The translations under genes and the position numbers were made by a program. The notes below the pieces were generated by a model that saw only the letters and a program-made list of their open reading frames with translations, was not told where the DNA came from and ran no database searches. This document shows positions 1 through 64,000 of a stretch of DNA of 64,000 bases, piece by piece; positions within the stretch are counted from its first letter, which is position 1; the number at the start of each line of letters is the position of its first letter. Source of the DNA: Aquidulcibacter sp. (lineage in GTDB: Bacteria; Pseudomonadota; Alphaproteobacteria; Caulobacterales; Aquidulcibacteraceae); contig JAPZTJ010000038.1 in assembly GCA_027532555.1 (NCBI GenBank), positions 1-64,000 of the forward strand. Reading direction: 5' to 3'.

Positions 1-245
1 AAGTTAGGTCTCGCAACCCAATCCTAAACCAGAATGATCAATGACCAACCGCCATTCCCCCCGCTCCGCCAGCTATGTGACGAGCGCTGCGCAGGGGGAT
101 TAGCTGTCACCGCGTGTTACTCCACCAAATGGGACGTGATCTGGATTTCACCTGAGTCACAGGTTCGTGACTCTAGACCTCAAGCGAATTCGCACTATAG
201 TACAGGCATCAGAAGGCTTCGACGCCGATTTTGAGAGGAAAAACC
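1..245. other. Upstream region of cytochrome c gene, no gene seen
   Basis: No convincing coding sequence lies here; the only open frame (34-234) has no recognisable composition or family. The stretch is the presumed leader and promoter of the cytochrome c gene. I found no TGT-N12-ACA PpsR-type site in it. A purine-rich GAGAGGA at about 233-239 sits just before the cytochrome ATG at 246 and is the likely ribosome binding site. Confidence 0.5.
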
Positions 246-848
246 ATGAAAAGACAAATTTTGGGTTCTGGAATTGCTGTCTCGCTTGCGGCGTTGGTTC
301 TGGTAGCAGGCTGCGGACAACAAGCCAGTGAGAAGGCAGAAGCTCCTGCCCCGGCTACTGAAGCTGCTGCCCCTGCTGCGACAGAAACTGCTGCCGCGCC
401 CGCAGCTGAAGCTGCTGCGCCTGCAACTGAAGCGGCCGCTCCGGCAGCCGATGCTGCGGCTCCTGCTGCCGCTGCCGCCGCGGCTCCAGCCGCTGGTGCA
501 ATAGTTCTGGCGATCACGGATAAAGCTGGCGCAACCCTTTCGGGCGACCCAGTAAAAGGTGAAGCCGTTTTCCGTCAGTGCCAAACTTGCCACGTCGTGA
601 CTGCTGGCGTGAACAAAGTTGGCCCATCCTTGCACAACATCATCGGCCGCACCGCAGGCCAAGTTGCTGGCTTCCGTTATTCTGAAGCGAACAAGAAGTC
701 CGGGATCACTTGGACCGAGCAAGAGCTCTACACCTATCTGGAAAATCCAAAGGCACGCATCCCCGGCACCATCATGGCCTTCGTCGGGATCAAGGATTCG
801 CAAAAGCGCGCTGACTTGGTGGCTTATCTGAAGACCCACACCAACTAA
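246..848 (+). CDS. Lipoprotein-anchored class I cytochrome c with Ala/Pro tether
   Basis: This 200-residue protein starts with a basic, hydrophobic leader ending in a lipobox (LVAGC, Cys23), so it is probably an outer- or inner-membrane-attached periplasmic lipoprotein. Residues 29-84 are a low-complexity Ala/Pro/Glu/Thr linker. The rest is a class I cytochrome c domain with one haem site CQTCH (Cys112, Cys115, His116) and a likely axial Met177 in GTIMAF, resembling soluble c2/c550 cytochromes. I chose ATG 246 over an upstream in-frame TTG (231) because GAGAGGA precedes it. It sits at the edge of the photosynthesis cluster, convergent to bchP, and the cluster has no pufC. By analogy with tethered cytochrome cy it could carry electrons from the bc1 complex to the reaction centre, which is inference. 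A respiratory role is possible. Confidence 0.85.
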   Translation: MKRQILGSGIAVSLAALVLVAGCGQQASEKAEAPAPATEAAAPAATETAAAPAAEAAAPATEAAAPAADAAAPAAAAAAAPAAGAIVLAITDKAGATLSGDPVKGEAVFRQCQTCHVVTAGVNKVGPSLHNIIGRTAGQVAGFRYSEANKKSGITWTEQELYTYLENPKARIPGTIMAFVGIKDSQKRADLVAYLKTHTN

Positions 849-898
849 ATCATGGTTTAACCTTAGGCCAACACAAGCTGGCTGACGGTAAGAGTATA

Positions 899-928
899 AG
901 GCGGGATGCATCAGCGTCCCGCCTTTTT
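899..928 (+). terminator. Rho-independent terminator after cytochrome c
   Basis: An 8-bp stem (AGGCGGGA at 899-906, TCCCGCCT at 917-924) with a 10-nt loop is followed by a run of T. It ends the cytochrome transcript and, being nearly symmetric, may also act on transcripts arriving from the minus-strand bchP side. Confidence 0.85.
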
Positions 929-947
929 CATGCGCGCCGAAATCCGC

Positions 948-1235
948 CTAAATCTTGCGGCGCGCAAGGTCAGCTAGGTGAAGCGGCAACGACAATGCAA
1001 GAAACAAAGCAACCCAGACCAAGCTGGATTGCGTCAGGGCTGCACGTAAGGCCAACATGAGGCACGTACCAGGTCCAAGGGCCAAAACAAGGGTAAACGC
1101 TCGTGTCGCCAAAGTGCCACTTCTTCCAAAAAGGCAGAGGGCCAGAAACTCTAAAGCAATCACCACCAGTGCCACGTCTATCGCAAGGCCGGAGGTAAAT
1201 AAGTGGGTGAGGATAGGCAGAAAATTATCAGGCAT
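948..1235 (-). CDS. Small membrane protein downstream of bchP
   Basis: This 95-residue protein has about three hydrophobic segments (roughly 15-35, 43-62 and 68-88) and a short basic C-terminus (LARRKI). No family was recognised. It is on the same strand as bchP, 21 bp downstream of its stop, so it is likely the last gene of a bchG-bch2-bchP operon. A role in pigment assembly or in BchP/BchG membrane organisation is only a guess from position. Confidence 0.6.
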   Translation of the reverse strand: MPDNFLPILTHLFTSGLAIDVALVVIALEFLALCLFGRSGTLATRAFTLVLALGPGTCLMLALRAALTQSSLVWVALFLALSLPLHLADLARRKI

Positions 1236-1256
1236 TTCGGGCTTGTGTTTGCGGCT

Positions 1257-2447
1257 TCAAGTAGGCGAAAGACCCAGCAAATGGCCCATATCCTTAAAGA
1301 ATATACGGGCGTGGGCCGCAGGCTTGGCACGCACCAATTCCTTATTCATATAGGCCTGCCAAGTCAGATGTTGCACATCGGGATCGCCGCAAATTTGGAC
1401 AAATCGCTCCCGCCGTTTGTCGCTACGGTACCAGAAGTGCTGCATGACCCCCAGAATCCAGAAGACCTTGCCATGCGCCTTCATAAAGCGCTGGCGGGCG
1501 AGTTTAAGCGCGGAGACTTTGCCGGTAGCGAGCGCTTCTGAAACCGCATTGGCGGCTTCCCGGCCACACACCATGGCATAATAAATGCCTTCCCCCGACG
1601 AGGGGGCAACAACGCCTGCGGCGTCACCAGCCAGAAGAACATCTCGCCCATTGTCCCAGCGTTTGAGAGGCTTTAGCGGGATTGGCGCGCCTTCGGTTCG
1701 CACCGTATCACAAGCATCAAGGCCTGACGCCGCACGCAAGTCCTTGATGGCGCCGCGCAGTGAGAAACCTTTATGTGCGCTACCGACACCAATGCTGGCG
1801 GTCGATCCATGCGGGAAGATCCAAGCATAGAAATCTGGCGATAAATGGCCCTGGTAATAGACATCACACCGGCTCGGGTCGAAGTCGCCCGATATCGTCT
1901 CGGGCACGGAGATAATTTCGTGATAAGCAAAGACGCATGGGATTTTCTCGGCACCCTTGATGGTCTGTTTGCCAACTTTAGAGCGCGCGCCATCGGCTCC
2001 TATTACATAGCGGGCAGTGACTTGTTGAGCTTGGCCTTCACCATCGACATAGTGGATTAGGCTGGGTCCATCGGCTTGATGCTCCAAACGCTCAAATTCA
2101 CCCTTGCGCCGTTCGGCCCCTGATTGGGCAGCCCGTTCGCGCAGGAACTCGTCGAATGTATCGCGATTGACCATGCCGACATAGCCGCCTTCAATCGGCA
2201 TATCGACTGCTTTGCCGCTGGGTGCGATCATACGGGCAGCATTGGCGTGGGCGCAGAGAAGATAAGCTGGAATATCAAAATCGCGCATGAGGCGCGGCGG
2301 AATAGCGCCACCACACGGCTTGATCCGACCTGCCTTGTCCAACAGCATCACGCGATGACCAAGCAATGCCAGATCGGTCGCCGCGGTTGCCCCGCATGGT
2401 CCGCCACCGACGACTATGACATCAAATTCTGCGGGCTTTGCCATCAT
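1257..2447 (-). CDS. bchP: Geranylgeranyl diphosphate/bacteriochlorophyll reductase BchP
   Basis: This 396-residue flavoprotein is expected to reduce the geranylgeranyl tail of bacteriochlorophyll a (or free GGPP) stepwise to phytyl with NADPH, at the membrane. The N-terminus has a dinucleotide-binding motif (VIVVGGGPCGATAA) followed by KPCGGAIPPRL, a signature of plant and bacterial geranylgeranyl reductases. A second FAD motif, VLLAGDAAGVVAPSSGEGI, lies near residue 270. Length is typical for BchP. It is preceded by bch2 with one base between the bch2 stop and the ATG; a second Met codon follows directly. Order bchG-bch2-bchP matches other purple-bacterial clusters. Confidence 0.95.
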   Translation of the reverse strand: MMAKPAEFDVIVVGGGPCGATAATDLALLGHRVMLLDKAGRIKPCGGAIPPRLMRDFDIPAYLLCAHANAARMIAPSGKAVDMPIEGGYVGMVNRDTFDEFLRERAAQSGAERRKGEFERLEHQADGPSLIHYVDGEGQAQQVTARYVIGADGARSKVGKQTIKGAEKIPCVFAYHEIISVPETISGDFDPSRCDVYYQGHLSPDFYAWIFPHGSTASIGVGSAHKGFSLRGAIKDLRAASGLDACDTVRTEGAPIPLKPLKRWDNGRDVLLAGDAAGVVAPSSGEGIYYAMVCGREAANAVSEALATGKVSALKLARQRFMKAHGKVFWILGVMQHFWYRSDKRRERFVQICGDPDVQHLTWQAYMNKELVRAKPAAHARIFFKDMGHLLGLSPT

Positions 2448-2448
2448 C

Positions 2449-3822
2449 TTATCCTTGTGTCAGGGGGGAGCCTCGTCCCACAAGCTGGGCTGGCCCGTCG
2501 GTTTCCGCGAAGACGCGCGATTTTTGGTGCTCAAGGCGGCTAGCGAGATACGCAGCGACCAAGAAAAGAGCGCCTTCAATGACAAAGACAACGAGGAAGG
2601 CATGGCCGGTTTCAGGCAATACCGCCCGCAAACCATCGACGCCCATTGCTCCAAAGAAGCCGCCAAGGCCAAATGCTATGGCTTGAGCGGCCCCCCAAAT
2701 CCCCATTCGAATGCCAACACGCGATTTCTGCCCGCTTCCTGCAAGGCCCATCATGGATCCGATGGCGGCGACGGCAAAAATGCCATTTGCAAAGCCCAAG
2801 GCAAAGACGGTTGGCTTAAGCGGCCAGCCTGGGCCAATTTCAGCTGCAGCTGCTAGTCCCAAAAGCGCAAGCGCAGAGCCCAAGCAGCCAAAGATCGCCC
2901 AGGTCCCTAACCAGTTTTTGCCTGAACGCGAGCTGCGCCCACCTATCGCCCCGGTCAGGATCATGCCCAACAAAACACCCATATTCTGAACGCCCGATAA
3001 CTGGGTCGACTGGCCTGGCGTCATTTGGAAGACCAAGCCGGCAAAGGGTTCTAAAATCAGGTCCTGCGCGCTGTAAGCCAACATCGATACGAATACGAAG
3101 ATAGAGAAGTTGCGCGCCAATGGCTCTGCCCAGATATCCTTCAAAGCCTGACGAAACGGGACGGGCTCAGGTGCTTCCTCTGCTGCTTCAGACTCTGCCA
3201 CGACAGCACCTTTGGGCAACTCAACGCCATGGACAGCGGCTAAAGTGACCAGAAAGGCACAACCAGCAACAGCTGTCGCCGCGAAAATCAAAGCTCGTGA
3301 ACTAAAGGGCGTAATCAGTTGAGCGACAATGATGGACGAAACAACGATCCCAATAATCATCATGATCCATGTAATCGACGCTGCAGCCGGGCGCCGCTCT
3401 GGGGCGACACGGGTTGCCAAGAGGGCCAAAAGCGAAGTGCCGGATGCGCCGACGCCCATCCCAATCATCAGATATGCCAAAACAGAAAGCAGGACGCCGA
3501 GTTCAGGCGCGTTGGCCATCATCAAAGCAGCATGAGTTGCACCTATCGCGCCAAGACATAAACAAGCCATGCCACCGATAATCCATGGTGTGCGTCTGCT
3601 ACCAAGGTCAGAACCATAGCCCCAGTGCGGTCGGGTGATCTGCACAGCAAAGTGCAAACCAACGAGGGCTGCAGGTAGCATAGCTGGCATCGCCATCTCG
3701 ACCACCATGACCCGGTTCAGGGTCGAGGTTGTAAGCGCAACAACAGCGCCAAGCGCACTTTGCACCAACCCCAGACGGGCAATGCCGAGCCAACCTAAAG
3801 GATTGTGTGAAGGTTGGGTCAT
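2449..3822 (-). CDS. BCD/PucC-family MFS protein (Bch2, ORF428-type)
   Basis: This 457-residue protein has about 12 hydrophobic segments and belongs to the bacteriochlorophyll-delivery (BCD/PucC) branch of the major facilitator family, shown by TSTLNRVMVVE near residue 33, GSRRTPWIIGG near 75 and a late GIWGAAQAIAFGLGG. The gene between bchG and bchP in purple bacteria is the usual ORF428/bch2. The family is implicated in light-harvesting complex assembly or pigment handling. Its start overlaps the bchG stop by 4 bp. It is a paralogue of LhaA at 8409-9875, so the two should not be merged. Confidence 0.88.
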   Translation of the reverse strand: MTQPSHNPLGWLGIARLGLVQSALGAVVALTTSTLNRVMVVEMAMPAMLPAALVGLHFAVQITRPHWGYGSDLGSRRTPWIIGGMACLCLGAIGATHAALMMANAPELGVLLSVLAYLMIGMGVGASGTSLLALLATRVAPERRPAAASITWIMMIIGIVVSSIIVAQLITPFSSRALIFAATAVAGCAFLVTLAAVHGVELPKGAVVAESEAAEEAPEPVPFRQALKDIWAEPLARNFSIFVFVSMLAYSAQDLILEPFAGLVFQMTPGQSTQLSGVQNMGVLLGMILTGAIGGRSSRSGKNWLGTWAIFGCLGSALALLGLAAAAEIGPGWPLKPTVFALGFANGIFAVAAIGSMMGLAGSGQKSRVGIRMGIWGAAQAIAFGLGGFFGAMGVDGLRAVLPETGHAFLVVFVIEGALFLVAAYLASRLEHQKSRVFAETDGPAQLVGRGSPLTQG

Positions 3823-4733
3823 GCATTTCCTCCAAGTAGAGAGCCGACGCCAATGGCGCTCACCAGCATACCCAGCACATAAAGGCTGGTCCCGGTCGCA
3901 TTATACCAAGGCGTGTGTTTCAAGGGGTCGCTCAAAAGTCGCCGCATCAAAGCAAACTGGGCAAGCAAGGCAATCAGTACGCCAGCGGCGTATGGCCACA
4001 GACCCCAATAGACGAGCAGACCGATCACCGCGGCCTGAGGGACAGCCATTACTAAGCAAGCAAAACGAGCTGCACCATCGACCCCCATAACGACTGGCAG
4101 AGATCTAAGCCCCAGCTGACGGTCTCCCTCAACAGCTTTAAAGTCATTCAGGGTCATGATGCCATGTGCGCCGGCCGCATAAAGTCCGGCCAGCAATAGA
4201 ATTTTTATGTCGGGTAGGGTCTGAGTGACAACGGCAGCACCCGTAAACCAAGTTAGACCCTCATACGAAAATCCAACGGATGCAGGCCCCCACCAGCCGC
4301 TCTGCTTGAGTCGGAACGGCGGCGCGCTATAGGCCCAAGCAAGCACAATCCCAAGCGCTGCAGCCACGAAAACCCAAGGACCCAATGTGGCTGCGAACAA
4401 GAGAGATACGACTGTCCAGACCATCGCGATCCAAAGACCCCAGCGACCTGGAATTCGCCCAGAAGGGATTGGACGATTAGGTTCGTTGATCGCGTCTACA
4501 TGGCGATCAAACCAGTCGTTCACAGCCTGGCTCGTGGCGCAAATCATTGGCCCTGCCAGAATTGCACCCGCAAGTGCCAATGGCCATTTTTCAGAAAAAG
4601 GTGCCCCCGAAGAAACCACACCACACATGAAGGCCCACATAGGAGCAAACCAAGTTATGGGTTTAAACAGCTCAAGCACCGCTTTGGGGGCTGGCAATTT
4701 GGATGGTACCAAGGGTGCAGCTGTCTGATTCAT
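3819..4733 (-). CDS. bchG: Bacteriochlorophyll synthase BchG
   Basis: This 304-residue UbiA-family prenyltransferase should esterify bacteriochlorophyllide a with geranylgeranyl or phytyl diphosphate in the cytoplasmic membrane. The diphosphate/Mg motif NDWFDRHVDAINEPNRPIPS lies near residues 90-110 and a second acidic motif, NDFKAVEGDRQLGLRSLPV, near 197-215. Hydrophobic segments fill the rest. It is first in the bchG-bch2-bchP operon, with bch2 coupled by a 4-bp overlap. A strong PpsR-type dyad lies about 30-45 bp upstream of the ATG, so light/oxygen repression is expected. Confidence 0.96.
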   Translation of the reverse strand: MNQTAAPLVPSKLPAPKAVLELFKPITWFAPMWAFMCGVVSSGAPFSEKWPLALAGAILAGPMICATSQAVNDWFDRHVDAINEPNRPIPSGRIPGRWGLWIAMVWTVVSLLFAATLGPWVFVAAALGIVLAWAYSAPPFRLKQSGWWGPASVGFSYEGLTWFTGAAVVTQTLPDIKILLLAGLYAAGAHGIMTLNDFKAVEGDRQLGLRSLPVVMGVDGAARFACLVMAVPQAAVIGLLVYWGLWPYAAGVLIALLAQFALMRRLLSDPLKHTPWYNATGTSLYVLGMLVSAIGVGSLLGGNA

Positions 4734-4750
4734 AGGGCAAGCCTATGTTG

Positions 4751-4782
4751 GACACTGAATAGTGTCAATTAAATTCGACACT
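4751..4782. promoter_or_regulatory. Triple half-site PpsR-type operator before bchG
   Basis: Three GACACT/AGTGTC half-sites lie in a row: GACACT 4751-4756, AGTGTC 4761-4766 and GACACT 4777-4782. The last two form TGTC-N10-GACA (4763-4780), a perfect match to the PpsR/CrtJ consensus TGT-N12-ACA. The first two form a shorter dyad with a 4-nt spacer. The position, 18-49 bp upstream of the bchG start, fits repression of bchG-bch2-bchP. Confidence 0.8.
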
Positions 4783-4959
4783 ATTTCATCGGGAGGTAAT
4801 TTTCAAAAATGACTTTGTTTTCAATACACACAGGCAGAAGCTATGGCTCCAAATCATGTGCTTCGCGCACCTTCGATCTAAATTGATCGAGCCGCCTTCA
4901 AAAATCGAATTTTGCTGGCCGATTGTCGACCGATTGTTGGATTAAATCAGGGAACAACC

Positions 4960-6390
4960 CTATTGGGCGTCGTCGTCAAAATTGCCAATGCCAAAGCGAT
5001 GAAGTTTGGAATAAAGGCTTTGGCGGCTGACGCCTAAAATCTCTGCTGCTGACGCGCGATTATTGCCAGTCAGATCTAAGGCAGCTTCGATGCAAAGCCT
5101 TTCAACAAAATCAGTGGTGTCGCGCACGATTTCTTTTAAAGAAACCCGGCCCACCAGCTCACTCATATCCGCTGGGGAACGAACTAGTTCTAGTGGCTGT
5201 TGGCCACGTTCCATTTCGCGGCGGCTCACCCGACGGATGCTGAAGCCATAGAAGCCTTCTTCTCCTTCGGGAACCGATACAGCGCAGACTTCGACATCTT
5301 CCAACTCCCCAAATTGGGTTTGCAAGACTGTCGGGAAATTGCGGACGACGCCATATTTGACCAAGTTTTCGAGGAGAATGTTACGATCCACACCCGGCCG
5401 GCCCAAAAACCGTGTCAGAGCTTCGCCATTGGCCTGCTCTGGAGTTGGCAGATGAACCAGATCGAGGAAGGCCGAATTCTGCGTGAGAATGTTTAACTCC
5501 CGGTCTGTGACCACTAGACCATCTGGAAGGAGGTTAATCGATGCCAACATGCGATGGCTGCCGTCTACCGCAATGGGCTCTGATCGTTCTGCCGGAACCA
5601 ACCGAACCAAGAAGTGCATGCTGCGGTCCTGCCTAAATAGGGAGGCGCTCACATTCAATTGTCGGCCATTGGAAGTCAGACTTGTTTGCGGAGCCGAGCG
5701 GCTGGTTGATGCCTGAGCGACCGAAAGAAGGGATGCAGCATCTTCTTGGTTTTGCACCGCAAACAGACGCGAAAATGGCTTTCCAACAAGGGACCCATCC
5801 CCGCCGATCAAGCGGTCTGCTGCTGGATTGGCTTCTGCGACACGACGGGTAGAGCCGTCAATGATGAGAACCGCTTCGCTGGTCGACTGAAACAGCATGC
5901 GATAACGCGATTCAGACGTACGCATCCTCGCATAGTCCCGTTCCATCGACTGCTGCGCTTGCAACAGTCGCTGCTGCAGAACTGACGCAGCGCGATGGTC
6001 GCGCCCAATAGCAATAATCCGACCATCATCCCCGGTGCCGACGGCTACATAACGTAAGGCAACAGAATCGCCTCTGCGAGACGGGTGGTTAAGCTCGCGC
6101 CAGCGGATCGCTTTATCAGACGCTGCATCTCGCAACATCTCTTCCACTTTTGGACGGCTATCTTGCGTGACCGTATCTGACCAAGGCTTATTTACCCAGC
6201 TCTCAAAATCATCGAGCTGTAGGTCTGAATTGCCGACGGCCAAGTCGCAAATCACGCCATCGCGGTCTATAACAATGGCCACATCCCCACCGGCAGCCAA
6301 AACCTTAACCGCAATCGAAGCCTCTAAGTCGCCAAGCGCAGCAGGCTGCAGCAGTGGACCGAAGTTTTCATTAGCGGGGGTATGTTCCAT
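4960..6390 (-). CDS. ppsR: Photosynthesis gene repressor PpsR/CrtJ
   Basis: This 476-residue regulator follows the PpsR layout: an N-terminal region, tandem PAS-like domains (about 30-140, 160-265 and 275-385) and a C-terminal Fis-type helix-turn-helix with NNRASAAEILGVSRQSLYSK near residues 440-460. PpsR represses bch, crt and puf genes under oxygen or light at TGT-N12-ACA sites, several of which occur here. A Cys just before the HTH (LCIEAALDLT) may match the redox cysteine of CrtJ; alignment would be needed. It follows ppaA by 35 bp, so the two are probably co-transcribed. Confidence 0.95.
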   Translation of the reverse strand: MEHTPANENFGPLLQPAALGDLEASIAVKVLAAGGDVAIVIDRDGVICDLAVGNSDLQLDDFESWVNKPWSDTVTQDSRPKVEEMLRDAASDKAIRWRELNHPSRRGDSVALRYVAVGTGDDGRIIAIGRDHRAASVLQQRLLQAQQSMERDYARMRTSESRYRMLFQSTSEAVLIIDGSTRRVAEANPAADRLIGGDGSLVGKPFSRLFAVQNQEDAASLLSVAQASTSRSAPQTSLTSNGRQLNVSASLFRQDRSMHFLVRLVPAERSEPIAVDGSHRMLASINLLPDGLVVTDRELNILTQNSAFLDLVHLPTPEQANGEALTRFLGRPGVDRNILLENLVKYGVVRNFPTVLQTQFGELEDVEVCAVSVPEGEEGFYGFSIRRVSRREMERGQQPLELVRSPADMSELVGRVSLKEIVRDTTDFVERLCIEAALDLTGNNRASAAEILGVSRQSLYSKLHRFGIGNFDDDAQ

Positions 6391-6425
6391 GTGCGCGATA
6401 AAGACCTTGAAACTAGCATAAACGG

Positions 6426-7337
6426 TTAATGCCTGTGATTGTGCTCGTGTATGACTGTTTCAGCGATGGCGATAGCTTCTCTGCCGTCACTAGCAGAGAA
6501 ATCAGCCCCGACGCTCGCTGCCAATTCAGGCCGCTCAACAATGTGGCTTCCCCCAACCATCACGAGAATATGGCGATTGTGTGAGACTTTACGTACCTGA
6601 CGGATCAATTCCTTGACAAATGGGAGCTGAGTCTCGCCTGAAATGCCGATTCCGAGGATATGGAAGCTCTCACTGCCCACAATTGCCAAGACATCATTGA
6701 TACGAGAATTGGGCTCACACAGGGTTCGCCAGCCCGCACGTCTAAATAATTCGTCCACCATGCGGATGCCAAAGCTGTGCATTTCCCCTGCTGGCGTCAC
6801 AAAAAGACCCGATGCCGAGTCTGCGCGAAGATTTTTTTCGTCGCGATCATTGTCGCTCAGGCGGTTCAAAAGTGTCTGCAACCGACCAAGGCCAATCGTG
6901 ACATCTGAGAAGGACGCAGTGTCATCTTCCCACATCAAGCCTAAATGCCGAGCCGCCGGTGCCATTAGGTCAACATAAACTTCATCTAAGCGGAGACCGG
7001 AATTCAAATAGGCCTGAAGAATAACCTCAACATCATCGACTTCGTGGGTGAGCAAGATATGGGCTAGATCAATCACCGCGGTTTGCCCCGGCTCCTTGCC
7101 GGAGACCTGGCCGAGGTTTTGGTCGCGATGGGTTTTGTGGGCCAGCATGAGACGGGGAATGATATCGCCTTCAACCATCTGCGCCAGCAACTCCATAATC
7201 TTTACATCTGTTGACTTGTCGCCGCCATGCGCTGGTGCGGACTCTGGCTTAGTCCAAGCTGGCGTTGAGCCCTGCTTGATTTCTTCTTGGCCGGGGTTTC
7301 TGGGGTCCAAGTGCACTAAGGTGTCTTGATTGGACAT
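6426..7337 (-). CDS. ppaA: B12-binding antirepressor PpaA/AerR
   Basis: This protein of about 303 residues carries a C-terminal cobalamin-binding (SCHIC-type) domain with GEMHSFGIRMVDELF, where the His matches the expected axial ligand, and the later GGSHIVERPEL. In Rhodobacter, PpaA/AerR binds B12 and acts with PpsR/CrtJ to control photosynthesis genes in response to light. I chose the ATG at 7337 (MSNQDT) because GGAGAAG precedes it; an in-frame ATG 30 bp upstream is less likely. It is first in the ppaA-ppsR pair and divergent from bchF. Confidence 0.93.
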   Translation of the reverse strand: MSNQDTLVHLDPRNPGQEEIKQGSTPAWTKPESAPAHGGDKSTDVKIMELLAQMVEGDIIPRLMLAHKTHRDQNLGQVSGKEPGQTAVIDLAHILLTHEVDDVEVILQAYLNSGLRLDEVYVDLMAPAARHLGLMWEDDTASFSDVTIGLGRLQTLLNRLSDNDRDEKNLRADSASGLFVTPAGEMHSFGIRMVDELFRRAGWRTLCEPNSRINDVLAIVGSESFHILGIGISGETQLPFVKELIRQVRKVSHNRHILVMVGGSHIVERPELAASVGADFSASDGREAIAIAETVIHEHNHRH

Positions 7338-7842
7338 TTTGCTTCTCCAGATCATTTTCGGAGTCACACCGCCTCGTACGCGTCCAGCTACGCGCTGCCC
7401 CCTGCTGTTGGTTCCCGCCTTACGAGGAAATCAGCCATCAGGTCATCCCAAACCAGTGTAGCAGCCTTTTTTCCTAAGCTTTACCTGACCTCTGGTCTCT
7501 TCAACTTACACGAAGATTTAATATGGGCCAGAGCCAAATTGAAAAATTTATCCCCAAACGCCAAAAAGTGTCAGTTTTGTTAGGCGTCCAAATAACTTGA
7601 CAATCAAAGTGGGCGTGCGAAACTCAGGGATGGCGTAGGCACTTTTCGTCTGACGCTGCTGGAAATCAGGAATGCAATCTTTGCATATCTCAACAAAATC
7701 AGTGTCTTCGCATACATTTTGCGAGTGCGACGCTGCGCGTGCGATAGAGCAGGGTGCGAGGTGTGAACAGGTTCATACGGCTGAGATTTTCAGTGCCGAT
7801 CAAGCGGGTGTTGACTGTGTTTTGTCCGACCTTCCTGCCAGT
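7338..7842. promoter_or_regulatory. ppaA-bchF divergent control region
   Basis: About 500 bp separate the proposed ppaA and bchF starts and hold no recognisable gene. The region has two dyads: TCGCA-N7-TGCGA (7708-7724), and GTGTGAAC-AG-GTTCATAC (7761-7778), which reads TGT-N12-ACG and is one base off the PpsR consensus. The open frame from 7672 that runs into bchF has no homology in its first 57 residues, so I treat it as leader. Regulation of both directions from here is likely. Confidence 0.55.
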
Positions 7843-8412
7843 ATGTCCAATCCGGCGACCGCAGAACGGTCTAAATCGCCAAAAAAGCCACTCTACACGC
7901 CTGAACAGCGGGCGCGGCGTGATGAGACACCTTGGACTTTAGTTCAGGCTATTTTGGCACCACTACAATTTCTGGTTTTCCTGATCAGTTTGGGCTTAGT
8001 CGCCTACTATCTCAGCACGGGAAAAGGGTATGAAGCGGCGACGATCTCCATCCTGATCAAGACATTCCTACTTTATACCATCATGATTACCGGCTCGATC
8101 TGGGAAAAAGTGGTGTTTGGTGAGTGGCTCTTTGTAGATGCCTTCTTTTGGGAAGACGTCTTTTCAATGTTGGTCCTCGCCCTCCAAACTCTCTACGTTG
8201 TCGCCCTTCTAAAAGGCTGGTGGACCCCTGAACAACAGATCTATATCGCTGTCGCTGCCTATGCGACTTATGTGATTAATGCAGCGCAATTTCTTTGGAA
8301 GCTGCGCGTAGCGCGCCTGGAGGGCCAGAAGAGTGATGCGAGTTCGCAGAGCGGGCAGATGTCATCTTCGAATGCAGCATCGAGCACCAATTGGGCAGGG
8401 CAAAAGTCATGA
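7843..8412 (+). CDS. bchF: 3-vinyl bacteriochlorophyllide hydratase BchF
   Basis: This protein of about 189 residues hydrates the C3 vinyl group of (bacterio)chlorophyllide to hydroxyethyl on the way to bacteriochlorophyll a. Family signatures are KPLYTPEQRARRDETPWTLV near the N-terminus and EKVVFGEWLFVDAFFWEDVF in the middle, with about four membrane segments. I placed the start at ATG 7843 (MSNPAT), since homologues begin shortly before this block. The C-terminus has an unusual Ser/Gln/Asn-rich tail. The stop overlaps the lhaA start (ATGA). In most purple bacteria bchN follows bchF; here it does not. Confidence 0.93.
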   Translation: MSNPATAERSKSPKKPLYTPEQRARRDETPWTLVQAILAPLQFLVFLISLGLVAYYLSTGKGYEAATISILIKTFLLYTIMITGSIWEKVVFGEWLFVDAFFWEDVFSMLVLALQTLYVVALLKGWWTPEQQIYIAVAAYATYVINAAQFLWKLRVARLEGQKSDASSQSGQMSSSNAASSTNWAGQKS

Positions 8413-9875
8413 CGCCCCAAGCCGAAAAAATCGCCGCTGCTTGGCGTCAATTATTTGTCAGCATGCTGCCCTTTGCAGACTCAGCAAGCAAAGATTTGCC
8501 CATTAGCAGGCTACTACGCTTATCCTTGTTTCAAATTTCTACGGGTATGGCCGCGGTCCTGTTAACCGGGACACTCAACCGGGTCATGATTGTTGAGCTA
8601 GGCGTGAGTGGCACTTTAGTCGCTTTGATGGTGTCCCTGCCGCTCTTGTTTGCACCAATGCGCGCCCTGATCGGCTTTAAATCTGACACGCATAAATCTT
8701 ACTTGGGCTGGCGGCGCACGCCCTTCATTTTTATGGGTACCATGGCGCAATACGCCGGACTGGCCATTATGCCATTCGCATTGCTGATCCTGTCGGGCGA
8801 TGGGCAAGGACCCATCATCTTTGGACATGTCGGAGCGGCACTTGCTTTCTTGCTAGTCGGCGCCGGTATGCACACCACCCAGACAGCAGGCTTGGCTTTG
8901 GCAACCGACCTTGCAACGGATGAGACCCGGCCGCGCGTTGTGGCACTACTCTATGTCATGCTCTTGGTGGGTATGCTGATTTCATCCTTGGTTTTGGGCG
9001 GCTTGTTGGTGGATTTTAACGCCATGCGGTTGATCCAAGTCATTCAAGGTGCCGCGGTTGTTTCCTTTATCCTAAATGCCGTCGCCGTGTGGAAGCAGGA
9101 GATTCGTAATCCTGCCCTAACCGCACCAGACCTCAAGCGGCCTGCCTTCAAAGACCAATGGAACCTCCTCATGCAGCAGGGCCGCACCGTTCGCCTGCTG
9201 GTTGCAACGGGCTTAGGCGCAGGTGCCTTTGCCATGCAGGATGTCCTGTTAGAGCCCTATGGCGCTGAAGTACTGGGCATGGATGTCGGTTCTACCACCG
9301 CCTTGACTGCCCTTTGGGCGGCAGGGACATTGACTGGATTTGCGTTTGCCTCCCAACAGCTGAGCCGGGACGGCGAAGCCCATAGGCTCGCAGGCTATGG
9401 TGCCTTAATCGGCGTTGTGGCCTTTGCCTGTGTCATCTTTGCCGGGGCGGTCTCCTTGACACCCCTTTTCTGTTTGGGCGTGATCGGCATCGGCTTGGGT
9501 GGCGGTTTGTTTTCGATTGGAACGCTGACGGCGGCTATGGCTTTGGCAAATGAAGGCCAGCAGTCCGGCCTCGCTCTTGGCGCCTGGGGCGGCGTGCAGG
9601 CTACAGCGGCAGGCCTTGGTATTGCGCTTGGTGGCGGCATTCGCGACCTCGGCGCTCAAATGACTGCCTCTGGGGCATTAGGCGCAGCCTTTAGCGGCCC
9701 AACGACAAGCTATGGCATTGTCTATCATTTGGAAATCGGACTGCTGTTTGCAGCTCTCGTGGCGATCGGTCCGCTCGCCAAGCACGCGCCGGGCCCATCA
9801 AAAATTCGTGAAGCACAAGAACTCAACAAAACAGGGGAGCGCCGCTTTGGGCTCTCGGAATTCCCAACCCTCTAA
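8409..9875 (+). CDS. lhaA: LH1 assembly factor LhaA (PucC family)
   Basis: This MFS-type protein of about 488 residues belongs to the BCD/PucC family, with GTLNRVMIVELGVSGTLV near residue 52, a SYLGWRRTPFIFMG loop and a late LGAWGGVQATAAGLGIALGG. In Rhodobacter LhaA aids LH1 assembly around the reaction centre, probably delivering bacteriochlorophyll. I prefer ATG 8409, which overlaps the bchF stop by 4 bp, over an in-frame start at 8391. It is followed by puhA after 18 bp, the conserved lhaA-puhA order. Confidence 0.93.
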   Translation: MTPQAEKIAAAWRQLFVSMLPFADSASKDLPISRLLRLSLFQISTGMAAVLLTGTLNRVMIVELGVSGTLVALMVSLPLLFAPMRALIGFKSDTHKSYLGWRRTPFIFMGTMAQYAGLAIMPFALLILSGDGQGPIIFGHVGAALAFLLVGAGMHTTQTAGLALATDLATDETRPRVVALLYVMLLVGMLISSLVLGGLLVDFNAMRLIQVIQGAAVVSFILNAVAVWKQEIRNPALTAPDLKRPAFKDQWNLLMQQGRTVRLLVATGLGAGAFAMQDVLLEPYGAEVLGMDVGSTTALTALWAAGTLTGFAFASQQLSRDGEAHRLAGYGALIGVVAFACVIFAGAVSLTPLFCLGVIGIGLGGGLFSIGTLTAAMALANEGQQSGLALGAWGGVQATAAGLGIALGGGIRDLGAQMTASGALGAAFSGPTTSYGIVYHLEIGLLFAALVAIGPLAKHAPGPSKIREAQELNKTGERRFGLSEFPTL

Positions 9876-9893
9876 CTACGATGGAGAAGTGAC

Positions 9894-10676
9894 ATGTATA
9901 ACCAATATTTCGCGGGTACCGTGGATGTCACAGAGATAGTTCTCTATCTCTTCTTTGCCTTTTTCTTCCTGTTGATACTTTACCTTTTGCGCGAAGGTCG
10001 GCGCGAAGGTTTTCCACTTGAGCATGATGTCACAGGCGCCCTGGAATCTACCCCAGGCGGGCTGTTCCCCTCCACGCCAAAGACTTTTCACATGCCTGAC
10101 GGCAGTAAGCTGGTAAAGCCAGACGCATCTCGCGACACCCATGCAACCCAGTTTAAGCGGACAGCTGCTTGGTCTGGCACTCCGATTGAGCCCGTTGGCA
10201 ATCCTTTGTCGGCAGGCATTGGTCCTGGCTCTTATGCCGTACGCGCGGATACGCCGGATATGACCAATCATGGCACGACGCGCCTTGCACCACTGCGCAT
10301 CGCGACGGATTATTCGATCGATAAGAAGGACCCAGATCTGCGCGGCTTTGCTTTGGTGGGTCTTGATGGGGTAGCCGCTGGGGCCATTAAGGACATTTGG
10401 GTAGACCGTGCCGAATTCCTCGTCCGCTATCTTGAAGTCGATGTCACGGCCGAAGGTGGGCCGACCAAGCATGTACTCGTCCCCATGACCATGTGCGTCG
10501 TGCAAAAGAAACTCAGCCGGGTTCGCCTTGATGCAGTCTTGGGTAGCCAAGTCGCAGGCGCGCCAACATTGGCCAATCCAGACCAAGTAACCTTGCTGGA
10601 AGAAGAAAAGATCGTTGGCTACTTTGGTGCAGGATATCTCTACTCCACACCAGACCGGTCGGAGCCAGTGCTATGA
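9894..10676 (+). CDS. puhA: Reaction centre H subunit PuhA
   Basis: This 260-residue protein has a short periplasmic N-terminus, one transmembrane helix (about residues 12-31) and a cytoplasmic PRC-barrel domain, as in known H subunits. The conserved LREGRREGFPLE follows the helix, and YSIDKKDPDLRGFALVGLDG lies in the barrel. It caps the L/M core and shapes proton delivery to QB. GGAGAAG precedes the ATG, and the stop overlaps puhB by 4 bp. Confidence 0.97.
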   Translation: MYNQYFAGTVDVTEIVLYLFFAFFFLLILYLLREGRREGFPLEHDVTGALESTPGGLFPSTPKTFHMPDGSKLVKPDASRDTHATQFKRTAAWSGTPIEPVGNPLSAGIGPGSYAVRADTPDMTNHGTTRLAPLRIATDYSIDKKDPDLRGFALVGLDGVAAGAIKDIWVDRAEFLVRYLEVDVTAEGGPTKHVLVPMTMCVVQKKLSRVRLDAVLGSQVAGAPTLANPDQVTLLEEEKIVGYFGAGYLYSTPDRSEPVL

Positions 10677-11341
10677 GCGGAGAGCACGATTTTGAACCCA
10701 TTCGCGGCCTGCCAAGCGATCTACCGCCGGGTGAAACCATCTTGTGGCAGGGAGAGCCTGACTGGACTCTTATGGCACGACGTGTTTTCCGGGTTGGCTG
10801 GGTCGCGGCCTATTTCGTCCTGTTGATGATGTGGCGGGTCATTGATGGAACCGCAAATGGCCAAGACTTCGGCACAGCGCTTTTGGCCGCGGTCTGGGTA
10901 GCCCCGATCGGCGTGGTCGGCTTGGGTCTGTTAGTGGGCTTAGCCTATTTGAACAGCCGCACGACAGTCTATACTTTGACCAATCGTCGCTTAGTGATGC
11001 GGTTTGGCGCAGCCATGACCAAGGCCATCAATATCCCCTACAAGATCATTGAGAGCGCTGCCGTCAATCAATTGGCCGACGGCAGTGGCGATGTGGCATT
11101 GCAATTGGTAAAGCCCAACAAAATCTCAATCGTCTTGCTGTGGCCTCATGCCCGCCCTGGCTTCATTGTTCAGCCGCAACCATCGCTACGTTGTTTGCGC
11201 GACGCCTCCAAGGCTGCAGCCGTTTTGGCTGAAGCACTGCGCCTCACGCATGAGCAAACCCATGCCACGACCCCACGCGTTGATGATGTCTCAAAGGCGT
11301 CAAACGGTGCAGGCGTTGGGGCAGAACCAGCTCTCGCCTGA
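10673..11341 (+). CDS. puhB: Reaction centre assembly protein PuhB
   Basis: This 222-residue membrane protein matches PuhB in position and composition: an N-terminal LPPGETILWQGEPDW, about two or three membrane segments (around 45-60 and 70-100) and a PH-like domain (TTVYTLTNRRLVMRFGAA). PuhB is known to help reaction centre assembly in Rhodobacter capsulatus. It is coupled to puhA by an ATGA overlap. A strong hairpin follows the stop. Confidence 0.92.
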   Translation: MSGEHDFEPIRGLPSDLPPGETILWQGEPDWTLMARRVFRVGWVAAYFVLLMMWRVIDGTANGQDFGTALLAAVWVAPIGVVGLGLLVGLAYLNSRTTVYTLTNRRLVMRFGAAMTKAINIPYKIIESAAVNQLADGSGDVALQLVKPNKISIVLLWPHARPGFIVQPQPSLRCLRDASKAAAVLAEALRLTHEQTHATTPRVDDVSKASNGAGVGAEPALA

Positions 11342-11349
11342 TTTGCCTA

Positions 11350-11379
11350 GGGCTCGCCCGGCTTTCGCAAGGCGGGCCC
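11350..11379 (+). terminator. puhB-puhC intercistronic stem-loop
   Basis: GGGCTCGCC (11350-11358) pairs with GGCGGGCCC (11371-11379) as a 9-bp stem with one G-U pair and a 12-nt loop. There is no following T run, so it more likely attenuates or protects the upstream puhAB message than ends all transcription. Confidence 0.55.
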
Positions 11380-11423
11380 CAGCGCATCACTAAAGCCTTA
11401 AGTCCAACCGAAGGAACATTACC

Positions 11424-11885
11424 ATGAGTGCAATTGACCATGAGCCATTTCCAAAAGGGGCTTTATTTGCTGCAGGTAGCTTGATCGCGTTGTCGCTGGT
11501 CGCTGCTGTTGTCGGGCGCTATCAGAATCTCAATCCACCCATGGATTCAATTGTTTCGGCACCTGTTCCCAGCACTGTACTCAAGTTGCGCTTTATTGAT
11601 GAAGCAGACGGCTCTGTTATCGTGCGCAATGCTACAACAGGTGCCACGCTTGACGTCATTGCGCCTGGCGAAGATGCCTTTATCCGCGCTGTAATGCGTG
11701 GCTTTGTGCGCGACCGCAAATTGCGCAAAATTGGCGTTGAGGTGCCGTTCAACCTGTCCTTGTATCCAAATAAGCGCTTAACGATGTCTGATCCAACAAC
11801 AGGCAAAGAGATCGATTTGCGCGCCTTTGGCCCAACCAATGAGGGGGCGTTTGCCCGCTTTCTGGCTACGCCTGAGGCTCGATGA
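11424..11885 (+). CDS. puhC: Photosynthetic complex assembly protein PuhC
   Basis: This 153-residue protein has one N-terminal membrane helix (about 13-32) and a periplasmic domain with LRFIDEADGSVIVRNATTG and a FIRAVMRGFVRDRK block typical of PuhC. PuhC supports formation of the reaction centre-LH1 complex. AAGGAAC precedes the ATG. It lies in the conserved puhABC-puhE order, 82 bp after puhB. Confidence 0.92.
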   Translation: MSAIDHEPFPKGALFAAGSLIALSLVAAVVGRYQNLNPPMDSIVSAPVPSTVLKLRFIDEADGSVIVRNATTGATLDVIAPGEDAFIRAVMRGFVRDRKLRKIGVEVPFNLSLYPNKRLTMSDPTTGKEIDLRAFGPTNEGAFARFLATPEAR

Positions 11886-11928
11886 TGGCAGGCCTCCGCT
11901 TTAGTTTTCATAATAAGCGGGGGCGCTG

Positions 11929-12765
11929 ATGGATGTCGCCACCCTTGCTGCGCCAATTGTAACCACAGTTTTCGCCTGGTGGTTCAGTACAGGCATCATT
12001 CTGTTGTTGGTCCGGTTACCGCCAAAAAGTTACGGCACAGCGCTCAGCCTGTTTGCTTTAGTCGCAGCGGTGGCCACCGGTGGCGTGATTATGACAGCGG
12101 ACGACGATACCACATTGGCGGCTTACATTGCGGCTGGCTGCGCTTTGTGTATCTGGGGCTGGCATGAAGCAAGTTTCCTGATGGGAAAGATTACCGGGCC
12201 CCGCCCAGCTGCTTGCCCTCCCGACGCCAAAGGCTGGACGCGCTTTAAGTTTGCGACTTTGACGGTCATCCATCATGAGATCGCCATTTTTCTCACGCTT
12301 CTGGCACTCATCGGTCTAACCTGGGGCCATCCAAATCCAGTGGCGACTTGGACATTTGGCATTTTGTTTGCGATGCGGATCAGCGCCAAGCTCAACATAT
12401 TTCTTGGTGTGCCCAACCTGACAGATGAATTTTTCCCGGCGCATCTGGAGCATCTGAAATCCTATTTACCCAAACGCCCGATGAACGCTTTAATGCCGGT
12501 CTCGGTAATAGGATCGCTCATTCTGTGCGCTTGGTTAATGACCCAAGCAGATCAGGCTGTCGAAGGTTCTGCCATGGCAACAGGCTTTGTCTTGTTGTTC
12601 ACCTTGGCTGCCTTAGCTCTATTGGAGCACTTCTTTATGGTCTTGCCAGTCCAAGATGCTGCGTTGTGGCGCTGGGCTTCCCCAAGTAAGAGCGTGCAGA
12701 AATCAGACGCAAAATCAAGCACAGACAAAGGCTTAAGTCCAAATGCGTGGGAGTCGACGAAGTGA
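11929..12765 (+). CDS. puhE: Putative photosynthetic complex assembly protein PuhE
   Basis: This 278-residue protein has about seven or eight hydrophobic segments and matches the PuhE family (DUF3623) in motifs such as WWFSTGIILLLVRLP near the start, GWHEASFLMGKITGPR near residue 80 and FHHEIAIFLT-like HHEIAIF near 113. The family modulates reaction centre and bacteriochlorophyll levels in Rhodobacter. In many clusters acsF follows; here idi follows instead, sharing GTGA with the puhE stop. Confidence 0.9.
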   Translation: MDVATLAAPIVTTVFAWWFSTGIILLLVRLPPKSYGTALSLFALVAAVATGGVIMTADDDTTLAAYIAAGCALCIWGWHEASFLMGKITGPRPAACPPDAKGWTRFKFATLTVIHHEIAIFLTLLALIGLTWGHPNPVATWTFGILFAMRISAKLNIFLGVPNLTDEFFPAHLEHLKSYLPKRPMNALMPVSVIGSLILCAWLMTQADQAVEGSAMATGFVLLFTLAALALLEHFFMVLPVQDAALWRWASPSKSVQKSDAKSSTDKGLSPNAWESTK

Positions 12766-13340
12766 ATCATCTTGTAGCGACCCCAGTTGAGCCGCGCTCG
12801 TCCCAAGGGCCTCGCTCCTCGTCGCCCTCGCTAATCATCCCGGCTATTGGAAAGGATGGCCTTTTGTTTCCGATCGAGAAGCTAAAGGCACATGAAGATG
12901 GAACTTTGCATCTCGCCGTTTCCATCTTTGTCTTTTGTGGTCCAAACCTTTTGATCCAGAAGCGTGCAGCAAGCAAATATCATTGCGGCGACCTATGGGC
13001 GAATACTTGCTGTACACATCCTCATTGGAACGAAGCACCAGAAGACAGTGCACGGCGGCGTTTATATGAAGAGCTCGGCATCAAGCTCGACCTGCAGCCA
13101 GCTCGCGTGGTTGAGTATTATGCTGAAGTCTCCAATAACTTGATCGAGCATGAGCGCGTTCAAGTCTATCGTGCTGAAGTTGCAAGCCAAAATCTCGCTT
13201 TTGACCTTGCCCCCGAAGAAGTGGCTGACGTTCGTTGGGTAGACGTGCGCGAGCTCAAGGCAGATGCGATCCTAAACCCACAGCTTTATGCGCCTTGGTT
13301 CAAGATTTATTTGGCGCGATGGGATGAACTCGGCATTTAG
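12762..13340 (+). CDS. idi: Isopentenyl-diphosphate delta-isomerase type 1
   Basis: This Nudix-fold enzyme of about 192 residues interconverts IPP and DMAPP, supplying precursors for carotenoids and the bacteriochlorophyll tail. The active-site NTCCTHP (Cys near residue 87) and the Nudix motif around EAPEDSARRRLYEELGI are clear, and an acidic IEHERVQVY follows. I prefer the GTG at 12762, which overlaps the puhE stop by 4 bp; an in-frame GTG at 12747 also exists. It is the last gene of the bchF-lhaA-puhABCE-idi run and converges on a TetR gene. Confidence 0.93.
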   Translation: MNHLVATPVEPRSSQGPRSSSPSLIIPAIGKDGLLFPIEKLKAHEDGTLHLAVSIFVFCGPNLLIQKRAASKYHCGDLWANTCCTHPHWNEAPEDSARRRLYEELGIKLDLQPARVVEYYAEVSNNLIEHERVQVYRAEVASQNLAFDLAPEEVADVRWVDVRELKADAILNPQLYAPWFKIYLARWDELGI

Positions 13341-13353
13341 GAACAGTAAGTTC

Positions 13354-13971
13354 TCAATCCGCCAATCTTGATAGAATGTCATCTAGAAGACGGGTTACGA
13401 CATCGCGCGCCTCTTGAATCGACAAATTCTGCTCAAACCGCAATGCATGCCAATTCTGGAAACTCAAGACCACCTTGATGCTGCGGGTAGATAAGTCGTC
13501 AGCCAGAATATGCTCCGGCAGCAAGGCTTCAACCGTGCTGGCTTCCAGTTGCAGGGTTCGTCGATATTCCTCAGTAAGAAAGGCTGAATGAAAACGCTTA
13601 AAGCTTGTCGAGAGCCGAAAGGGATGGATGCGCTCAAAAATTGTAGTGCGCCTCTCGACAACATTCATAAGCCGCTCTTTCCACACCTCCCCGGTCACAG
13701 GCTCGTTAAGCAGGGGCATAACCTCGGCTGAAACCCGCTCACTCACTTCCTGATACAGCGTATCCATATCGTCGAAATGGCGAAACACCGACCGCAAGCC
13801 GACACCAGCGACTTCTGCAACTCGCGCCGCGCTGGGGGACAAATCACCTCCTTCTACCAAATGGAGGAGAGCGGAAACGATTTTGTCGCGACTGGTTTGG
13901 CTGCGCGCACGGCGGCCATCGCTAGGCGGATCAGACTGGAATCGGATATTTAGGATCGTCGCAGAAGCCAT
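13354..13971 (-). CDS. TetR/AcrR family regulator
   Basis: This 205-residue protein has an N-terminal TetR helix-turn-helix (SRDKIVSALLHLVEGG, then VAEVAGVGLRSVFRHFDDMD, about residues 25-70) and a helical C-terminal ligand domain. It is divergent from a two-gene operon (14085-15028), with a perfect inverted repeat at 14042-14062 between them, so it probably controls that operon and itself. The ligand is unknown. Confidence 0.9.
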   Translation of the reverse strand: MASATILNIRFQSDPPSDGRRARSQTSRDKIVSALLHLVEGGDLSPSAARVAEVAGVGLRSVFRHFDDMDTLYQEVSERVSAEVMPLLNEPVTGEVWKERLMNVVERRTTIFERIHPFRLSTSFKRFHSAFLTEEYRRTLQLEASTVEALLPEHILADDLSTRSIKVVLSFQNWHALRFEQNLSIQEARDVVTRLLDDILSRLAD

Positions 13972-14041
13972 CGTTAATCTCTTGCCTTAAAACGCCAAAA
14001 TGGCAAGTCAAACCACCAGTCAGCCTGCTTGTCGGCAACAT

Positions 14042-14062
14042 ATTGACATGCTAAGTGTCAAT
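14042..14062. promoter_or_regulatory. Candidate TetR operator
   Basis: ATTGACA (14042-14048) and TGTCAAT (14056-14062) form a perfect 7-bp inverted repeat with a 7-nt spacer, 22 bp before the start of the plus-strand gene and about 70 bp before the tetR start. This is the size and place expected of a TetR-family operator. Confidence 0.65.
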
Positions 14063-14084
14063 AAAACTAGGTGAGGTGTGCGAG

Positions 14085-14396
14085 ATGATTGGATTGGGGG
14101 TCGCGGCGTCTTTTCTGTCTATACTAGCAGCAAGTCCGGGCGAAAGCACGCCAACTATGAAGCAGCGTGACGATGTGCGCAAAGCCTGTATGGCGGATGT
14201 GATGCGCCTGTGTGCACGTGAAGCTTCAGCTCGCGACCGGCAGGGCGTTCGCACCTGCCTGAAGGCCAATTTCTCTAAGACCTCCCAAGCGTGCCAGACC
14301 ACCTTGAGGAACGCCGCAGGGGAGCGTGAAACACAAGGCAGTTCCAGCCGCCCGCGGTCCTCTGATCGTTCAAACACACCCGAACCCAAACCATAG
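14085..14396 (+). CDS. Secreted Cys-rich-repeat protein, unknown function
   Basis: This protein of about 103 residues has a hydrophobic leader and a mature part with four spaced Cys (CMADVMRLC, then CLKANFSKTSQAC), resembling the Cys-rich repeat seen in eukaryotic GLG1 and some bacterial periplasmic proteins. The C-terminus is Ser/Arg/Pro-rich. I chose the ATG at 14085 because AGGTGAGG precedes it. It lies directly after the TetR operator and 8 bp before the next gene. Function is unknown. Confidence 0.65.
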   Translation: MIGLGVAASFLSILAASPGESTPTMKQRDDVRKACMADVMRLCAREASARDRQGVRTCLKANFSKTSQACQTTLRNAAGERETQGSSSRPRSSDRSNTPEPKP

Positions 14397-14404
14397 GAGT
14401 TTAT

Positions 14405-15028
14405 ATGTCACCTTGGCTCATCTGGGGCACTGCCTTTTTGCTCTATCTTCTATTCCGGCTTTGGTACGACAATTGGCAAGGGCCGGTTAAACCGCACGAG
14501 ATCGAAGCTTTCCTTGACTCTGTTGGGGATAGACTGGAGGAGACCGGTAATAGCCGGGCGATCCTGCGGGCTTTTCTAGAACAAGATGATGGCGGCGAAT
14601 TCCTCATGCTCAATCTCGTTAAGGCTGAGATGGGCGAGGTTGAGGACCCAAGAACCGGTGAAATGGTGCGGGGCGTCGAGTTGCTAAAGCGTTACTCTGA
14701 ACGCTTCATGCCGGTACTGCTGGGCCGCGGCGGCCATCCGGGCATCGTTGGGCGAAAAGTCGGAGGCTATGTTGACGCCTGGAACACAGCCCCCGATCCG
14801 GGCTGGACGTTTTTTGGCTTAATGCGCTACCGCAGTCGGCGCGACATGATGCGCTTGGCCTCTGATCCAGCCTTTATTGCCGCCCATCCCGAAAAGATTC
14901 TGGGAACGCCGGTGACGTTCTCGTTTCCGACCAAGCGGATGATCAGCCTTTATATCGGGCCTCGCGCGTCGGTTCTTTTAATCCTCGCCTTGGTGGCCGC
15001 TCTCATTCAATTGGCCTGGGGGGTGTGA
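14405..15028 (+). CDS. Membrane-anchored protein with DUF1330-like domain
   Basis: This 207-residue protein has an N-terminal membrane helix (about 5-20) and a C-terminal one (about 187-205). The part between holds GGEFLMLNLVKAEMG and ERFMPVLLGRGG, reminiscent of ferredoxin-like DUF1330/antibiotic monooxygenase folds. It follows the Cys-rich gene by 8 bp and is presumably under the same TetR control. Its last 22 bp overlap the end of the opposing GH92 gene. No reaction can be assigned. Confidence 0.65.
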   Translation: MSPWLIWGTAFLLYLLFRLWYDNWQGPVKPHEIEAFLDSVGDRLEETGNSRAILRAFLEQDDGGEFLMLNLVKAEMGEVEDPRTGEMVRGVELLKRYSERFMPVLLGRGGHPGIVGRKVGGYVDAWNTAPDPGWTFFGLMRYRSRRDMMRLASDPAFIAAHPEKILGTPVTFSFPTKRMISLYIGPRASVLLILALVAALIQLAWGV

Positions 15029-17220
15029 GGGCGCGAGCGGGGGAAAGATAAAGTGCCGCCCGCCAGCAGGCTTTGATAGTCGACTTCTGGCTCGGTGACG
15101 GCCTTGCCACGCAGCATAACATCTGTTGCCGCTGACCGCGTAATCTGGAGCATTTTCCCGTTCGGCAAGTGAAGTCTAGCTTGAGGGACCAAAGGGCGGC
15201 CTAAGGTAAAGCGCCCACTCGCGGGCTCAACCGGGTAGAAGCCCAAAGCAGCAAAGACGTACCACGCACTCATCTGCCCACAGTCGTCATTGCCGATAAT
15301 GCCGTCAGGACGATCCGAATAGAAGGTATGGGCAATCTGCGAGACTCTCTCATGGCCGCGCTGTGGTGCGTCCGTATAAGCATAAAGCCAGGCAATATGA
15401 TGGCTGGGCTCGTTGCCGTGGGCATATTGGCCAATCAAAGCCTCTTGGCCCAAATGCTTGTTATCGCCCAGCGACGGCAGAGAGAAGAACCGATCTAACC
15501 AGCGCGCCAACCCACTTGGTCCGCCAACAAGCGCACGAAAACCCTCCACATCGTGCAATGCAGGGGTCGCGGTATATTGCCAAGCATTAGCTTCGGTATA
15601 GTCGCCAGGATTATTCATCGGCGAGGTTGGCACCAAGGGATCAAATGGGGTTCGCCAGCCACCCGCTTGATTGCGGGCTCGCATGGTTTGGGTTTCTGGA
15701 TCAAAGAGCTTGCGGTAGCCCAGCGCACGGGATTGAAAGCGTTGCGCGACATGATCGTTACCCAAAAGCCGGGCAACTCGCGCCACGGCATTGTCGCCAA
15801 TACCATACTCCAACGTCTTGGAAACAGCTTCGCCTTCGTCAAGGTCATAGGGCAGATAGCCGTATTTGTCGTAAGCTATCCAATCTTTCTGGGCCCACGC
15901 TGGTGCATTTGGGCGCGGTTGCGTCGAGGTTGCAACCATAGCGGCCAAGGCCTCTTCCCGATCAAACCCCTTGAACCCCTTTAAAACAGCATCAGCAATG
16001 ACCGGCAAAGCGGGGTTGCCAATCATCGTCCAAGTCTCTTGCCCCCATGCGGTCCAGAGCGGCAAGTAGCCTTGAGCGCGCTGATGATCCAGCAGGGTTT
16101 GAACCATTCCGTCCACACGCTCAGGGACGATCAAGGTGAAGAGCGGATGGACCCCTCGAAACGTATCCCAGAGCGACAAGGTGCTGTAGTAGTGCCCTGT
16201 CTTTGTTTTGATCACCGCCCCTGTCGGGCCGCGCACACGTCCATCAACGTCGGCTATATCGCTTGGGTGGATCAGGGTGCGATAAAGGGCGGAGTAGAAT
16301 ATCCGCTTCTCTTTGGTACTTCCCTCTATCTCGATCCGTCGCAAGAGGCCGTTCCACTGCTTGCGGGCGGCCTGCACAACAGTTTCAAATCTTGGCTGCC
16401 CAAAGGCGGCGAGATTTGCCTTGGCACCGGCAACATCCACCGTTGATAGCGCGATACGGGCCTCCAACTGCTTGGCCTGCCTTAAGTCAAACTCAAGGAT
16501 GAAGCGTGGGGCTTGATCTCCCGGCCGGCTGGGCAAAGTAATGATCCGCGCAATCGGACGATCAAACCGAACAACGAAGGACGCCTCACGCGTCACCCAG
16601 TTCTTCGACCAGATGGTGCCGCGGATTTCGCCACTACTAGCATCTGTTTGCACGTCAGATTTCAGTACGCGCGGGCCATCGCCAAACAAAATGCCATGCT
16701 GCAGATCCAGCAGGACTTGCACCTTGCCGGCCCGCTGGAAGGTATAGCGCTGGATTGCAACGCGTTGACTGGCCGTCAGTTCTACGCGAACCCCATGATC
16801 CTTCAGCGTTACCGCATAATAGCCAGGGCTTGCTTGCTCGGTCGCTTTGTCGAAAGTGCTGCGGAAGTTCGTTGTAGCGCCAGTCCATTTGGAACCGGTT
16901 GACGGTTGAAGCAATATGTCGCCGAGCTCACCAATGCCCGCGCCGCTAATATGGGTGTTGGAGAAGCCCATAATCGAGCGGGCTTGGTACTGATAGCCGC
17001 TCGAGTAGCTCCAGCCGCGGTCTTCCATATCAGGGCCAGGTGCCACCATGCCAAAGGGCACCACCGCCCCAGGGAAAACGTGCCCTGTGCCATCGGTTCC
17101 AATGAAGGGGTCGACAAAGCGAAGGGGATGTTTCTCAAGCGCGACTGCTGGTGCGCCAGCCACAAGACAAATCAAGCCTGAGAGCCAACAGACAAGTCTT
17201 CTTAGAGCTTTCATCTTCAT
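15007..17220 (-). CDS. GH92 family alpha-mannosidase, secreted
   Basis: This protein of about 737 residues has a signal peptide (MKMKALRR then a hydrophobic stretch ending near VALE) and GH92 hallmarks: FVDPFIGTDGTGHVFPGA near the mature start, GFSNTHISGAGIGELGD, and later GNDDCGQMSAWYVFAALGFYP. GH92 enzymes are Ca-dependent exo-alpha-mannosidases acting on glycan mannose. I chose ATG 17220 because AGGAGC precedes it. It is the last of five same-strand genes starting with a GH13 enzyme, which suggests a glycoside-use operon. Confidence 0.92.
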   Translation of the reverse strand: MKMKALRRLVCWLSGLICLVAGAPAVALEKHPLRFVDPFIGTDGTGHVFPGAVVPFGMVAPGPDMEDRGWSYSSGYQYQARSIMGFSNTHISGAGIGELGDILLQPSTGSKWTGATTNFRSTFDKATEQASPGYYAVTLKDHGVRVELTASQRVAIQRYTFQRAGKVQVLLDLQHGILFGDGPRVLKSDVQTDASSGEIRGTIWSKNWVTREASFVVRFDRPIARIITLPSRPGDQAPRFILEFDLRQAKQLEARIALSTVDVAGAKANLAAFGQPRFETVVQAARKQWNGLLRRIEIEGSTKEKRIFYSALYRTLIHPSDIADVDGRVRGPTGAVIKTKTGHYYSTLSLWDTFRGVHPLFTLIVPERVDGMVQTLLDHQRAQGYLPLWTAWGQETWTMIGNPALPVIADAVLKGFKGFDREEALAAMVATSTQPRPNAPAWAQKDWIAYDKYGYLPYDLDEGEAVSKTLEYGIGDNAVARVARLLGNDHVAQRFQSRALGYRKLFDPETQTMRARNQAGGWRTPFDPLVPTSPMNNPGDYTEANAWQYTATPALHDVEGFRALVGGPSGLARWLDRFFSLPSLGDNKHLGQEALIGQYAHGNEPSHHIAWLYAYTDAPQRGHERVSQIAHTFYSDRPDGIIGNDDCGQMSAWYVFAALGFYPVEPASGRFTLGRPLVPQARLHLPNGKMLQITRSAATDVMLRGKAVTEPEVDYQSLLAGGTLSFPRSRPHTPQAN

Positions 17221-17234
17221 TGTGCTCCTGACCG

Positions 17235-18032
17235 TCAGTGGGCAAAAAACATCAAAGACCGATACAAATTTGACTTCCAATAGTCCCAGTCATGGCCACC
17301 TGGCAGCTCCTCATAGGTGTGGGCGATGCCGGCGCTTTCCATTTTTTGATGTAAGACGCGATTGGCTGCTAAGAGTTGATCGCGCGTACCGCAATCAAAG
17401 CGGATGCGTGGCAAGGACCCTTTGGCTCCTTCTAAAGCAGCGAACACATCTTGATCGAAGGCTTGCGAACTCCAGCCGTCTGTTGTCTCTTCGATAAGGC
17501 TGGCGAGTTGGTTTATATGGGTCGCCGACGAATGGGCGCTGATCGCCTTAAAGAGGCTGGGATATTTCGCACCGAGACGGAGCGCTGCAAAGCCACCCAT
17601 CGACAGCCCAGCAAGATAGCGCGGCGAAGCTGGACTACAAGCATTTGCCAATTGGTAGACGATCGTTGGAACTTCCTCGACAATCCATTGCTCATAATCA
17701 GCATCCGTATGCGGAATATATCCGGAGCCGTCGCCCCAAAGGCCATCTGACGGCATCAAGAGCACCATGGGCGGGATCAGTTTTTGCGCTATCAAGGCCC
17801 GGGCAGTCAGGTGCGCTTCACCTTTGAAAGCCCAGGCCCAATGCGAGCCATAAACACCATGCAGCAGGGTAACGATTGGCATCAATGTTCCCTCTTCCAC
17901 ATCTTCAGGCACGAATGCAGTCACATCCGCCCGTCGACCTAATGCCTTGCTTTTGACTGTTATATGGGAAAGGCCTTTTGGATCAGCGATCAGCTCGGCG
18001 CGTTCAAAGGTCCTAAACATGAGATCGACCAT
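17235..18032 (-). CDS. Esterase D-type alpha/beta hydrolase
   Basis: This enzyme of about 265 residues belongs to the putative esterase (esterase D/feruloyl esterase) family. The nucleophile elbow GLSMGGFAAL, an oxyanion region LLHGVYGSHWAW, the acid region RFDCGTRDQLL and a final His in PGGHDWDYW complete the catalytic set. No signal peptide is seen, so it is likely cytoplasmic. ATG 18032 overlaps the end of the dehydrogenase gene; ATG 18020 is an alternative. It may free acyl groups from glycosides or act on a formyl/acyl thiol, given its place after an alcohol dehydrogenase. Confidence 0.85.
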   Translation of the reverse strand: MVDLMFRTFERAELIADPKGLSHITVKSKALGRRADVTAFVPEDVEEGTLMPIVTLLHGVYGSHWAWAFKGEAHLTARALIAQKLIPPMVLLMPSDGLWGDGSGYIPHTDADYEQWIVEEVPTIVYQLANACSPASPRYLAGLSMGGFAALRLGAKYPSLFKAISAHSSATHINQLASLIEETTDGWSSQAFDQDVFAALEGAKGSLPRIRFDCGTRDQLLAANRVLHQKMESAGIAHTYEELPGGHDWDYWKSNLYRSLMFFAH

Positions 18033-19155
18033 TCTCAAAGATAACAACGCCTTTGGCCGTGCGCCCAGCTAACATATCGTCAATTGCCGCACCCAAGGTC
18101 TCCAAGCGATAGGTTTTGGTGATCATGGATGGCAGATCAAGGGCGCCTTCGACCGCCCAGCGCATGAGGCGCGGGAAATCTCGGTCCGGTTCGCAGCCCC
18201 CATAGAGCGGTGTCACATAGCGCTTATCCCACCAGAACCAAGGCATGGGCACCTCAACGGGTCCATGTGCACCGCTGACTTGAACCGCCATCCCACCATT
18301 GCGTACCAGTCGCAAAGGTAGGAAGGCCAATGCTGCAACCCCGGTTGCCTCAAAGGCGAAATCCACCCCACGTCCAGCGGTCAAAGCCTTAGTCTGAGAG
18401 ATAAGCTGATCATGACCTGCATCAGAAGGACTGGCGAGAATCAAGTCAGTTGCCCCCATATGCTTGGCACGGTCCAAACTATCCTGACGCAAATCGATCG
18501 CGATAATCTTGGTGACGCCAGCCAAGCGCGCACCCTGCACTACCGATAGGCCGACGCCACCGCAGCCGACAATCGCGAGACTGTCACCGGGCTTAGGTTG
18601 CGCAATATTTAAGACTGAGCCGACACCCGTCATCACACCGCAGCCAAGAATACACGCCTGCTCTAACGGGATTTCGGGCAGAAGTGGTGTCACAGCGGAG
18701 CGACGCACCAGCGTAAACTCAGCAAACGTCCCCAGGTTAAAGGCGCGCTCAATCGACTTGCCTTGCCACATCGTGTGTTCTTGGCCAGCTCGGCTTGAAC
18801 CCAAAGTCAGAGGGTCAATTCCATGCGAACGCTCGCAAATATTTGCGTGCCCGGTTTCACATTGCTTGCACTGACCACAAGGTATAGCCCAGTTGAGCAA
18901 AACCGGCGTGCCAACAGCCAGGTCGCGGACATCCGGGCCAATCGCCTCAACCCAACCTGCCCCCTCATGCCCAGCGACCAATGGTCCGTCCCACGACAAT
19001 GAGGCATAATCGGTATGGCAAACCCCGGCTGCGCCCATGGCAACCCGGACTTCATCGCCAATGGGTGCGCGGACTGTCACGCTATCGAGTACAAATCCAC
19101 CTTGGCCATCTGTAATGGCGGCAAGGCCAGTGCGGGGCGCATTCCTAGCACTCAT
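18013..19155 (-). CDS. Zinc-dependent alcohol dehydrogenase
   Basis: This 380-residue medium-chain dehydrogenase has the catalytic zinc site (GVCHTDYASL, then GHEGAGWVEAIG), the structural four-Cys zinc loop (CGQCKQCETGHANIC) and the NAD-binding GCGGVGLSVVQGARLAGV. It resembles class III-like alcohol dehydrogenases that oxidise aromatic or aliphatic alcohols. It overlaps the dioxygenase gene upstream by 4 bp and the esterase downstream, so the three are probably translated together. The substrate is not evident. Confidence 0.93.
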   Translation of the reverse strand: MSARNAPRTGLAAITDGQGGFVLDSVTVRAPIGDEVRVAMGAAGVCHTDYASLSWDGPLVAGHEGAGWVEAIGPDVRDLAVGTPVLLNWAIPCGQCKQCETGHANICERSHGIDPLTLGSSRAGQEHTMWQGKSIERAFNLGTFAEFTLVRRSAVTPLLPEIPLEQACILGCGVMTGVGSVLNIAQPKPGDSLAIVGCGGVGLSVVQGARLAGVTKIIAIDLRQDSLDRAKHMGATDLILASPSDAGHDQLISQTKALTAGRGVDFAFEATGVAALAFLPLRLVRNGGMAVQVSGAHGPVEVPMPWFWWDKRYVTPLYGGCEPDRDFPRLMRWAVEGALDLPSMITKTYRLETLGAAIDDMLAGRTAKGVVIFENGRSHV

Positions 19156-19976
19156 GCTGCGCGCTCAAAAATCACTGGGTTCTTTGGTGTTTGAATGACG
19201 TCACCGATCCGGGCACCCGGGCACCATTTTGCCCAATCACCCTCCTGAATGGCATTGGTGGGGTTTTGCAGGACCATATCCACATCCATGTAGATCACCG
19301 TCATCACGCTACGAGGGCTTTGGGAGACATTGGGTCCAGCCTTATGAAACGTCCAACCCAAATGGAAACTAACATCACCCAGTTCATAAGAATTTTGAAC
19401 GAAAGGAAATCTACGGGATTCCATCATCGCGGTAATTGCGGCTTCGCTTTCGTCGGAAATACCAAGGTCACGGCCAAAGGCTTCATGTTGGCTGCCAGCA
19501 TAAAAGCTAAGGGGACCCATCTGAATGGGAACGTCTTGCAAAGGAATCCAAGCGGTAACGGTGCGGTCGCTGGAGAGCGGCCAATAATATTGATCGGCAT
19601 GTGCTGGCGTAATACCACCACCTGGCTCCTTATAAAGCGATTGATCATGATAAAGGCGCACGCCCCGTACACCCAACAACTCTGCGGCGATCCGGCCCAA
19701 TGCCTTTCCCATCACGAAGGATTTGACCCGCTCGCTCTGCTCCCACAAATTCATGACTTGTAGAAAGGCGCGATCATAAGTCGTGCGCTCTTCTAAGGGC
19801 TTTGTCTGGGTCGAAAGCGCGATCGTCAATCGTGTGATTTCCCGGCCATAGTCGGCTAGAACGTCGGGGGGCAGAACGGATTTCAGATGAATAAAGCCAT
19901 CCTGCTCAAACTGGCGAATGTGCTCAGGAGTAAGGCTAAAAGGGCGGTCAAGTTCACCATCGAGAGCAAGGGTCAT
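19152..19976 (-). CDS. Phytanoyl-CoA dioxygenase family protein
   Basis: This 274-residue Fe(II)/2-oxoglutarate oxygenase (PhyH family) has a facial triad in PAHADQYYWP (HxD) and a distal His in TFHKAGPN, followed by an Arg likely to bind 2-oxoglutarate. FEQDGFIHLKSVL at the N-terminus is typical. It probably hydroxylates a small molecule that is then passed to the coupled dehydrogenase and esterase. It starts 17 bp after the GH13 gene. Confidence 0.9.
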   Translation of the reverse strand: MTLALDGELDRPFSLTPEHIRQFEQDGFIHLKSVLPPDVLADYGREITRLTIALSTQTKPLEERTTYDRAFLQVMNLWEQSERVKSFVMGKALGRIAAELLGVRGVRLYHDQSLYKEPGGGITPAHADQYYWPLSSDRTVTAWIPLQDVPIQMGPLSFYAGSQHEAFGRDLGISDESEAAITAMMESRRFPFVQNSYELGDVSFHLGWTFHKAGPNVSQSPRSVMTVIYMDVDMVLQNPTNAIQEGDWAKWCPGARIGDVIQTPKNPVIFERAA

Positions 19977-19993
19977 GATTGGAATCCTTGGTT

Positions 19994-21601
19994 TTAAAGC
20001 GGGTTTAGAGAGATCAGAAAGGCGGAAACCGGTCCGAGGGTGACCTCATCCTCGGCAATTAGAACACCACCGACGGCCAAATCCGGTTGTTTTTGGCTCT
20101 TGAACAAGCCGGGGATTGTGCGAGTCTCACCGGAGAAATTGAAGCCGGCAAGGCAAGAAGCTTCACCCAATGAGCGCGAAAAAATGAGGCAGGCCTCATC
20201 CTCATAAAGCACGCTAAAGCCTCCAAGACGCAAAGCTGGGTTCGACTGCCGAAACGAAATGGCGCTTTGGGCAAAAGCCAAAACCGAAACTGGGTCCTTT
20301 GATTGTATGTCCACGCTTAGATCTCTGTGCGCTTCAATAATCGGGAGCCAGGGCTTTACGGTGGAAAAGCCTAGGTTTTCCTCATCATGCGACCAAGGCA
20401 GTACGGTACGGCATCCATCCCGGCCCTTGTTTGCGGGCCAATTCGCAAGGCCCAACGGGTCGCGCAAATCCTCATAGGCTAACTCAGCTTGGGTCAGACC
20501 CAGTTCCTCGCCTTGGTAAAGAAAGATTGTGCCGCGCAGGGAAACCAACAACGCCAGAGCAAACTGAGCAAGTTGGTGTGTGGGTGCATCAAGTTTCCAG
20601 CGGCTGACGACGCGGGCACAGTCATGATTGCTAAGCGCCCAAGACGGCCAAGCAATTGCGCCCGCTCCTGTTGTCCAAGGCTGCATCGCGTCGTGAAAAT
20701 GTTGTGGGTCGGCTCGGTCGCTCAATAATTGAAATGAATACGCCGTATGCAGACGATCTGTGCCAGCCGTGTATTCAATCATCCGGGTAAGGTTATCATC
20801 TGAGCCGATTTCACCGACAACAAAGGCCCCCGGATAAAGGTCCAGAAGCGCCCGAATCTGCTTCAAGAAGGGAAGGTTTTCAGGCTGGCAGACGTTGTAG
20901 ATATGCCGCTGCATCGTGGCAGGAGTGTCTCCTAACTTCGGCGGGTTATTTCGTAGCGCTTTGTCGTGGAAATAATAATTGACGGTATCAAGCCGGAAAC
21001 CATCAACGCCGCGATCTAACCAAAAACGCCCGACAGCTAAAATTGCTTCTTGAACTTCAGAACAATGGAAATTGAGGTCTGGCATCTGAGGCAGGAAATT
21101 GTGGAGGTAGTATTGCCCCCGCCTTGGCTCCCACGTCCAAGTGCCTCCACCCATCCAGCTTTGCCAATTCGTTGGGCAGGATCCATCGGGCAAAGGGTCA
21201 GCCCAAACAAACCAATCCGCCTTCGGGTTTGTGCGACTTAGACGACTTTCCTGAAACCAGGGATGCTCGTGCGCTGTATGGGACCATACTTGATCGATTA
21301 TGACCTTAAGGCCAAGCGCATGCGCGCGAGAAATCAGCGCATCGAACTCTGCCATGGTGCCAAACATGGGATCTACAGCACAATGGTCACAGACATCATA
21401 CCCAAAATCACGCTGGGGTGAGGGAAAAAAAGGCGAGAGCCAAATCCCGTCAACGCCCAACCCCGCCACATAGCCGAGTTTCGAGGTTATTCCACGCAGG
21501 TCCCCAATCCCATCGCCGTTGGAGTCAGCAAAGCTGCGGGGATAAATTTGATAGAGCGTGGCACCGCGCCACCAATCAGGATCAGAAGAGTGCGTCGTCA
21601 A
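19994..21601 (-). CDS. GH13 alpha-glucosidase
   Basis: This 535-residue cytoplasmic enzyme of the alpha-amylase superfamily starts WWRGATLYQIYPRSFADSNG. Conserved regions are VIIDQVWSHT (region I), GVDGFRLDTVNYY with the nucleophile Asp (II), VVGEIGSDDNLT with the acid/base Glu (III) and ALSNHDCARVVSR (IV). It should hydrolyse maltose-, isomaltose- or sucrose-like glucosides. It is first in a five-gene minus-strand run to the GH92 gene. No sugar regulator or transporter adjoins it. Confidence 0.93.
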   Translation of the reverse strand: MTTHSSDPDWWRGATLYQIYPRSFADSNGDGIGDLRGITSKLGYVAGLGVDGIWLSPFFPSPQRDFGYDVCDHCAVDPMFGTMAEFDALISRAHALGLKVIIDQVWSHTAHEHPWFQESRLSRTNPKADWFVWADPLPDGSCPTNWQSWMGGGTWTWEPRRGQYYLHNFLPQMPDLNFHCSEVQEAILAVGRFWLDRGVDGFRLDTVNYYFHDKALRNNPPKLGDTPATMQRHIYNVCQPENLPFLKQIRALLDLYPGAFVVGEIGSDDNLTRMIEYTAGTDRLHTAYSFQLLSDRADPQHFHDAMQPWTTGAGAIAWPSWALSNHDCARVVSRWKLDAPTHQLAQFALALLVSLRGTIFLYQGEELGLTQAELAYEDLRDPLGLANWPANKGRDGCRTVLPWSHDEENLGFSTVKPWLPIIEAHRDLSVDIQSKDPVSVLAFAQSAISFRQSNPALRLGGFSVLYEDEACLIFSRSLGEASCLAGFNFSGETRTIPGLFKSQKQPDLAVGGVLIAEDEVTLGPVSAFLISLNPL

Positions 21602-21947
21602 GTTAATATCTCTGGGACTAGCTTATGCCCTTTGCCAAGCAAGGTTCGAGTTTAGAGTTGAAATGGTTTTTTTGTCGCAAGTGATCGCATCACCAAGGAC
21701 GCGAAAAACTATCCCGTTTTCACCCTCTCGAGAAAGTGTGGCGCGTTTGCCAGAATGGGGATTTAGGTTGAGGGTATTTGTAATGGGCGAGACAATAAGG
21801 TCGAGAGAAAAATCTTAGGGAGCGATTGATCTGCCAAAAGCAGGTCTCTGGTTACAGAAATGGGCGATTTCATTGCGCTTGTTTACAATGTAGAGGACTA
21901 GTTCACCAATTTGTGTTTATGTGAGGAGTGCTTTAGCAGGTTGGTAA
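21602..21947. other. Non-coding gap between GH13 and TadG-like genes
   Basis: About 345 bp of fairly AT-rich sequence hold no supported gene. A short inverted repeat GTGAT-CGC-ATCAC (21681-21693) could be an operator for the GH13 operon, but it is too short to assign. The stretch presumably holds divergent promoters. Confidence 0.4.
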
Positions 21948-22010
21948 CTGGTTCTGCTTTGGTCGTCGAGAGGAAGAGCTAAGCGACGCGGCGAACGCGG
22001 CAATCTTGTC

Positions 22011-23195
22011 GTGATCACCGGCTTGATGGCGATCCCTTTATCGATGATCGTTGTGATGACGCTTGAGATGGTTTCCCTCTCAAACGAAAGATCCCGCATG
22101 CAGGCAGCAGTAGACGCCGCGGCCCTAGCTGGCGCTCGCGAATTGGCGGTTGCCGGTGGTGCAGCCCGGGATGCAAGCGGCTTCGCGGAGGCATTCGCTT
22201 TAAATCAGGTCACGGACCTTGCTCCGCGTGTATCTATGAACTTCACTGCCAGCCAAACGGTAAATGGATTTCAGGTTTCCGGTGTTGGTCTTCGGGCGTC
22301 CTTCTTCGGCAATATGGTTCCACCTGGGGGCTTTAAGATCGAAGTTAGTGCTATTGCCGAATCTCTTAATCAGCAGCCCCTATGTATTTTGGCCCTTCCA
22401 GAAACGGAAGTTCCTATAGGCCTAAGCGCCATCAGCAACAGCAGCATTCAAGCAGATAACTGCCTGGTGCATTCAAACCGCGACATGCTGACAAGAGACA
22501 ACGCAGCCATACGAGCAGGCACCATTCAAGCATTCGGGACTGCCACCGGAACTGGCTATGCTCCTGCCGCAAATAATGGTGCTCTAACCGTGAATGACCC
22601 GTTCCATGGCAGGAACATAAGACGCAGCGGTGTTTGCAACACCCTGAATCCGGTTCCACTCGTAGTCACGGGGAACTCTTCCGAATCGCTCGCGGCGGCA
22701 GTCCACACGAGGAACATTATCGTTAGTGGCAATGCTACTTTGATACTCCAGCCGGGAGAGCATTATTTCTGCCGAGAGCTACGAGTGAGAGGAAACGCCA
22801 CTTTGCGTGGGGATAACCTTGTGCTGATCTTTGATGAGGCGGGAACCTTCAGTGCAGCCGATAACTCCGCCATTTCCCTGACTGGCAGAACGTCCGGCGA
22901 TTGGGCGGGCTTCGTGATCGTAGCCACTCGAGACAATTTAGACGATATGGAAATCTCCTCCAGCTCAGTCGATAAGCTTTTGGGTACCATCTATGTGCCC
23001 GAAGCGACCGTGGTAATTGATGCCGCCGGTTCGGTGGCCGAGGAGTCTAAGTGGAGCGTTGTTGTCGCCAAGGAGATCAAGTTGGACAAGAATGCGAGGC
23101 TCGTCATCAACACAGATTATGCTGGGTCAGGTGTTCCCGTCCCTGCTGGCGTGGGCAATAATGCCGGTCCAGGAGGTCTTCGGCTGAAGCAGTAA
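22011..23195 (+). CDS. TadG-like pilus/secretion-associated protein, copy 1 (5' end unclear)
   Basis: The protein has an N-terminal membrane segment followed by ERSRMQAAVDAAALAGAREL, the signature of Tad/DUF2134 proteins linked to Flp pilus systems, then a long extracytoplasmic part with repeated polar strands (SGNATLILQPGEHYFCRELR, then DNLVLIFDEAGTF). It is a tandem paralogue of the next gene. The frame stays open upstream to 21948 and encodes a basic stretch (RGRAKRRGERGNLVV) that aligns with the N-terminus of copy 2, but has no ATG, GTG or TTG. The first usable start is GTG 22011, which cuts the basic anchor. The 5' end may be damaged or use an unusual start. Confidence 0.7.
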   Translation: MITGLMAIPLSMIVVMTLEMVSLSNERSRMQAAVDAAALAGARELAVAGGAARDASGFAEAFALNQVTDLAPRVSMNFTASQTVNGFQVSGVGLRASFFGNMVPPGGFKIEVSAIAESLNQQPLCILALPETEVPIGLSAISNSSIQADNCLVHSNRDMLTRDNAAIRAGTIQAFGTATGTGYAPAANNGALTVNDPFHGRNIRRSGVCNTLNPVPLVVTGNSSESLAAAVHTRNIIVSGNATLILQPGEHYFCRELRVRGNATLRGDNLVLIFDEAGTFSAADNSAISLTGRTSGDWAGFVIVATRDNLDDMEISSSSVDKLLGTIYVPEATVVIDAAGSVAEESKWSVVVAKEIKLDKNARLVINTDYAGSGVPVPAGVGNNAGPGGLRLKQ

Positions 23196-23306
23196 AGCCG
23201 CTGTGCTGAAAAGGATGAGTCTTTCAATCCCCGTCCGGGCCCATTCAGACCATTAACAAACTAGCAATTTACCTACTCTAAAGTAACATCATCTTCCTGT
23301 GCATTT

Positions 23307-24587
23307 GTGAGTACTCGCACGCTCAACAAAGGCCAGACGGGTTTGACCCATCATTCACGGATTGAACGCAAACGCCAGCGAGGTCAGTTGGCTGTCATCA
23401 CCGGCTTGATCGCCCTACCGCTTGGTATGATTGTCGCCATGTCGGTCGAGTTGGTTGCTTTGAATTCAGAGCGCGCCCGTATGCAAGCCGCCGTGGATGC
23501 GGCTGCCCTTGCGGGCGCAAGTCAACTTGCCGTTTCAGGCAATTTGGCCAAGCCATCCTTTGAGTATGCAAAAGATTTTGCGCGCCATCAATTGCAGGAC
23601 CTCTCGCCTCGGCTCAAAATGACGTTTACTGCACAGCAGGATCAAAGCGGTGGTTTCGTTGTTGATGCAATCGGCTCTAGGGACTCTTTTTTTGGTAACC
23701 TTGTCCCACCAGGAGGTTTCACAATCCGCGTCAAGGCGATTGCCGAAACCTTGAGCCAGCAACCTTTATGCATCGCCGGCATGCAAAATAGCCATCGCGG
23801 GGTAAGCATAGAGGCAAACGCCACCAGCGCTATCCAAGCTCAGAATTGCCTGATCCACGCGAATGGGGAAATTCAAACGCGGCAAAGCGGAACAATTCAG
23901 GCTGGTGCGATCCGGTCCACCGGCACGGCGAGCGGTACTGGGTTTGCACCTGCGGCGCATTCAGGGGCATTGCCAGTCTCAGACCCATTTAGAGATCGAA
24001 GCATCGACCGCTGTACCACATGTCGTTTTGGACGGCTAGACTCTGTCAGATTATACGGTGAAAGGGGCCACTTTGCGCTCTTGCCTGGTATACATCGAGA
24101 GAAGATCGTCGTTTCTGGTGTTGCAGCCTTGTTGCTATTGCCAGGGCAGCACACATTCTGTGCAGGACTAACCGTGCAGGACAAGTCTCGAATGTTCGGG
24201 GATGATGTTGTGCTGGTTTTTGACGAAGGGTCCCTTGTGGCTAAGGACAATGCAAACATCAGAATAAGCGGGCGGAAAGTGGGCCCTTGGGCGGGATTTG
24301 TTGTGGTTTCACGACGCGAGAACGACGATGAAATGAGGATTTCTTCGAGCGCGGTCGATCAGCTATTGGGGACCATTTATCTGCCAGGTTCGGATTTGAT
24401 CGTTAATGCTTCCGGCAAGGTTGCCGAAGCGTCAAATTGGAGTGTGATTGTGGCCAAAAGGGTCATTACGGACAGAAACGGCGGGTTGACTATCAATAGC
24501 AATTATCACGGATCTGGCGTGCCAGTTCCAGTTGGCGTGGGAAAAAGCGCCATCTCGCAAAAATCGAGCGCGCGACTTAAACAATAG
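23307..24587 (+). CDS. TadG-like pilus/secretion-associated protein, copy 2
   Basis: This 426-residue protein has a basic N-terminus (RIERKRQRGQLAV), one membrane helix (about 30-50), the Tad signature ERARMQAAVDAAALAGASQL and a long extracytoplasmic domain matching copy 1 throughout (SAIQAQNCLIHANGEIQTRQ, and ISSSAVDQLLGTIYLPGSDL). It starts at GTG 23307. Tad domain proteins with one helix are thought to assist Flp pilus biogenesis or to sit in the envelope. No tad ATPase or prepilin peptidase is nearby, so the partner system must be elsewhere. Confidence 0.82.
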   Translation: MSTRTLNKGQTGLTHHSRIERKRQRGQLAVITGLIALPLGMIVAMSVELVALNSERARMQAAVDAAALAGASQLAVSGNLAKPSFEYAKDFARHQLQDLSPRLKMTFTAQQDQSGGFVVDAIGSRDSFFGNLVPPGGFTIRVKAIAETLSQQPLCIAGMQNSHRGVSIEANATSAIQAQNCLIHANGEIQTRQSGTIQAGAIRSTGTASGTGFAPAAHSGALPVSDPFRDRSIDRCTTCRFGRLDSVRLYGERGHFALLPGIHREKIVVSGVAALLLLPGQHTFCAGLTVQDKSRMFGDDVVLVFDEGSLVAKDNANIRISGRKVGPWAGFVVVSRRENDDEMRISSSAVDQLLGTIYLPGSDLIVNASGKVAEASNWSVIVAKRVITDRNGGLTINSNYHGSGVPVPVGVGKSAISQKSSARLKQ

Positions 24588-24856
24588 AGCCCATCCTACA
24601 TTCTTGAAGCTGGTTGAAGGTAAGTGAATAGCGGAAACTGTGGTCCAGACACACCTAGAAAACGACTGTTTTCCTACGGAAAATTAACCAAGCTTTTGTC
24701 TTTTATTTGTTTCGCACTGTAGAAATGCCCGTTTTTGCCATTTAAATGTCACTTTTCAGAAAGTTTTATCGAATTACTTATCACGTCTTTCACCCAATGT
24801 TACTAATGAGAATGCCTGAGAAATCGCGTCAAAAAGCATTTTAAACAGGCCCGCCA
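24588..24856. other. AT-rich non-coding gap
   Basis: About 270 bp between the second TadG-like gene and the next open frame are AT-rich and hold no supported gene or clear terminator. They may contain the promoter of the hypothetical gene at 24857. Confidence 0.4.
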
Positions 24857-25969
24857 ATGTCAGGGATACGTAATTTAGCTGCGCTAGCAAACTCGGCATC
24901 ATCCAGTCGAGTGCTAAACTTGAATCTGGTCGCGAAGCGCTACTCGGATGATCCAATGCGCAAAACGGCTCCGCTTTTTACGGATGATCTCCTAAACCGA
25001 GCAATTCTCGTGAAGCATCGACTTCGTCGGGACGAAGCTTATCTTCTGCCGAATTCCCCATCTGTCGCGACGAAAATTATTTTCCCGCTCGACTTTGACA
25101 ATCTGGAAATGGGTGGGCGCTCAATTTTTGTGAACCAGAAAGGATTTCGGCAAGCTATTTGCGATTTGGTTGGCGATCGTGAACTAGAGCTTGAAAGGGA
25201 CTTTTTGGTCTTGAGCTTGTTGAATGACCTGCCCTCGCTCGACCCATTTTTGGTTCGCGAACAATTGCGCCGCCACCATCACCAGCCAGCGGACTGTTAT
25301 TTCTCCATATCGCCCTCCGACTCCAGCCGTATGCAAAGCTTCACCAGCGCTGAGATGGCCCCGCTAATCCGTATGGCTTTTCAAACCACGAATGGTAGCG
25401 GTGGCATGGTTGGCAAGCTGGCCGACGCGCTCTTGTCCGCAAATGCCGACGCGCGCCTCGACCCCTTGCGCGCGACGCTAGGTTTACATGGTGAGCAGTT
25501 CACCCAAGGCATCTTCAGCTGGAAGGGTTTCATTTATTATAAATGGCAATTCTCGGAGATGATCCAAAGCTTAATCCGCGTCACCCAAGAGATCGATCAG
25601 ATTAGGCCGTCGGGACGAAAGGATGCATCCACGCGCGAGGAAATCCGCATTCTCAAAGCCTCGATCCGCAACCGGATCCGCGAAGCGGCTCGCAATTGCA
25701 GCAGGGTTCTGGCGGTCTATGACGATGCATTTGCCGACCTTGTTCATCGTGGCAACACAGCAGCCTTCCGCAAGTTCCTATTGGAGGCCCCTGTTTTCTT
25801 CATAGACCTTGGTTATTCAATGGGCGTGATCTCGCACATCTCTTCATTCTGGAGCTTTCGCTTTAAAGGCGGTGCGGCGAACTTGCCGACATCAGAAGAA
25901 TTCCTCGAGATATTGGTCGAGTTCGAGACAGGACTTGCCCCGCGCCAATCGCACGCTCAGCCTTGGTAG
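24857..25969 (+). CDS. Conserved-looking hypothetical protein
   Basis: This 370-residue protein was not recognised. It has no signal peptide and no clear membrane helix until a mildly hydrophobic APVFFIDLGYSMGVI near residue 318. It is rich in Arg and has an acidic/basic helical middle section (ASTREEIRILKASIRNRIRE near 255). Codon use looks like its neighbours and the frame is long, so it is probably real. The ATG at 24857 lacks a strong ribosome binding site, and MRKTAP at residue 34 is an alternative start. It converges on maeB with 9 bp between. Confidence 0.6.
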   Translation: MSGIRNLAALANSASSSRVLNLNLVAKRYSDDPMRKTAPLFTDDLLNRAILVKHRLRRDEAYLLPNSPSVATKIIFPLDFDNLEMGGRSIFVNQKGFRQAICDLVGDRELELERDFLVLSLLNDLPSLDPFLVREQLRRHHHQPADCYFSISPSDSSRMQSFTSAEMAPLIRMAFQTTNGSGGMVGKLADALLSANADARLDPLRATLGLHGEQFTQGIFSWKGFIYYKWQFSEMIQSLIRVTQEIDQIRPSGRKDASTREEIRILKASIRNRIREAARNCSRVLAVYDDAFADLVHRGNTAAFRKFLLEAPVFFIDLGYSMGVISHISSFWSFRFKGGAANLPTSEEFLEILVEFETGLAPRQSHAQPW

Positions 25970-25978
25970 AAGCTCAGT

Positions 25979-28264
25979 CTAGCGCTTAGCTGGACTGGCG
26001 GCATTGACGTCATAGGCTGCCAAAGTAGCCAAAGTCACAATCTCAGAAACTGGTGCAGAGAGCGAACATATTTGGACAGGATGGCGCAAGCCAACCATCA
26101 TCGGCCCCAAAACGGTTGCGCCGCCCAAAAACTCAACCAGATCCGTGGAAATGCGCGCGGAGTGGATGGCAGGCATCACCAACACGTTGGCTGGTCCGGT
26201 CAGTCGGGAGAAGGGGTAAAGCCGATGAGAATCCGCGCTAAGAGCCACACCAACCGACATTTCGCCTTCATATTCGAAGTCGATTTCCTCCATGCGATCT
26301 AGGATCGCCGTCGCCTCACGGCACTTCTCTGAGCGTTCGCCCATGGGCCGCCCAAAGGTGGAATAAGCGACAAAGGCAACGCGCGGCACAAAGCCAAGGC
26401 GCTTGGCCGCTCCGGCTGCCTGAATGGCGATGCGAGCCAAATCCTCTGCATTTGGCATTTCAGTGACGTTGGTATCGGCGACAAAAATGGTTCGCCCCTT
26501 AGAAATCAGCACCGAAAGACCAATCGGCTTGCTCTTAACCGCCGCATCAATCGCCAACATGACTTCATTCAATGCTTGGTCGGTTGTGCGTGTTGTGCCG
26601 GTGACCATTCCGTCTGCGTCGCCCATGGCAACCATGGTTGCGGCAAAGACGTTGCGATCTTGATTGATCATGCGCTGGCAATCGCGCAGCAAATAGCCAC
26701 GACGCTGCAAGCGGCGATAGAGATAGTCTGTATAGTCGACATTGCGGTCAGATAGCCGCGCATTGAATATTTGGAGACCAGAGTCTTCTGGGACGCCTAC
26801 CAGCGACTTATTGCGACGCACTTGCTCTTCGCGTCCAATCAAAATGGCCTTGCCCATTTCCAATTGCTCGAATTGATAGGCAGCGCGGATAACGGCTGGA
26901 TCCTCGCCTTCCGCAAACACGATTGTTTTTGGATTGGCGCGGACCGATTCCTGCAAGCTTTGCAGAAGAGACGCCGTTGGGTCGAGGCGCTGGGCCAAAC
27001 GATCGCGATAGGCACCCATGTCATCTATCGGCTTGCGGGCAACCCCTGTGTCCATTGCAGCTTGTGCCACGGCTGGCGGAATGGCGGCAATCAATCGTGG
27101 ATCAAATGGTGTCGGGATGATGTATCCTGGGCCAAACTTAAGTTGGCGGCCATGATAGGCGGCCATCACTTCATCGGGGACATCTTCGCGCGCAAGCTCT
27201 GCTAGCGCGCGGGCCGCCGCCAGCTTCATCTCCTCATTGATCGTGCGGGCGCGGACATCCAACGCACCACGGAAGATATAGGGGAAGCCTAGAACATTAT
27301 TGACTTGGTTCGCATAGTCGGACCGGCCGGTGGCGATAATCGCATCGGTTCGCACTTCCAAGATTTCTTCTGGACGAATCTCTGGATCCGGATTGGCCAT
27401 TGCAAAAATGATCGGGTTTGGGGCCATGCTGGCCACCATGGCTTGATTAACCGCGCCTTTGGCAGATAGTCCCAAGAAGCAGTCCGCGCCCTTCATTGCC
27501 TCTTCTAAAGTTCGCAGAGGCGTATCAACGGCATGGGCGGACTTGAATTGATCCATACCCTTTTCACGACCACGATAGACTACCCCGTCGCGGTCGCACA
27601 CAATAACGTTTTGGTGCGGCACGCCCAGCGTCTTGATCAAGGAAATACAAGACAGGCCTGCAGCACCGGCACCGGACACAACGACTTTAAGGTCTTTAAA
27701 ATCGCGACCTGTAATTTCGCAGGCATTGATCAAGCCCGCGGCGGCGATGATGGCGGTGCCATGTTGGTCGTCATGAAAAACCGGAATGTCGCATAATTCT
27801 TTCAACCGGCTTTCAATGATAAAGCATTCTGGGCTTTTGATATCTTCCAGATTGATGCCACCAAAGGTGCAAGAGATATTGCGTACGGTGCGGATAATCT
27901 CTTCTGAGTCCATCGAATCAAGCTCAATGTCGATAGAGTCGATATCCGCGAAGCGCTTAAACAGCACCGACTTGCCTTCCATCACAGGCTTGGAAGCCAG
28001 CGCGCCCAGATTTCCCAGACCTAAAATAGCCGTACCGTTTGAAATCACGGCAACCAAATTGCCCTTCGACGTATAGTCATAGGCCGTATCTGGATCTTTT
28101 GAGATTGCGAGGACGGGAACTGCGACACCGGGAGAGTAAGCAAGCGACAGATCGCGCTGGGTCGCCATCGGCTTAGAGGCCATAACCGATATCTTACCTG
28201 GCGTAGGCAGACTGTGAAAATCGAGGGCTTCTTGGTCTGTGAAAGTCTTGCGCTCGCTGCTCAT
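25979..28264 (-). CDS. maeB: NADP-dependent malic enzyme, multimodular MaeB
   Basis: This 761-residue enzyme decarboxylates malate to pyruvate, giving NADPH. The N-terminal malic part (to about residue 410) has SLAYSPGVAVPVLAI, FHDDQHGTAII and the NAD(P)-binding VVSGAGAAGLSCI. The C-terminal half (about 430-755) is a phosphotransacetylase-like domain (TIVFAEGEDPAVIRAAYQF, and VSVLISKGRTIFVADTN-like residues), which in this family regulates rather than catalyses. Length matches the hybrid form common in alphaproteobacteria. It is divergent from mutS. Confidence 0.96.
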   Translation of the reverse strand: MSSERKTFTDQEALDFHSLPTPGKISVMASKPMATQRDLSLAYSPGVAVPVLAISKDPDTAYDYTSKGNLVAVISNGTAILGLGNLGALASKPVMEGKSVLFKRFADIDSIDIELDSMDSEEIIRTVRNISCTFGGINLEDIKSPECFIIESRLKELCDIPVFHDDQHGTAIIAAAGLINACEITGRDFKDLKVVVSGAGAAGLSCISLIKTLGVPHQNVIVCDRDGVVYRGREKGMDQFKSAHAVDTPLRTLEEAMKGADCFLGLSAKGAVNQAMVASMAPNPIIFAMANPDPEIRPEEILEVRTDAIIATGRSDYANQVNNVLGFPYIFRGALDVRARTINEEMKLAAARALAELAREDVPDEVMAAYHGRQLKFGPGYIIPTPFDPRLIAAIPPAVAQAAMDTGVARKPIDDMGAYRDRLAQRLDPTASLLQSLQESVRANPKTIVFAEGEDPAVIRAAYQFEQLEMGKAILIGREEQVRRNKSLVGVPEDSGLQIFNARLSDRNVDYTDYLYRRLQRRGYLLRDCQRMINQDRNVFAATMVAMGDADGMVTGTTRTTDQALNEVMLAIDAAVKSKPIGLSVLISKGRTIFVADTNVTEMPNAEDLARIAIQAAGAAKRLGFVPRVAFVAYSTFGRPMGERSEKCREATAILDRMEEIDFEYEGEMSVGVALSADSHRLYPFSRLTGPANVLVMPAIHSARISTDLVEFLGGATVLGPMMVGLRHPVQICSLSAPVSEIVTLATLAAYDVNAASPAKR

Positions 28265-28397
28265 CAGATATTTTTCGTCCTACGCTATCCTATTTCACCC
28301 TTGCTAGACCGGGCCGCGCGTTCGATCAACGTGTGTCTACTTTTAAAACCGTGTTTGACACTTTGCCAGCGGAAGAATCCGCAGCTAAACCCCTCTG

Positions 28398-31046
28398 ATG
28401 ATAGCCCCCAGCACCACACCCGTTATGGCGCAATATCTGGCCGCGAAGGAGCAGCATCGCGACGCTTTGCTGTTTTTCCGCATGGGTGACTTTTATGAGC
28501 TCTTCTTTGAAGATGCCAAAACGGCTGCCGGCGCGCTTGATATTGCCCTAACAAAACGGGGCCAGCATCTGGGCGAAGATATCGCAATGGCCGGGGTCCC
28601 GGCCCATTCGGCTGACGCTTATATTGCGAAATTGGTCCGAAAGGGCTTCAAAATCGCAATTTGCGACCAAACCGAAGACGCGGCTGAAGCCCGTAAGCGC
28701 GGCTCTAAGTCAGTTGTGCGTCGAGATGTCGTCCGCATCATAACGCCGGGCACCCTAACCGAAGACGCGCTCTTGGACCCCCGCCATGCCAATCGGTTGG
28801 CAGCTCTGGCATTCACCGCTGGCGGCTTGGAAGCAGCCCTTGCTTGGGCAGATGTTTCCACTGGTGAATTTGCTGTGATGGAGGCATCAATCCAACGCCT
28901 AATCGATGAAGCGTCCGCACTTTCGATCGGGGAATTGGTGATCGTTGATAGCGATTTGGACAAAGCCGGCGCCAAGGCAATCGCCGCTGTTTCAGGCTCT
29001 GTAACCCCCAGACCTGCGAAGTCAGCAGATGCAAAGGCCGCTGCGCGCACGCTGGAACTTGGCTTTGGTGTACAGACGCTCGACGGATTTGGTGCGTTTG
29101 GAAAAGCTGAATTGACGGCTCTGGGCCTCGTCTACGACTACATCAGCCTGACCCAAGCCGGCCTTGCGCCTCGCTTGACACCACCGAAACGGGTGGAGAC
29201 TTCCGGTATCATGGCAATCGACGCGACCACCCGCGTGAGCTTAGAGCTTGATCGCTCACAACGCGGCACGCGCGAAGGCTCTTTGCTTGCTGCCATAGAC
29301 CGCACCCGTACCGCAGCAGGTGGGCGGATGTTAGCGGAGCGGATTGGGCGTCCCTTACTTGATCTGGGTCCGATCAAGGACCGACTGAACGCCATTGAAC
29401 ATCTAGTCGGTGCCAGCGACCAGCGCCGTGACGTGCGCGACTCATTGAGCCAAATCCCCGATGTCAGCCGCGCTCTTTCCCGTCTTGAACTGGGCCGCGG
29501 TGGGCCGCGAGATCTGCGGGCGCTCGCCATCGCATTAATCGAAGGCGACCAGATCAGTGCCCGCTTGCCGATTGACTTGCCTGTTGAGCTGGCCGTCGCG
29601 CAGAACCACCTTGGCCTCATTCATCAGCCAGCTTTGGCCTCACTCGCGCATCGTCTGATCGCGATGATTATTCCAGAACCCGGGCTTCTGACGCGCGATG
29701 GCGGCTTTGTTGCGACAGGGTTTGATCCGGTCTTAGATGAAATCCGTTTGCTTTCGACCAATGCACGCCAAGTGGTGGCCAATCTACAGGCCGAAGTCTC
29801 CGAGCAAGCGGGACTGCCACTCAAAATCCGCAACAATGCGGTTTTGGGCTTTTTCATCGAGGCCACCCCCAAACAAGCCGAAGCCCTGATGAGCCCGCCG
29901 CTCAATGCACTTTTCATCCACCGTCAGACAACGGCGAGTGCAATTCGCTTTACGAACCCGCGCCTCATGGAACTAGACGGCCAAATCGCGCGGGCGTCAG
30001 AACGGGCACTCGCGCGCGAACTTGAATTGTGGAACGAGGCCTTAGCGGAGGTCGTGCGTCAGAGCAGCGCGCTGCGGGCAGTTGGCGAAGCACTCGCGAC
30101 CTTGGATGTCGCGGCTGGTCTCGCGGAATGGGCAGTGGAAGCTGATGCGACCCGACCGGTATTGGACGATGGTCTAGGGTTTGATGTGGTGGGCGGTCGT
30201 CACCCAGTTGTAGAAGCTGCACTTCGAAAATCAGGGGAAGTCTTTACCTCTAACGCCTGCCATTTAGATGGTGCCGGAACATCTGCACCACGCCTTACCT
30301 TGATTACCGGGCCCAATATGGCGGGTAAATCGACTTATTTGCGACAAAACGCGCTCTTGGCGATTTTGGCCCAAGCGGGCTCCTATGTGCCAGCAGAATC
30401 GCTCCATATGGGGCTGGTGGATAGGATATTCTCACGCGTCGGGGCCTCCGATGATCTATCCAAGGGTCGGTCGACCTTTATGGTCGAAATGGTGGAGACG
30501 GCCACGATCTTGAACCGCGCGGGTCCAAGGGCTTTTGTTATTCTCGATGAAATCGGTCGCGGCACTTCAACTTATGACGGCTTGGCGATTGCATGGGCAG
30601 TGGCAGAACATCTCCACGATTCCAATCAATGTCGAGCTTTGTTCGCCACGCATTATCACGAGCTTACGGCTTTGGCTGAACGTCTGCCCGCCTGCGGCAA
30701 CGCTAGCCTGCGCGCCAAGGAGTGGAAAGGCGATCTCGTCTTTCTGCATGAAGTGGTCGAGGGGGCAGCAGACCGGTCTTACGGTGTGCAAGTGGCAAAA
30801 CTCGCTGGATTGCCGCCAAGTGCGGTGGCGCGGGCAAAGTCTGTTTTGAGTAGACTTGAAAAAACCCAGAACAATGGACGACCCGGTGTTTTGGATGATT
30901 TGCCGCTATTTGCCGCGACAAACCCTGTGCCAGAGGTCGCCACCACACCCACTGCCCTAGAACAAGCCTTGCTGGACCTTGACCCTGATCAACTTACGCC
31001 GCGCGATGCTTTGGACTTTGTCTATGCCCTGAAAAAGATGTTGTAG
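28398..31046 (+). CDS. mutS: DNA mismatch repair protein MutS
   Basis: This 882-residue ATPase recognises mismatches and starts methyl-directed or MutL-dependent repair. The mismatch-binding FFRMGDFYELF is near residue 29, Walker A GPNMAGKSTYLRQ near 639, and the Walker B/DE box VILDEIGRGTSTYDG near 714, followed by ATHYHELTAL. Length and domain order are normal. It is divergent from maeB and followed by pstS. Confidence 0.98.
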   Translation: MIAPSTTPVMAQYLAAKEQHRDALLFFRMGDFYELFFEDAKTAAGALDIALTKRGQHLGEDIAMAGVPAHSADAYIAKLVRKGFKIAICDQTEDAAEARKRGSKSVVRRDVVRIITPGTLTEDALLDPRHANRLAALAFTAGGLEAALAWADVSTGEFAVMEASIQRLIDEASALSIGELVIVDSDLDKAGAKAIAAVSGSVTPRPAKSADAKAAARTLELGFGVQTLDGFGAFGKAELTALGLVYDYISLTQAGLAPRLTPPKRVETSGIMAIDATTRVSLELDRSQRGTREGSLLAAIDRTRTAAGGRMLAERIGRPLLDLGPIKDRLNAIEHLVGASDQRRDVRDSLSQIPDVSRALSRLELGRGGPRDLRALAIALIEGDQISARLPIDLPVELAVAQNHLGLIHQPALASLAHRLIAMIIPEPGLLTRDGGFVATGFDPVLDEIRLLSTNARQVVANLQAEVSEQAGLPLKIRNNAVLGFFIEATPKQAEALMSPPLNALFIHRQTTASAIRFTNPRLMELDGQIARASERALARELELWNEALAEVVRQSSALRAVGEALATLDVAAGLAEWAVEADATRPVLDDGLGFDVVGGRHPVVEAALRKSGEVFTSNACHLDGAGTSAPRLTLITGPNMAGKSTYLRQNALLAILAQAGSYVPAESLHMGLVDRIFSRVGASDDLSKGRSTFMVEMVETATILNRAGPRAFVILDEIGRGTSTYDGLAIAWAVAEHLHDSNQCRALFATHYHELTALAERLPACGNASLRAKEWKGDLVFLHEVVEGAADRSYGVQVAKLAGLPPSAVARAKSVLSRLEKTQNNGRPGVLDDLPLFAATNPVPEVATTPTALEQALLDLDPDQLTPRDALDFVYALKKML

Positions 31047-31074
31047 CCGCGCCATAGCTTCATTGTTGTGATTT

Positions 31075-31107
31075 TGTCATATTATTGAAGCGTGGGTGTC
31101 ATATCGT
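31075..31107 (+). promoter_or_regulatory. Candidate Pho box before pstS
   Basis: TGTCATAT occurs at 31075 and again at 31097, exactly 22 bp apart, with a degenerate TGAAGC unit at 31086. This is the 11-bp periodic direct repeat of PhoB boxes (consensus near CTGTCAT). It lies about 70-100 bp before the PstS start, the expected place. Confidence 0.65.
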
Positions 31108-31173
31108 CAGACTAACGCACCTCTAGAATCGTCCTGCGCCGTCCAGCGCAGACACCTAATTTGGATTGATTAC

Positions 31174-32229
31174 ATGACTTTCAAGCACCTTAGCCTGGCT
31201 ATTTTAGCATCTGGCGTCATTGTCTTGGCAGGCTGCAACCCAAATGATGGTCGCGATCGAGTGGCGGTCGTGGGCTCATCTACCTTGTTCCCTTTCTCGG
31301 CGGCGGCGGCAGAGCAGTTCTCCGCCCGTGGCCGATTTAAAACGCCGCGCGTGGAATCAACGGGTACAGGTGGCGGGTTTGCAATTTTTTGCCGCGGCTT
31401 AGGCCCTGGCTTCCCCGATATCTCAAACGCATCCCGGCAGATCAAGAAAGGTGAATTCGAGACCTGTCAGAAGAATGGCGTGACCGAAGTTGTTGAGATT
31501 AAGATCGGCTATGACGGGATTGTTATCGCCAATTCAAACGCCGCGACGCCCGTCACATTGACCAAGCAAGAAGTCTATCAGGCACTAGCAAAAGAGGTCT
31601 ATGATCCCGCAAAACAGGCCTTCGTCCCCAATCCATATACAAAATGGAACGAGATCAACCCCAATTTGCCGGCAATCAAGATCGATGTGATGGGGCCTCC
31701 GCCAACTTCTGGCACGCGCGACGCCTTTGCGGAACTTGTCATGGCGAAGGGTGCCCAAGAAGTGCCTGAAATGAAGGCGCTGAAGGAAAAGGACGACAAG
31801 GAGTTTCAAAAGCGGGCGCTGACTTTGCGTGAAGATGGCGCTTGGAAGGATTCTGGTGAAAACGACAGCCTAATCGTGCAAGCATTATCGCGCTCACCCG
31901 AACAATTTGGTGTGTTTGGTTTTTCATCGTTCGAAGAAAACATGGACCGCTTGCAGGCAGCGCCACTTAATGGTGTGGAGCCATCGGCAGAAGCCATTAT
32001 TGACGGAAAGTATGCGGCTTCCCGTTCGCTCTATTTCTATGTGAAGAAAGCCAATGTCGGTGTTGTGCCGGGGCTACAAGAATTTGCGATGGAGCTTTTG
32101 TCTGATCATGCAGCCGGCCTCCGCGGCTATTTACGTGGCAGAGGCATGGTACCCTTGCACCCGGATGAGCGGGCAGCGAACTTCCAAATTGCCAAGACCC
32201 TGCCCGCCATGAGCGCGCCTAAAAAATAA
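31174..32229 (+). CDS. pstS: Phosphate ABC transporter substrate-binding protein PstS
   Basis: This protein of about 351 residues binds inorganic phosphate in the periplasm for Pst uptake. It has a leader with a lipobox-like VLAGC, then VAVVGSSTLFPFSAAAAEQF and VESTGTGGGFAIFCRG, where Ser/Thr residues bind phosphate, and GPPPTSGTRDAFAELV. I start at ATG 31174 (MTFKHL) rather than the upstream frame start, because the leader begins there. No pstCAB or phoU follows, so it is an orphan here; the Pho box suggests phosphate-starvation control. Confidence 0.88.
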   Translation: MTFKHLSLAILASGVIVLAGCNPNDGRDRVAVVGSSTLFPFSAAAAEQFSARGRFKTPRVESTGTGGGFAIFCRGLGPGFPDISNASRQIKKGEFETCQKNGVTEVVEIKIGYDGIVIANSNAATPVTLTKQEVYQALAKEVYDPAKQAFVPNPYTKWNEINPNLPAIKIDVMGPPPTSGTRDAFAELVMAKGAQEVPEMKALKEKDDKEFQKRALTLREDGAWKDSGENDSLIVQALSRSPEQFGVFGFSSFEENMDRLQAAPLNGVEPSAEAIIDGKYAASRSLYFYVKKANVGVVPGLQEFAMELLSDHAAGLRGYLRGRGMVPLHPDERAANFQIAKTLPAMSAPKK

Positions 32230-32268
32230 AACCTTGCCTCACTTGACGGGGTGTTGCACACCAACGGC

Positions 32269-33372
32269 ATGCGCCGTTCTCTTTTGTCGATCCTCGCCGT
32301 GTGCTTTGCCACCATGACTTCGCCTGACGCCCAAGCATCTGATTTTGAAGAAGCAACAGGGCGATTCGCCAAGCTTGCTCTGTCGTGCATCCATACTGAA
32401 TATCCAAACAAGATCGCCCATGTGCTGAATTCGGCCGACGATGCACGCACGCCCAGCCAGTTGACACCCGCATTTTATGGCTGTTTCGACCATCACTCCT
32501 CGGTGCACGGGCACTGGCTCTTGGCGCGCCTCGCGCGGCTCTATCCGCAGGCTTCTTATACCCCTGCTGCCCGGCAAGCTTTGGCTAAGAGCCTGACCAA
32601 AGCTAATTTGGAGGCCGAGCTTGCCTATATGAATGGAGCGGGGCGCGCTGGCTTTGAGCGCCCTTACGGCTTGGCTTGGATGCTGCAATTAGGCGCGGAA
32701 CTGCGCCAATGGGCCAAACAGGATGAAAGCGTGGCGGTTTGGGCGACGGACTTCGCGCCGTTAGAGCAGCGCGCCGCGGGTCAACTCAAGAGCTGGCTGC
32801 CAAAGCTTCGTACGCCCATGCGGGTTGGAGAACATTCCCAAACCGCGTTTGCTTTAGGGCTCGCGCGCGATTGGGCAGTGGAGGTGCAGGATACCGCCTT
32901 TCTCGCTCTGATCGACGAACGTGCCATGACTTATTATGGCAAGGATCGCGATTGTCCTTTGCGGTTTGAGCCCGGCGGGGAAGATTTCGTTTCCGCCTGT
33001 TTGGGTGAAGCCGACCTCATGCGTCGCGTTTTGGCACCAGAGGCCTATGCCAAGTGGCTGAGTGTCGCCCTGCCCACCATCCCCAAAACTGCCACCGCAG
33101 ACTGGTTGCCCGTGGGCATCGTCACAGATCGCACCGATGGCAAACTGGCCCATATCGACGGGCTCAATCTCTCTCGGGCATGGATGCTGGAAGGCATGGC
33201 CGCGGGTTTGCCGACAGCCGATAAACGCAGGCTGGCCCTGTTGGCGGCAGCAAAAGCCCATCGAGACATTGCTCTGCCGGCGGTGACGGGTGAACATTAT
33301 GAAGGCGGGCATTGGCTGGGGACATTTGCCACCTATCTGGTGACCCAACGCGGCTTAAAGGCTGGGCATTAA
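32269..33372 (+). CDS. DUF2891 family protein, secreted
   Basis: This protein of about 367 residues starts with a signal peptide (MRRSLLSILAVCF) and contains YPNKIAHVLNSADDARTPSQ, PAFYGCFDHHSSVHGHW and a final HYEGGHWLGTFATYLV, the hallmarks of DUF2891. The predicted fold is an alpha/alpha toroid; no activity is established as far as I know. It follows pstS by about 40 bp and may be co-transcribed. Confidence 0.85.
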   Translation: MRRSLLSILAVCFATMTSPDAQASDFEEATGRFAKLALSCIHTEYPNKIAHVLNSADDARTPSQLTPAFYGCFDHHSSVHGHWLLARLARLYPQASYTPAARQALAKSLTKANLEAELAYMNGAGRAGFERPYGLAWMLQLGAELRQWAKQDESVAVWATDFAPLEQRAAGQLKSWLPKLRTPMRVGEHSQTAFALGLARDWAVEVQDTAFLALIDERAMTYYGKDRDCPLRFEPGGEDFVSACLGEADLMRRVLAPEAYAKWLSVALPTIPKTATADWLPVGIVTDRTDGKLAHIDGLNLSRAWMLEGMAAGLPTADKRRLALLAAAKAHRDIALPAVTGEHYEGGHWLGTFATYLVTQRGLKAGH

Positions 33373-33381
33373 CAGGAACCG

Positions 33382-34263
33382 TTAGCCCTTCGGCTTAGCC
33401 TTTGTGAACACGCCAATATGGGTCGCAACAGGCCTTTCTGTGCCAGGAATGCCCGATTGAATTGGTCGATTCAGGACACTTGGACCCCGAACAGGATCGC
33501 GGTACACGAGCGCCGTTGACCCACCGCCATCGAGATTGATCGCATTAGCTGCCCCTAAGGCCTGCAAGATCAAGGCGGATTCAGCGAAACTTGCCCCCTC
33601 GCTATAGCCTTTTTGGCGGCCATCAATGGTCACCAGCCACAGGCGGTCGCCTGCTGCATTGACGCCAAGGATCGAACGAGGGTGACGGGTTGCATTCTTC
33701 GGATCAACCTTCATCTTACCATCTTGAACCAACAGCGGACCCGCGGCCAGGCCATTTGCGAACCTTTCTGGGCAGGCCAAAGCAGCCAAGATCTGAACCT
33801 GTTTGCGGTCAAAGCAAACAACAGCTTTGGCCGCGCGAGCCGTTTCGGGCGTAGAAGCAGGTGACACCACTCGGCCATTTGACTTTGCAAATCCAACAGC
33901 ATCTTGGCCTAAGCCTTCTGCAGTGACCACCGGGCTAAAATAGCCGCCATTGATCGCAACAATCGCGCCGGATTCCCGCAGAAACGTAGACGTCGTCTTA
34001 GAACGATACTCAGAGGTGTCCGATGGATTACCCCCCGATACAGCAACGGACACGCCTCGGGTTTTCAAGTCGACTTCAACGATCGCCACCTGCATCGGCA
34101 CAGCGCCGGGCCATGCCCGTTGGCTGTAAGAAATGCCTTTGGTCACCATTTTACTTGGCGGAGTTAGATCAAATGGGTTGCCGGATGAGAGCGGTGCGCC
34201 GCTAGCGCAGGCAGACACGGCAATGAAAGCAAAAAGGGGAAAGTAGCGCGGCATCTGTTTCAT
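33382..34263 (-). CDS. Phosphodiester glycosidase (NAGPA) family lipoprotein
   Basis: This 293-residue protein has a leader ending AVSACAS (lipobox-like) and a NAGPA-type domain with AINGGYFSPVV near residue 103, RHPRSILGVNAAGDRLWLVT near 195 and AINLDGGGSTALVYRD near 240. The family is named for exo-polysaccharide or GlcNAc-phosphodiester cleavage. Its start overlaps the stop of the Lrp gene by 4 bp, an odd pairing that may reflect gene packing. Confidence 0.85.
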   Translation of the reverse strand: MKQMPRYFPLFAFIAVSACASGAPLSSGNPFDLTPPSKMVTKGISYSQRAWPGAVPMQVAIVEVDLKTRGVSVAVSGGNPSDTSEYRSKTTSTFLRESGAIVAINGGYFSPVVTAEGLGQDAVGFAKSNGRVVSPASTPETARAAKAVVCFDRKQVQILAALACPERFANGLAAGPLLVQDGKMKVDPKNATRHPRSILGVNAAGDRLWLVTIDGRQKGYSEGASFAESALILQALGAANAINLDGGGSTALVYRDPVRGPSVLNRPIQSGIPGTERPVATHIGVFTKAKPKG

Positions 34264-34730
34264 CGGATCGGGAGCCCTCGTAGCGGAGACACCGCACGCA
34301 TGGCGATGGCTGTATTAACCCTTACCACACTGGGCAGCCTTGTCAGAACTTCACGGTGAATGCGCTCGAGGTCTGCCACATCTCGTGCGGCGACGCGTAG
34401 GAGATAGTCTGAATCCCCGGTCATCAACCAGCATTCCAAAACCTCTGGCGCCGATCGTACGGCGCTTTCAAATGCGCCGAGATCGCGATCGGTCTGGGCA
34501 CCTAAAGCGATCGACACAAAAACCGTTAAGCTAAAGCCCAAACGCGCCGCATTTAGCTCAGCCCGGTAGCCTTCGAGGACGCCAGACTTTTCCAAAACAT
34601 CGAGGCGGCGTCGGCAGGCGCTTTCGGACAAGGCAATTTTATCGGCCAATGTGGCGATGCTGGCCCTTCCGTCGCGTTGAAGCAAGCGAAGCAAAGCGCG
34701 GTCCTTGTCATCTAGTGTAGCGATTTCCAT
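34260..34730 (-). CDS. Lrp/AsnC family regulator
   Basis: This 156-residue regulator has an AsnC helix-turn-helix (LDDKDRALLRLLQRDGRASI, then KIALSESACRRRLDVLEKSG) and a C-terminal RAM ligand domain (ECWLMTGDSDYLLRVAARDV). It is divergent from alanine dehydrogenase, the usual arrangement of an AldR-type activator, so L-alanine-responsive control of ald is likely. Confidence 0.92.
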   Translation of the reverse strand: MEIATLDDKDRALLRLLQRDGRASIATLADKIALSESACRRRLDVLEKSGVLEGYRAELNAARLGFSLTVFVSIALGAQTDRDLGAFESAVRSAPEVLECWLMTGDSDYLLRVAARDVADLERIHREVLTRLPSVVRVNTAIAMRAVSPLRGLPIR

Positions 34731-34843
34731 CGTATTATATCCTTTTATTCGTGCTTTCCACTAACAAAACTCAAAAGCTTGGGCAAGTTTGCGCGGAACC
34801 GCCATACAAATCGTGTTAGGATCAGCCATCACAGGAGACAGAC

Positions 34844-35929
34844 ATGAAAATTGGCGTGCCTAAGGAAATCAAGCCTCAAGAAAACCGCGTCGGCGCAACG
34901 CCGGGCACTGTGGCGCAGCTCATCGCTGCTGGACATGAGGTTTTCGTCGAATCTAACGCTGGCGCTGGCATTGGGGTTTCCAATGAGGCGTATGAGAAAG
35001 TGGGGGCGACAATTCTCCCAGACGCCGAGGCAATCTTTGCGGCCGCAACTATGATCGTAAAGGTAAAAGAACCCCAGCCGGTTGAATGTGCACGCTTAAA
35101 ACCGCACCACATCCTGTTCACCTATCTGCACTTGGCCCCAGATCCAAAGCAGGCCAAGGCACTAATGGCATCGGGCTGTACCGCAATTGCTTATGAAACC
35201 GTTGTTGGCCGCGATGGCGGACTTCCTCTTTTGGCCCCGATGTCGGAAGTCGCAGGACGTATGGCAACTCAAGTGGGTGCCCATTGCCTCCTGAAGCCAC
35301 AAGGTGGCCTTGGCAAATTGATGGGCGGCGTACCAGGCGTAGCACCGGCCAAAGTCGTCATCTTGGGCGGCGGTGTAGCTGGTCTAAACGCATGCGAAAT
35401 CGCCCATGGTATGCGCGCCGATGTAACCGTCTTTGATCGCTCGAAAGCTGCTTTGGTAGCGATTGATCGCCAGTTTGGCGGCATGGTCACCACTTTGATG
35501 TCGACCCCTGATGCGGTTGAAGAGGCCTGTATCGAAGCTGATCTCGTGATAGGCGCGGTCTTGATCCCCGGTGCTTCGGCACCAAAGCTTGTTACCAAAG
35601 ACATGCTATCTCGCATGAAGGATGGCTCGGTCCTTGTCGACATTTCCATCGACCAAGGTGGTTGCTTTGAGACCTCGCACGCCACGACCCATGCAGATCC
35701 AACCTATGTGATCGACGGGGTGGTGCATTATTGCGTCGCCAACATGCCAGGCGCGGCACCCCTGACCTCAACCTATGCCCTCAATGGCGTCACAGCACCT
35801 TACATGCTGGCCTTGGCCAATAAGGGCGTTGATCAAGCACTGGCTGATGACCCAGGCTTTGCCTTGGGCCTCAATGTCCGTGGTGGTCAGATCATGCACC
35901 AAGCCGTGAAAGAGGCGCTGGGCCTTTAA
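34844..35929 (+). CDS. ald: Alanine dehydrogenase
   Basis: This 361-residue enzyme interconverts L-alanine and pyruvate plus ammonia with NAD. It starts MKIGVPKEIKPQENRVGATP, the alanine dehydrogenase/PNT signature, with a catalytic Lys in IVKVKEPQPVE, His in LFTYLHLAPDP and the NAD fold VVILGGGVAGLNACEIAHGM. Length is typical. CAGGAGACAG precedes the ATG. It is divergent from the Lrp regulator. Confidence 0.97.
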   Translation: MKIGVPKEIKPQENRVGATPGTVAQLIAAGHEVFVESNAGAGIGVSNEAYEKVGATILPDAEAIFAAATMIVKVKEPQPVECARLKPHHILFTYLHLAPDPKQAKALMASGCTAIAYETVVGRDGGLPLLAPMSEVAGRMATQVGAHCLLKPQGGLGKLMGGVPGVAPAKVVILGGGVAGLNACEIAHGMRADVTVFDRSKAALVAIDRQFGGMVTTLMSTPDAVEEACIEADLVIGAVLIPGASAPKLVTKDMLSRMKDGSVLVDISIDQGGCFETSHATTHADPTYVIDGVVHYCVANMPGAAPLTSTYALNGVTAPYMLALANKGVDQALADDPGFALGLNVRGGQIMHQAVKEALGL

Positions 35930-35942
35930 TCCAAATAAATGG

Positions 35943-35969
35943 GCGGGAGGGCAAGGCTCGCTCTCCCGC
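35943..35969. terminator. Hairpin between ald and LhgO-like gene
   Basis: GCGGGAG (35943-35949) and CTCCCGC (35963-35969) form a 7-bp perfect stem with a 13-nt loop between two converging genes. No long T run follows, so it is a modest candidate for a shared terminator. Confidence 0.5.
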
Positions 35970-35979
35970 ACAGCATGCT

Positions 35980-37080
35980 TCAAGCCAATCGACTTGCGAC
36001 CTCTTCACCAATGGCGAAGGAAGAGGTAAGGCCAGGGGAGTCGATTCCGAACAGGCACACCAAACCCTCCAAGCCATGGCTGGAATGGTCAAGGATACGG
36101 AAATCCTCAAACTGAGTGAGCGCATTGCCTACTTTCGGCCGAATGCCCGCATAATCGGCCTGCATCAGGCGCTCGTCTAAGCCCGGCCAGTAAGCTCGGA
36201 TCGATTCTGCAAACAGTGCCTTTCGGCTCTCATCTACACGATAATCCAAGGTTTCGACTGGCTGAACATCCGGGCCGAAGCGGGCGTGGCCACTCATATC
36301 GGGCGTTACATGGATGCCGAGCCCGCCAGCGGACGGCATTGGGTAAATCAAATGCGTGAAAGGGGCTTTTCCGCCGTAAGTGAAATAATTGCCCTTCGCG
36401 AATTTGGTTTCTGGCACCAAAGTGGGGTCAAGACCTTCGACGGCGTGTCCGGCTTGGGTGGACCAAAGACCTGCAGACAAAATGAGCTGGCGCGTGGTCA
36501 AAGTCATCGGCTCTTCACCACCAACCCGGACCTCAAAACCGCCAGCAACCGGCGTTGCCCCTAAAAAGGGCGCATTGCGCGCCAGTGCTCCGCCATGATC
36601 TTCGATTACACCTAAGAGTGCCAGCATGTAAGAATGGCTATCGACAATACCACTGGAGGGCGACCAGATGGCTGCCTCGGCGACAATCTCTGGCTCCATC
36701 TGCTTGATCCGGTCGGGGCCAATAATCTCTAAATCTGGGATATCATTGGCATGCCCGCGATCATTTATGACCTGCAAGGCGGCAACATCTGAGGCAGAGG
36801 GCGCAACGATCAGCTTGCCGAGCGCGCGAGCAGAAATACCCCGCTCCGCACAGAAGGCATACATGGCATGCTTGCCTGCCACACAGAGGCGGGCCTTTAA
36901 TGACCCGGTGGGGTAATACATGCCCGCATGGATAACCTCGGAATTACGTGATGAGGTTTCTTCACCAAAGCGACTATTCTTCTCTAGCACGATGACGCTT
37001 TGTCCACGGCTGGCCAAGGCGCGACCAACTGCCAGTCCGACTGCACCAGCGCCAACTACAATGACGTCTATATCGGTCAC
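35980..37080 (-). CDS. FAD-dependent oxidoreductase, L-2-hydroxyglutarate oxidase-like
   Basis: This 366-residue DAO-family flavoprotein starts DVIVVGAGAVGLAVGRALAS and has SSRNSEVIHAGMYYPTGSLK near residue 43, a signature of LhgO/L2HGDH-type enzymes, and a C-terminal LFGIDSPGLTSSFAIGEEVA. It probably oxidises L-2-hydroxyglutarate or a related 2-hydroxy acid at the membrane. It follows 15 bp after msrA on the same strand. Confidence 0.85.
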   Translation of the reverse strand: MTDIDVIVVGAGAVGLAVGRALASRGQSVIVLEKNSRFGEETSSRNSEVIHAGMYYPTGSLKARLCVAGKHAMYAFCAERGISARALGKLIVAPSASDVAALQVINDRGHANDIPDLEIIGPDRIKQMEPEIVAEAAIWSPSSGIVDSHSYMLALLGVIEDHGGALARNAPFLGATPVAGGFEVRVGGEEPMTLTTRQLILSAGLWSTQAGHAVEGLDPTLVPETKFAKGNYFTYGGKAPFTHLIYPMPSAGGLGIHVTPDMSGHARFGPDVQPVETLDYRVDESRKALFAESIRAYWPGLDERLMQADYAGIRPKVGNALTQFEDFRILDHSSHGLEGLVCLFGIDSPGLTSSFAIGEEVASRLA

Positions 37081-37095
37081 GGCACAGCTTTCCTC

Positions 37096-37752
37096 TTAGG
37101 CGCTAATACCCGTACCGATTGAACAAGCCACACCTGTTCCGCCAATCCCGCAATAACCGCCGGGGTTCTTGGCCAGATACTGTTGGTGATAGTCTTCTGC
37201 ATAGTAGAATTCCGGTGCCAGCATCACTTCGGTTGTTATCGGTCCATAGCCCGATTTAGCCAAGGCGGCTGCATACTGGGCGCGCGCGGCTTGGGCAACC
37301 TGCAACTCCTGTGCATCATTCACATAAATGCCAGAACGATACTGTGTCCCAATGTCGCCACCTTGCCGCATGCCCTGAGTCGGATCGTGATTTTCGAAAA
37401 AGACCTTCAGCAAGCCCTCCAACGTAATCTCAACCGGGTCATAGACCACCAAAACAACTTCGTTATGGCCGGTCATGCCACTGCAGACTTCTTCATAGGT
37501 CGGATTTGGTGTGAGGCCAGCGCTGTAACCAACCGCAGTGACGTAAACGCCCGGTGTTTGCCAAAACTTACGCTCTGCACCCCAGAAGCAACCAAGTCCT
37601 AATGTGATGGTTTTCAAGTTATCCGGCCAAGGTCCCTTTAAGGGGTGGCCGTTGACAAAGTGACGAGCGGGCACATTTATCGGTGTGGTCCTACCCTTCA
37701 AAGCTTCGTGAGCCGCTGGGATTTGTAATTTCTTCTGTTTGGAAAATAGCAT
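37096..37752 (-). CDS. msrA: Peptide methionine sulfoxide reductase MsrA
   Basis: This protein of about 218 residues repairs Met-S-sulfoxide. The catalytic motif [13 protein letters not shown] and downstream [15 protein letters not shown] and [20 protein letters not shown] are typical, as is the resolving Cys near [14 protein letters not shown] place the start at ATG 37752 (MLFSKQKK). An N-terminal extension of about 45 residues before the catalytic domain is common in this branch. Confidence 0.96.
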
Positions 37753-37866
37753 AGTGAAGTGCTCCGGAGCTTTCCTAGATATAGGTCTCAAGATTGATTA
37801 CGCCAGATGCTTCTTTCGGGTTTCGCGTCAGTCTTTAATTAATTACATTCTGCCACACCTACTAGG

Positions 37867-38925
37867 ATGAGTATGACAGCTGAACTTGCCACGCCAAGAT
37901 TGCTTCCGCGCCGCTTAGGGTTGAACAGACCCAAGTTGGAGGTGCATGAAGGCGATTTGGCGCGCGCTGACCTGATCCTATCGCACGCGACTCATTGTGA
38001 CCCTCAGTCCAACGCAGCTCTGCTCGGTGATAAGCGCCTATTGTTTTCGGCGTCAGGCCGCAGTTTTTTGAGCTATGCGCCGAAAGGCCGTACTTGGTTG
38101 GCCTTTGGAGCGCCGGTAGGTCAGGCGGAAGAAGCGATAAGTTTGGCAAAACGTTTTGTTGCTATGGCCCAAAAACGGGGCGCAAAACCTGCTTTTTATG
38201 GCGTAGGCCCCAGCTTTGAACCGATTGCAGCGGCACTAGACTTACAAAAGGTCAAAACGGGCGAACGTGCCATTTTAGATCTCACAACTTTCTCCCTAGA
38301 CGGCAAGCAGCGCCAAGTTATTCGCACGCATCGCAATCGTCATATCAAGAACCAGTTTAGCGTCCGCATTGAAGGACCTGGTGCTGTGCGCGCCAATTTA
38401 TCGCGCTTGCAGACGATCTCTGACCAATGGTTGGTGCATCAAGCTGGGGGCGAGAAAGGCTTTGGTCTCGGACGGTTTGATGTGCATTATGTGGATCGCC
38501 TGCCACTGGCGACTGTTCGTGCCGAGGATGGCCATATTGTTGCTTTTGCTTGTTTATGGCCCACCGCAGACAAGTCCCGCATTGGGATCGATTTGATGCG
38601 CTATGGCGAAGACGCGCCAAATGGTGTGATGGATTATTTGTTTGCGGAACTGTTCTTGTGGGCGAAGGCACAAAATTACCAAGCGTTTGATCTGAACACC
38701 TCCCCGCTAGCGGGCGTTGAGCCCTGCAGCAGTTCGCCCTTTGTTACCAATCTGGCGAAGCTTATGTATGAGCATGGCGAGAAACTATATAATTTCCAAG
38801 GCGTGCGGCGGTTTAAGAACAAATTCCACCCAGAATGGGAAGACGTTTATCTGGCCGCACCAAAAGGGGTTTCCCATTTTGTCGCCTTGGCGCGGGCCAC
38901 TTTGTTGATTAACCGCCCGCTCTGA
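37867..38925 (+). CDS. DUF2156 family protein (LPG synthetase C-terminal-like)
   Basis: This 352-residue protein has the soluble GNAT-like fold of the C-terminal part of lysylphosphatidylglycerol synthases (DUF2156): FSASGRSFLSYAPKGRTWLA near residue 60, a basic VIRTHRNRHIKNQF near 150 and a closing RFKNKFHPEWEDVYLAAPK. It lacks the membrane flippase half. Members may transfer amino acids to lipids or other acceptors; which one here is unknown. It stands alone between msrA (divergent) and a VOC gene. Confidence 0.85.
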   Translation: MSMTAELATPRLLPRRLGLNRPKLEVHEGDLARADLILSHATHCDPQSNAALLGDKRLLFSASGRSFLSYAPKGRTWLAFGAPVGQAEEAISLAKRFVAMAQKRGAKPAFYGVGPSFEPIAAALDLQKVKTGERAILDLTTFSLDGKQRQVIRTHRNRHIKNQFSVRIEGPGAVRANLSRLQTISDQWLVHQAGGEKGFGLGRFDVHYVDRLPLATVRAEDGHIVAFACLWPTADKSRIGIDLMRYGEDAPNGVMDYLFAELFLWAKAQNYQAFDLNTSPLAGVEPCSSSPFVTNLAKLMYEHGEKLYNFQGVRRFKNKFHPEWEDVYLAAPKGVSHFVALARATLLINRPL

Positions 38926-38990
38926 ACGCGCGAACCCAGAGCAATAAAATCCCCACTCGACATCGCAAAAAGCCCGGTTAGAGTAATCGG

Positions 38991-40028
38991 ATGCGTACAC
39001 TCCTCTTTGCCTTGTTGTCGTTTGCGACCCTTTTGGTCGCCCCTATTTCTGTTGCTGCCAAGCCTATTCAGCCTGAAATAGGGAAAGGGTGGCAGGAAGT
39101 CGTCGTTCATGTAGCCGATCCCGCACCTTGGGTGGCATTTTTTACCGAAGATGCTGGGTGGAAAGTGGCCTCTCGCGGTGCCATCGACCCCGTGATCCTG
39201 AAGTCTTGGAACCTAGCGCCCACGGTTACCGGCAGTGAGGTTCTATTGGTCAATGCCGGTGACGCCAAAGGCTGGATCCGTTTGGTAACTCTAAAAGGAG
39301 TTGCGTCTGAACCCATCCGCCCAGCGGCACAGGCTTGGGACCCCGGTGGCTGGTTCTCACTGATGACGCGATCGCGCGACGCTACCAAAGTGTACGATAA
39401 GGCCATCGCGCGGGGTTGGACGGCCTATAATAGCCCCCAAGAGTTTAGCTTTGGTGGGGTGAAACTGCGCAATGTCGTGATTCGCGGACCAGACGGCGTC
39501 AATGTTTCGATCTATGAGCGTTTGGTGCCAAAGCTAGAAGGCTGGGAGACCACAAAGGGCATTAGCCGGGTGTTCAATGTCATGACCATGGTCAAGGATT
39601 TCGAAGCCGAGCGCGCCTTTTTCCAAGAGGGCCTTGGCTTTGGCGCTTGGTTCATCGGCAATTATGAAGACGCAAAGCCGGTTGCCACCAATTTCGGCCT
39701 GCCTGTCAATTTATCAACCCAAATCCCACGTCGATCCGGGATTCTGTGGGAGAGCCAGAGTGAAGATGGCCGGGTTGAACTGATGCGCTTCGTTGGTCTT
39801 GAGGGCGTTGACCACGCCCCGAGGGCTAGCTTTACCAACCGCGGCATCGTGTCTCTTAGACTACCTGTGGCGAACCTCGATGCTTGGGTCAGTAATGTGC
39901 GATCCAAGAATATTCAGGTCCGTCAATCTGCGGAGCCCGCGCAGCTTGTCCCTTATGGACGGATAAAATTGGCGTGGGTGCAATCCCCCAATGGCGGGAT
40001 TGTCGAAGCCTTTGAAGTTTTGCCTTAA
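38991..40028 (+). CDS. Secreted VOC/glyoxalase-fold protein
   Basis: This 345-residue protein has a signal peptide (MRTLLFALLSFATLLVA) and two glyoxalase/bleomycin-resistance-like modules, roughly residues 30-165 and 180-345, the first with VVHVADPAPWVAFFTEDAGW and the second with VMTMVKDFEAERAFFQEGLG. Export is unusual for this fold. Metal ligands and activity are not clear. Its stop overlaps that of the opposing CysG-like gene by 4 bp. Confidence 0.8.
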   Translation: MRTLLFALLSFATLLVAPISVAAKPIQPEIGKGWQEVVVHVADPAPWVAFFTEDAGWKVASRGAIDPVILKSWNLAPTVTGSEVLLVNAGDAKGWIRLVTLKGVASEPIRPAAQAWDPGGWFSLMTRSRDATKVYDKAIARGWTAYNSPQEFSFGGVKLRNVVIRGPDGVNVSIYERLVPKLEGWETTKGISRVFNVMTMVKDFEAERAFFQEGLGFGAWFIGNYEDAKPVATNFGLPVNLSTQIPRRSGILWESQSEDGRVELMRFVGLEGVDHAPRASFTNRGIVSLRLPVANLDAWVSNVRSKNIQVRQSAEPAQLVPYGRIKLAWVQSPNGGIVEAFEVLP

Positions 40029-40600
40029 ACTGGTTCTTTCAGGTCAGGCGGGCCAAAGGCTGCTACCAACTTGGCGAAGGCAGCTTGACGCATCTCGGCC
40101 ATGCTGGCCCCGGCCTGCTTTTGCACAAGACGTTCAGCTGTGAGGATTTCCAGCATCTCTGCCCAAGCCTCTGGGAAAGCTGCGGTCAGGCGTTCACGGA
40201 CATAAGAGGCCGCCGCTGGGCTGCCGCCGCCGGTGCCCGCACTCAAGACCAGTCGTCCCCGGCGAACAATGGCAGGGGTATGGAAGTCACAAAGGGGGAG
40301 AACATCTTCGGTATTGAGGAGGACTTTCGCCGCCCGCGCCGCTGCGCCCAAACGCTCTGCTTCCGCAGGCTCTAGATCGGCGACCCACATAACTTGCAAG
40401 CCCGCTAGATCATCCAAATTGGGCAGGCGTCCAATCAGCTCAGGGCCAGCCGCCGCGACAAGTTCTGGCTCTGGTCTATCTGAGAAAATCAAGGGTTTGG
40501 CCCCTAATCCCTGAAACCAACCTAGGCGACGAAGGGTCAGTGTGCCCCGCCCGACTAAGCCGATCCGCGTTTGCGCTGGGTCTAAATGTATAGGAATCAT
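40025..40600 (-). CDS. Precorrin-2 dehydrogenase/sirohydrochlorin ferrochelatase-like (CysG N-terminal)
   Basis: This 191-residue protein resembles the N-terminal part of CysG/Met8: a Rossmann start (RIGLVGRGTLTLRRLGWFQG) and VLLNTEDVLPLCDFHTPAIV with RRGRLVLSAGTGGGSPAAAS, the family core. It should oxidise precorrin-2 and may insert iron for sirohaem. It lacks the methyltransferase half, like stand-alone CysG-N proteins of sulfite/nitrite pathways. No cys or nir gene adjoins it. It converges on the VOC gene. Confidence 0.85.
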   Translation of the reverse strand: MIPIHLDPAQTRIGLVGRGTLTLRRLGWFQGLGAKPLIFSDRPEPELVAAAGPELIGRLPNLDDLAGLQVMWVADLEPAEAERLGAAARAAKVLLNTEDVLPLCDFHTPAIVRRGRLVLSAGTGGGSPAAASYVRERLTAAFPEAWAEMLEILTAERLVQKQAGASMAEMRQAAFAKLVAAFGPPDLKEPV

Positions 40601-40783
40601 GCCGCCACCTGCATCTTTTGCAGCACCATTTAGGCGGCTTTGCGTTGAGAATGAACCCCAAAGGGCTTTTGCGCTTTCATTAGGACTTTATGTCGCGCCA
40701 TTTACGGGTGCGATTGCTCGACGACGCCCAAAAATTGGAGCAAACAGAACTTTCACAATTTCTTGAACAAGGAGTGAGGCTAA

Positions 40784-41485
40784 ATGGCACGCTTGCATGG
40801 ACATACCGAACGCCACGCCATTGCGCGGATAGGCTGGCTTCGTGCAGCGGTGCTGGGTGCCAATGACGGTATTGTCTCAACCGCCAGCTTGATTGTAGGC
40901 GTTGCGGCGGCAGCAGCAACGCGGGACTCTATTTTGCTGACCGGTGTAGCAGGTCTTGTGGCCGGTGCCATGTCGATGGCGGCAGGCGAATATGTCTCTG
41001 TTAGCTCGCAAGCCGATAGCGAGGCCGCCGACATCTCTAAAGAGCGGCAGGAGCTGATTGATACACCCGACCATGAACTTGCAGAACTGACCGCGATCTA
41101 TGTCGCCCGTGGCCTAGAAAAGGAGCTTGCTCATCAAGTCGCCGTCCAAATGACAGCCCATGATGCCTTGGCTGCTCATACTCGGGACGAATTGGGCATT
41201 AGCGAGCATACCACCGCCAAGCCTATTCAGGCCGCCCTAACATCTGCCGCGACATTCAGTATTGGTGCCGCCCTGCCCTTGGCGACAATCGTGTTGGTTC
41301 CAGCGGCAATGATTATCCCGACAGTATCAATCGGAGCTTTGCTGTTCCTTGGGGTGCTGGGTGGGTTAGGTGCAAAAACCGGTGGGGCAAAGGCGTTACC
41401 AGCAGTCTTGCGCGTGACTTTCTGGGGCGCTTTGGCCATGGGCTTGACGGCGGGCATTGGCCATTTGATCGGGACTGCGATTTGA
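40784..41485 (+). CDS. VIT1/CCC1 family iron/manganese transporter
   Basis: This 233-residue membrane protein has the VIT family start (IGWLRAAVLGANDGIVSTAS), GVAGLVAGAMSMAAGEYVSV, a charged cytoplasmic domain (about 85-145) with ELAELTAIYVARGLEKELA, and C-terminal helices. Members export or sequester Fe2+ or Mn2+. CAAGGAGTGAGG precedes the ATG. Confidence 0.93.
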   Translation: MARLHGHTERHAIARIGWLRAAVLGANDGIVSTASLIVGVAAAAATRDSILLTGVAGLVAGAMSMAAGEYVSVSSQADSEAADISKERQELIDTPDHELAELTAIYVARGLEKELAHQVAVQMTAHDALAAHTRDELGISEHTTAKPIQAALTSAATFSIGAALPLATIVLVPAAMIIPTVSIGALLFLGVLGGLGAKTGGAKALPAVLRVTFWGALAMGLTAGIGHLIGTAI

Positions 41486-41783
41486 GGCGCAGAAAGACTT
41501 CCCAAAGACTTCAACACGATGCGGGTCAAAATTGGCGCTCGTCTTGTGTGTCATTTTAGCAATCATAGCCAAGAAACGCGCAAGCTGCCCGCTGAAATTA
41601 GCACAGATTGACCTCACGCAGGCATTCAAATGCGGGCTGTCGCGGTTCTGGCGCTTGCGCGGCTGAGCAACACGAGATTAGTATATCCTTTCTGATGGGG
41701 CATCAGCAGGTTTGGCATGTCAGTCCTAGCCGCGACTCCCTCACGTTTTAACGTTTTCGCATTGAGCTTTAGGAGAGTACGCC
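41486..41783. other. Leader of the TonB receptor gene
   Basis: Nearly 300 bp separate the VIT gene from the TonB receptor. I see no convincing gene. TAGGAGAG precedes the receptor ATG, and an ACGTTTTAACGTTTT direct repeat lies at about 41744-41758, of unknown meaning. Confidence 0.4.
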
Positions 41784-44765
41784 ATGAAACTTCGCAATTG
41801 GGCACAAGTAGGTCTGATTACCTGCTTAGCAGGCCCGGCCTTTGCACAGACTGTTGCAACCACACCAGCAGCAGAGGCTAAACCGGTCGAAACCATCATT
41901 GTGACGGGATCGAGTATCCGCCGTCAGGTAGAGACTAGTGCCTTGCCGTTGCAAATTGTCAGTCGCGAAGACTTAAAGCGTGAAGGCATTTCCAGCCCTG
42001 AACAATTGATCGCCTATTTGACGGCGAACGTTGCAGGGGTCGACAACCTTGCCTCAAACGCCGACGTGACAGAAAACCGGGGTGCGCGCGGTGGTTCTTT
42101 TGCCAATTTGCGTGGGCAAGGCTCTGCTGGAACCTTGATCCTGCTGAACGGGCGCCGAGTTGCAGCCCACGGGATCAATGGTGGCGCGGTTGATATCAAC
42201 CAATTGCCGATTACCGCTATGCAGCGCATCGACGTTTTGAAAGATGGGGCGTCGGCAATTTATGGCACCGATGCCATCGGTGGCGTGATCAATTTCATCA
42301 CCCGGACAGACTATCAGGGCATGAACGCCCGCGTGTTCACTGATGTGACCGAACAAGGTGGCGGCAACATCTATCAAGCCTCCTTGCTGGGTGGCTATGG
42401 CGATTTGGCAAGCCAAAATTTCAACATCATGGCCACCGTCAGTTATCGCAAGAACGAGGAATTGCTGGCAACGCAACGAGACTTTGTCGATGGCTTCCAA
42501 ATCGATCGCGGCCTTTCAAATGATACGCGCGGCACGCCATTCGGCACCATCTTCCCGCTGAACACCACGGCAACAGCGCCCTTTACACCAAATGGCACCC
42601 TGTTTGGTACGACAACCAACGCACCATTTGTGCCTGGCTCGACCACTTTGCGCTTGGTTGGCGGCGTAAACCCGCTGGCGCTGCCAGGTGGGCTTGGCTG
42701 TTCTGCCATCAAAGACATGGAAGATTATGCTGAGCAATTGTGGTTTTCTGCCAGCACATCGGCGACTGCGAGTTTGGCGTGTGCTTGGGATACCGGCAAT
42801 CAGGCAAGTATCCAGCAGGAACAAGAGACCACCAATGCCCTTGTGCGCGGTGTGTTCCGGCTCGGCAAGCATGAGTTTGTTGGTGAATTCACCGCCTCGG
42901 ACGCGACTGCTGATAACCGCTTCTCCCACATCCAGTTGATTCCTAATGCCACCGCCATTACGGGACCCGATTCAACGTCGCTGAACTTTGCCTACTTCCG
43001 GGTCCCAGGAGTCAACGAAGCAGTTTATGATCGAATTGCCAATGCGCTGGTGGCCGCTTTCCCAACGGACACAGCATTGGCCGGACGGCGTGCTCTGAAC
43101 TTGCCGATTGCCATGCGCTGGCGCTGTATCGAATGCGGACGCCGCGAGATTAGCACCAACACCAAAACCAGCCGCTTCTTCTTTGGTGCGGATGGCCCAT
43201 TGCCATTCGGCGACTGGAACTATCGCTTTGGTGCTTCCCAAGCGACCAGCGAAGCGGAATCCACGCTTGGCACGGGCTATTATTACCGCAATGCCTTCTC
43301 GGTGAACGGGGTACAAAGAAACAATGGCATTGTGAACGTCTTCAACTCTGGCGTGCTCAACCCATTCCTATTGCCCGGCCAAGAGCAGACGGCAGCCGCT
43401 TTGGCCGCGCTTGAAACCGCTTCTGCCCGTGGCGTGACTTTGTTTGGCGGTAAGTTCACCGTCACCCAGTTTGACGGCTCTATGTCGGGTCCGCTCTTTG
43501 ATCTGCCCGGTGGCAAGGCCTATGCGGCAATCGGTGTTGATTTCCGCACCGAAGAGTACGCCTTCAATGGCGACCAACGCGTCGCGGCAGAGCGCTCAAA
43601 CATTCTCGGTGCGCCGTTTGACCAAGCCAACGTATTGAGCGGCGTCAGCCGTGATGTGAAGGCTGTGTTTGCCGAAATGGTTTTCCCGGTTCTGGACAAT
43701 TTGGAATTTACCATCGCCGGTCGCGTCGACGAGTATGATGGGTTTGGGCGCACAACCAATCCAAAATACTCCCTCAAATATAGACCGATGGACAGGCTGT
43801 TGTTCCGTGGCTCGTACAGCACCGGTTTCCGTGTGCCTTCGTTCAACCAAATCTATAACGGTGTGACAGCAGTTGATTTGGCGCTAGGTGCGGCCGTGGT
43901 TGATCCAAAGACATGCCCGACCTTGGTTGTCTCAACCCTCGCAGGCTGTGGCAATATTCTTGATCTTGGCCCAGTGCGGGAACTTACCGGCGGCAATTTG
44001 CAATTGGGACCTGAAGAAGCTGAGAACGCGACCTTTGGATTTGTATTGAACCTTGCCCAGAATGCGACAATATCGGTTGACTGGTGGCAAATCGAGCGGA
44101 CCGGCACAATCGCTTCGCTCACCCGCACCCAGCTGATGCAAAATTACGTCGACTTTGAGGACAAGTTCCAGCGCGATCCAGTCTCGGGCCGGATTGTTGC
44201 GATTGACCGCCGGATTCTCAATGCTGGCGGCAATTTGATGGAAGGCCTTGAGATCGGGCTCCGCAATAATGGTGAATTCATGGGCACCAAGTGGAGTGCC
44301 GGCCTAGACGGAACCCACATTTTGAACCGTCAGTCTAGGCTACTGCCCTCGGCCGCCTATGGGCCAAACGAAGTGGATAAATGGACGCGCTTTCAAGATC
44401 TTACTTTGTCTTGGCGGCACAATGCATATCTGACACTGACACGCGGCGACTGGAGTGCGACCCTGTCGCAATCCTATCGACCCAGTTACCTCGACAATGC
44501 GAACTATCTGGGCATTGCCTCGGGCGTCGTCATTCCCTCTAATTATCAACAACGGGTTGAAAGCTACACCACCTATAATACGACGGTGACCTATCGCGGC
44601 ATCAAAAACATGGTGGTTACCGGAGGGATCAAAAACCTTCTTAACACCGATCCTCCGTTCACATTGGGGTATGATTCTGACCTAGGCAGCGGAAGCTCTT
44701 GGGAGCCACGCTTGGCTGATCCACGAGGACGGGCCTTCACCCTGAACTTGGAATACGAATTCTAA
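41784..44765 (+). CDS. TonB-dependent outer membrane receptor
   Basis: This 993-residue protein has a signal peptide ending TFAQ-like (GPAFAQ), a TonB-box-like VETIIVTGSSIRR, a plug domain (about 50-175) with LLNGRRVAAHGINGGAVDIN and DAIGGVINFITR, and a long beta-barrel ending in EYEF with a terminal Phe. It belongs to the oar/iron-complex or saccharide receptor type common in sphingomonads and Caulobacterales. Several extracellular loops carry paired Cys (RWRCIECGRRE near residue 445). The ligand is unknown. Confidence 0.93.
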   Translation: MKLRNWAQVGLITCLAGPAFAQTVATTPAAEAKPVETIIVTGSSIRRQVETSALPLQIVSREDLKREGISSPEQLIAYLTANVAGVDNLASNADVTENRGARGGSFANLRGQGSAGTLILLNGRRVAAHGINGGAVDINQLPITAMQRIDVLKDGASAIYGTDAIGGVINFITRTDYQGMNARVFTDVTEQGGGNIYQASLLGGYGDLASQNFNIMATVSYRKNEELLATQRDFVDGFQIDRGLSNDTRGTPFGTIFPLNTTATAPFTPNGTLFGTTTNAPFVPGSTTLRLVGGVNPLALPGGLGCSAIKDMEDYAEQLWFSASTSATASLACAWDTGNQASIQQEQETTNALVRGVFRLGKHEFVGEFTASDATADNRFSHIQLIPNATAITGPDSTSLNFAYFRVPGVNEAVYDRIANALVAAFPTDTALAGRRALNLPIAMRWRCIECGRREISTNTKTSRFFFGADGPLPFGDWNYRFGASQATSEAESTLGTGYYYRNAFSVNGVQRNNGIVNVFNSGVLNPFLLPGQEQTAAALAALETASARGVTLFGGKFTVTQFDGSMSGPLFDLPGGKAYAAIGVDFRTEEYAFNGDQRVAAERSNILGAPFDQANVLSGVSRDVKAVFAEMVFPVLDNLEFTIAGRVDEYDGFGRTTNPKYSLKYRPMDRLLFRGSYSTGFRVPSFNQIYNGVTAVDLALGAAVVDPKTCPTLVVSTLAGCGNILDLGPVRELTGGNLQLGPEEAENATFGFVLNLAQNATISVDWWQIERTGTIASLTRTQLMQNYVDFEDKFQRDPVSGRIVAIDRRILNAGGNLMEGLEIGLRNNGEFMGTKWSAGLDGTHILNRQSRLLPSAAYGPNEVDKWTRFQDLTLSWRHNAYLTLTRGDWSATLSQSYRPSYLDNANYLGIASGVVIPSNYQQRVESYTTYNTTVTYRGIKNMVVTGGIKNLLNTDPPFTLGYDSDLGSGSSWEPRLADPRGRAFTLNLEYEF

Positions 44766-44792
44766 ATCCAAGTTAGATCATCGCATAAACGA

Positions 44793-44817
44793 ACGGGGCC
44801 CTGAGGCCCCGTTTTTT
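44793..44817 (+). terminator. Rho-independent terminator after TonB receptor
   Basis: ACGGGGCC (44793-44800) and GGCCCCGT (44805-44812) form a perfect 8-bp stem with a CTGA loop, followed by a T run. This is a strong intrinsic terminator. Confidence 0.93.
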
Positions 44818-44853
44818 GTTGGTCGACTAGCTACCCGAAAAGTCACTTCAGCA

Positions 44854-45018
44854 TTAGCGACTGCCGACAGAGCTACCGATTGAGTTGAACCGTATGCTCA
44901 TATTGTTGCCAAGACGGGTCACCGAGGAGATCAGCACAACGGCGATCAAGGCTGCGGTCAAAATCACCAAAATTGCGGATCGAAGCGATGGCTCCGCCAA
45001 AGGTGGGCAGGAAGAGGC
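44854..45018 (-). pseudogene. Possible Flp pilin-like remnant directly after dxs
   Basis: In the same frame as dxs and starting right after its TAG, 54 codons stay open and include a hydrophobic segment followed by TRLGNNMSIRFNSIGSSVG, which resembles the C-terminal half of Flp pilins (helix, then a LG-N-Fn-I pattern). The prepilin cleavage motif and an ATG are missing; a TTG 18 bp in is the only possible start. It may be a decayed pilin, a small single-helix protein or chance. Confidence 0.4.
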
Positions 45019-46944
45019 CTAGGCACGCACCAAGTCTGACGCCGCGTGAAGAGCCGCTTCATCCAAGCCAAGCGCCGAAAGAGCGGCGGTTAGAATACCC
45101 AAGCTATCGAGCCCAGCTTCTGCGATCATGGCATTCGGGCTGGCCTGATCTTGGAACCTGTCAGGCAGCGTCAACGTGCGAATGCGCAAGCCTTTGTCCA
45201 AGGCCCCTTCTTTGGCCAAGAAGTGAAGCACGAACGCGCCGAAGCCACCCACAGCACCTTCTTCGATCGTCAACAGAATTTCATGTTCACGTGCGAGACG
45301 ACGAACCAGATCTTCATCAATCGGCTTCGCAAAGCGTGCATCTGCCACTGTTGTCGACAAGCCCATCGCATTGAGGCGATCAGCTGCGCGCAACGTGTCA
45401 CCTAGCCGTGCCCCGAAGGACAGGAGCGCAATCTTTGTGCCTTCACGCAGGATGCGACCTTTGCCAATTTCTAAAGGTGCAGGGTCTGCCGGCATAGCCA
45501 GACCCAACGCCTCGCCCCGCGGATAACGCACGCCACTTGGGCCTTCGTCATAAGCAGCGCAAGTTGCAACCATGCGAGCCAGTTCGACTTCATCGGCGGC
45601 CCCCATCAGCACAAAGCCGGGAAGCGCACCCAGAAACCCAATGTCAAACGAACCAGCATGGGTTGCCCCATCTGCCCCCACCAGGCCAGCGCGGTCGATA
45701 GCAAAGCGAACTGGCAGTTTCTGAATCGCCACGTCATGAACGACTTGATCATAGCCGCGTTGCAGGAATGTGGAATAGATTGCGGCAAAAGGCTTCATAC
45801 CATCCGCTGCAAGGCCTGCTGCAAAGGTAACGGCGTGTTGCTCGGCAATCCCAACGTCGAACATGCGATCAGGGAATGCGGCTTCAAACACGTCTAGGCC
45901 CGTGCCCGTGGGCATGGCTGCCGTAATGGCTACAACGCGGGAATCTTTGCGCGCTTCATGCACCAAGGAATCGCCAAACACCTTGGTATAGGTTGGCGGA
46001 CCCGCTGGGGCCTTTTGTTGTTCACCCGTGATAACGTTGAACTTCGAAACGCCGTGGTATTTATCCGCTGCGCTTTCGGCCGGGGCATAGCCCATACCCT
46101 TTTGGGTGCGGACGTGAACCAACACAGGTTTATGGTCGATTTCGCTCGCATTACGCAAAATTGGCACAAGTGTATCAAGGTCGTGACCATCAACCACGCC
46201 AATATAGTGGAAGCCAAGCTCTTCAAAGAAGGTACCACCCTGGACCATGCCGCGAGCATATTCATCTGCTTTGCGCGCAGCATCCGCGAGTGGCAAGGGC
46301 CAGACTTCAATCATCTTTTTGGCGGCTTTGCGCAGCGATAAGAACGACCGCCCGGACAAAAGGCGCGCGAAGTAATTGCTCATTGCGCCAACCGGCGGCG
46401 CAATCGACATATCATTGTCGTTCAAGATGACGATCAACCGCTTGGTTGAAGAAGCGGCAATATTCATCGCCTCATACGCCATACCGGCCGTCATAGAGCC
46501 ATCGCCGATCACGGCGATAACGTGGTTGTTGTCGCCCTTCAAATCACGCGCGACACAAAATCCGAGCGCCGCAGAGATCGATGTCGCAGCATGGGCTGCG
46601 CCAAACGGATCATAAACACTTTCCGAACGCTTGGTAAAACCAGATAGGCCATTGGCTTGGCGCAAGGTACGAATACGGTCGCGGCGGCCTGTGAGGATCT
46701 TATGGGGGTAAGCCTGATGGCCCACATCCCAGATCACAATATCATTAGGGGTGTCAAAAACATGATGTAAAGCAACGGTCAGCTCAACCACGCCCAAGCC
46801 AGCGCCAAGGTGACCACCTGTTACGGACACCGCATCAATCATGGTGTCGCGAACTTCGCCGGCCAATTGGGTCAGTTGCTCTCGCTCGAGAAACCGCATG
46901 TCTGCCGGGGCGTGGATCGTATCCAAGAGCGGGGTTTCGCGCAT
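45019..46944 (-). CDS. dxs: 1-deoxy-D-xylulose-5-phosphate synthase
   Basis: This enzyme of about 641 residues makes DXP from pyruvate and glyceraldehyde-3-phosphate, the first MEP-pathway step, so it feeds carotenoid and phytyl synthesis. The thiamine diphosphate motif [15 protein letters not shown] is near residue 145, with [10 protein letters not shown] and [16 protein letters not shown]-like [11 protein letters not shown] later. I chose ATG 46944 (MRETPLL) because GAAGGAAG precedes it. It is last in the minus-strand crt-bch-puf run, 156 bp after pufM, as in Rhodobacter. Confidence 0.97.
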
Positions 46945-47055
46945 GGCCTGCTTCCTTCTAAGGCGAGTGTTGCGTTTAGGGTGGTGCGAGGGCAACCAGC
47001 TTGTTTTGGGGCCACCATCCGGGCTCAGCGTAAACTTGGCCTAGAGATGGGGGCA

Positions 47056-47087
47056 ATTGGGGCCAATGCACCGGCATTGACCCCAAT
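47056..47087 (-). terminator. pufM-dxs intercistronic stem-loop
   Basis: A 14-bp inverted repeat (47056-47069 with 47074-47087, one G-U pair on the transcript) with a 4-nt loop lies just after the pufM stop. The transcript lacks a U run after it, so it may stabilise the puf message end and lower read-through to dxs rather than end it fully. Confidence 0.75.
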
Positions 47088-47100
47088 CAAAAGAGTTTAA

Positions 47101-48033
47101 TTAGCGAGGTGGGGCGTAATTGTGGACTTCAGCCCAGCCATACCAGTCGCTGACGACTGTCCCAGTCAACAAGATACCAATGCCGCCGGTAAGGGTGGTC
47201 AAAACGGCGAACCACCAAGCCCAGCGGTGGATGGATTCCATCGAGGCATTGAAGCCCATGGTCCAGCGCCAGAACAATGCAGCCCGTTCAGAAGCCGTAC
47301 CGCGATCGGTGATCTGCTCAATTTCACGCTCACCGCCATAGCGGCTGACGGCAAGAATGGTCGCCCCATGCATCGCAAACAAGAGAGCCGACCCATAGAG
47401 GAAGACAATCGAGAGACAATGGAACGGGTTGTAGAACAGGTTGCCATAGGTGATGGAGAAAGCCCCAGTCCAATCCAAATGGCTGAAGATCCCATATGGC
47501 ACCGCTTCACTCCAGCTGCCCATGAGCATAGGACGAATGAAGCCCAACACGAGGAACAGCCAAATAGCAGAGGCAAAGGCCCAAGCGACGTGCGTGCCAA
47601 GACCGAGCGCCCTAGCACGATTATATGTGCGGACCCACCATAACACCACCGAGATCGTGAAGAAGAAGCCGGTAATCACGAACCAGCCCCCTTGATCAAG
47701 CGGTGGCATAATATTGAAGCCTTGTTCCGGTGGCGGTGGGTTCAAGGAAAGCCACGGCAATTGTCGGATGAACTCCACGATGTTGTAATCGACCGAGGCG
47801 AACATGTTCATGCCGATGATAAATAAGGCAAGGAAGCCAAAGCTCAGCGATGCCGTACCTGTCCAGCCTAAGTAGATTGGCCCTAATTGGGCATTGCCGA
47901 TCTTGCCGAGCAAGCGGGAGATGCCAATAAAGCCTTCGCCGTCGCGCTCCAAACTGCCCTTAGGCAAAGGAACGCCAAGTTCTGCAGGTCCTCGGACCTG
48001 GACTTGTGTAAAGATGTTTTGATAGCCAGCCAT
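47101..48033 (-). CDS. pufM: Reaction centre M subunit PufM
   Basis: This 310-residue subunit of the type 2 reaction centre has five membrane helices and the family features [40 protein letters not shown] with a His for the special-pair bacteriochlorophyll, and MHGATILAV and ESIHRWAWW, with His for the non-haem iron. It pairs with PufL across the membrane. It follows pufL by 18 bp. No pufC follows, so the complex lacks the bound tetrahaem cytochrome unless encoded elsewhere. Confidence 0.98.
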
Positions 48034-48051
48034 TTTGCGTGCTCCTGCCTA

Positions 48052-48876
48052 TTAGCCCCAAATTGGGAGTTTAAGCCACATGTCCCACCACTCGGGCCAA
48101 CCGAGCGACCAGACTGGACCGCTGATGATGATACACACCGCACTCCAGAAGACTGCCGAAAGTGCCAAAAACAGGCCCAGGCGGTGAATCCCAAGGGTGC
48201 CGATGGAATAGCCAAGAACATCGCGGAAGAATGTGTCTTCATGCTCCGGGGTTTTGACCACTTCGCCTTCGCCGGGATTGGTGGCGGACAGGATCAGAGA
48301 TCCATGTAATGCCAAAGCAAAGGTGTTCACGAAGAAGAAAGTGACCGCCACCATGTGGACCGGATTGTAATGGAAATTGATGTATTGGTAGCCAACGTTG
48401 GAAACCCAGTCCAAGTGCGTAAAGATGCCATATGGGAAAGCATGGCTCCAAGAACCCATAAGAACCGGACGGAAAACTTGCAATGTGACATAGGCAAGGA
48501 TCGCAAAGCCAAATGCAAATGGAACGTGGAGCCCCATGCCTAGCTTTCGAGCAATCTCAACTTCGCGCAGCGCCCAAGAGGAAAATGCACCAATTGCGCA
48601 GATTGTAATGACTTGCCACAGACCACCTTGTTTCATGGGTGCCAGGCCTAGTCCATAGCTTTCAGCGGGCGGTCGAATGTCGATCAGCCACACATTCCAA
48701 GTCGGGCCGATGGCTGCGCCATAAAGAATCAAGGCGGTGCCAAGCGCCGAGAAGAAAATCGCGGTCACTCCGAAGAACCCTACATAAAAGGGCCCCACCC
48801 AAAAGTCGAAGAGGTCGCCGCCAACCAGCGTCCCACCTCGAACACGATATTTGCGTTCAAAACTCAGCAAGGCCAT
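48052..48876 (-). CDS. pufL: Reaction centre L subunit PufL
   Basis: This 274-residue subunit starts [20 protein letters not shown], as L subunits do, and has [19 protein letters not shown], with His ligands, and a [12 protein letters not shown] helix with iron-binding His. It binds the special pair and the active-branch pigments with PufM. It is 148 bp after pufA, separated by a stem-loop. Confidence 0.98.
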
Positions 48877-48944
48877 GATTTGCGTCCTCCCTTGCTCGCT
48901 GAAATCAACACGTCAGCGAATTCGTGCAAAAAGCGACAGTGGGA

Positions 48945-48973
48945 GCAGACGACCTTGATTGTCGGTCGTCTGC
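48945..48973 (-). terminator. pufA-pufL intercistronic stem-loop
   Basis: GCAGACGACC (48945-48954) and GGTCGTCTGC (48964-48973) form a perfect 10-bp stem with a 9-nt loop between pufA and pufL. In Rhodobacter capsulatus a hairpin in this place protects the pufBA message from decay and sets the LH1:RC ratio; the same role is likely here. Confidence 0.8.
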
Positions 48974-49024
48974 ACCTACCCACGCGTGCGAACAGCGAGG
49001 CCCGCAAGCGCATTTCTGGTTAGC

Positions 49025-49219
49025 TCAGCCGTGAGACGGAGCTGAGCTCTGTAAAGAGGCAGCTGGTGCTGCAGCAGCAGGCGGCTCATTAACTTCAAGG
49101 AAGTTGTACCGTGTGGTGCTGAGCATCAGGAAATGCATGAGCATAACCATGGTTGCCATAACGGTCATGAGTGCCACCAACAGGCGACGTGGATCAAATA
49201 GAAGCCAAATGCGATACAT
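49025..49219 (-). CDS. pufA: LH1 alpha polypeptide PufA
   Basis: This 64-residue antenna subunit starts MYRIWLLFDPRR, typical of LH1 alpha, with one membrane helix and the bacteriochlorophyll ligand His29 in LMHFLMLSTTRYNFL. The C-terminus is a long Ala/Pro/Ser-rich tail (PPAAAAPAASLQSSAPS). With PufB it forms the ring round the reaction centre. It follows pufB by 15 bp, with GGAAGGGAG before the start. Confidence 0.95.
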   Translation of the reverse strand: MYRIWLLFDPRRLLVALMTVMATMVMLMHFLMLSTTRYNFLEVNEPPAAAAPAASLQSSAPSHG

Positions 49220-49234
49220 GATCTATCTCCCTTC

Positions 49235-49387
49235 CTAGAACCACGGACGCCACATCCAAATCAGGATGTGAGCGACAAATGAGGCGGCGAAGAACGCAGC
49301 AAAACCACCCATGAAGATACGATGGAATTCCTTCGCTTCATTGCTGGTCAGACCGCTCAACGAGCCTGAGTTTGAGTCATTAGCCAT
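49235..49387 (-). CDS. pufB: LH1 beta polypeptide PufB
   Basis: This 50-residue protein was found by reading the minus strand; it is short. It begins MANDSNSGSLSGLTSNEAKE, has the outer His22 in KEFHRIF and the bacteriochlorophyll ligand His40 in VAHILIWMWRPWF, with the classic WRPW end. GGAGGGTAATTA precedes the ATG, a strong ribosome binding site. It is first of the pufBALM group and pairs with PufA. Confidence 0.96.
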   Translation of the reverse strand: MANDSNSGSLSGLTSNEAKEFHRIFMGGFAAFFAASFVAHILIWMWRPWF

Positions 49388-49420
49388 TAATTACCCTCCA
49401 TATGTTGGAACGGCTATTGC

Positions 49421-49498
49421 TGTGGTGAGCCCCCACAACTGGGCCAGTCGCGTCGCAAAACGGCGCGGCGGCTTGGAAGGCTCGCGCAAGGCAAGCCG
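49421..49498 (-). promoter_or_regulatory. bchZ-pufB spacer with two inverted repeats
   Basis: The 187-bp spacer between bchZ and pufB holds TGTGG/CCACA (49421-49437) and CGGCTTG/CAAGCCG (49469-49498, 16-nt loop). There is room for no pufQ. These hairpins may process the long bch-puf transcript or protect the 5' end of the pufBA message. No PpsR-type site is seen here. Confidence 0.45.
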
Positions 49499-49574
49499 AA
49501 AGTGTCATTCCGCTGGTCGAAGGCCGGCGGAGAGTTTGTTGAGAGTCAGAGATCGAGGCATACATGATCCGACC

Positions 49575-51014
49575 TCACGCCATTTCTTGCTGGGTGCGCG
49601 TCACGCGCTCCAGAGCAACATTTGTTTCGCCGGCAAGGCGGGCGGCCCGTTCTGCGCTATCTCGCAGGCGCTTAGCCGCAGAAATGCGGACCAGGACCGG
49701 TTGCCTGTCGACAATCGCATCAAGCGCGGCCTTGGCATCATCATCCCAAGATAGCTCGACATGGCGCCGCGCAGGTGTGGCTTCAACTTTATCCATTTGC
49801 CCAGCGAGAGGCAGAATGTGGAACAAGGCGTCGAACAGCGCATTGCACACTTCTTGGATAAGATAAGTCGCGCCAGAATAACCCATGAAGGGGGTTCCGG
49901 TATGGCGGCGGATGATGGCCCCCGGGAAGCTAGCCGGAATGAAGCAAGCCCGCGAGCCAAGCTCGGCCATATACATTCGCTCATTCACGCTGCCGAATAG
50001 GATCAAAGGCGGACTGGTCTTTAAAGCTTCCAGAACGGCTTGATTGTCAGGCTTAACGCCTGCACGTCTGCCGAAGGAGAACGTGCACGGAAGACCCATA
50101 TCGGTCTCGAGGAAATTGCGAACCCCACGCGCATAGGTCTCATTGGCGACTATGGCGAAGCTAGCTGTACCAAAGAAGTCTTGCGTGACCGAACGCCACA
50201 AATCCCATATCGGCTTGATTGTGGTATGCTTTTCCTTGGCGATGAAGGGTTCAGGATCCAGACCCGTGATTTCGCCCAGCTTGCGCAAGAACAATGTCGT
50301 CGATTCAAGACCAATCGGGGCCTGCAAATACGGCCGTTCGAGCGTTTCGCAGAGATTGCGTCCGAACTCACGATACATGCACACATTAACTTCGGCTTCC
50401 GCCAGTCGCTTCACATCTGCGAGGTGCGAGCCCAACGGGAACACCATGCCGACTTCTGCGCCAATGCCCTCGATCAAGCGGCGAATTTCGGCCAAGTCGG
50501 ACGGTAGATTGAACATGCCATAGGCTGGGCCAATGATATTGACCTTGGGCTTTGCACCTTCTTTACGGGGCTTGAGCTTAGGCACTTTCTTGGTGCCGAA
50601 ATTAGTCCAGAGCCAAGTGAGCGCACGATCCGCACTTTGCCATTGATCTTCATCGATCGTGCGGGGCAGGAAACGCTGAATGTTCGTGCCCTCTGGCGTC
50701 ACCCCGCCACCGATCATTTCCGCGATCGAGCCCGTCACGACCACAGCAGGCAAGTGCGGGTCAAGCGCCTTCCAAGCCCGCTTCATTGCTTCTTCGGTGC
50801 CGGTTTGACCCAGTTCTTCCTCGCCAAGGCCTGTAACAACAATCGGCAATTCATGCGGTGGCAATGCGTCGGTGTAATGCAGGACCGAGGTAACAGGCAG
50901 GTTTTCACACCCAACCGGCCCATCGATAATTACCTGCAAGCCCTTGATGGCTGTGAAGGCATAAACAGCGCCCCAATAGCCACCAGCACGGTCATGATCG
51001 AGCACTAGGGTCAT
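49575..51014 (-). CDS. bchZ: Chlorophyllide a reductase subunit Z
   Basis: This 479-residue protein is one half of the nitrogenase-like catalytic component that reduces ring B of chlorophyllide a. It starts [20 protein letters not shown], with [18 protein letters not shown] holding a cluster-ligand Cys, and a C-terminal [20 protein letters not shown]. It overlaps bchY by 4 bp, giving the usual bchXYZ order. Confidence 0.97.
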
Positions 51015-52546
51015 GTTCCCACGGCCTCCTCTGCTGCGCGCGTTGCGGCTAAGGCCTTGGCATATTTGGCTTTAAACTCAGGGCGCTCGACCGGGGTGTC
51101 TTCCCAGACACCGGCCGTGTCATGTGAACCGACGCCGTCAAAAAAGGCCGTCATCTTTTCAAATCGGGCGCGATTGGCCAAAGCGGCGTTGATCACGGTC
51201 GCCAGTGACCCTGCACCTGCCGGTCCCATAAGAGGCCGAGCAGAGATCAGATTGGTGAAATAAAGTGCAGGGATCGACAGTTGCTTAGCATGTTGCACCA
51301 CCGGCGTTGTGCCAATGGCGAGGTCTGGGCGAATGGCGTCAACCGCTGCAATGTCTTGCTCCAGCGAAGCACGATATTGAACCAGCACGCCTTTGCTTTC
51401 GAGCCACTCACGATCAGGCTCTGACCAGGGCGTACGCGGACACGCTGTGCCGACATAGGCCACTTCGGCACCACTCTCGATCAACAGGCGCGCGACCAAA
51501 AGTTCTGACCCTTCATAGCCCGACACTGTCAGACGACCCTTGATAGGCGCAGTCAACAAAGCGGCCTTGATGGCTGGCAAAAAGCGGTTCTTGGCAAAGT
51601 CGACCTTGGCTTGGGCAATGCCGCAAGCCTCGCCAATGGCGTCCAGCCAAGCAGCAGTGCCGTCGCGACCGACAGGGGCAGAGCCGACGATCTTGCGACC
51701 TGCTGTCTGAAACTCTCTCACACTTGCCGTATAGAAGGGGTGGATCGCGGCAACAGCAGCGCAATCTAGGGCGGCATAAAGCTCACGCCATTCACGTGTT
51801 GGGACAACAGGGCCAGCAGCCAAGCCTAAAGGCTCAAGCATCATGCCAATGCCGACAGGGTCTGCAGGGAACATCTCGCCCAAGAGCGCGATGGCTGGCC
51901 GATCCTTCGAGAGATTTTGAGGGGCCTGAACAGGCCCAGCTTCGGCCTCTGTGCGGGCATAGCGCAACATGGCCCCAGCCAGCACATCCTTGGCTTCTGC
52001 ATGAGTTGGAATGCCAAAGCCTGGGACATCAATGCCAATGATGCGCACACCATTGATCTCTTTTGGCAACAATTGCAGCGGCACGCCCGAAGCGGTCGGT
52101 ACGCACAAATTGGTTACAACGATGGTGTCGTAGAGTGCAGGGTCTGCAAGCTCGAATACCGCATCGCGAATGTCCTCAAACAGCTTACCCGTGACCAAAG
52201 TCTCTGAGCTGAACGGCACATAGCCAACGCTGCGACGCGCGCCATAGAAGTGCGAGGTAAAGGTTAGGCCATAAACGCAACAAGCTGAGCCTGACAGAAC
52301 GGTCGCGGTGCGCCGCATACGAAGCCCAACGCGTAAGGACCCGAAAGCCGGGCACATGCTTTGTGGTTGGTCGTGTGGGCCTTTTGGATAATCGACCGCA
52401 TAGAGGTCGAGAATCTCAGACTTACCTGCTGCCTTAGCAGCCGCGGCCATGGTTTCTGCCCCTGCATGACATCCTTGCCCTGCTTGATCTAAGGAAGCAG
52501 GCACATCATCCGGCGGCGGTTGGAAGGTAGCGTGGTAGTCGGTCAT
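51011..52546 (-). CDS. bchY: Chlorophyllide a reductase subunit Y
   Basis: This 511-residue partner of BchZ has [20 protein letters not shown] and [20 protein letters not shown], with Cys ligands for a bridging iron-sulfur cluster, and [16 protein letters not shown]. It starts 6 bp after the bchX stop and overlaps bchZ. Its N-terminus carries an extra 50 or so residues of low similarity. Confidence 0.97.
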
Positions 52547-52552
52547 CGCTGA

Positions 52553-53542
52553 TCACACCGTGTCATAGACCACCTCCAGCGTTGGCTTTTCAGCAAACAC
52601 GCCGCCGCGCATATCGGCTTGGGTAGCTGGACGCAGGACGAAATCGCCACCAGTCTGATCGGGCGAGAACAAGCCCAACAAACCGTCTTGGCTGAGCGGT
52701 GTTGGGCGAACCGGCGGTGCCGTGGCCACATTCAGGGCCAATTCTTCAAACAAGGGGCCCCAGGTGTCGCCCGGCGTGCCAATGATCTGATAATTAGCCG
52801 ATTTCCGGCGAATATCTTCATCCGCAGGAATAGCAGAAAGAACAGGAATGCCGACGGCCTTTGCGAAGGCATGCGCCTCGCCGGTACCATCATCCTTATT
52901 GATCAACATGCCGGCTACGCCGACATTGCCGCCCAATTTGCGGAAATATTCCACGGCCGAGCAGACGTTATTTGCGACATAGAGCGATTGCAGGTCGTTT
53001 GAGCCAACCACGATCACTTTCTGACACATGTCGCGGGCGATCGGCAGGCCAAAGCCGCCGCACACCACGTCTCCCAAGAAGTCTAGGAGAACATAGTCAA
53101 AACCCCAATCATGGAAACCGAGTTTTTCGAGCAGCTCAAACCCATGAATAATGCCCCGACCGCCGCAGCCGCGCCCGACTTCGGGTCCGCCCAGTTCCAT
53201 GGCGAAAACGCCATCCCGAACAAAGCAAACATCTTCGATTTTCACCTCTTCGCCGGCCAGCTTCTTCTTAGCCGAGGTTTCAATGATGGTTGGACAAGAC
53301 TTGCCGCCAAACAAAAGCGAAGTGGTATCAGATTTAGGATCGCACCCGATCAGAAGGACACGTTTGCCCTGTTGCGCCATCATATAGCTGAGGTTGGAGA
53401 GGGCAAAACTCTTGCCGCTGCCGCCCTTGCCATAAATCGCGATAACTTGGGTCTCTTTGGTAACTTCGCCCGTGTGAACGGGATCAGGCTCCTGAGAAGC
53501 CTCTTCTACCAGAGCACGTCTATCCAACAGCGTAACGGTCAT
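52553..53542 (-). CDS. bchX: Chlorophyllide a reductase iron protein BchX
   Basis: This protein of about 329 residues is the NifH-like ATPase that passes electrons to BchYZ. Walker [16 protein letters not shown] lies near residue 36; the [4Fe-4S] Cys are in RGCGGRGI and [11 protein letters not shown] start at ATG 53542 (MTVTLLD), which overlaps the bchC stop by 4 bp; the longer open frame upstream is the bchC shadow. Confidence 0.97.
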
Positions 53543-54477
53543 GCGCAACCTCTCCAGTCCAAAATCATCTTGAGACAGGCCGCATCGGAAAATGCGGTCC
53601 TGTAGGCGCCGGCGGCACCTTCGGCTTCGGCTTCGTGGGTGATGAGTCCGTCGAGCGACAGACGACCATCTGAAACAAGCTCTAGCGTCGCGGCCAAGTC
53701 GGCCGGGGTCCATTCTGCGGCGATGCGAATACGTGCCTCGCGCATGAAAGCAGGGGGGAAGGCAAAGCTGATCGGTTGATCATAAAAGCCCGCCAAAACA
53801 ATCTCGCCGCCACGGGCGAGACGCCCGATCCAGCTGTCAATCAAAGTGCCTGCGCCGCTGGCGTCGAGAATAACGCGGTAATCGCGACGATCATCATCGG
53901 AAGGATCACAAACGCCATAGCCCACGGCACCGCCATGTCGGTCAGGATTGGTTTCCCACACCACAGGCGCCGGATAGCCTTCGGCCACAACGATACGCGC
54001 CAATAACCGACCCAAAACGCCATGGCCGATGATGAGCTCGGGCGGCAGCGCCCCGTCAGCGATTGCGTGACGAGCGGTCGCGGCCAGCGCAATGAGAACA
54101 CCCCGGCTGGCCAAGGACTCGTGAATTGGAATGACCCGCGCGCTGGGTGCAATCAGGCGCTTAGCAGCACCGCCGAACAGACCGCGCGCACCGATGAAGC
54201 CAGTTGAGCCTGGAATAAAAACGGTTTGCCCGACGCGATCTTTTGCGTCCGCACCAGCGTCCACAACGCGACCAACTGATTCATAACCTGGCACGAGGGG
54301 ATAGCCCATGCCGGGGAATGGCGGCATCCGCCCGCTCCATAACAGACGCTCGGTGCCTGTACTGATCCCGCTGAAGTCAACATCCACAATGACGTCGTCA
54401 CGGCCAGCATCCTTAAGCTCAAGCGTTTTCAGCGAGAGCTTCTCAGGTGCCTCCAAAACAACGGCCAAAGTTTCCAT
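53539..54477 (-). CDS. bchC: Bacteriochlorophyllide a dehydrogenase BchC
   Basis: This enzyme of about 312 residues oxidises the 3-hydroxyethyl group to acetyl in bacteriochlorophyllide a. It matches BchC in [20 protein letters not shown] and [19 protein letters not shown], with a medium-chain dehydrogenase fold. The start at 54477 (METLAVVL) matches known BchC N-termini and follows AAGGAAA; an in-frame ATG at 54516 also has a GGAAGA site. Two PpsR-like dyads lie just upstream. Confidence 0.95.
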
Positions 54478-54526
54478 GCCAACGTTTTCCTTGATGAATG
54501 CGGTGTCCACATTCATTCTTCCAGAG

Positions 54527-54570
54527 TGTCACTCTAATTGGACGATTAGATATGTCAATTGAAACTGACG
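54527..54570. promoter_or_regulatory. Tandem PpsR-like dyads before bchC
   Basis: TGTC-N10-GACG occurs at 54527-54544 and again at 54553-54570, 26 bp apart. Each is one base off TGTC-N10-GACA. The pair arrangement before bchC is the classic CrtJ/PpsR layout in Rhodobacter. Confidence 0.7.
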
Positions 54571-54645
54571 CAAAATCGTAGCGATCACTGAGGGAAAGTT
54601 TTTGGGCAAAAATGCGCAAAAAATGCCGATTTTGCCGCGAATCGA

Positions 54646-55764
54646 TCAGGGATGGGCGATTAAGACACGGACCAACATTGGGGTTCTGGTCGGTTTGTTC
54701 ACGATGCGGCTAAAGCCAGCTGCGCGTGCCATGGCACTAATTTCAGCGGGTGTGCGGGCTCGACCCCGACCCATTGCCATCAAATAGAAGCCAAAATAGG
54801 CCTCAGCCATCGGGTCTCGCGTTGGAAAAGCGGACATCGGCTCCGCAATCATCAAGACACCTTTTGGCGGCAGCGCAGCGCGGGCAGCGCACAGAAGCTT
54901 CATCACCGTCGCATCATCATGGTCGTGCAGAATGCGGACAAGGGAGATAACGTCAGCGCCCTTTGGCAGAACGCCATCGAGAAAGTTGCCGCCAATCGCC
55001 TGCGCCCGATCTCCCAAATGGCGCATATCAAACGCTGCGCGCGCCCGGTCAGCCACAGCAGGCAAGTCGAACACACGCACCTGCACATGGGGCGCGTGAT
55101 GTGCGGCCGCTAAGGCAAAAGCCCCCTCACCCCCACCAACATCCATAAGAATCTGATGCTGGGTCAATGGATAGGCAGCCAAAATGTCGCTAGCAATCAT
55201 GGGTTGGGTCGCGCCCATCAAGGCCGAATAGGGTGAGATTGCATCTGCTTGGGTCTGGTCGGGTCGATCATATGCGGCATAGGGCCAAAAGGAGGCCAAT
55301 TGCCCCTGCCCGCCACCTTGCCTCAACAAGGCAACGGGGTCGGCAAGGTCGGCGTAAAACAGAGCATGATGGCGGATCATATCGCCCAGACCGGCATTGC
55401 CGAGAAGCGCCGCCCCCTGCATGCCAAGCGCGTAACGATCTGGGCCTGCCATTTCGACTAAATCAAGGGATTGAGCCGCCAACAAAAGCCGCGCGGCAGA
55501 CTCGAGTGGCAGATCCATTGCGTCTGCCAAAGCTTGGGTTGTCTTTGGGCCTTCGGCGAGCGTTTCAGGCAAGCGCAATTGCACGCAAGCGAGCAAAACT
55601 TGAGAATAAACAAAGCCTGCCACCAGCCCAAACAGACGATCAGCGCTTTGGTGCGCGATTGGACGGGTCAGGAAGAACCCAGCAGCCCAGCGCTGAAAGC
55701 TTGGACTGGAAACCAAGCGATTGCGCCATGCTGTCCAAGCATCAAGCCAGGAGCGCGGTATCAT
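54646..55764 (-). CDS. crtF: Demethylspheroidene O-methyltransferase CrtF
   Basis: This 372-residue SAM-dependent enzyme methylates the 1-hydroxy group of acyclic carotenoids in the spheroidene/spirilloxanthin pathway. The SAM motif is LMDVGGGEGAFALAAAHH, preceded by a dimerisation domain (about 20-110), with RILHDHDDATVMKLL and GRARTPAEISAMARAAGFS after it. It follows crtE by 6 bp. Confidence 0.94.
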   Translation of the reverse strand: MIPRSWLDAWTAWRNRLVSSPSFQRWAAGFFLTRPIAHQSADRLFGLVAGFVYSQVLLACVQLRLPETLAEGPKTTQALADAMDLPLESAARLLLAAQSLDLVEMAGPDRYALGMQGAALLGNAGLGDMIRHHALFYADLADPVALLRQGGGQGQLASFWPYAAYDRPDQTQADAISPYSALMGATQPMIASDILAAYPLTQHQILMDVGGGEGAFALAAAHHAPHVQVRVFDLPAVADRARAAFDMRHLGDRAQAIGGNFLDGVLPKGADVISLVRILHDHDDATVMKLLCAARAALPPKGVLMIAEPMSAFPTRDPMAEAYFGFYLMAMGRGRARTPAEISAMARAAGFSRIVNKPTRTPMLVRVLIAHP

Positions 55765-55770
55765 GGATAT

Positions 55771-56640
55771 CTAGGCAGCGCTGCGGGCAAGTTGTTTTGG
55801 CACAAGGCGTGTGGCCTGAACCCGAACTGTCTCGCGAAGGGCTTTGGCCCCGGCACACTCTGGAATGGATTGGGCCGCACGATCCAAATGCGATTCCAGC
55901 AAGGCCACAGCGCCATGTACGCCAAGCGAGGTGACGGCACTTGGCCGTTGCAGCGCATGATCGCGGCCACTTGTTTTGCCAGATTCCTCGCAGTCACCCA
56001 GCGCATCCAACAGATCATCGGCCACCTGATAGGCAGCACCTAAGCCTTCACCCAAGGCCCGCCACGGCGCGGGGTCGGCCCCCGCAGCCAAAGCGCCGGC
56101 CGTAGTTGCCGCAACAAACAAAGCACCTGTTTTGGCCTGATGATAGGCGTCAAAGGGAGCTGAAGTCTCACACTCCCATGCTTGGCCCGCTACAATCCCG
56201 TAGGGCGCACCAACACCGCGCGCGATGCAGGAAATCAAGCCCGGCAGTCTGGCGGGGTCCTGCACGCCAGCGCGCGCCAGCACCTCAAAGGCCATCACGA
56301 TCAAGGCGTCGCCGGTCAAAAGCGCCAAGGGCACACCAAACTTCGCATGCACGGTTGGCTTGCCGCGCCGAAGGTCAGCATCATCAAAGCAGGGTAAATC
56401 GTCATGGACCAAAGACGCACAATGCAGAAGTTCAATCGAGGCCGCAGCGGCATCAGCGAGTTCAGGATTTGAGCCGCCACAAGCGGCAGAGACAGCCAAG
56501 CAAAGTTGCGGGCGTACCCGCGCACCACCCGGGAAAACGGCATAACGCAAGGCAGCTGCCAATCCAGGCGCTGCATCATCCGCCTGACCCATGGCTACGG
56601 CGGCTTCCAAAGCTCGCTCAATCCGTGCTGTATGCGACAT
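55771..56640 (-). CDS. crtE: Geranylgeranyl diphosphate synthase CrtE
   Basis: This 289-residue polyprenyl synthase condenses IPP units to GGPP. The first Asp-rich motif is in LVHDDLPCFDDADLRRGKP (near residue 80) and the second in YQVADDLLDALGD (near 220). It heads the crtE-crtF-bchCXYZ-pufBALM-dxs run. It is divergent from crtC, with a perfect PpsR-type dyad 23-40 bp before its ATG. Confidence 0.95.
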   Translation of the reverse strand: MSHTARIERALEAAVAMGQADDAAPGLAAALRYAVFPGGARVRPQLCLAVSAACGGSNPELADAAAASIELLHCASLVHDDLPCFDDADLRRGKPTVHAKFGVPLALLTGDALIVMAFEVLARAGVQDPARLPGLISCIARGVGAPYGIVAGQAWECETSAPFDAYHQAKTGALFVAATTAGALAAGADPAPWRALGEGLGAAYQVADDLLDALGDCEESGKTSGRDHALQRPSAVTSLGVHGAVALLESHLDRAAQSIPECAGAKALRETVRVQATRLVPKQLARSAA

Positions 56641-56662
56641 ATTTCGCTCTCCAACCTCAATC

Positions 56663-56680
56663 TGTCATACGATTTGGACA
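56663..56680. promoter_or_regulatory. PpsR-type site between crtE and crtC
   Basis: TGT (56663-56665) and ACA (56678-56680) with 12 bases between match the PpsR/CrtJ consensus. It lies between divergent crtE and crtC and could repress both. Confidence 0.75.
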
Positions 56681-56738
56681 CATGTTAGCGTCTAGGTCAA
56701 TTGACTTTTTAACGGTTTTGCATGGAACTAACGTCCTA

Positions 56739-57701
56739 ATGGTGCAGCTGTCTCCTGATCAAAGCCTCCGCGGCCCTAATTTCACTGCCCCCGTGGGCAG
56801 CGATGGTGGCTATATTTGGTGGTATCTGGATGCGGTAAGTGATGATGGCAAGTATGGGATAACCTTGATTGCCTTCATCGGTAGCGTGTTTTCCCCCTAT
56901 TATGCTTGGTCTGGCTGGAAAAATCCGTTCGACCATTGTGCGATCAATGTGGCCCTCTACCGATTGGACGGAGCAGGAGGCCGTTGGGCCATGACCGAAA
57001 GGCGGGCAGATCAATTAGATCGTAGTGCGCACCACTTTGCCGTTGGACCCAGTTCGCTTCAGTATACAGGCGGCGAATTGGTGGTGGATATCTTTGAAGT
57101 CTGCGTACCTATTCCGTCGCGCCTCAAGGGTCGTATACGGCTGATTCCTGAAGTTGAGACGCAAGCCAGTTTTGACCTCGATCTCAATGGTCGACATTCA
57201 TGGCGCCCCCTCGCACCCAAAGCCCGCGTTGAACTTAGCTTTGACAGCCCAGACCTGTCTTGGTCGGGCGACGGCTATTTCGACAGCAATGCCGGGCAAG
57301 AGCCTTTGGAAAGGGCCTTTGCGCATTGGCATTGGGGGCGGGCCCACCGCGGGGACGACTTGCGGCTATTCTATGACGTTACCAATCGATCTGGGCCAAG
57401 ACGCGCGACATTCCTGAAAGTAGGCCATGATGGGACAGTTTCGGAATCAACCCCAACCCCGCAGATGCGACTGGGCGGAACCTTTTGGGGTATTGATCGC
57501 GAAGCTTGGTCTGATGGGCCGGCACCCGCTCGCGTGATTAAGACGTTGGAGGATACGCCATTTTATGCCCGCTCTGCGCTACAAAGCCAACTTGAGGGCG
57601 AGAGCGTGCTGATGATGCATGAAACCTTGAACCTTGATCGGCTGAAAATGCCGATCGTCCGGGCCATGTTACCCTTCCGGATGCCCAGAAGATTCTTTTG
57701 A
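56739..57701 (+). CDS. crtC: Carotenoid 1,2-hydratase CrtC
   Basis: This protein of about 320 residues hydrates the terminal double bond of neurosporene/lycopene-type carotenoids. Hallmarks are GPNFTAPVGSDGGYIWWYLD near the start, SVFSPYYAWSG, and YFDSNAGQEPLERAFAHWHW, the lipocalin-like core. I chose ATG 56739; an upstream in-frame ATG at 56682 is possible, and the open frame continues further up inside crtE. Its 3' end overlaps the opposing 62-codon gene by 33 bp. Confidence 0.92.
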   Translation: MVQLSPDQSLRGPNFTAPVGSDGGYIWWYLDAVSDDGKYGITLIAFIGSVFSPYYAWSGWKNPFDHCAINVALYRLDGAGGRWAMTERRADQLDRSAHHFAVGPSSLQYTGGELVVDIFEVCVPIPSRLKGRIRLIPEVETQASFDLDLNGRHSWRPLAPKARVELSFDSPDLSWSGDGYFDSNAGQEPLERAFAHWHWGRAHRGDDLRLFYDVTNRSGPRRATFLKVGHDGTVSESTPTPQMRLGGTFWGIDREAWSDGPAPARVIKTLEDTPFYARSALQSQLEGESVLMMHETLNLDRLKMPIVRAMLPFRMPRRFF

Positions 57702-57857
57702 AGTTGGATTTTCTAAAGCGGCTTTTTCCGCCGCGGCCTGCTTTTTGGCTTCCTGAGCTGCGATCCTTTTCGGCGATAGCGAAATGACCTGCCAAATGGC
57801 AAAGCCTAAAATCGCAACGCCGAAAAAAACCTCCAAGAGCAAAGGATTGAATGTCAT
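57669..57857 (-). CDS. Small single-helix protein coupled to crtB
   Basis: This 62-residue protein has one membrane helix (about 6-27) and a highly charged, Ala/Lys/Glu-rich helical tail (AAQEAKKQAAAEKAALE). It overlaps the crtB stop by 4 bp (ATGA), and its last 33 bp run under the end of crtC. No family was recognised. It may anchor or pair with phytoene synthase, which is inferred from coupling only. Confidence 0.65.
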   Translation of the reverse strand: MTFNPLLLEVFFGVAILGFAIWQVISLSPKRIAAQEAKKQAAAEKAALENPTSKESSGHPEG

Positions 57858-58954
57858 CGGCTACGGCTCCCTGTTCGATCACGCATTTCAAGGTCCGAGA
57901 ATAGATCCATGACCCAATTGAGATCGTCCGTCACACTTTGCTTGCGTTTGTTCGCTGGCCCAAAGCCTGGCGGGGACTGAACAATCGCCGCCACCAACGG
58001 TCTTCCGACGCCACGGGCAATCGACAACTCGCCTTTAGGCGCCGGACGCGCCGCCCGCTGCATCGCTGCCCCAACCAGCCACGCCTTGCGGGCAGCTGTG
58101 GTGCTGGCGCGCTTGGAGACTGAATCATAGCCCTGAGCACGAATGACTTTGCCGATTTCAGCGTACAGCAAGCGGGCAGCATAAATGGCCGGGCGAACGG
58201 TTGCAGGCAGGCGCGCGATGGCTTGGTCCGCGCGGCGGTAGAGCTCTTCTGCGCGCGCCAATAAGCGCTCCGTCAAAACAGCAATCGCTGGCGAAAAATC
58301 TGGTTGGGCGAGCCAGGATTCAGGTTCAATCCCTACTTCTCGCAGCCAAGCACGCGGGATATAGAGCCTGCCTTGCCGGGCATCTTCACCGATGTCGCGC
58401 GCAATATTGGTCAATTGCATGGCGACGCCGAGATCACAGGCGCGCTCAACCATGGCGGCACCACGCACGTCCATTAAGGCAGCCATCATGGCACCAACGG
58501 ATCCTGCGACCCGCTCCCCATACTCTTCAACATCGGCCAAGGTTTCATAGGTGCGCTCTGCGACATCCCATTCAAACCCCTCCAACAACGCATCAAATAC
58601 GGCGCGCGGAATACCATAGGCACGCACGACATCGGCAAGGCAACGGTCGGCGGCTTCGGTCTGGGGACGGCCCGAATAAACGCCATCGAGGCGCCCGCGC
58701 AGGCGCGCAATCGCGTCACCTTGGCCATTCTCCACATCAACAGCATCATCAGACAAACGGCAGAAGCCATAAAGCGCATAAGCCGCTTCACGCAGCGCCT
58801 CGGGTAGCAGCAAGGAAGCGGAATAAAAGGAGTGTGACCCAGTTTTAATCAGGTCGCGGCAAGCCGCTCGATCTGACGGGGTGGCATAGGTAGGGGGCCC
58901 AGCCATGGGCTCAATCCTATCTAAACTTTCGGCCGCGAAACTCAGCATGCCCAT
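57854..58954 (-). CDS. crtB: Phytoene synthase CrtB
   Basis: This 366-residue enzyme joins two GGPP into phytoene. The first Asp-rich motif is in YGFCRLSDDAVDVENG (near residue 65), and the second in NIARDIGEDARQGRLYIPR (near 185). The C-terminus has an extra 60 or so basic residues. MAGPPTY at residue 17 is an alternative start. It carries a coupled small membrane gene at its 3' end. Confidence 0.96.
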   Translation of the reverse strand: MGMLSFAAESLDRIEPMAGPPTYATPSDRAACRDLIKTGSHSFYSASLLLPEALREAAYALYGFCRLSDDAVDVENGQGDAIARLRGRLDGVYSGRPQTEAADRCLADVVRAYGIPRAVFDALLEGFEWDVAERTYETLADVEEYGERVAGSVGAMMAALMDVRGAAMVERACDLGVAMQLTNIARDIGEDARQGRLYIPRAWLREVGIEPESWLAQPDFSPAIAVLTERLLARAEELYRRADQAIARLPATVRPAIYAARLLYAEIGKVIRAQGYDSVSKRASTTAARKAWLVGAAMQRAARPAPKGELSIARGVGRPLVAAIVQSPPGFGPANKRKQSVTDDLNWVMDLFSDLEMRDRTGSRSR

Positions 58955-59028
58955 CCGATCTGTTCACAAAGGTTCAAGACCTATTTCCTCCAGCTAATCA
59001 TGGACTGAAAATCTAGGCAAGCACGCCA

Positions 59029-60183
59029 TTAGCCCACCTCCAAACACGCACCCTCGAACCACGATATGTCTTGGGTGGAGACTTGGCCGAAAGTTTGTTG
59101 TTGCCGGATCGACATGGCGATGATCGAGAACGCCGTGATCGGCATGGTGATAAAGGGCATAGGGTCACGGGCATCCCACGTCACATCTTGGGCGGTGCGC
59201 AGCACTTTTAAGCGCTCCCAAAACTGCGGTCCTTTAAACATCGCCGCCTGCACTTCTGTTAGGGTCGGGTAGAATTGCTGCATCAGTGTGGTCTGCTTCA
59301 ACCGGATCGGTCTGACGCCCGGCTCCAAGATGGCTGGGGCCAAATCTTCGGTCTCAATGAAATGAACGCCACTGGTCACACGTGGATTGCATTCAATCGC
59401 CCAAGCTTTGCCTGCATCATCAACAAAGAAGTCAAACGAGATGAAGCCGGTGTGATTTTCACGTTTCACAAAGGTTGCGACCCATTCTTGGATCGCCGGA
59501 AGGTCGACGCGCTGGAAGGCCACGGCGACGCTGCCGGTCATGACGGCCCCTTGATAGATGACATTGACCAAGACTTCACCAGCCTCAGCAAAAGCAAAAG
59601 TGCTATATTGTTTGCCCTTGAGCTGGACTTGCACGACAGCGGGCTCGGTTAAGGTCGCGGCAATGCCGATCAAGGACGTGCCCGCCGCATGCAAGCTGAC
59701 CGCTCGGCCAGAGCAGGAGAAAATCGGCTTGATGACAAAATCATGGCCTTCGGCAATTGCTTGGGCTTCAGGACTTTCGATGAGAGCTGTCTCGGGTACG
59801 TTCAAGCCAAAACCGCGTGCGAGAGCGGGAAAGCGCGCCTTATCATGAAGCGCCAAAAGGCGGTCAACCGGCGGAGCATAGAGGCGGGTACGCGCGGGCA
59901 GTCGCCCCGCTAAATGCGCCACATGCATGGTTTCCTCTGATAAGGGCAGGACCAGATCTACCGCCCCATCCTCGATCACGCGCAAAAGTGCCGTCAGATA
60001 GGCTTCTTTACCCTTTGATGGCGGCGGCACCTGAATGCACTGATCCACGCACTTCGACGCCCCCGTTAAGTGCGACTTGAAGGGCTCTGCCACCAGAACG
60101 CGCCAGCCAGCGGCCTTGAAGGATCGCGCAAAGTCCAAGGCTTTGGGCAAGCGTCCAATGGTCAGCAAGACGGTTTTGCTCAT
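59029..60183 (-). CDS. ATP-grasp ligase in the carotenoid cluster
   Basis: This 384-residue protein has a pre-ATP-grasp Rossmann-like N-terminus (about 1-110), a nucleotide-binding Lys in DFVIKPIFSCSGRAV (near 150) and the metal site FISFDFFVDD with WAIECNPRVTSG (Asp251, Glu264, Asn266). ATP-grasp enzymes form acyl phosphates from carboxylates and join them to an amine, thiol or hydroxyl. It overlaps the P450 stop by 4 bp, so both are made together, and it ends 74 bp before crtB starts. A role in modifying a carotenoid or other light-related acid is inference; the acceptor is unknown. Confidence 0.88.
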   Translation of the reverse strand: MSKTVLLTIGRLPKALDFARSFKAAGWRVLVAEPFKSHLTGASKCVDQCIQVPPPSKGKEAYLTALLRVIEDGAVDLVLPLSEETMHVAHLAGRLPARTRLYAPPVDRLLALHDKARFPALARGFGLNVPETALIESPEAQAIAEGHDFVIKPIFSCSGRAVSLHAAGTSLIGIAATLTEPAVVQVQLKGKQYSTFAFAEAGEVLVNVIYQGAVMTGSVAVAFQRVDLPAIQEWVATFVKRENHTGFISFDFFVDDAGKAWAIECNPRVTSGVHFIETEDLAPAILEPGVRPIRLKQTTLMQQFYPTLTEVQAAMFKGPQFWERLKVLRTAQDVTWDARDPMPFITMPITAFSIIAMSIRQQQTFGQVSTQDISWFEGACLEVG

Positions 60184-61574
60184 GCCCGCACCGAAACCTT
60201 AATCATGACTTCTTGGGCTGGACGCGTGGTCAGCCGGGCCACAGGGCGCACAAGTTCTGGCTGCTGCACGTCAATGCGATAGGTCCGCAAAATGCGTGCA
60301 AGGATCAGGGTTGCTTCGGTGGTGGCAAAGGCTGCGCCTACACAAACACGCGGGCCAGCTCCAAATGGGATATAAGAGCCTGACACAATTTCATGCTCCC
60401 GCTCTGGCAAAAAGCGGTCTGGATCGAACACATCAGGATTTGGCCACAAGGCCTGATGGCGATGCACGGCCCAGGGCGCAATCATCACCATAGTTCCGCG
60501 CTTGATGTGTTTTGTTCCGATCGTGGTCGAGCGCGCTGCCACCCTTGGGATGAACGTGATGGGTGGATAGAGGCGCAACGCCTCTTTGAACACATTGCGG
60601 GCATAAGTCAGCCGCTTCACATGGTCGAACTCAATCGGGCCAGAGCCAGCTACTGCCATGGCTTCTGCGCGAACCTTATCCGCCACAGCTGGCTGCATGG
60701 CAGCAATGAAGAACGCCCATGTCAAAGCGCTAGCGGTTGTTTCATGGCCGGCCAAGAAGAACACCCCCAATTGGTCGATGAGCTCCTCGCGGGTGAAGCG
60801 CGTGTCGGTCTCAAGATCGCGCGCGGCAATCACGGCTGCGGCGATATCATCAAATTGAGCACCAGCCTCTAAATGGCTGTCGAGAAGGCGACCGATATGA
60901 CCGCGAATCCGGGCGCAAGCCTCCAAAACATCGGCGCGTTGAGGGATATCATCAAAGGGCTTGCCGAAGATGAGGCGCACCAATTCAACATGGGCGACAC
61001 TGCGTTCGAAGAAGGCGAAGGACTCAAACACATCCCGTGCGGTGTCATTGGCGAGGGATGCCGAAAAAACGGTGCGGCAAATGATATCGGCTGTTAGTTG
61101 ACCCATGGCGAGGTCGAGTGACATTTCTTGCCCCGATTTGGCGGCAGCCTGCAGACGGGCCTCAAAATCATCCAAGGCGCCGACCATAGACGGAAAGGCT
61201 TTAGCCAGTCGGATGTGCGAAAAGGCCGGATCAATCATCCGCCTTTGTTGACGCCACAAGGACCCGCTGGACACAAACATGCTGTCGCCCACCAAGGGGG
61301 TGAGAGCGCCAACCATCAAATCATTCTTGGGAAAGATATCCTCGGGATCGGCTAAAATAGGCTTGGTCAAAGCCGGGTCATTCACAATCTGGATGGAGCG
61401 ACGCGAATAACCCAGCGGCCCCATCGGCAACAAGTAAGCATCGGCTGGCATCAAGCTCAACAGATCCCCATCGCCTTGTCGGATCACCCGGATCAAGCTG
61501 GCCAATGGCCCCATAGGCGCTGGCCGAGGAGGGGTATAGACCGCGCCTAGAGCGTGAAGTTCGTCCACCAACAC
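60180..61574 (-). CDS. Cytochrome P450 in the carotenoid cluster
   Basis: This 464-residue P450 has the I-helix FFLAGHETTASALTW (AGHETT 275-280), the ExxR motif in KEALRLYPP (Glu331, Arg334), PDRFLPERE and the haem loop FGAGPRVCVG with Cys411. It looks like soluble bacterial P450s of the CYP102/CYP175/CYP4-like type. It starts at a GTG run with AGAAGG before it, is coupled to the ATP-grasp gene, and is divergent from a DUF2306-like gene and crtD across a PpsR-like dyad. The substrate could be a carotenoid end group or a fatty acid. Confidence 0.93.
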   Translation of the reverse strand: MLVDELHALGAVYTPPRPAPMGPLASLIRVIRQGDGDLLSLMPADAYLLPMGPLGYSRRSIQIVNDPALTKPILADPEDIFPKNDLMVGALTPLVGDSMFVSSGSLWRQQRRMIDPAFSHIRLAKAFPSMVGALDDFEARLQAAAKSGQEMSLDLAMGQLTADIICRTVFSASLANDTARDVFESFAFFERSVAHVELVRLIFGKPFDDIPQRADVLEACARIRGHIGRLLDSHLEAGAQFDDIAAAVIAARDLETDTRFTREELIDQLGVFFLAGHETTASALTWAFFIAAMQPAVADKVRAEAMAVAGSGPIEFDHVKRLTYARNVFKEALRLYPPITFIPRVAARSTTIGTKHIKRGTMVMIAPWAVHRHQALWPNPDVFDPDRFLPEREHEIVSGSYIPFGAGPRVCVGAAFATTEATLILARILRTYRIDVQQPELVRPVARLTTRPAQEVMIKVSVRA

Positions 61575-61658
61575 CCTTCTACCTCAACCCACTCATTTTG
61601 ATCGCTCCGCAAAAAGCCGCGCTCAACCCCTTGAAGCCTACCGCTTGACGCGTCACTA

Positions 61659-61676
61659 TGTCCAGCCCGCTAGACG
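61659..61676. promoter_or_regulatory. PpsR-like dyad between P450 and DUF2306-crtD
   Basis: TGTC (61659-61662), ten bases, then GACG (61673-61676) match the same one-off PpsR form seen twice before bchC. A perfect 10-bp palindrome TGACGCGTCA (61646-61655) lies just beside it. Both sit in the 120-bp divergent gap. Confidence 0.6.
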
Positions 61677-61697
61677 CTTTCGACTGGATAGACAGTG

Positions 61698-62432
61698 ATG
61701 CTTACCTTGTTTCACACGTTGGTTGCCATCCACATTGTGTTTGGAACGGTTGGACTGGTCAGCTTTTGGATCCCGGTTCTGGGCAAGAAGGGTAACCGCA
61801 ATCACCGACTGTGGGGTAAAATTTTTGCTTGGTCGATTTTGGCCGCAGGCTCTGTGGCCCTGTTATTGAGCATTTGCACTTTAATCGACCCCTTGGGGAC
61901 CCACCCGCACCTGAAGGACCCGGTTTTTGTAAGGGGAATTTTTGGTGTGATGATGCTTTACTTGGCGATCCTGACCATCAATCTCGCGTGGTATGGTCTT
62001 CAGACGATCAAGAATAAGGCCAATCATGCGGCTAACCGTCGTGGTCTTAACCTCGCGCTGCAGCCCATTCTGATTGCTGCTGCCTTTGCCTGCGCTGTTG
62101 AGGGTGTTTTGATTGGCCAATATCTGATGGTGGGCATGTCCATCATTGGCTTTGCGACGGCTGGCACCAATTTATTTTTTATGCTGAACCCTTCCCCCCG
62201 CCCAAAAGTCTATTTGATGGAGCATGTTAAGGCCATCGTCGGGGCTGGCATTTCGGTCTATACGGCGTTTGCAGCCTTTGGCGCGGTTCGCGTGATGCCC
62301 TCAATCGCTTTGCACCCAGGCCTATGGGCCATTCCTTTGGTGATCGGGCTTGCGATCATCCTCTACCATCACCGCCAAATCCGATTGAGCCTGCGAGCGC
62401 GTGCAAACCAGACGGCAGGCGCGGCTTCGTGA
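61698..62432 (+). CDS. DUF2306-like multi-span membrane protein coupled to crtD
   Basis: This protein of about 244 residues has around seven hydrophobic segments and an N-terminal pattern (HIVFGTVGLVSFW, then NRNHRLWGKIFAWSILAAG) like DUF2306 membrane proteins. Several His in or near helices could bind haem or metal. Its stop shares GTGA with the crtD start. I chose ATG 61698 over an adjacent GTG. A function in carotenoid desaturation is only suggested by coupling. Confidence 0.75.
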   Translation: MLTLFHTLVAIHIVFGTVGLVSFWIPVLGKKGNRNHRLWGKIFAWSILAAGSVALLLSICTLIDPLGTHPHLKDPVFVRGIFGVMMLYLAILTINLAWYGLQTIKNKANHAANRRGLNLALQPILIAAAFACAVEGVLIGQYLMVGMSIIGFATAGTNLFFMLNPSPRPKVYLMEHVKAIVGAGISVYTAFAAFGAVRVMPSIALHPGLWAIPLVIGLAIILYHHRQIRLSLRARANQTAGAAS

Positions 62433-63916
62433 AGGCCAAGAAGGTAATCGTCATTGGCGCTGGGATGGGCGGTCTTGCCGCGGCGATCGACCTTGCCCGA
62501 TTAGGCCATCAGGTTGAGGTGGTTGAGCGGGCTGCCGCGGTTGGCGGCAAGATGCGCCAAGTGCCTGTTGGGGATACAGCCATCGACGGCGGGCCGACTG
62601 TCTTTACGATGAAATGGGTCTTTGATGGCCTGTTTGAGGATGCGGGCCTTGCCCTCGATGATCACCTTGCTTTGTTGCCCGCGACAATCCTAGCCCGTCA
62701 CGCATGGTGCCAGGGCGGCAATCTGGATCTGTTTGCCGATCGCGACGCCTCTGCGGAAGCCATCCGCGATTTCGCGGGGCCCGCTGATGCCGCAGGCTAT
62801 CTAGCCTTTTGCAAGCGCAGCGCCTCAATCTACGAGACCTTGCGCGGCCCCTTTATCGCAAGCCAACGACCCAACCCCATCGAATTGGTTGCGCGCGTTG
62901 GCTTCAACAAATTGGGCGCGATGTGGGAGACAGCGCCGCATCAAACGATGTGGGGAGCACTTGGGACCTATTTCCGCGATCCCCGCCTGAAGCAATTGTT
63001 CGGGCGCTATGCCACCTATTGCGGCTCATCGCCCTTTGCCGCTCCGGCGACTTTGATGTTGGTCAGCCATGTGGAACAAGAGGGCGTGTGGCGGGTTGAT
63101 GGCGGCATGGCCAAGGTCGCACAAGCGCTTGAGTCCTTAGCCATCAGCCAAGGGGTGACGTTCCATTTCCAATCCGATGTAGAACGGATTGAGACGCGCA
63201 ACGGCCGCGTCAGCGGTATTGCGCTGACGAGCGGTGTGACCATGCAAGCAGATGCCATCGTGTTCAATGGCGACATCTCCGCCCTTGGCCGAGGTCTCTT
63301 AGGTCCCGACGCAGTCCCGGCGGCCAAGCCCGTCGCGTTGCCCCAACGATCCCAGTCTGCCATCACGTGGTGTGCCACCGCCACGACCAGCGGCCTGAAT
63401 CTCGCGCACCATACAGTCCTATTTTCCGATGATTACAAGGCGGAGTTTCAAGACGTTTTCGCAAGGCAGCGGCCGCCGCAAGCCCCGACGATCTATGTTT
63501 GCGCGCAAGACCGCGACGATGCCTGCACCCCACCCGATCGGCCAGAACGTCTGTTGATCCTGATGAATGCGCCCGCCAATGGCGACAGCCAAACCTATGG
63601 CCCCGACGCTGAAGCGCAAGCCAAGGAAAGCGCGTGGAGCATGATGGCCAATTGTGGGCTGCGCCTATCTGTCGATCACGAACAAGCCACCACGCCACAG
63701 GGATTTAATGCGCTGTTCCCAGCAAGTGGGGGTGCGCTCTATGGCCGGGCCAATCACGGACCGATGGCCAGTTTCCAACGGCCCGGTGCCAGAAGCGGCA
63801 TTGCGGGGCTTTACCTCGCCGGAGGTTCTGCTCATCCCGGCCCCGGCATCCCCATGGCAGCTCTTTCCGGGCGGCTAGCCGCGGCCCGCATCCAAACAGA
63901 TTTTCTGACCGATTAA
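62429..63916 (+). CDS. crtD: Hydroxyneurosporene 3,4-desaturase CrtD
   Basis: This protein of about 495 residues introduces a 3,4 double bond into hydroxylated acyclic carotenoids. It has the FAD motif VIVIGAGMGGLAAAIDLARL, the amine oxidase/CrtI-type VGGKMRQV, and AGGSAHPGPGIPMAALSGRL near the end. GTG 62429 is the start that matches family N-termini and overlaps the upstream stop by 4 bp. It converges on crtI with overlapping stop codons. Confidence 0.94.
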   Translation: MKAKKVIVIGAGMGGLAAAIDLARLGHQVEVVERAAAVGGKMRQVPVGDTAIDGGPTVFTMKWVFDGLFEDAGLALDDHLALLPATILARHAWCQGGNLDLFADRDASAEAIRDFAGPADAAGYLAFCKRSASIYETLRGPFIASQRPNPIELVARVGFNKLGAMWETAPHQTMWGALGTYFRDPRLKQLFGRYATYCGSSPFAAPATLMLVSHVEQEGVWRVDGGMAKVAQALESLAISQGVTFHFQSDVERIETRNGRVSGIALTSGVTMQADAIVFNGDISALGRGLLGPDAVPAAKPVALPQRSQSAITWCATATTSGLNLAHHTVLFSDDYKAEFQDVFARQRPPQAPTIYVCAQDRDDACTPPDRPERLLILMNAPANGDSQTYGPDAEAQAKESAWSMMANCGLRLSVDHEQATTPQGFNALFPASGGALYGRANHGPMASFQRPGARSGIAGLYLAGGSAHPGPGIPMAALSGRLAAARIQTDFLTD

Positions 63917-64000
63917 GCTGTTTTGACTTTGGTAGGCCAAGCAGCCGCTGGCGGGATCAGGCGATCAATCACTTTGGCCGACGAGACCACCCCTGGCAGC
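63913..64000 (-). CDS. crtI: Phytoene desaturase CrtI, 3' end only
   Basis: The last 28 codons read LPGVVSSAKVIDRLIPP and then a basic Pro/Lys tail to a TAA, matching the C-terminus of CrtI (usually HPGAGLPGVV). The gene continues past the window edge. Its stop overlaps the crtD stop (63913-63916) on the opposite strand. Confidence 0.85.
   Translation of the reverse strand, partial: LPGVVSSAKVIDRLIPPAAAWPTKVKTA

Follow-up and report, generated by a model that had tools for sequence, protein, structure and literature searches.

To our knowledge, the spheroidene and spirilloxanthin routes of purple bacteria involve no ATP-dependent ligation. They use no P450 either, according to the available part of a review (PMC10604819). 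CrtA, the spheroidene monooxygenase, carries out the O2-dependent oxidation of acyclic photosynthetic carotenoids, the reaction type that we propose below for a P450, but in the same part of PMC10604819 CrtA itself is not a P450. Among membrane proteins, the fungal DUF2306 protein PraC is required for epoxidation, the oxygenation of a hydrophobic chain, in pramanicin biosynthesis; unlike the genes described here, the pramanicin genes named in the accessible text of that study include no P450 (PMC12895699). P450s that likewise act on carotenoids belong to CYP97, LUT5 (CYP97A3) and the LUT1-type carotene epsilon-monooxygenase. CYP97 stands for the hydroxylation of carotenoid rings, and assignment to a CYP family takes about 40% identity.

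Here we describe three genes in a 64,000-nucleotide stretch of Aquidulcibacter sp. DNA (the window), coding for a P450, an ATP-grasp enzyme and a DUF2306-like membrane protein. This trio lies beside crt genes and probably tailors photosynthetic carotenoids in some phototrophic bacteria. Carotenoid P450s and ATP-grasp ligases are enzymes of known kinds, and their combination in photosynthesis clusters appears to be new. No account of the set was found in the open-licence papers searched; in the part available, a Citromicrobium paper (PMC3338782) names a cytochrome P450 in the list of a figure legend, which may or may not be this P450.

The locus in the Aquidulcibacter window

An earlier note on this DNA had described a complete P450 gene and an ATP-grasp gene, overlapping by 4 bp between crtB and crtD/crtI, and the reading frames, both complete, and family matches agree (Table 1; the common base pairs are 60180-60183 in the ORF listing). 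Its two-gene unit needs to be enlarged: the coupling stands, but a DUF2306-like membrane protein gene belongs to the set too. As for the flanking genes, the CrtD model match begins at residue 41 of the crtD ORF, the crtB ORF stays below the cut-off in crtB-type NCBIfam models (best 369 vs 500), and the crtI-like query gave a 49% match to the annotated phytoene desaturase of Roseobacter litoralis. Homologues of all six crt genes (CrtE, B, I, C, D and F) are present separately from the P450 and ATP-grasp genes, which match other families; the pair thus lies outside the known spirilloxanthin route, as the note had held.

Table 1. Features of the trio locus and its putative regulator. Positions are those of the window unless a locus is named.
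Feature	Position	Strand	Remarks
ppsR	4963-6390	-	TIGR02040 414.4 bits, cut-off 275.4; likely regulator
crtB	57854-58954	-	PF00494 (SQS_PSY) 244.1 bits
ATP-grasp gene	59029-60183	-	384 aa, ATG start
P450 gene	60180-61574	-	464 aa, GTG start; PF00067 250.6 bits
Divergent promoter, P450 / DUF2306-like	61575-61694 (120 bp)	.	Near-invariant block, 9 genus sequences
PpsR-like dyad TGTC-N10-GACG	61659-61676	+	One mismatch from TGTC-N10-GACA
DUF2306-like membrane protein gene	61695-62432	+	245 aa; third set member, head to head with P450
crtD	62324-63916 (ORF as listed)	+	NF045637 678.9 bits, cut-off 580
crtI-like gene	L062:13971-15401		Follows crtD, just outside the window

The P450 is a member of the cytochrome P450 superfamily by its PF00067 match together with haem-cysteine, ExxR and AGxET motifs; none of the 36 rows of its alignment (A4) departs from the AGHET, ExxR and haem-cysteine residues. 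Against the PDB, the P450 profile found as best match the plant carotenoid hydroxylase LUT5 (240.6 bits; next 199.3), which was also the top match for the single P450 sequence (159 bits), whereas carotene epsilon-monooxygenase scored lower with the profile (176.1 bits), under CYP3A4. This likeness to CYP97 is one of scores and alignments, and membership in a CYP family is not claimed; moreover, the rings that CYP97 enzymes hydroxylate would be missing from an acyclic carotenoid, which is what the crt genes in the window indicate. A Polaromonas plasmid P450 (38.5% identity), considered as a clue to the substrate, sits in a glycosyltransferase-type cluster and was set aside as uninformative.

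The ATP-grasp protein belongs to the ATP-grasp superfamily by its PF02655 score (24.4 bits vs a cut-off of 23.2), its fold and its conserved ATP/Mg residues; its catalytic residues are kept and its fold is intact. It scores under the cut-off for PRK06849-type proteins (NF005315; 273 vs 406 bits), and set against the superfamily (2pn1, PurK, biotin carboxylase, PylC) the trio orthologues form a score group of their own and adjoin a P450. In the order draw described below, the orthologues reached at least 481 bits (whole genes) and the next group at most 185. Paralogues occur on plasmids in Paraburkholderia, Pontibacillus, Roseateles and Paenibacillus (L150-L153), where they adjoin genes for KAS III, an NAD(P)-dependent oxidoreductase and an MBL hydrolase, with an F390-synthetase-like gene in three of the four. 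This is a recurring unnamed biosynthetic cluster, and L147 holds a set that looks similar by eye.

The third protein does not reach the DUF2306 cut-off (PF10067; 24.4 vs 31.6 bits) and is hence called DUF2306-like only. Among its relatives, 25 of 31 match PF10067 at E <=1 (best 3.5e-05), and its structural model is confident and helical (pLDDT 91.6). Like PraC, as characterized in the accessible text of PMC12895699, it is a multi-helix membrane protein; PraC is fungal and of the DUF2306 kind, whereas the window protein lies below that cut-off, and the likeness is one of family match rather than of direct comparison with PraC.

The PpsR-like dyad that the earlier note had seen in front of the pair is indeed near consensus and lies within a promoter block that is near-invariant when all nine genus sequences are aligned. 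It resembles the pair of dyads before bchC at 54527 and 54553. However, it carries a mismatch, and the counts across the window are not above chance: with one mismatch to TGTC-N10-GACA, 18 dyads were seen vs 19.8 expected, and exact TGT-N12-ACA numbered 4 vs 9.1 expected, with no exact copy before the P450. Exact TGTC-N10-GACA occurs in the window at 4763 and 56663. In relatives, exact TGT-N12-ACA, which we take to be the PpsR/CrtJ motif, is present in 20 of 66 P450/DUF2306 promoters, compared with a mean of 1.9 and a maximum of 8 in 300 mononucleotide shuffles. Removal of similar promoters left 41, of which 12 contain it (random windows from the same loci: mean 1.1, max 5 in 500 draws; GC-matched control: mean 1.3, max 5 in 300). 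Judged from these sequences, the trio genes may be under PpsR control and expressed with the photosynthesis genes.

Gene neighbourhood and tie to phototrophy

All nine genomes of the genus sampled, which takes in Aquidulcibacter and Candidatus Phycosocius, have the order crtB, ATP-grasp, P450, DUF2306-like, crtD, crtI-like, the ATP-grasp gene being split over two contigs in G006. A scan of named genomes with the ATP-grasp alignment gave 109 related stretches, and the best 80 were analysed. The P450 is present in 76 of these 80 loci and the DUF2306-like gene in 69; the 11 loci without the latter include contig ends as well as L121 and L130, where it is truly absent beside the P450. In 77 assessable loci (L086, L096 and L104 are contig edges), ATP-grasp stands without a P450 only once, at L105, where none was found within 10 kb. 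The ATP-grasp orthologue there (L105:10001-11221, 46%) lies beside genes resembling, by eye, those of the Calvin cycle; the bin is one of Geminicoccaceae, and reaction-centre genes are present in its genome.

Three main gene orders were seen, written in the frame of the ATP-grasp gene: DUF2306(-) P450(+) ATP-grasp(+); ATP-grasp(+) P450(-) DUF2306(+); and P450(-) DUF2306(+) ATP-grasp(+). Of the 68 loci assessed, 67 have the P450 and the DUF2306-like gene head to head. Where the P450 and ATP-grasp genes share a strand (47 cases), 25 pairs are spaced at -4 and the others by no more than 27 bp. Of the 70 loci with a recognised photosynthesis gene, 66 have a crt gene as the nearest one, a figure that leans somewhat to crt, the reference set holding 6 crt genes vs 18 others without bchIDO and bchNBHLM, and that comes from loci that are not independent; none was recognised in the remaining 10 of the best 80. 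The pair's link to crt genes, claimed in the earlier note, is thus conserved across several gene orders, and the opposite outcome, a pair mostly away from crt genes in relatives, was looked for and not seen. Within the 21-kb stretches around the set, no recognised crt gene was found in L122, L134 and L139, the last having bchI/bchD-like ORFs by eye. Clustering of the flanking ORFs gave, beyond photosynthesis genes, clusters that by eye seemed clade-local or on the opposite strand.

The set is tied to phototrophy in the order sampled. In a draw of 220 genomes from the order, 36 have reaction-centre genes and were taken as phototrophs. ATP-grasp orthologues were found in 19 of the 220 (G006 counted from two half genes) and P450 orthologues (at least 598 bits; next 345) in the same 19, all of them phototrophs (19/36 vs 0/184). 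None of the 184 others had a trio orthologue at the thresholds used, with up to 8 ATP-grasp and 7 P450 candidates scored per genome. The DUF2306-like gene is present in 21 genomes, the same 19 plus G010 and G021, again all phototrophs. In G021, where the order-draw search found no P450 or ATP-grasp orthologue, it adjoins crtI and its match (L156:1605-2294) contains a single in-frame TAG; it is possibly a remnant after loss.

Reaction-centre genes were also found in all nine genus genomes, and phototrophy of the Aquidulcibacter/Phycosocius clade is already published (PMC10008586, available part). Another 49 carriers were searched, derived from 50 of the best 80 loci, mostly ones whose stretch shows no bch genes; reaction-centre genes are present in 43 of them. 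The six that lack them are G456, G457, G460, G480, G482 and G485; the loci of three (L087, L091, L140) hold crt or bch genes beside the set, and these three genomes are therefore likely to be incomplete bins. Titles place the carriers in gammaproteobacteria and in many families of alphaproteobacteria; examples are Luminiphilus syltensis NOR5-1B, HTCC2080, Novosphingobium sp. AAP83, N. fuchskuhlense and Dankookia rubra. Aquidulcibacter paucihalophilus is another cultured carrier. Four loci titled Acidobacteria or Sulfopaludibacter (L106, L113, L118, L128) have clusters arranged as in Hyphomonas bins and are probably binning errors, that is, misassigned contigs. In Novosphingobium sp. AAP83, a gene that by eye is crtY (lycopene cyclase)-like lies beside crtD and the trio (L083:4961-6172), and this strain may therefore have a carotenoid that is not wholly acyclic.

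Linkage to crtA and history of the set

In a wider draw from the class (385 genomes, 26 phototrophs), four of the phototrophs have a P450 orthologue (at least 656 bits; next 366): G000, G155, G164 and G187. Only G000 also gave an ATP-grasp match at E 1e-30; no orthologue was found among the five best candidates per genome at this threshold in the other three. The reading of P450 and ATP-grasp as a fixed pair was thus rejected, since at this search depth no ATP-grasp orthologue turned up in three of the four P450-positive phototrophs. ATP-grasp hits in G163, G367 and G382 were discarded as paralogues (28-35% identity, no P450 neighbour).

Both G155 and G164 have the P450 directly downstream of crtA, on the same strand. 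Indeed, in G164 the two frames overlap (L164; crtA to 9477, P450 from 9473), with crtI and crtB further downstream; after the crtA-P450 pair comes a reading frame of 141 aa (L164:10830-11252). In G187, the P450 is tail to tail with a DUF2306-like gene. This crtA linkage, which is independent of ATP-grasp, is the strongest sign that the P450 acts on carotenoids.

In the P450 tree, the photosynthesis P450s form a clade (support 97/99) from which the crtA-linked sequences of G155 and G164 branch first. The second of these two early forks is weak (84/62), the outgroup branches on which the rooting depends are long, and other P450s had fallen inside the clade in an earlier tree whose outgroups were badly framed. 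A tree holding 30 alignment members together, apart from L163-L165, was not rejected (p-AU 0.241). With the crtA-linked P450s, from genomes in which no ATP-grasp orthologue was detected, branching deepest, the P450 has the look of a carotenoid oxygenase linked to phototrophs that is probably older in the set than the ATP-grasp enzyme, which would have been added later. Genomes with ATP-grasp are almost a subset of those with the P450, a pattern that suits an enzyme working on the product of the P450 step.

P450 and ATP-grasp distances correlate over 15 loci (Mantel r 0.71). At the same loci, r was 0.54 for ATP-grasp and crtD, 0.47 for P450 and crtB, 0.40 for ATP-grasp and crtI, 0.35 for ATP-grasp and crtB, 0.19 for P450 and crtI and 0.13 for DUF2306-like and crtD. 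A special co-travel of crtD with the set, unlike crtI and crtB, was dropped: the first comparison had taken in low-identity Novosphingobium copies of crtI and crtB, and the contrast was weaker once identity floors were applied and close loci collapsed.

crtA was found in none of 48 genomes with ATP-grasp vs 4 of 24 class-draw phototrophs without it (left out beforehand: G186 and three carriers whose reaction-centre hits were partial or weak), and in none of 27 further phototrophs of the order (10 carriers, 17 others). With crtA missing from these carriers and non-carriers alike, carriage of the set is not accounted for by carotenoid type. A replacement of crtA by the set, weakly indicated, was likewise abandoned, since crtA is also missing from non-carriers and the P450 can adjoin crtA.

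Proposed function and alternative readings

We propose that the P450 is a phototroph-linked, O2-dependent oxygenase of an acyclic carotenoid, aided by the DUF2306-like protein, with conjugation by the later ATP-grasp enzyme and PpsR-type expression, a reading that we favour, if only modestly. The P450 would use O2 to oxidise an end group or methyl of the carotenoid, of the spirilloxanthin series here and of the spheroidene series in genomes where crtA precedes it. The DUF2306-like protein may assist this step at the membrane, be it as a partner, a presenter or a second oxygenase, and the ATP-grasp enzyme would then, with ATP, join the oxidised end to a small molecule via an amide or ester bond. 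The oxidation step is suggested by linkage and family together, the conjugation step by family. Formation of a carboxylate followed by ligation, as the earlier note had suggested, would be compatible with the two families.

Changes at the ends of a carotenoid, outside the conjugated chain, need not alter absorption spectra; reports of spirilloxanthin in two cultured carriers therefore speak neither for nor against carotenoid tailoring. In Luminiphilus syltensis, spirilloxanthin was assigned by absorption spectra with no additional pigments, as far as the available part of PMC3679898 goes, and the word HPLC does not occur in its main text as available. Ca. Phycosocius spiralis was likewise assigned spirilloxanthin by absorption spectra (PMC10008586, available part). 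Given these spectra, any product would be minor, colourless or altered in a way invisible to them.

The set could instead act on another molecule of the photosynthetic membrane, such as the bacteriochlorophyll tail, a quinone or a membrane lipid, its adjacency to crt genes reflecting residence in the same cluster. Its link to phototrophy is as strong as that to crt genes, the nearest recognised gene is bchP in L095 and L098 and pufM in L138, and the plasmid ATP-grasp paralogues with their KAS III-type neighbours suggest fatty-acyl chemistry. We nevertheless hold this to be unlikely: crt genes are nearest in nearly all loci with a recognised photosynthesis gene, even if the reference set somewhat overstates that bias, the P450 follows crtA in two genomes, and the closest solved P450s are carotenoid hydroxylases.

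It is also rather improbable that the trio serves carotenoid turnover, with spirilloxanthin being oxidised by the P450 and membrane protein when conditions are oxidative, and the polar or colourless products being tagged by the ATP-grasp enzyme. An O2-dependent enzyme pair would fit, and in L. syltensis under oxidative stress spirilloxanthin production is reported to be inhibited and the bacteriochlorophyll/spirilloxanthin ratio to exceed five (PMC3666943, available part). However, the same source ascribes the change to regulation of synthesis, in the text available, and reports the same effect in Congregibacter litoralis; moreover, a PpsR-type promoter would run the set alongside the synthesis genes and not against them. 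That the genes are mere passengers with no pigment role, for example in detoxification, is very improbable: photosynthesis clusters are known to be transferred horizontally (PMC6052148, available part) and carriers are scattered among relatives, but the genes stay together while order and strand vary, PpsR-type sites are kept in diverse lineages, catalytic residues are invariant and, at the score thresholds applied, the order's 184 non-phototrophs yielded no orthologue.

Returning to carotenoid tailoring, a broader picture can be offered as a tentative and rather doubtful one: many aerobic alpha- and gammaproteobacterial phototrophs may share an unrecognised terminal carotenoid branch, in which the P450 stood first beside crtA and was then joined by the membrane partner and the ATP-grasp ligase. 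Its product would be an oxidised, conjugated acyclic carotenoid with an unchanged chromophore, passing as spirilloxanthin. The P450 lineage, its crtA-linked early branches and the PpsR-type promoter provide definite genes for testing whether the last steps of carotenoid synthesis in aerobic phototrophs differ from those in anaerobic purple bacteria, and the trio offers a bacterial case for testing the role of DUF2306-type membrane proteins beside an oxygenase.
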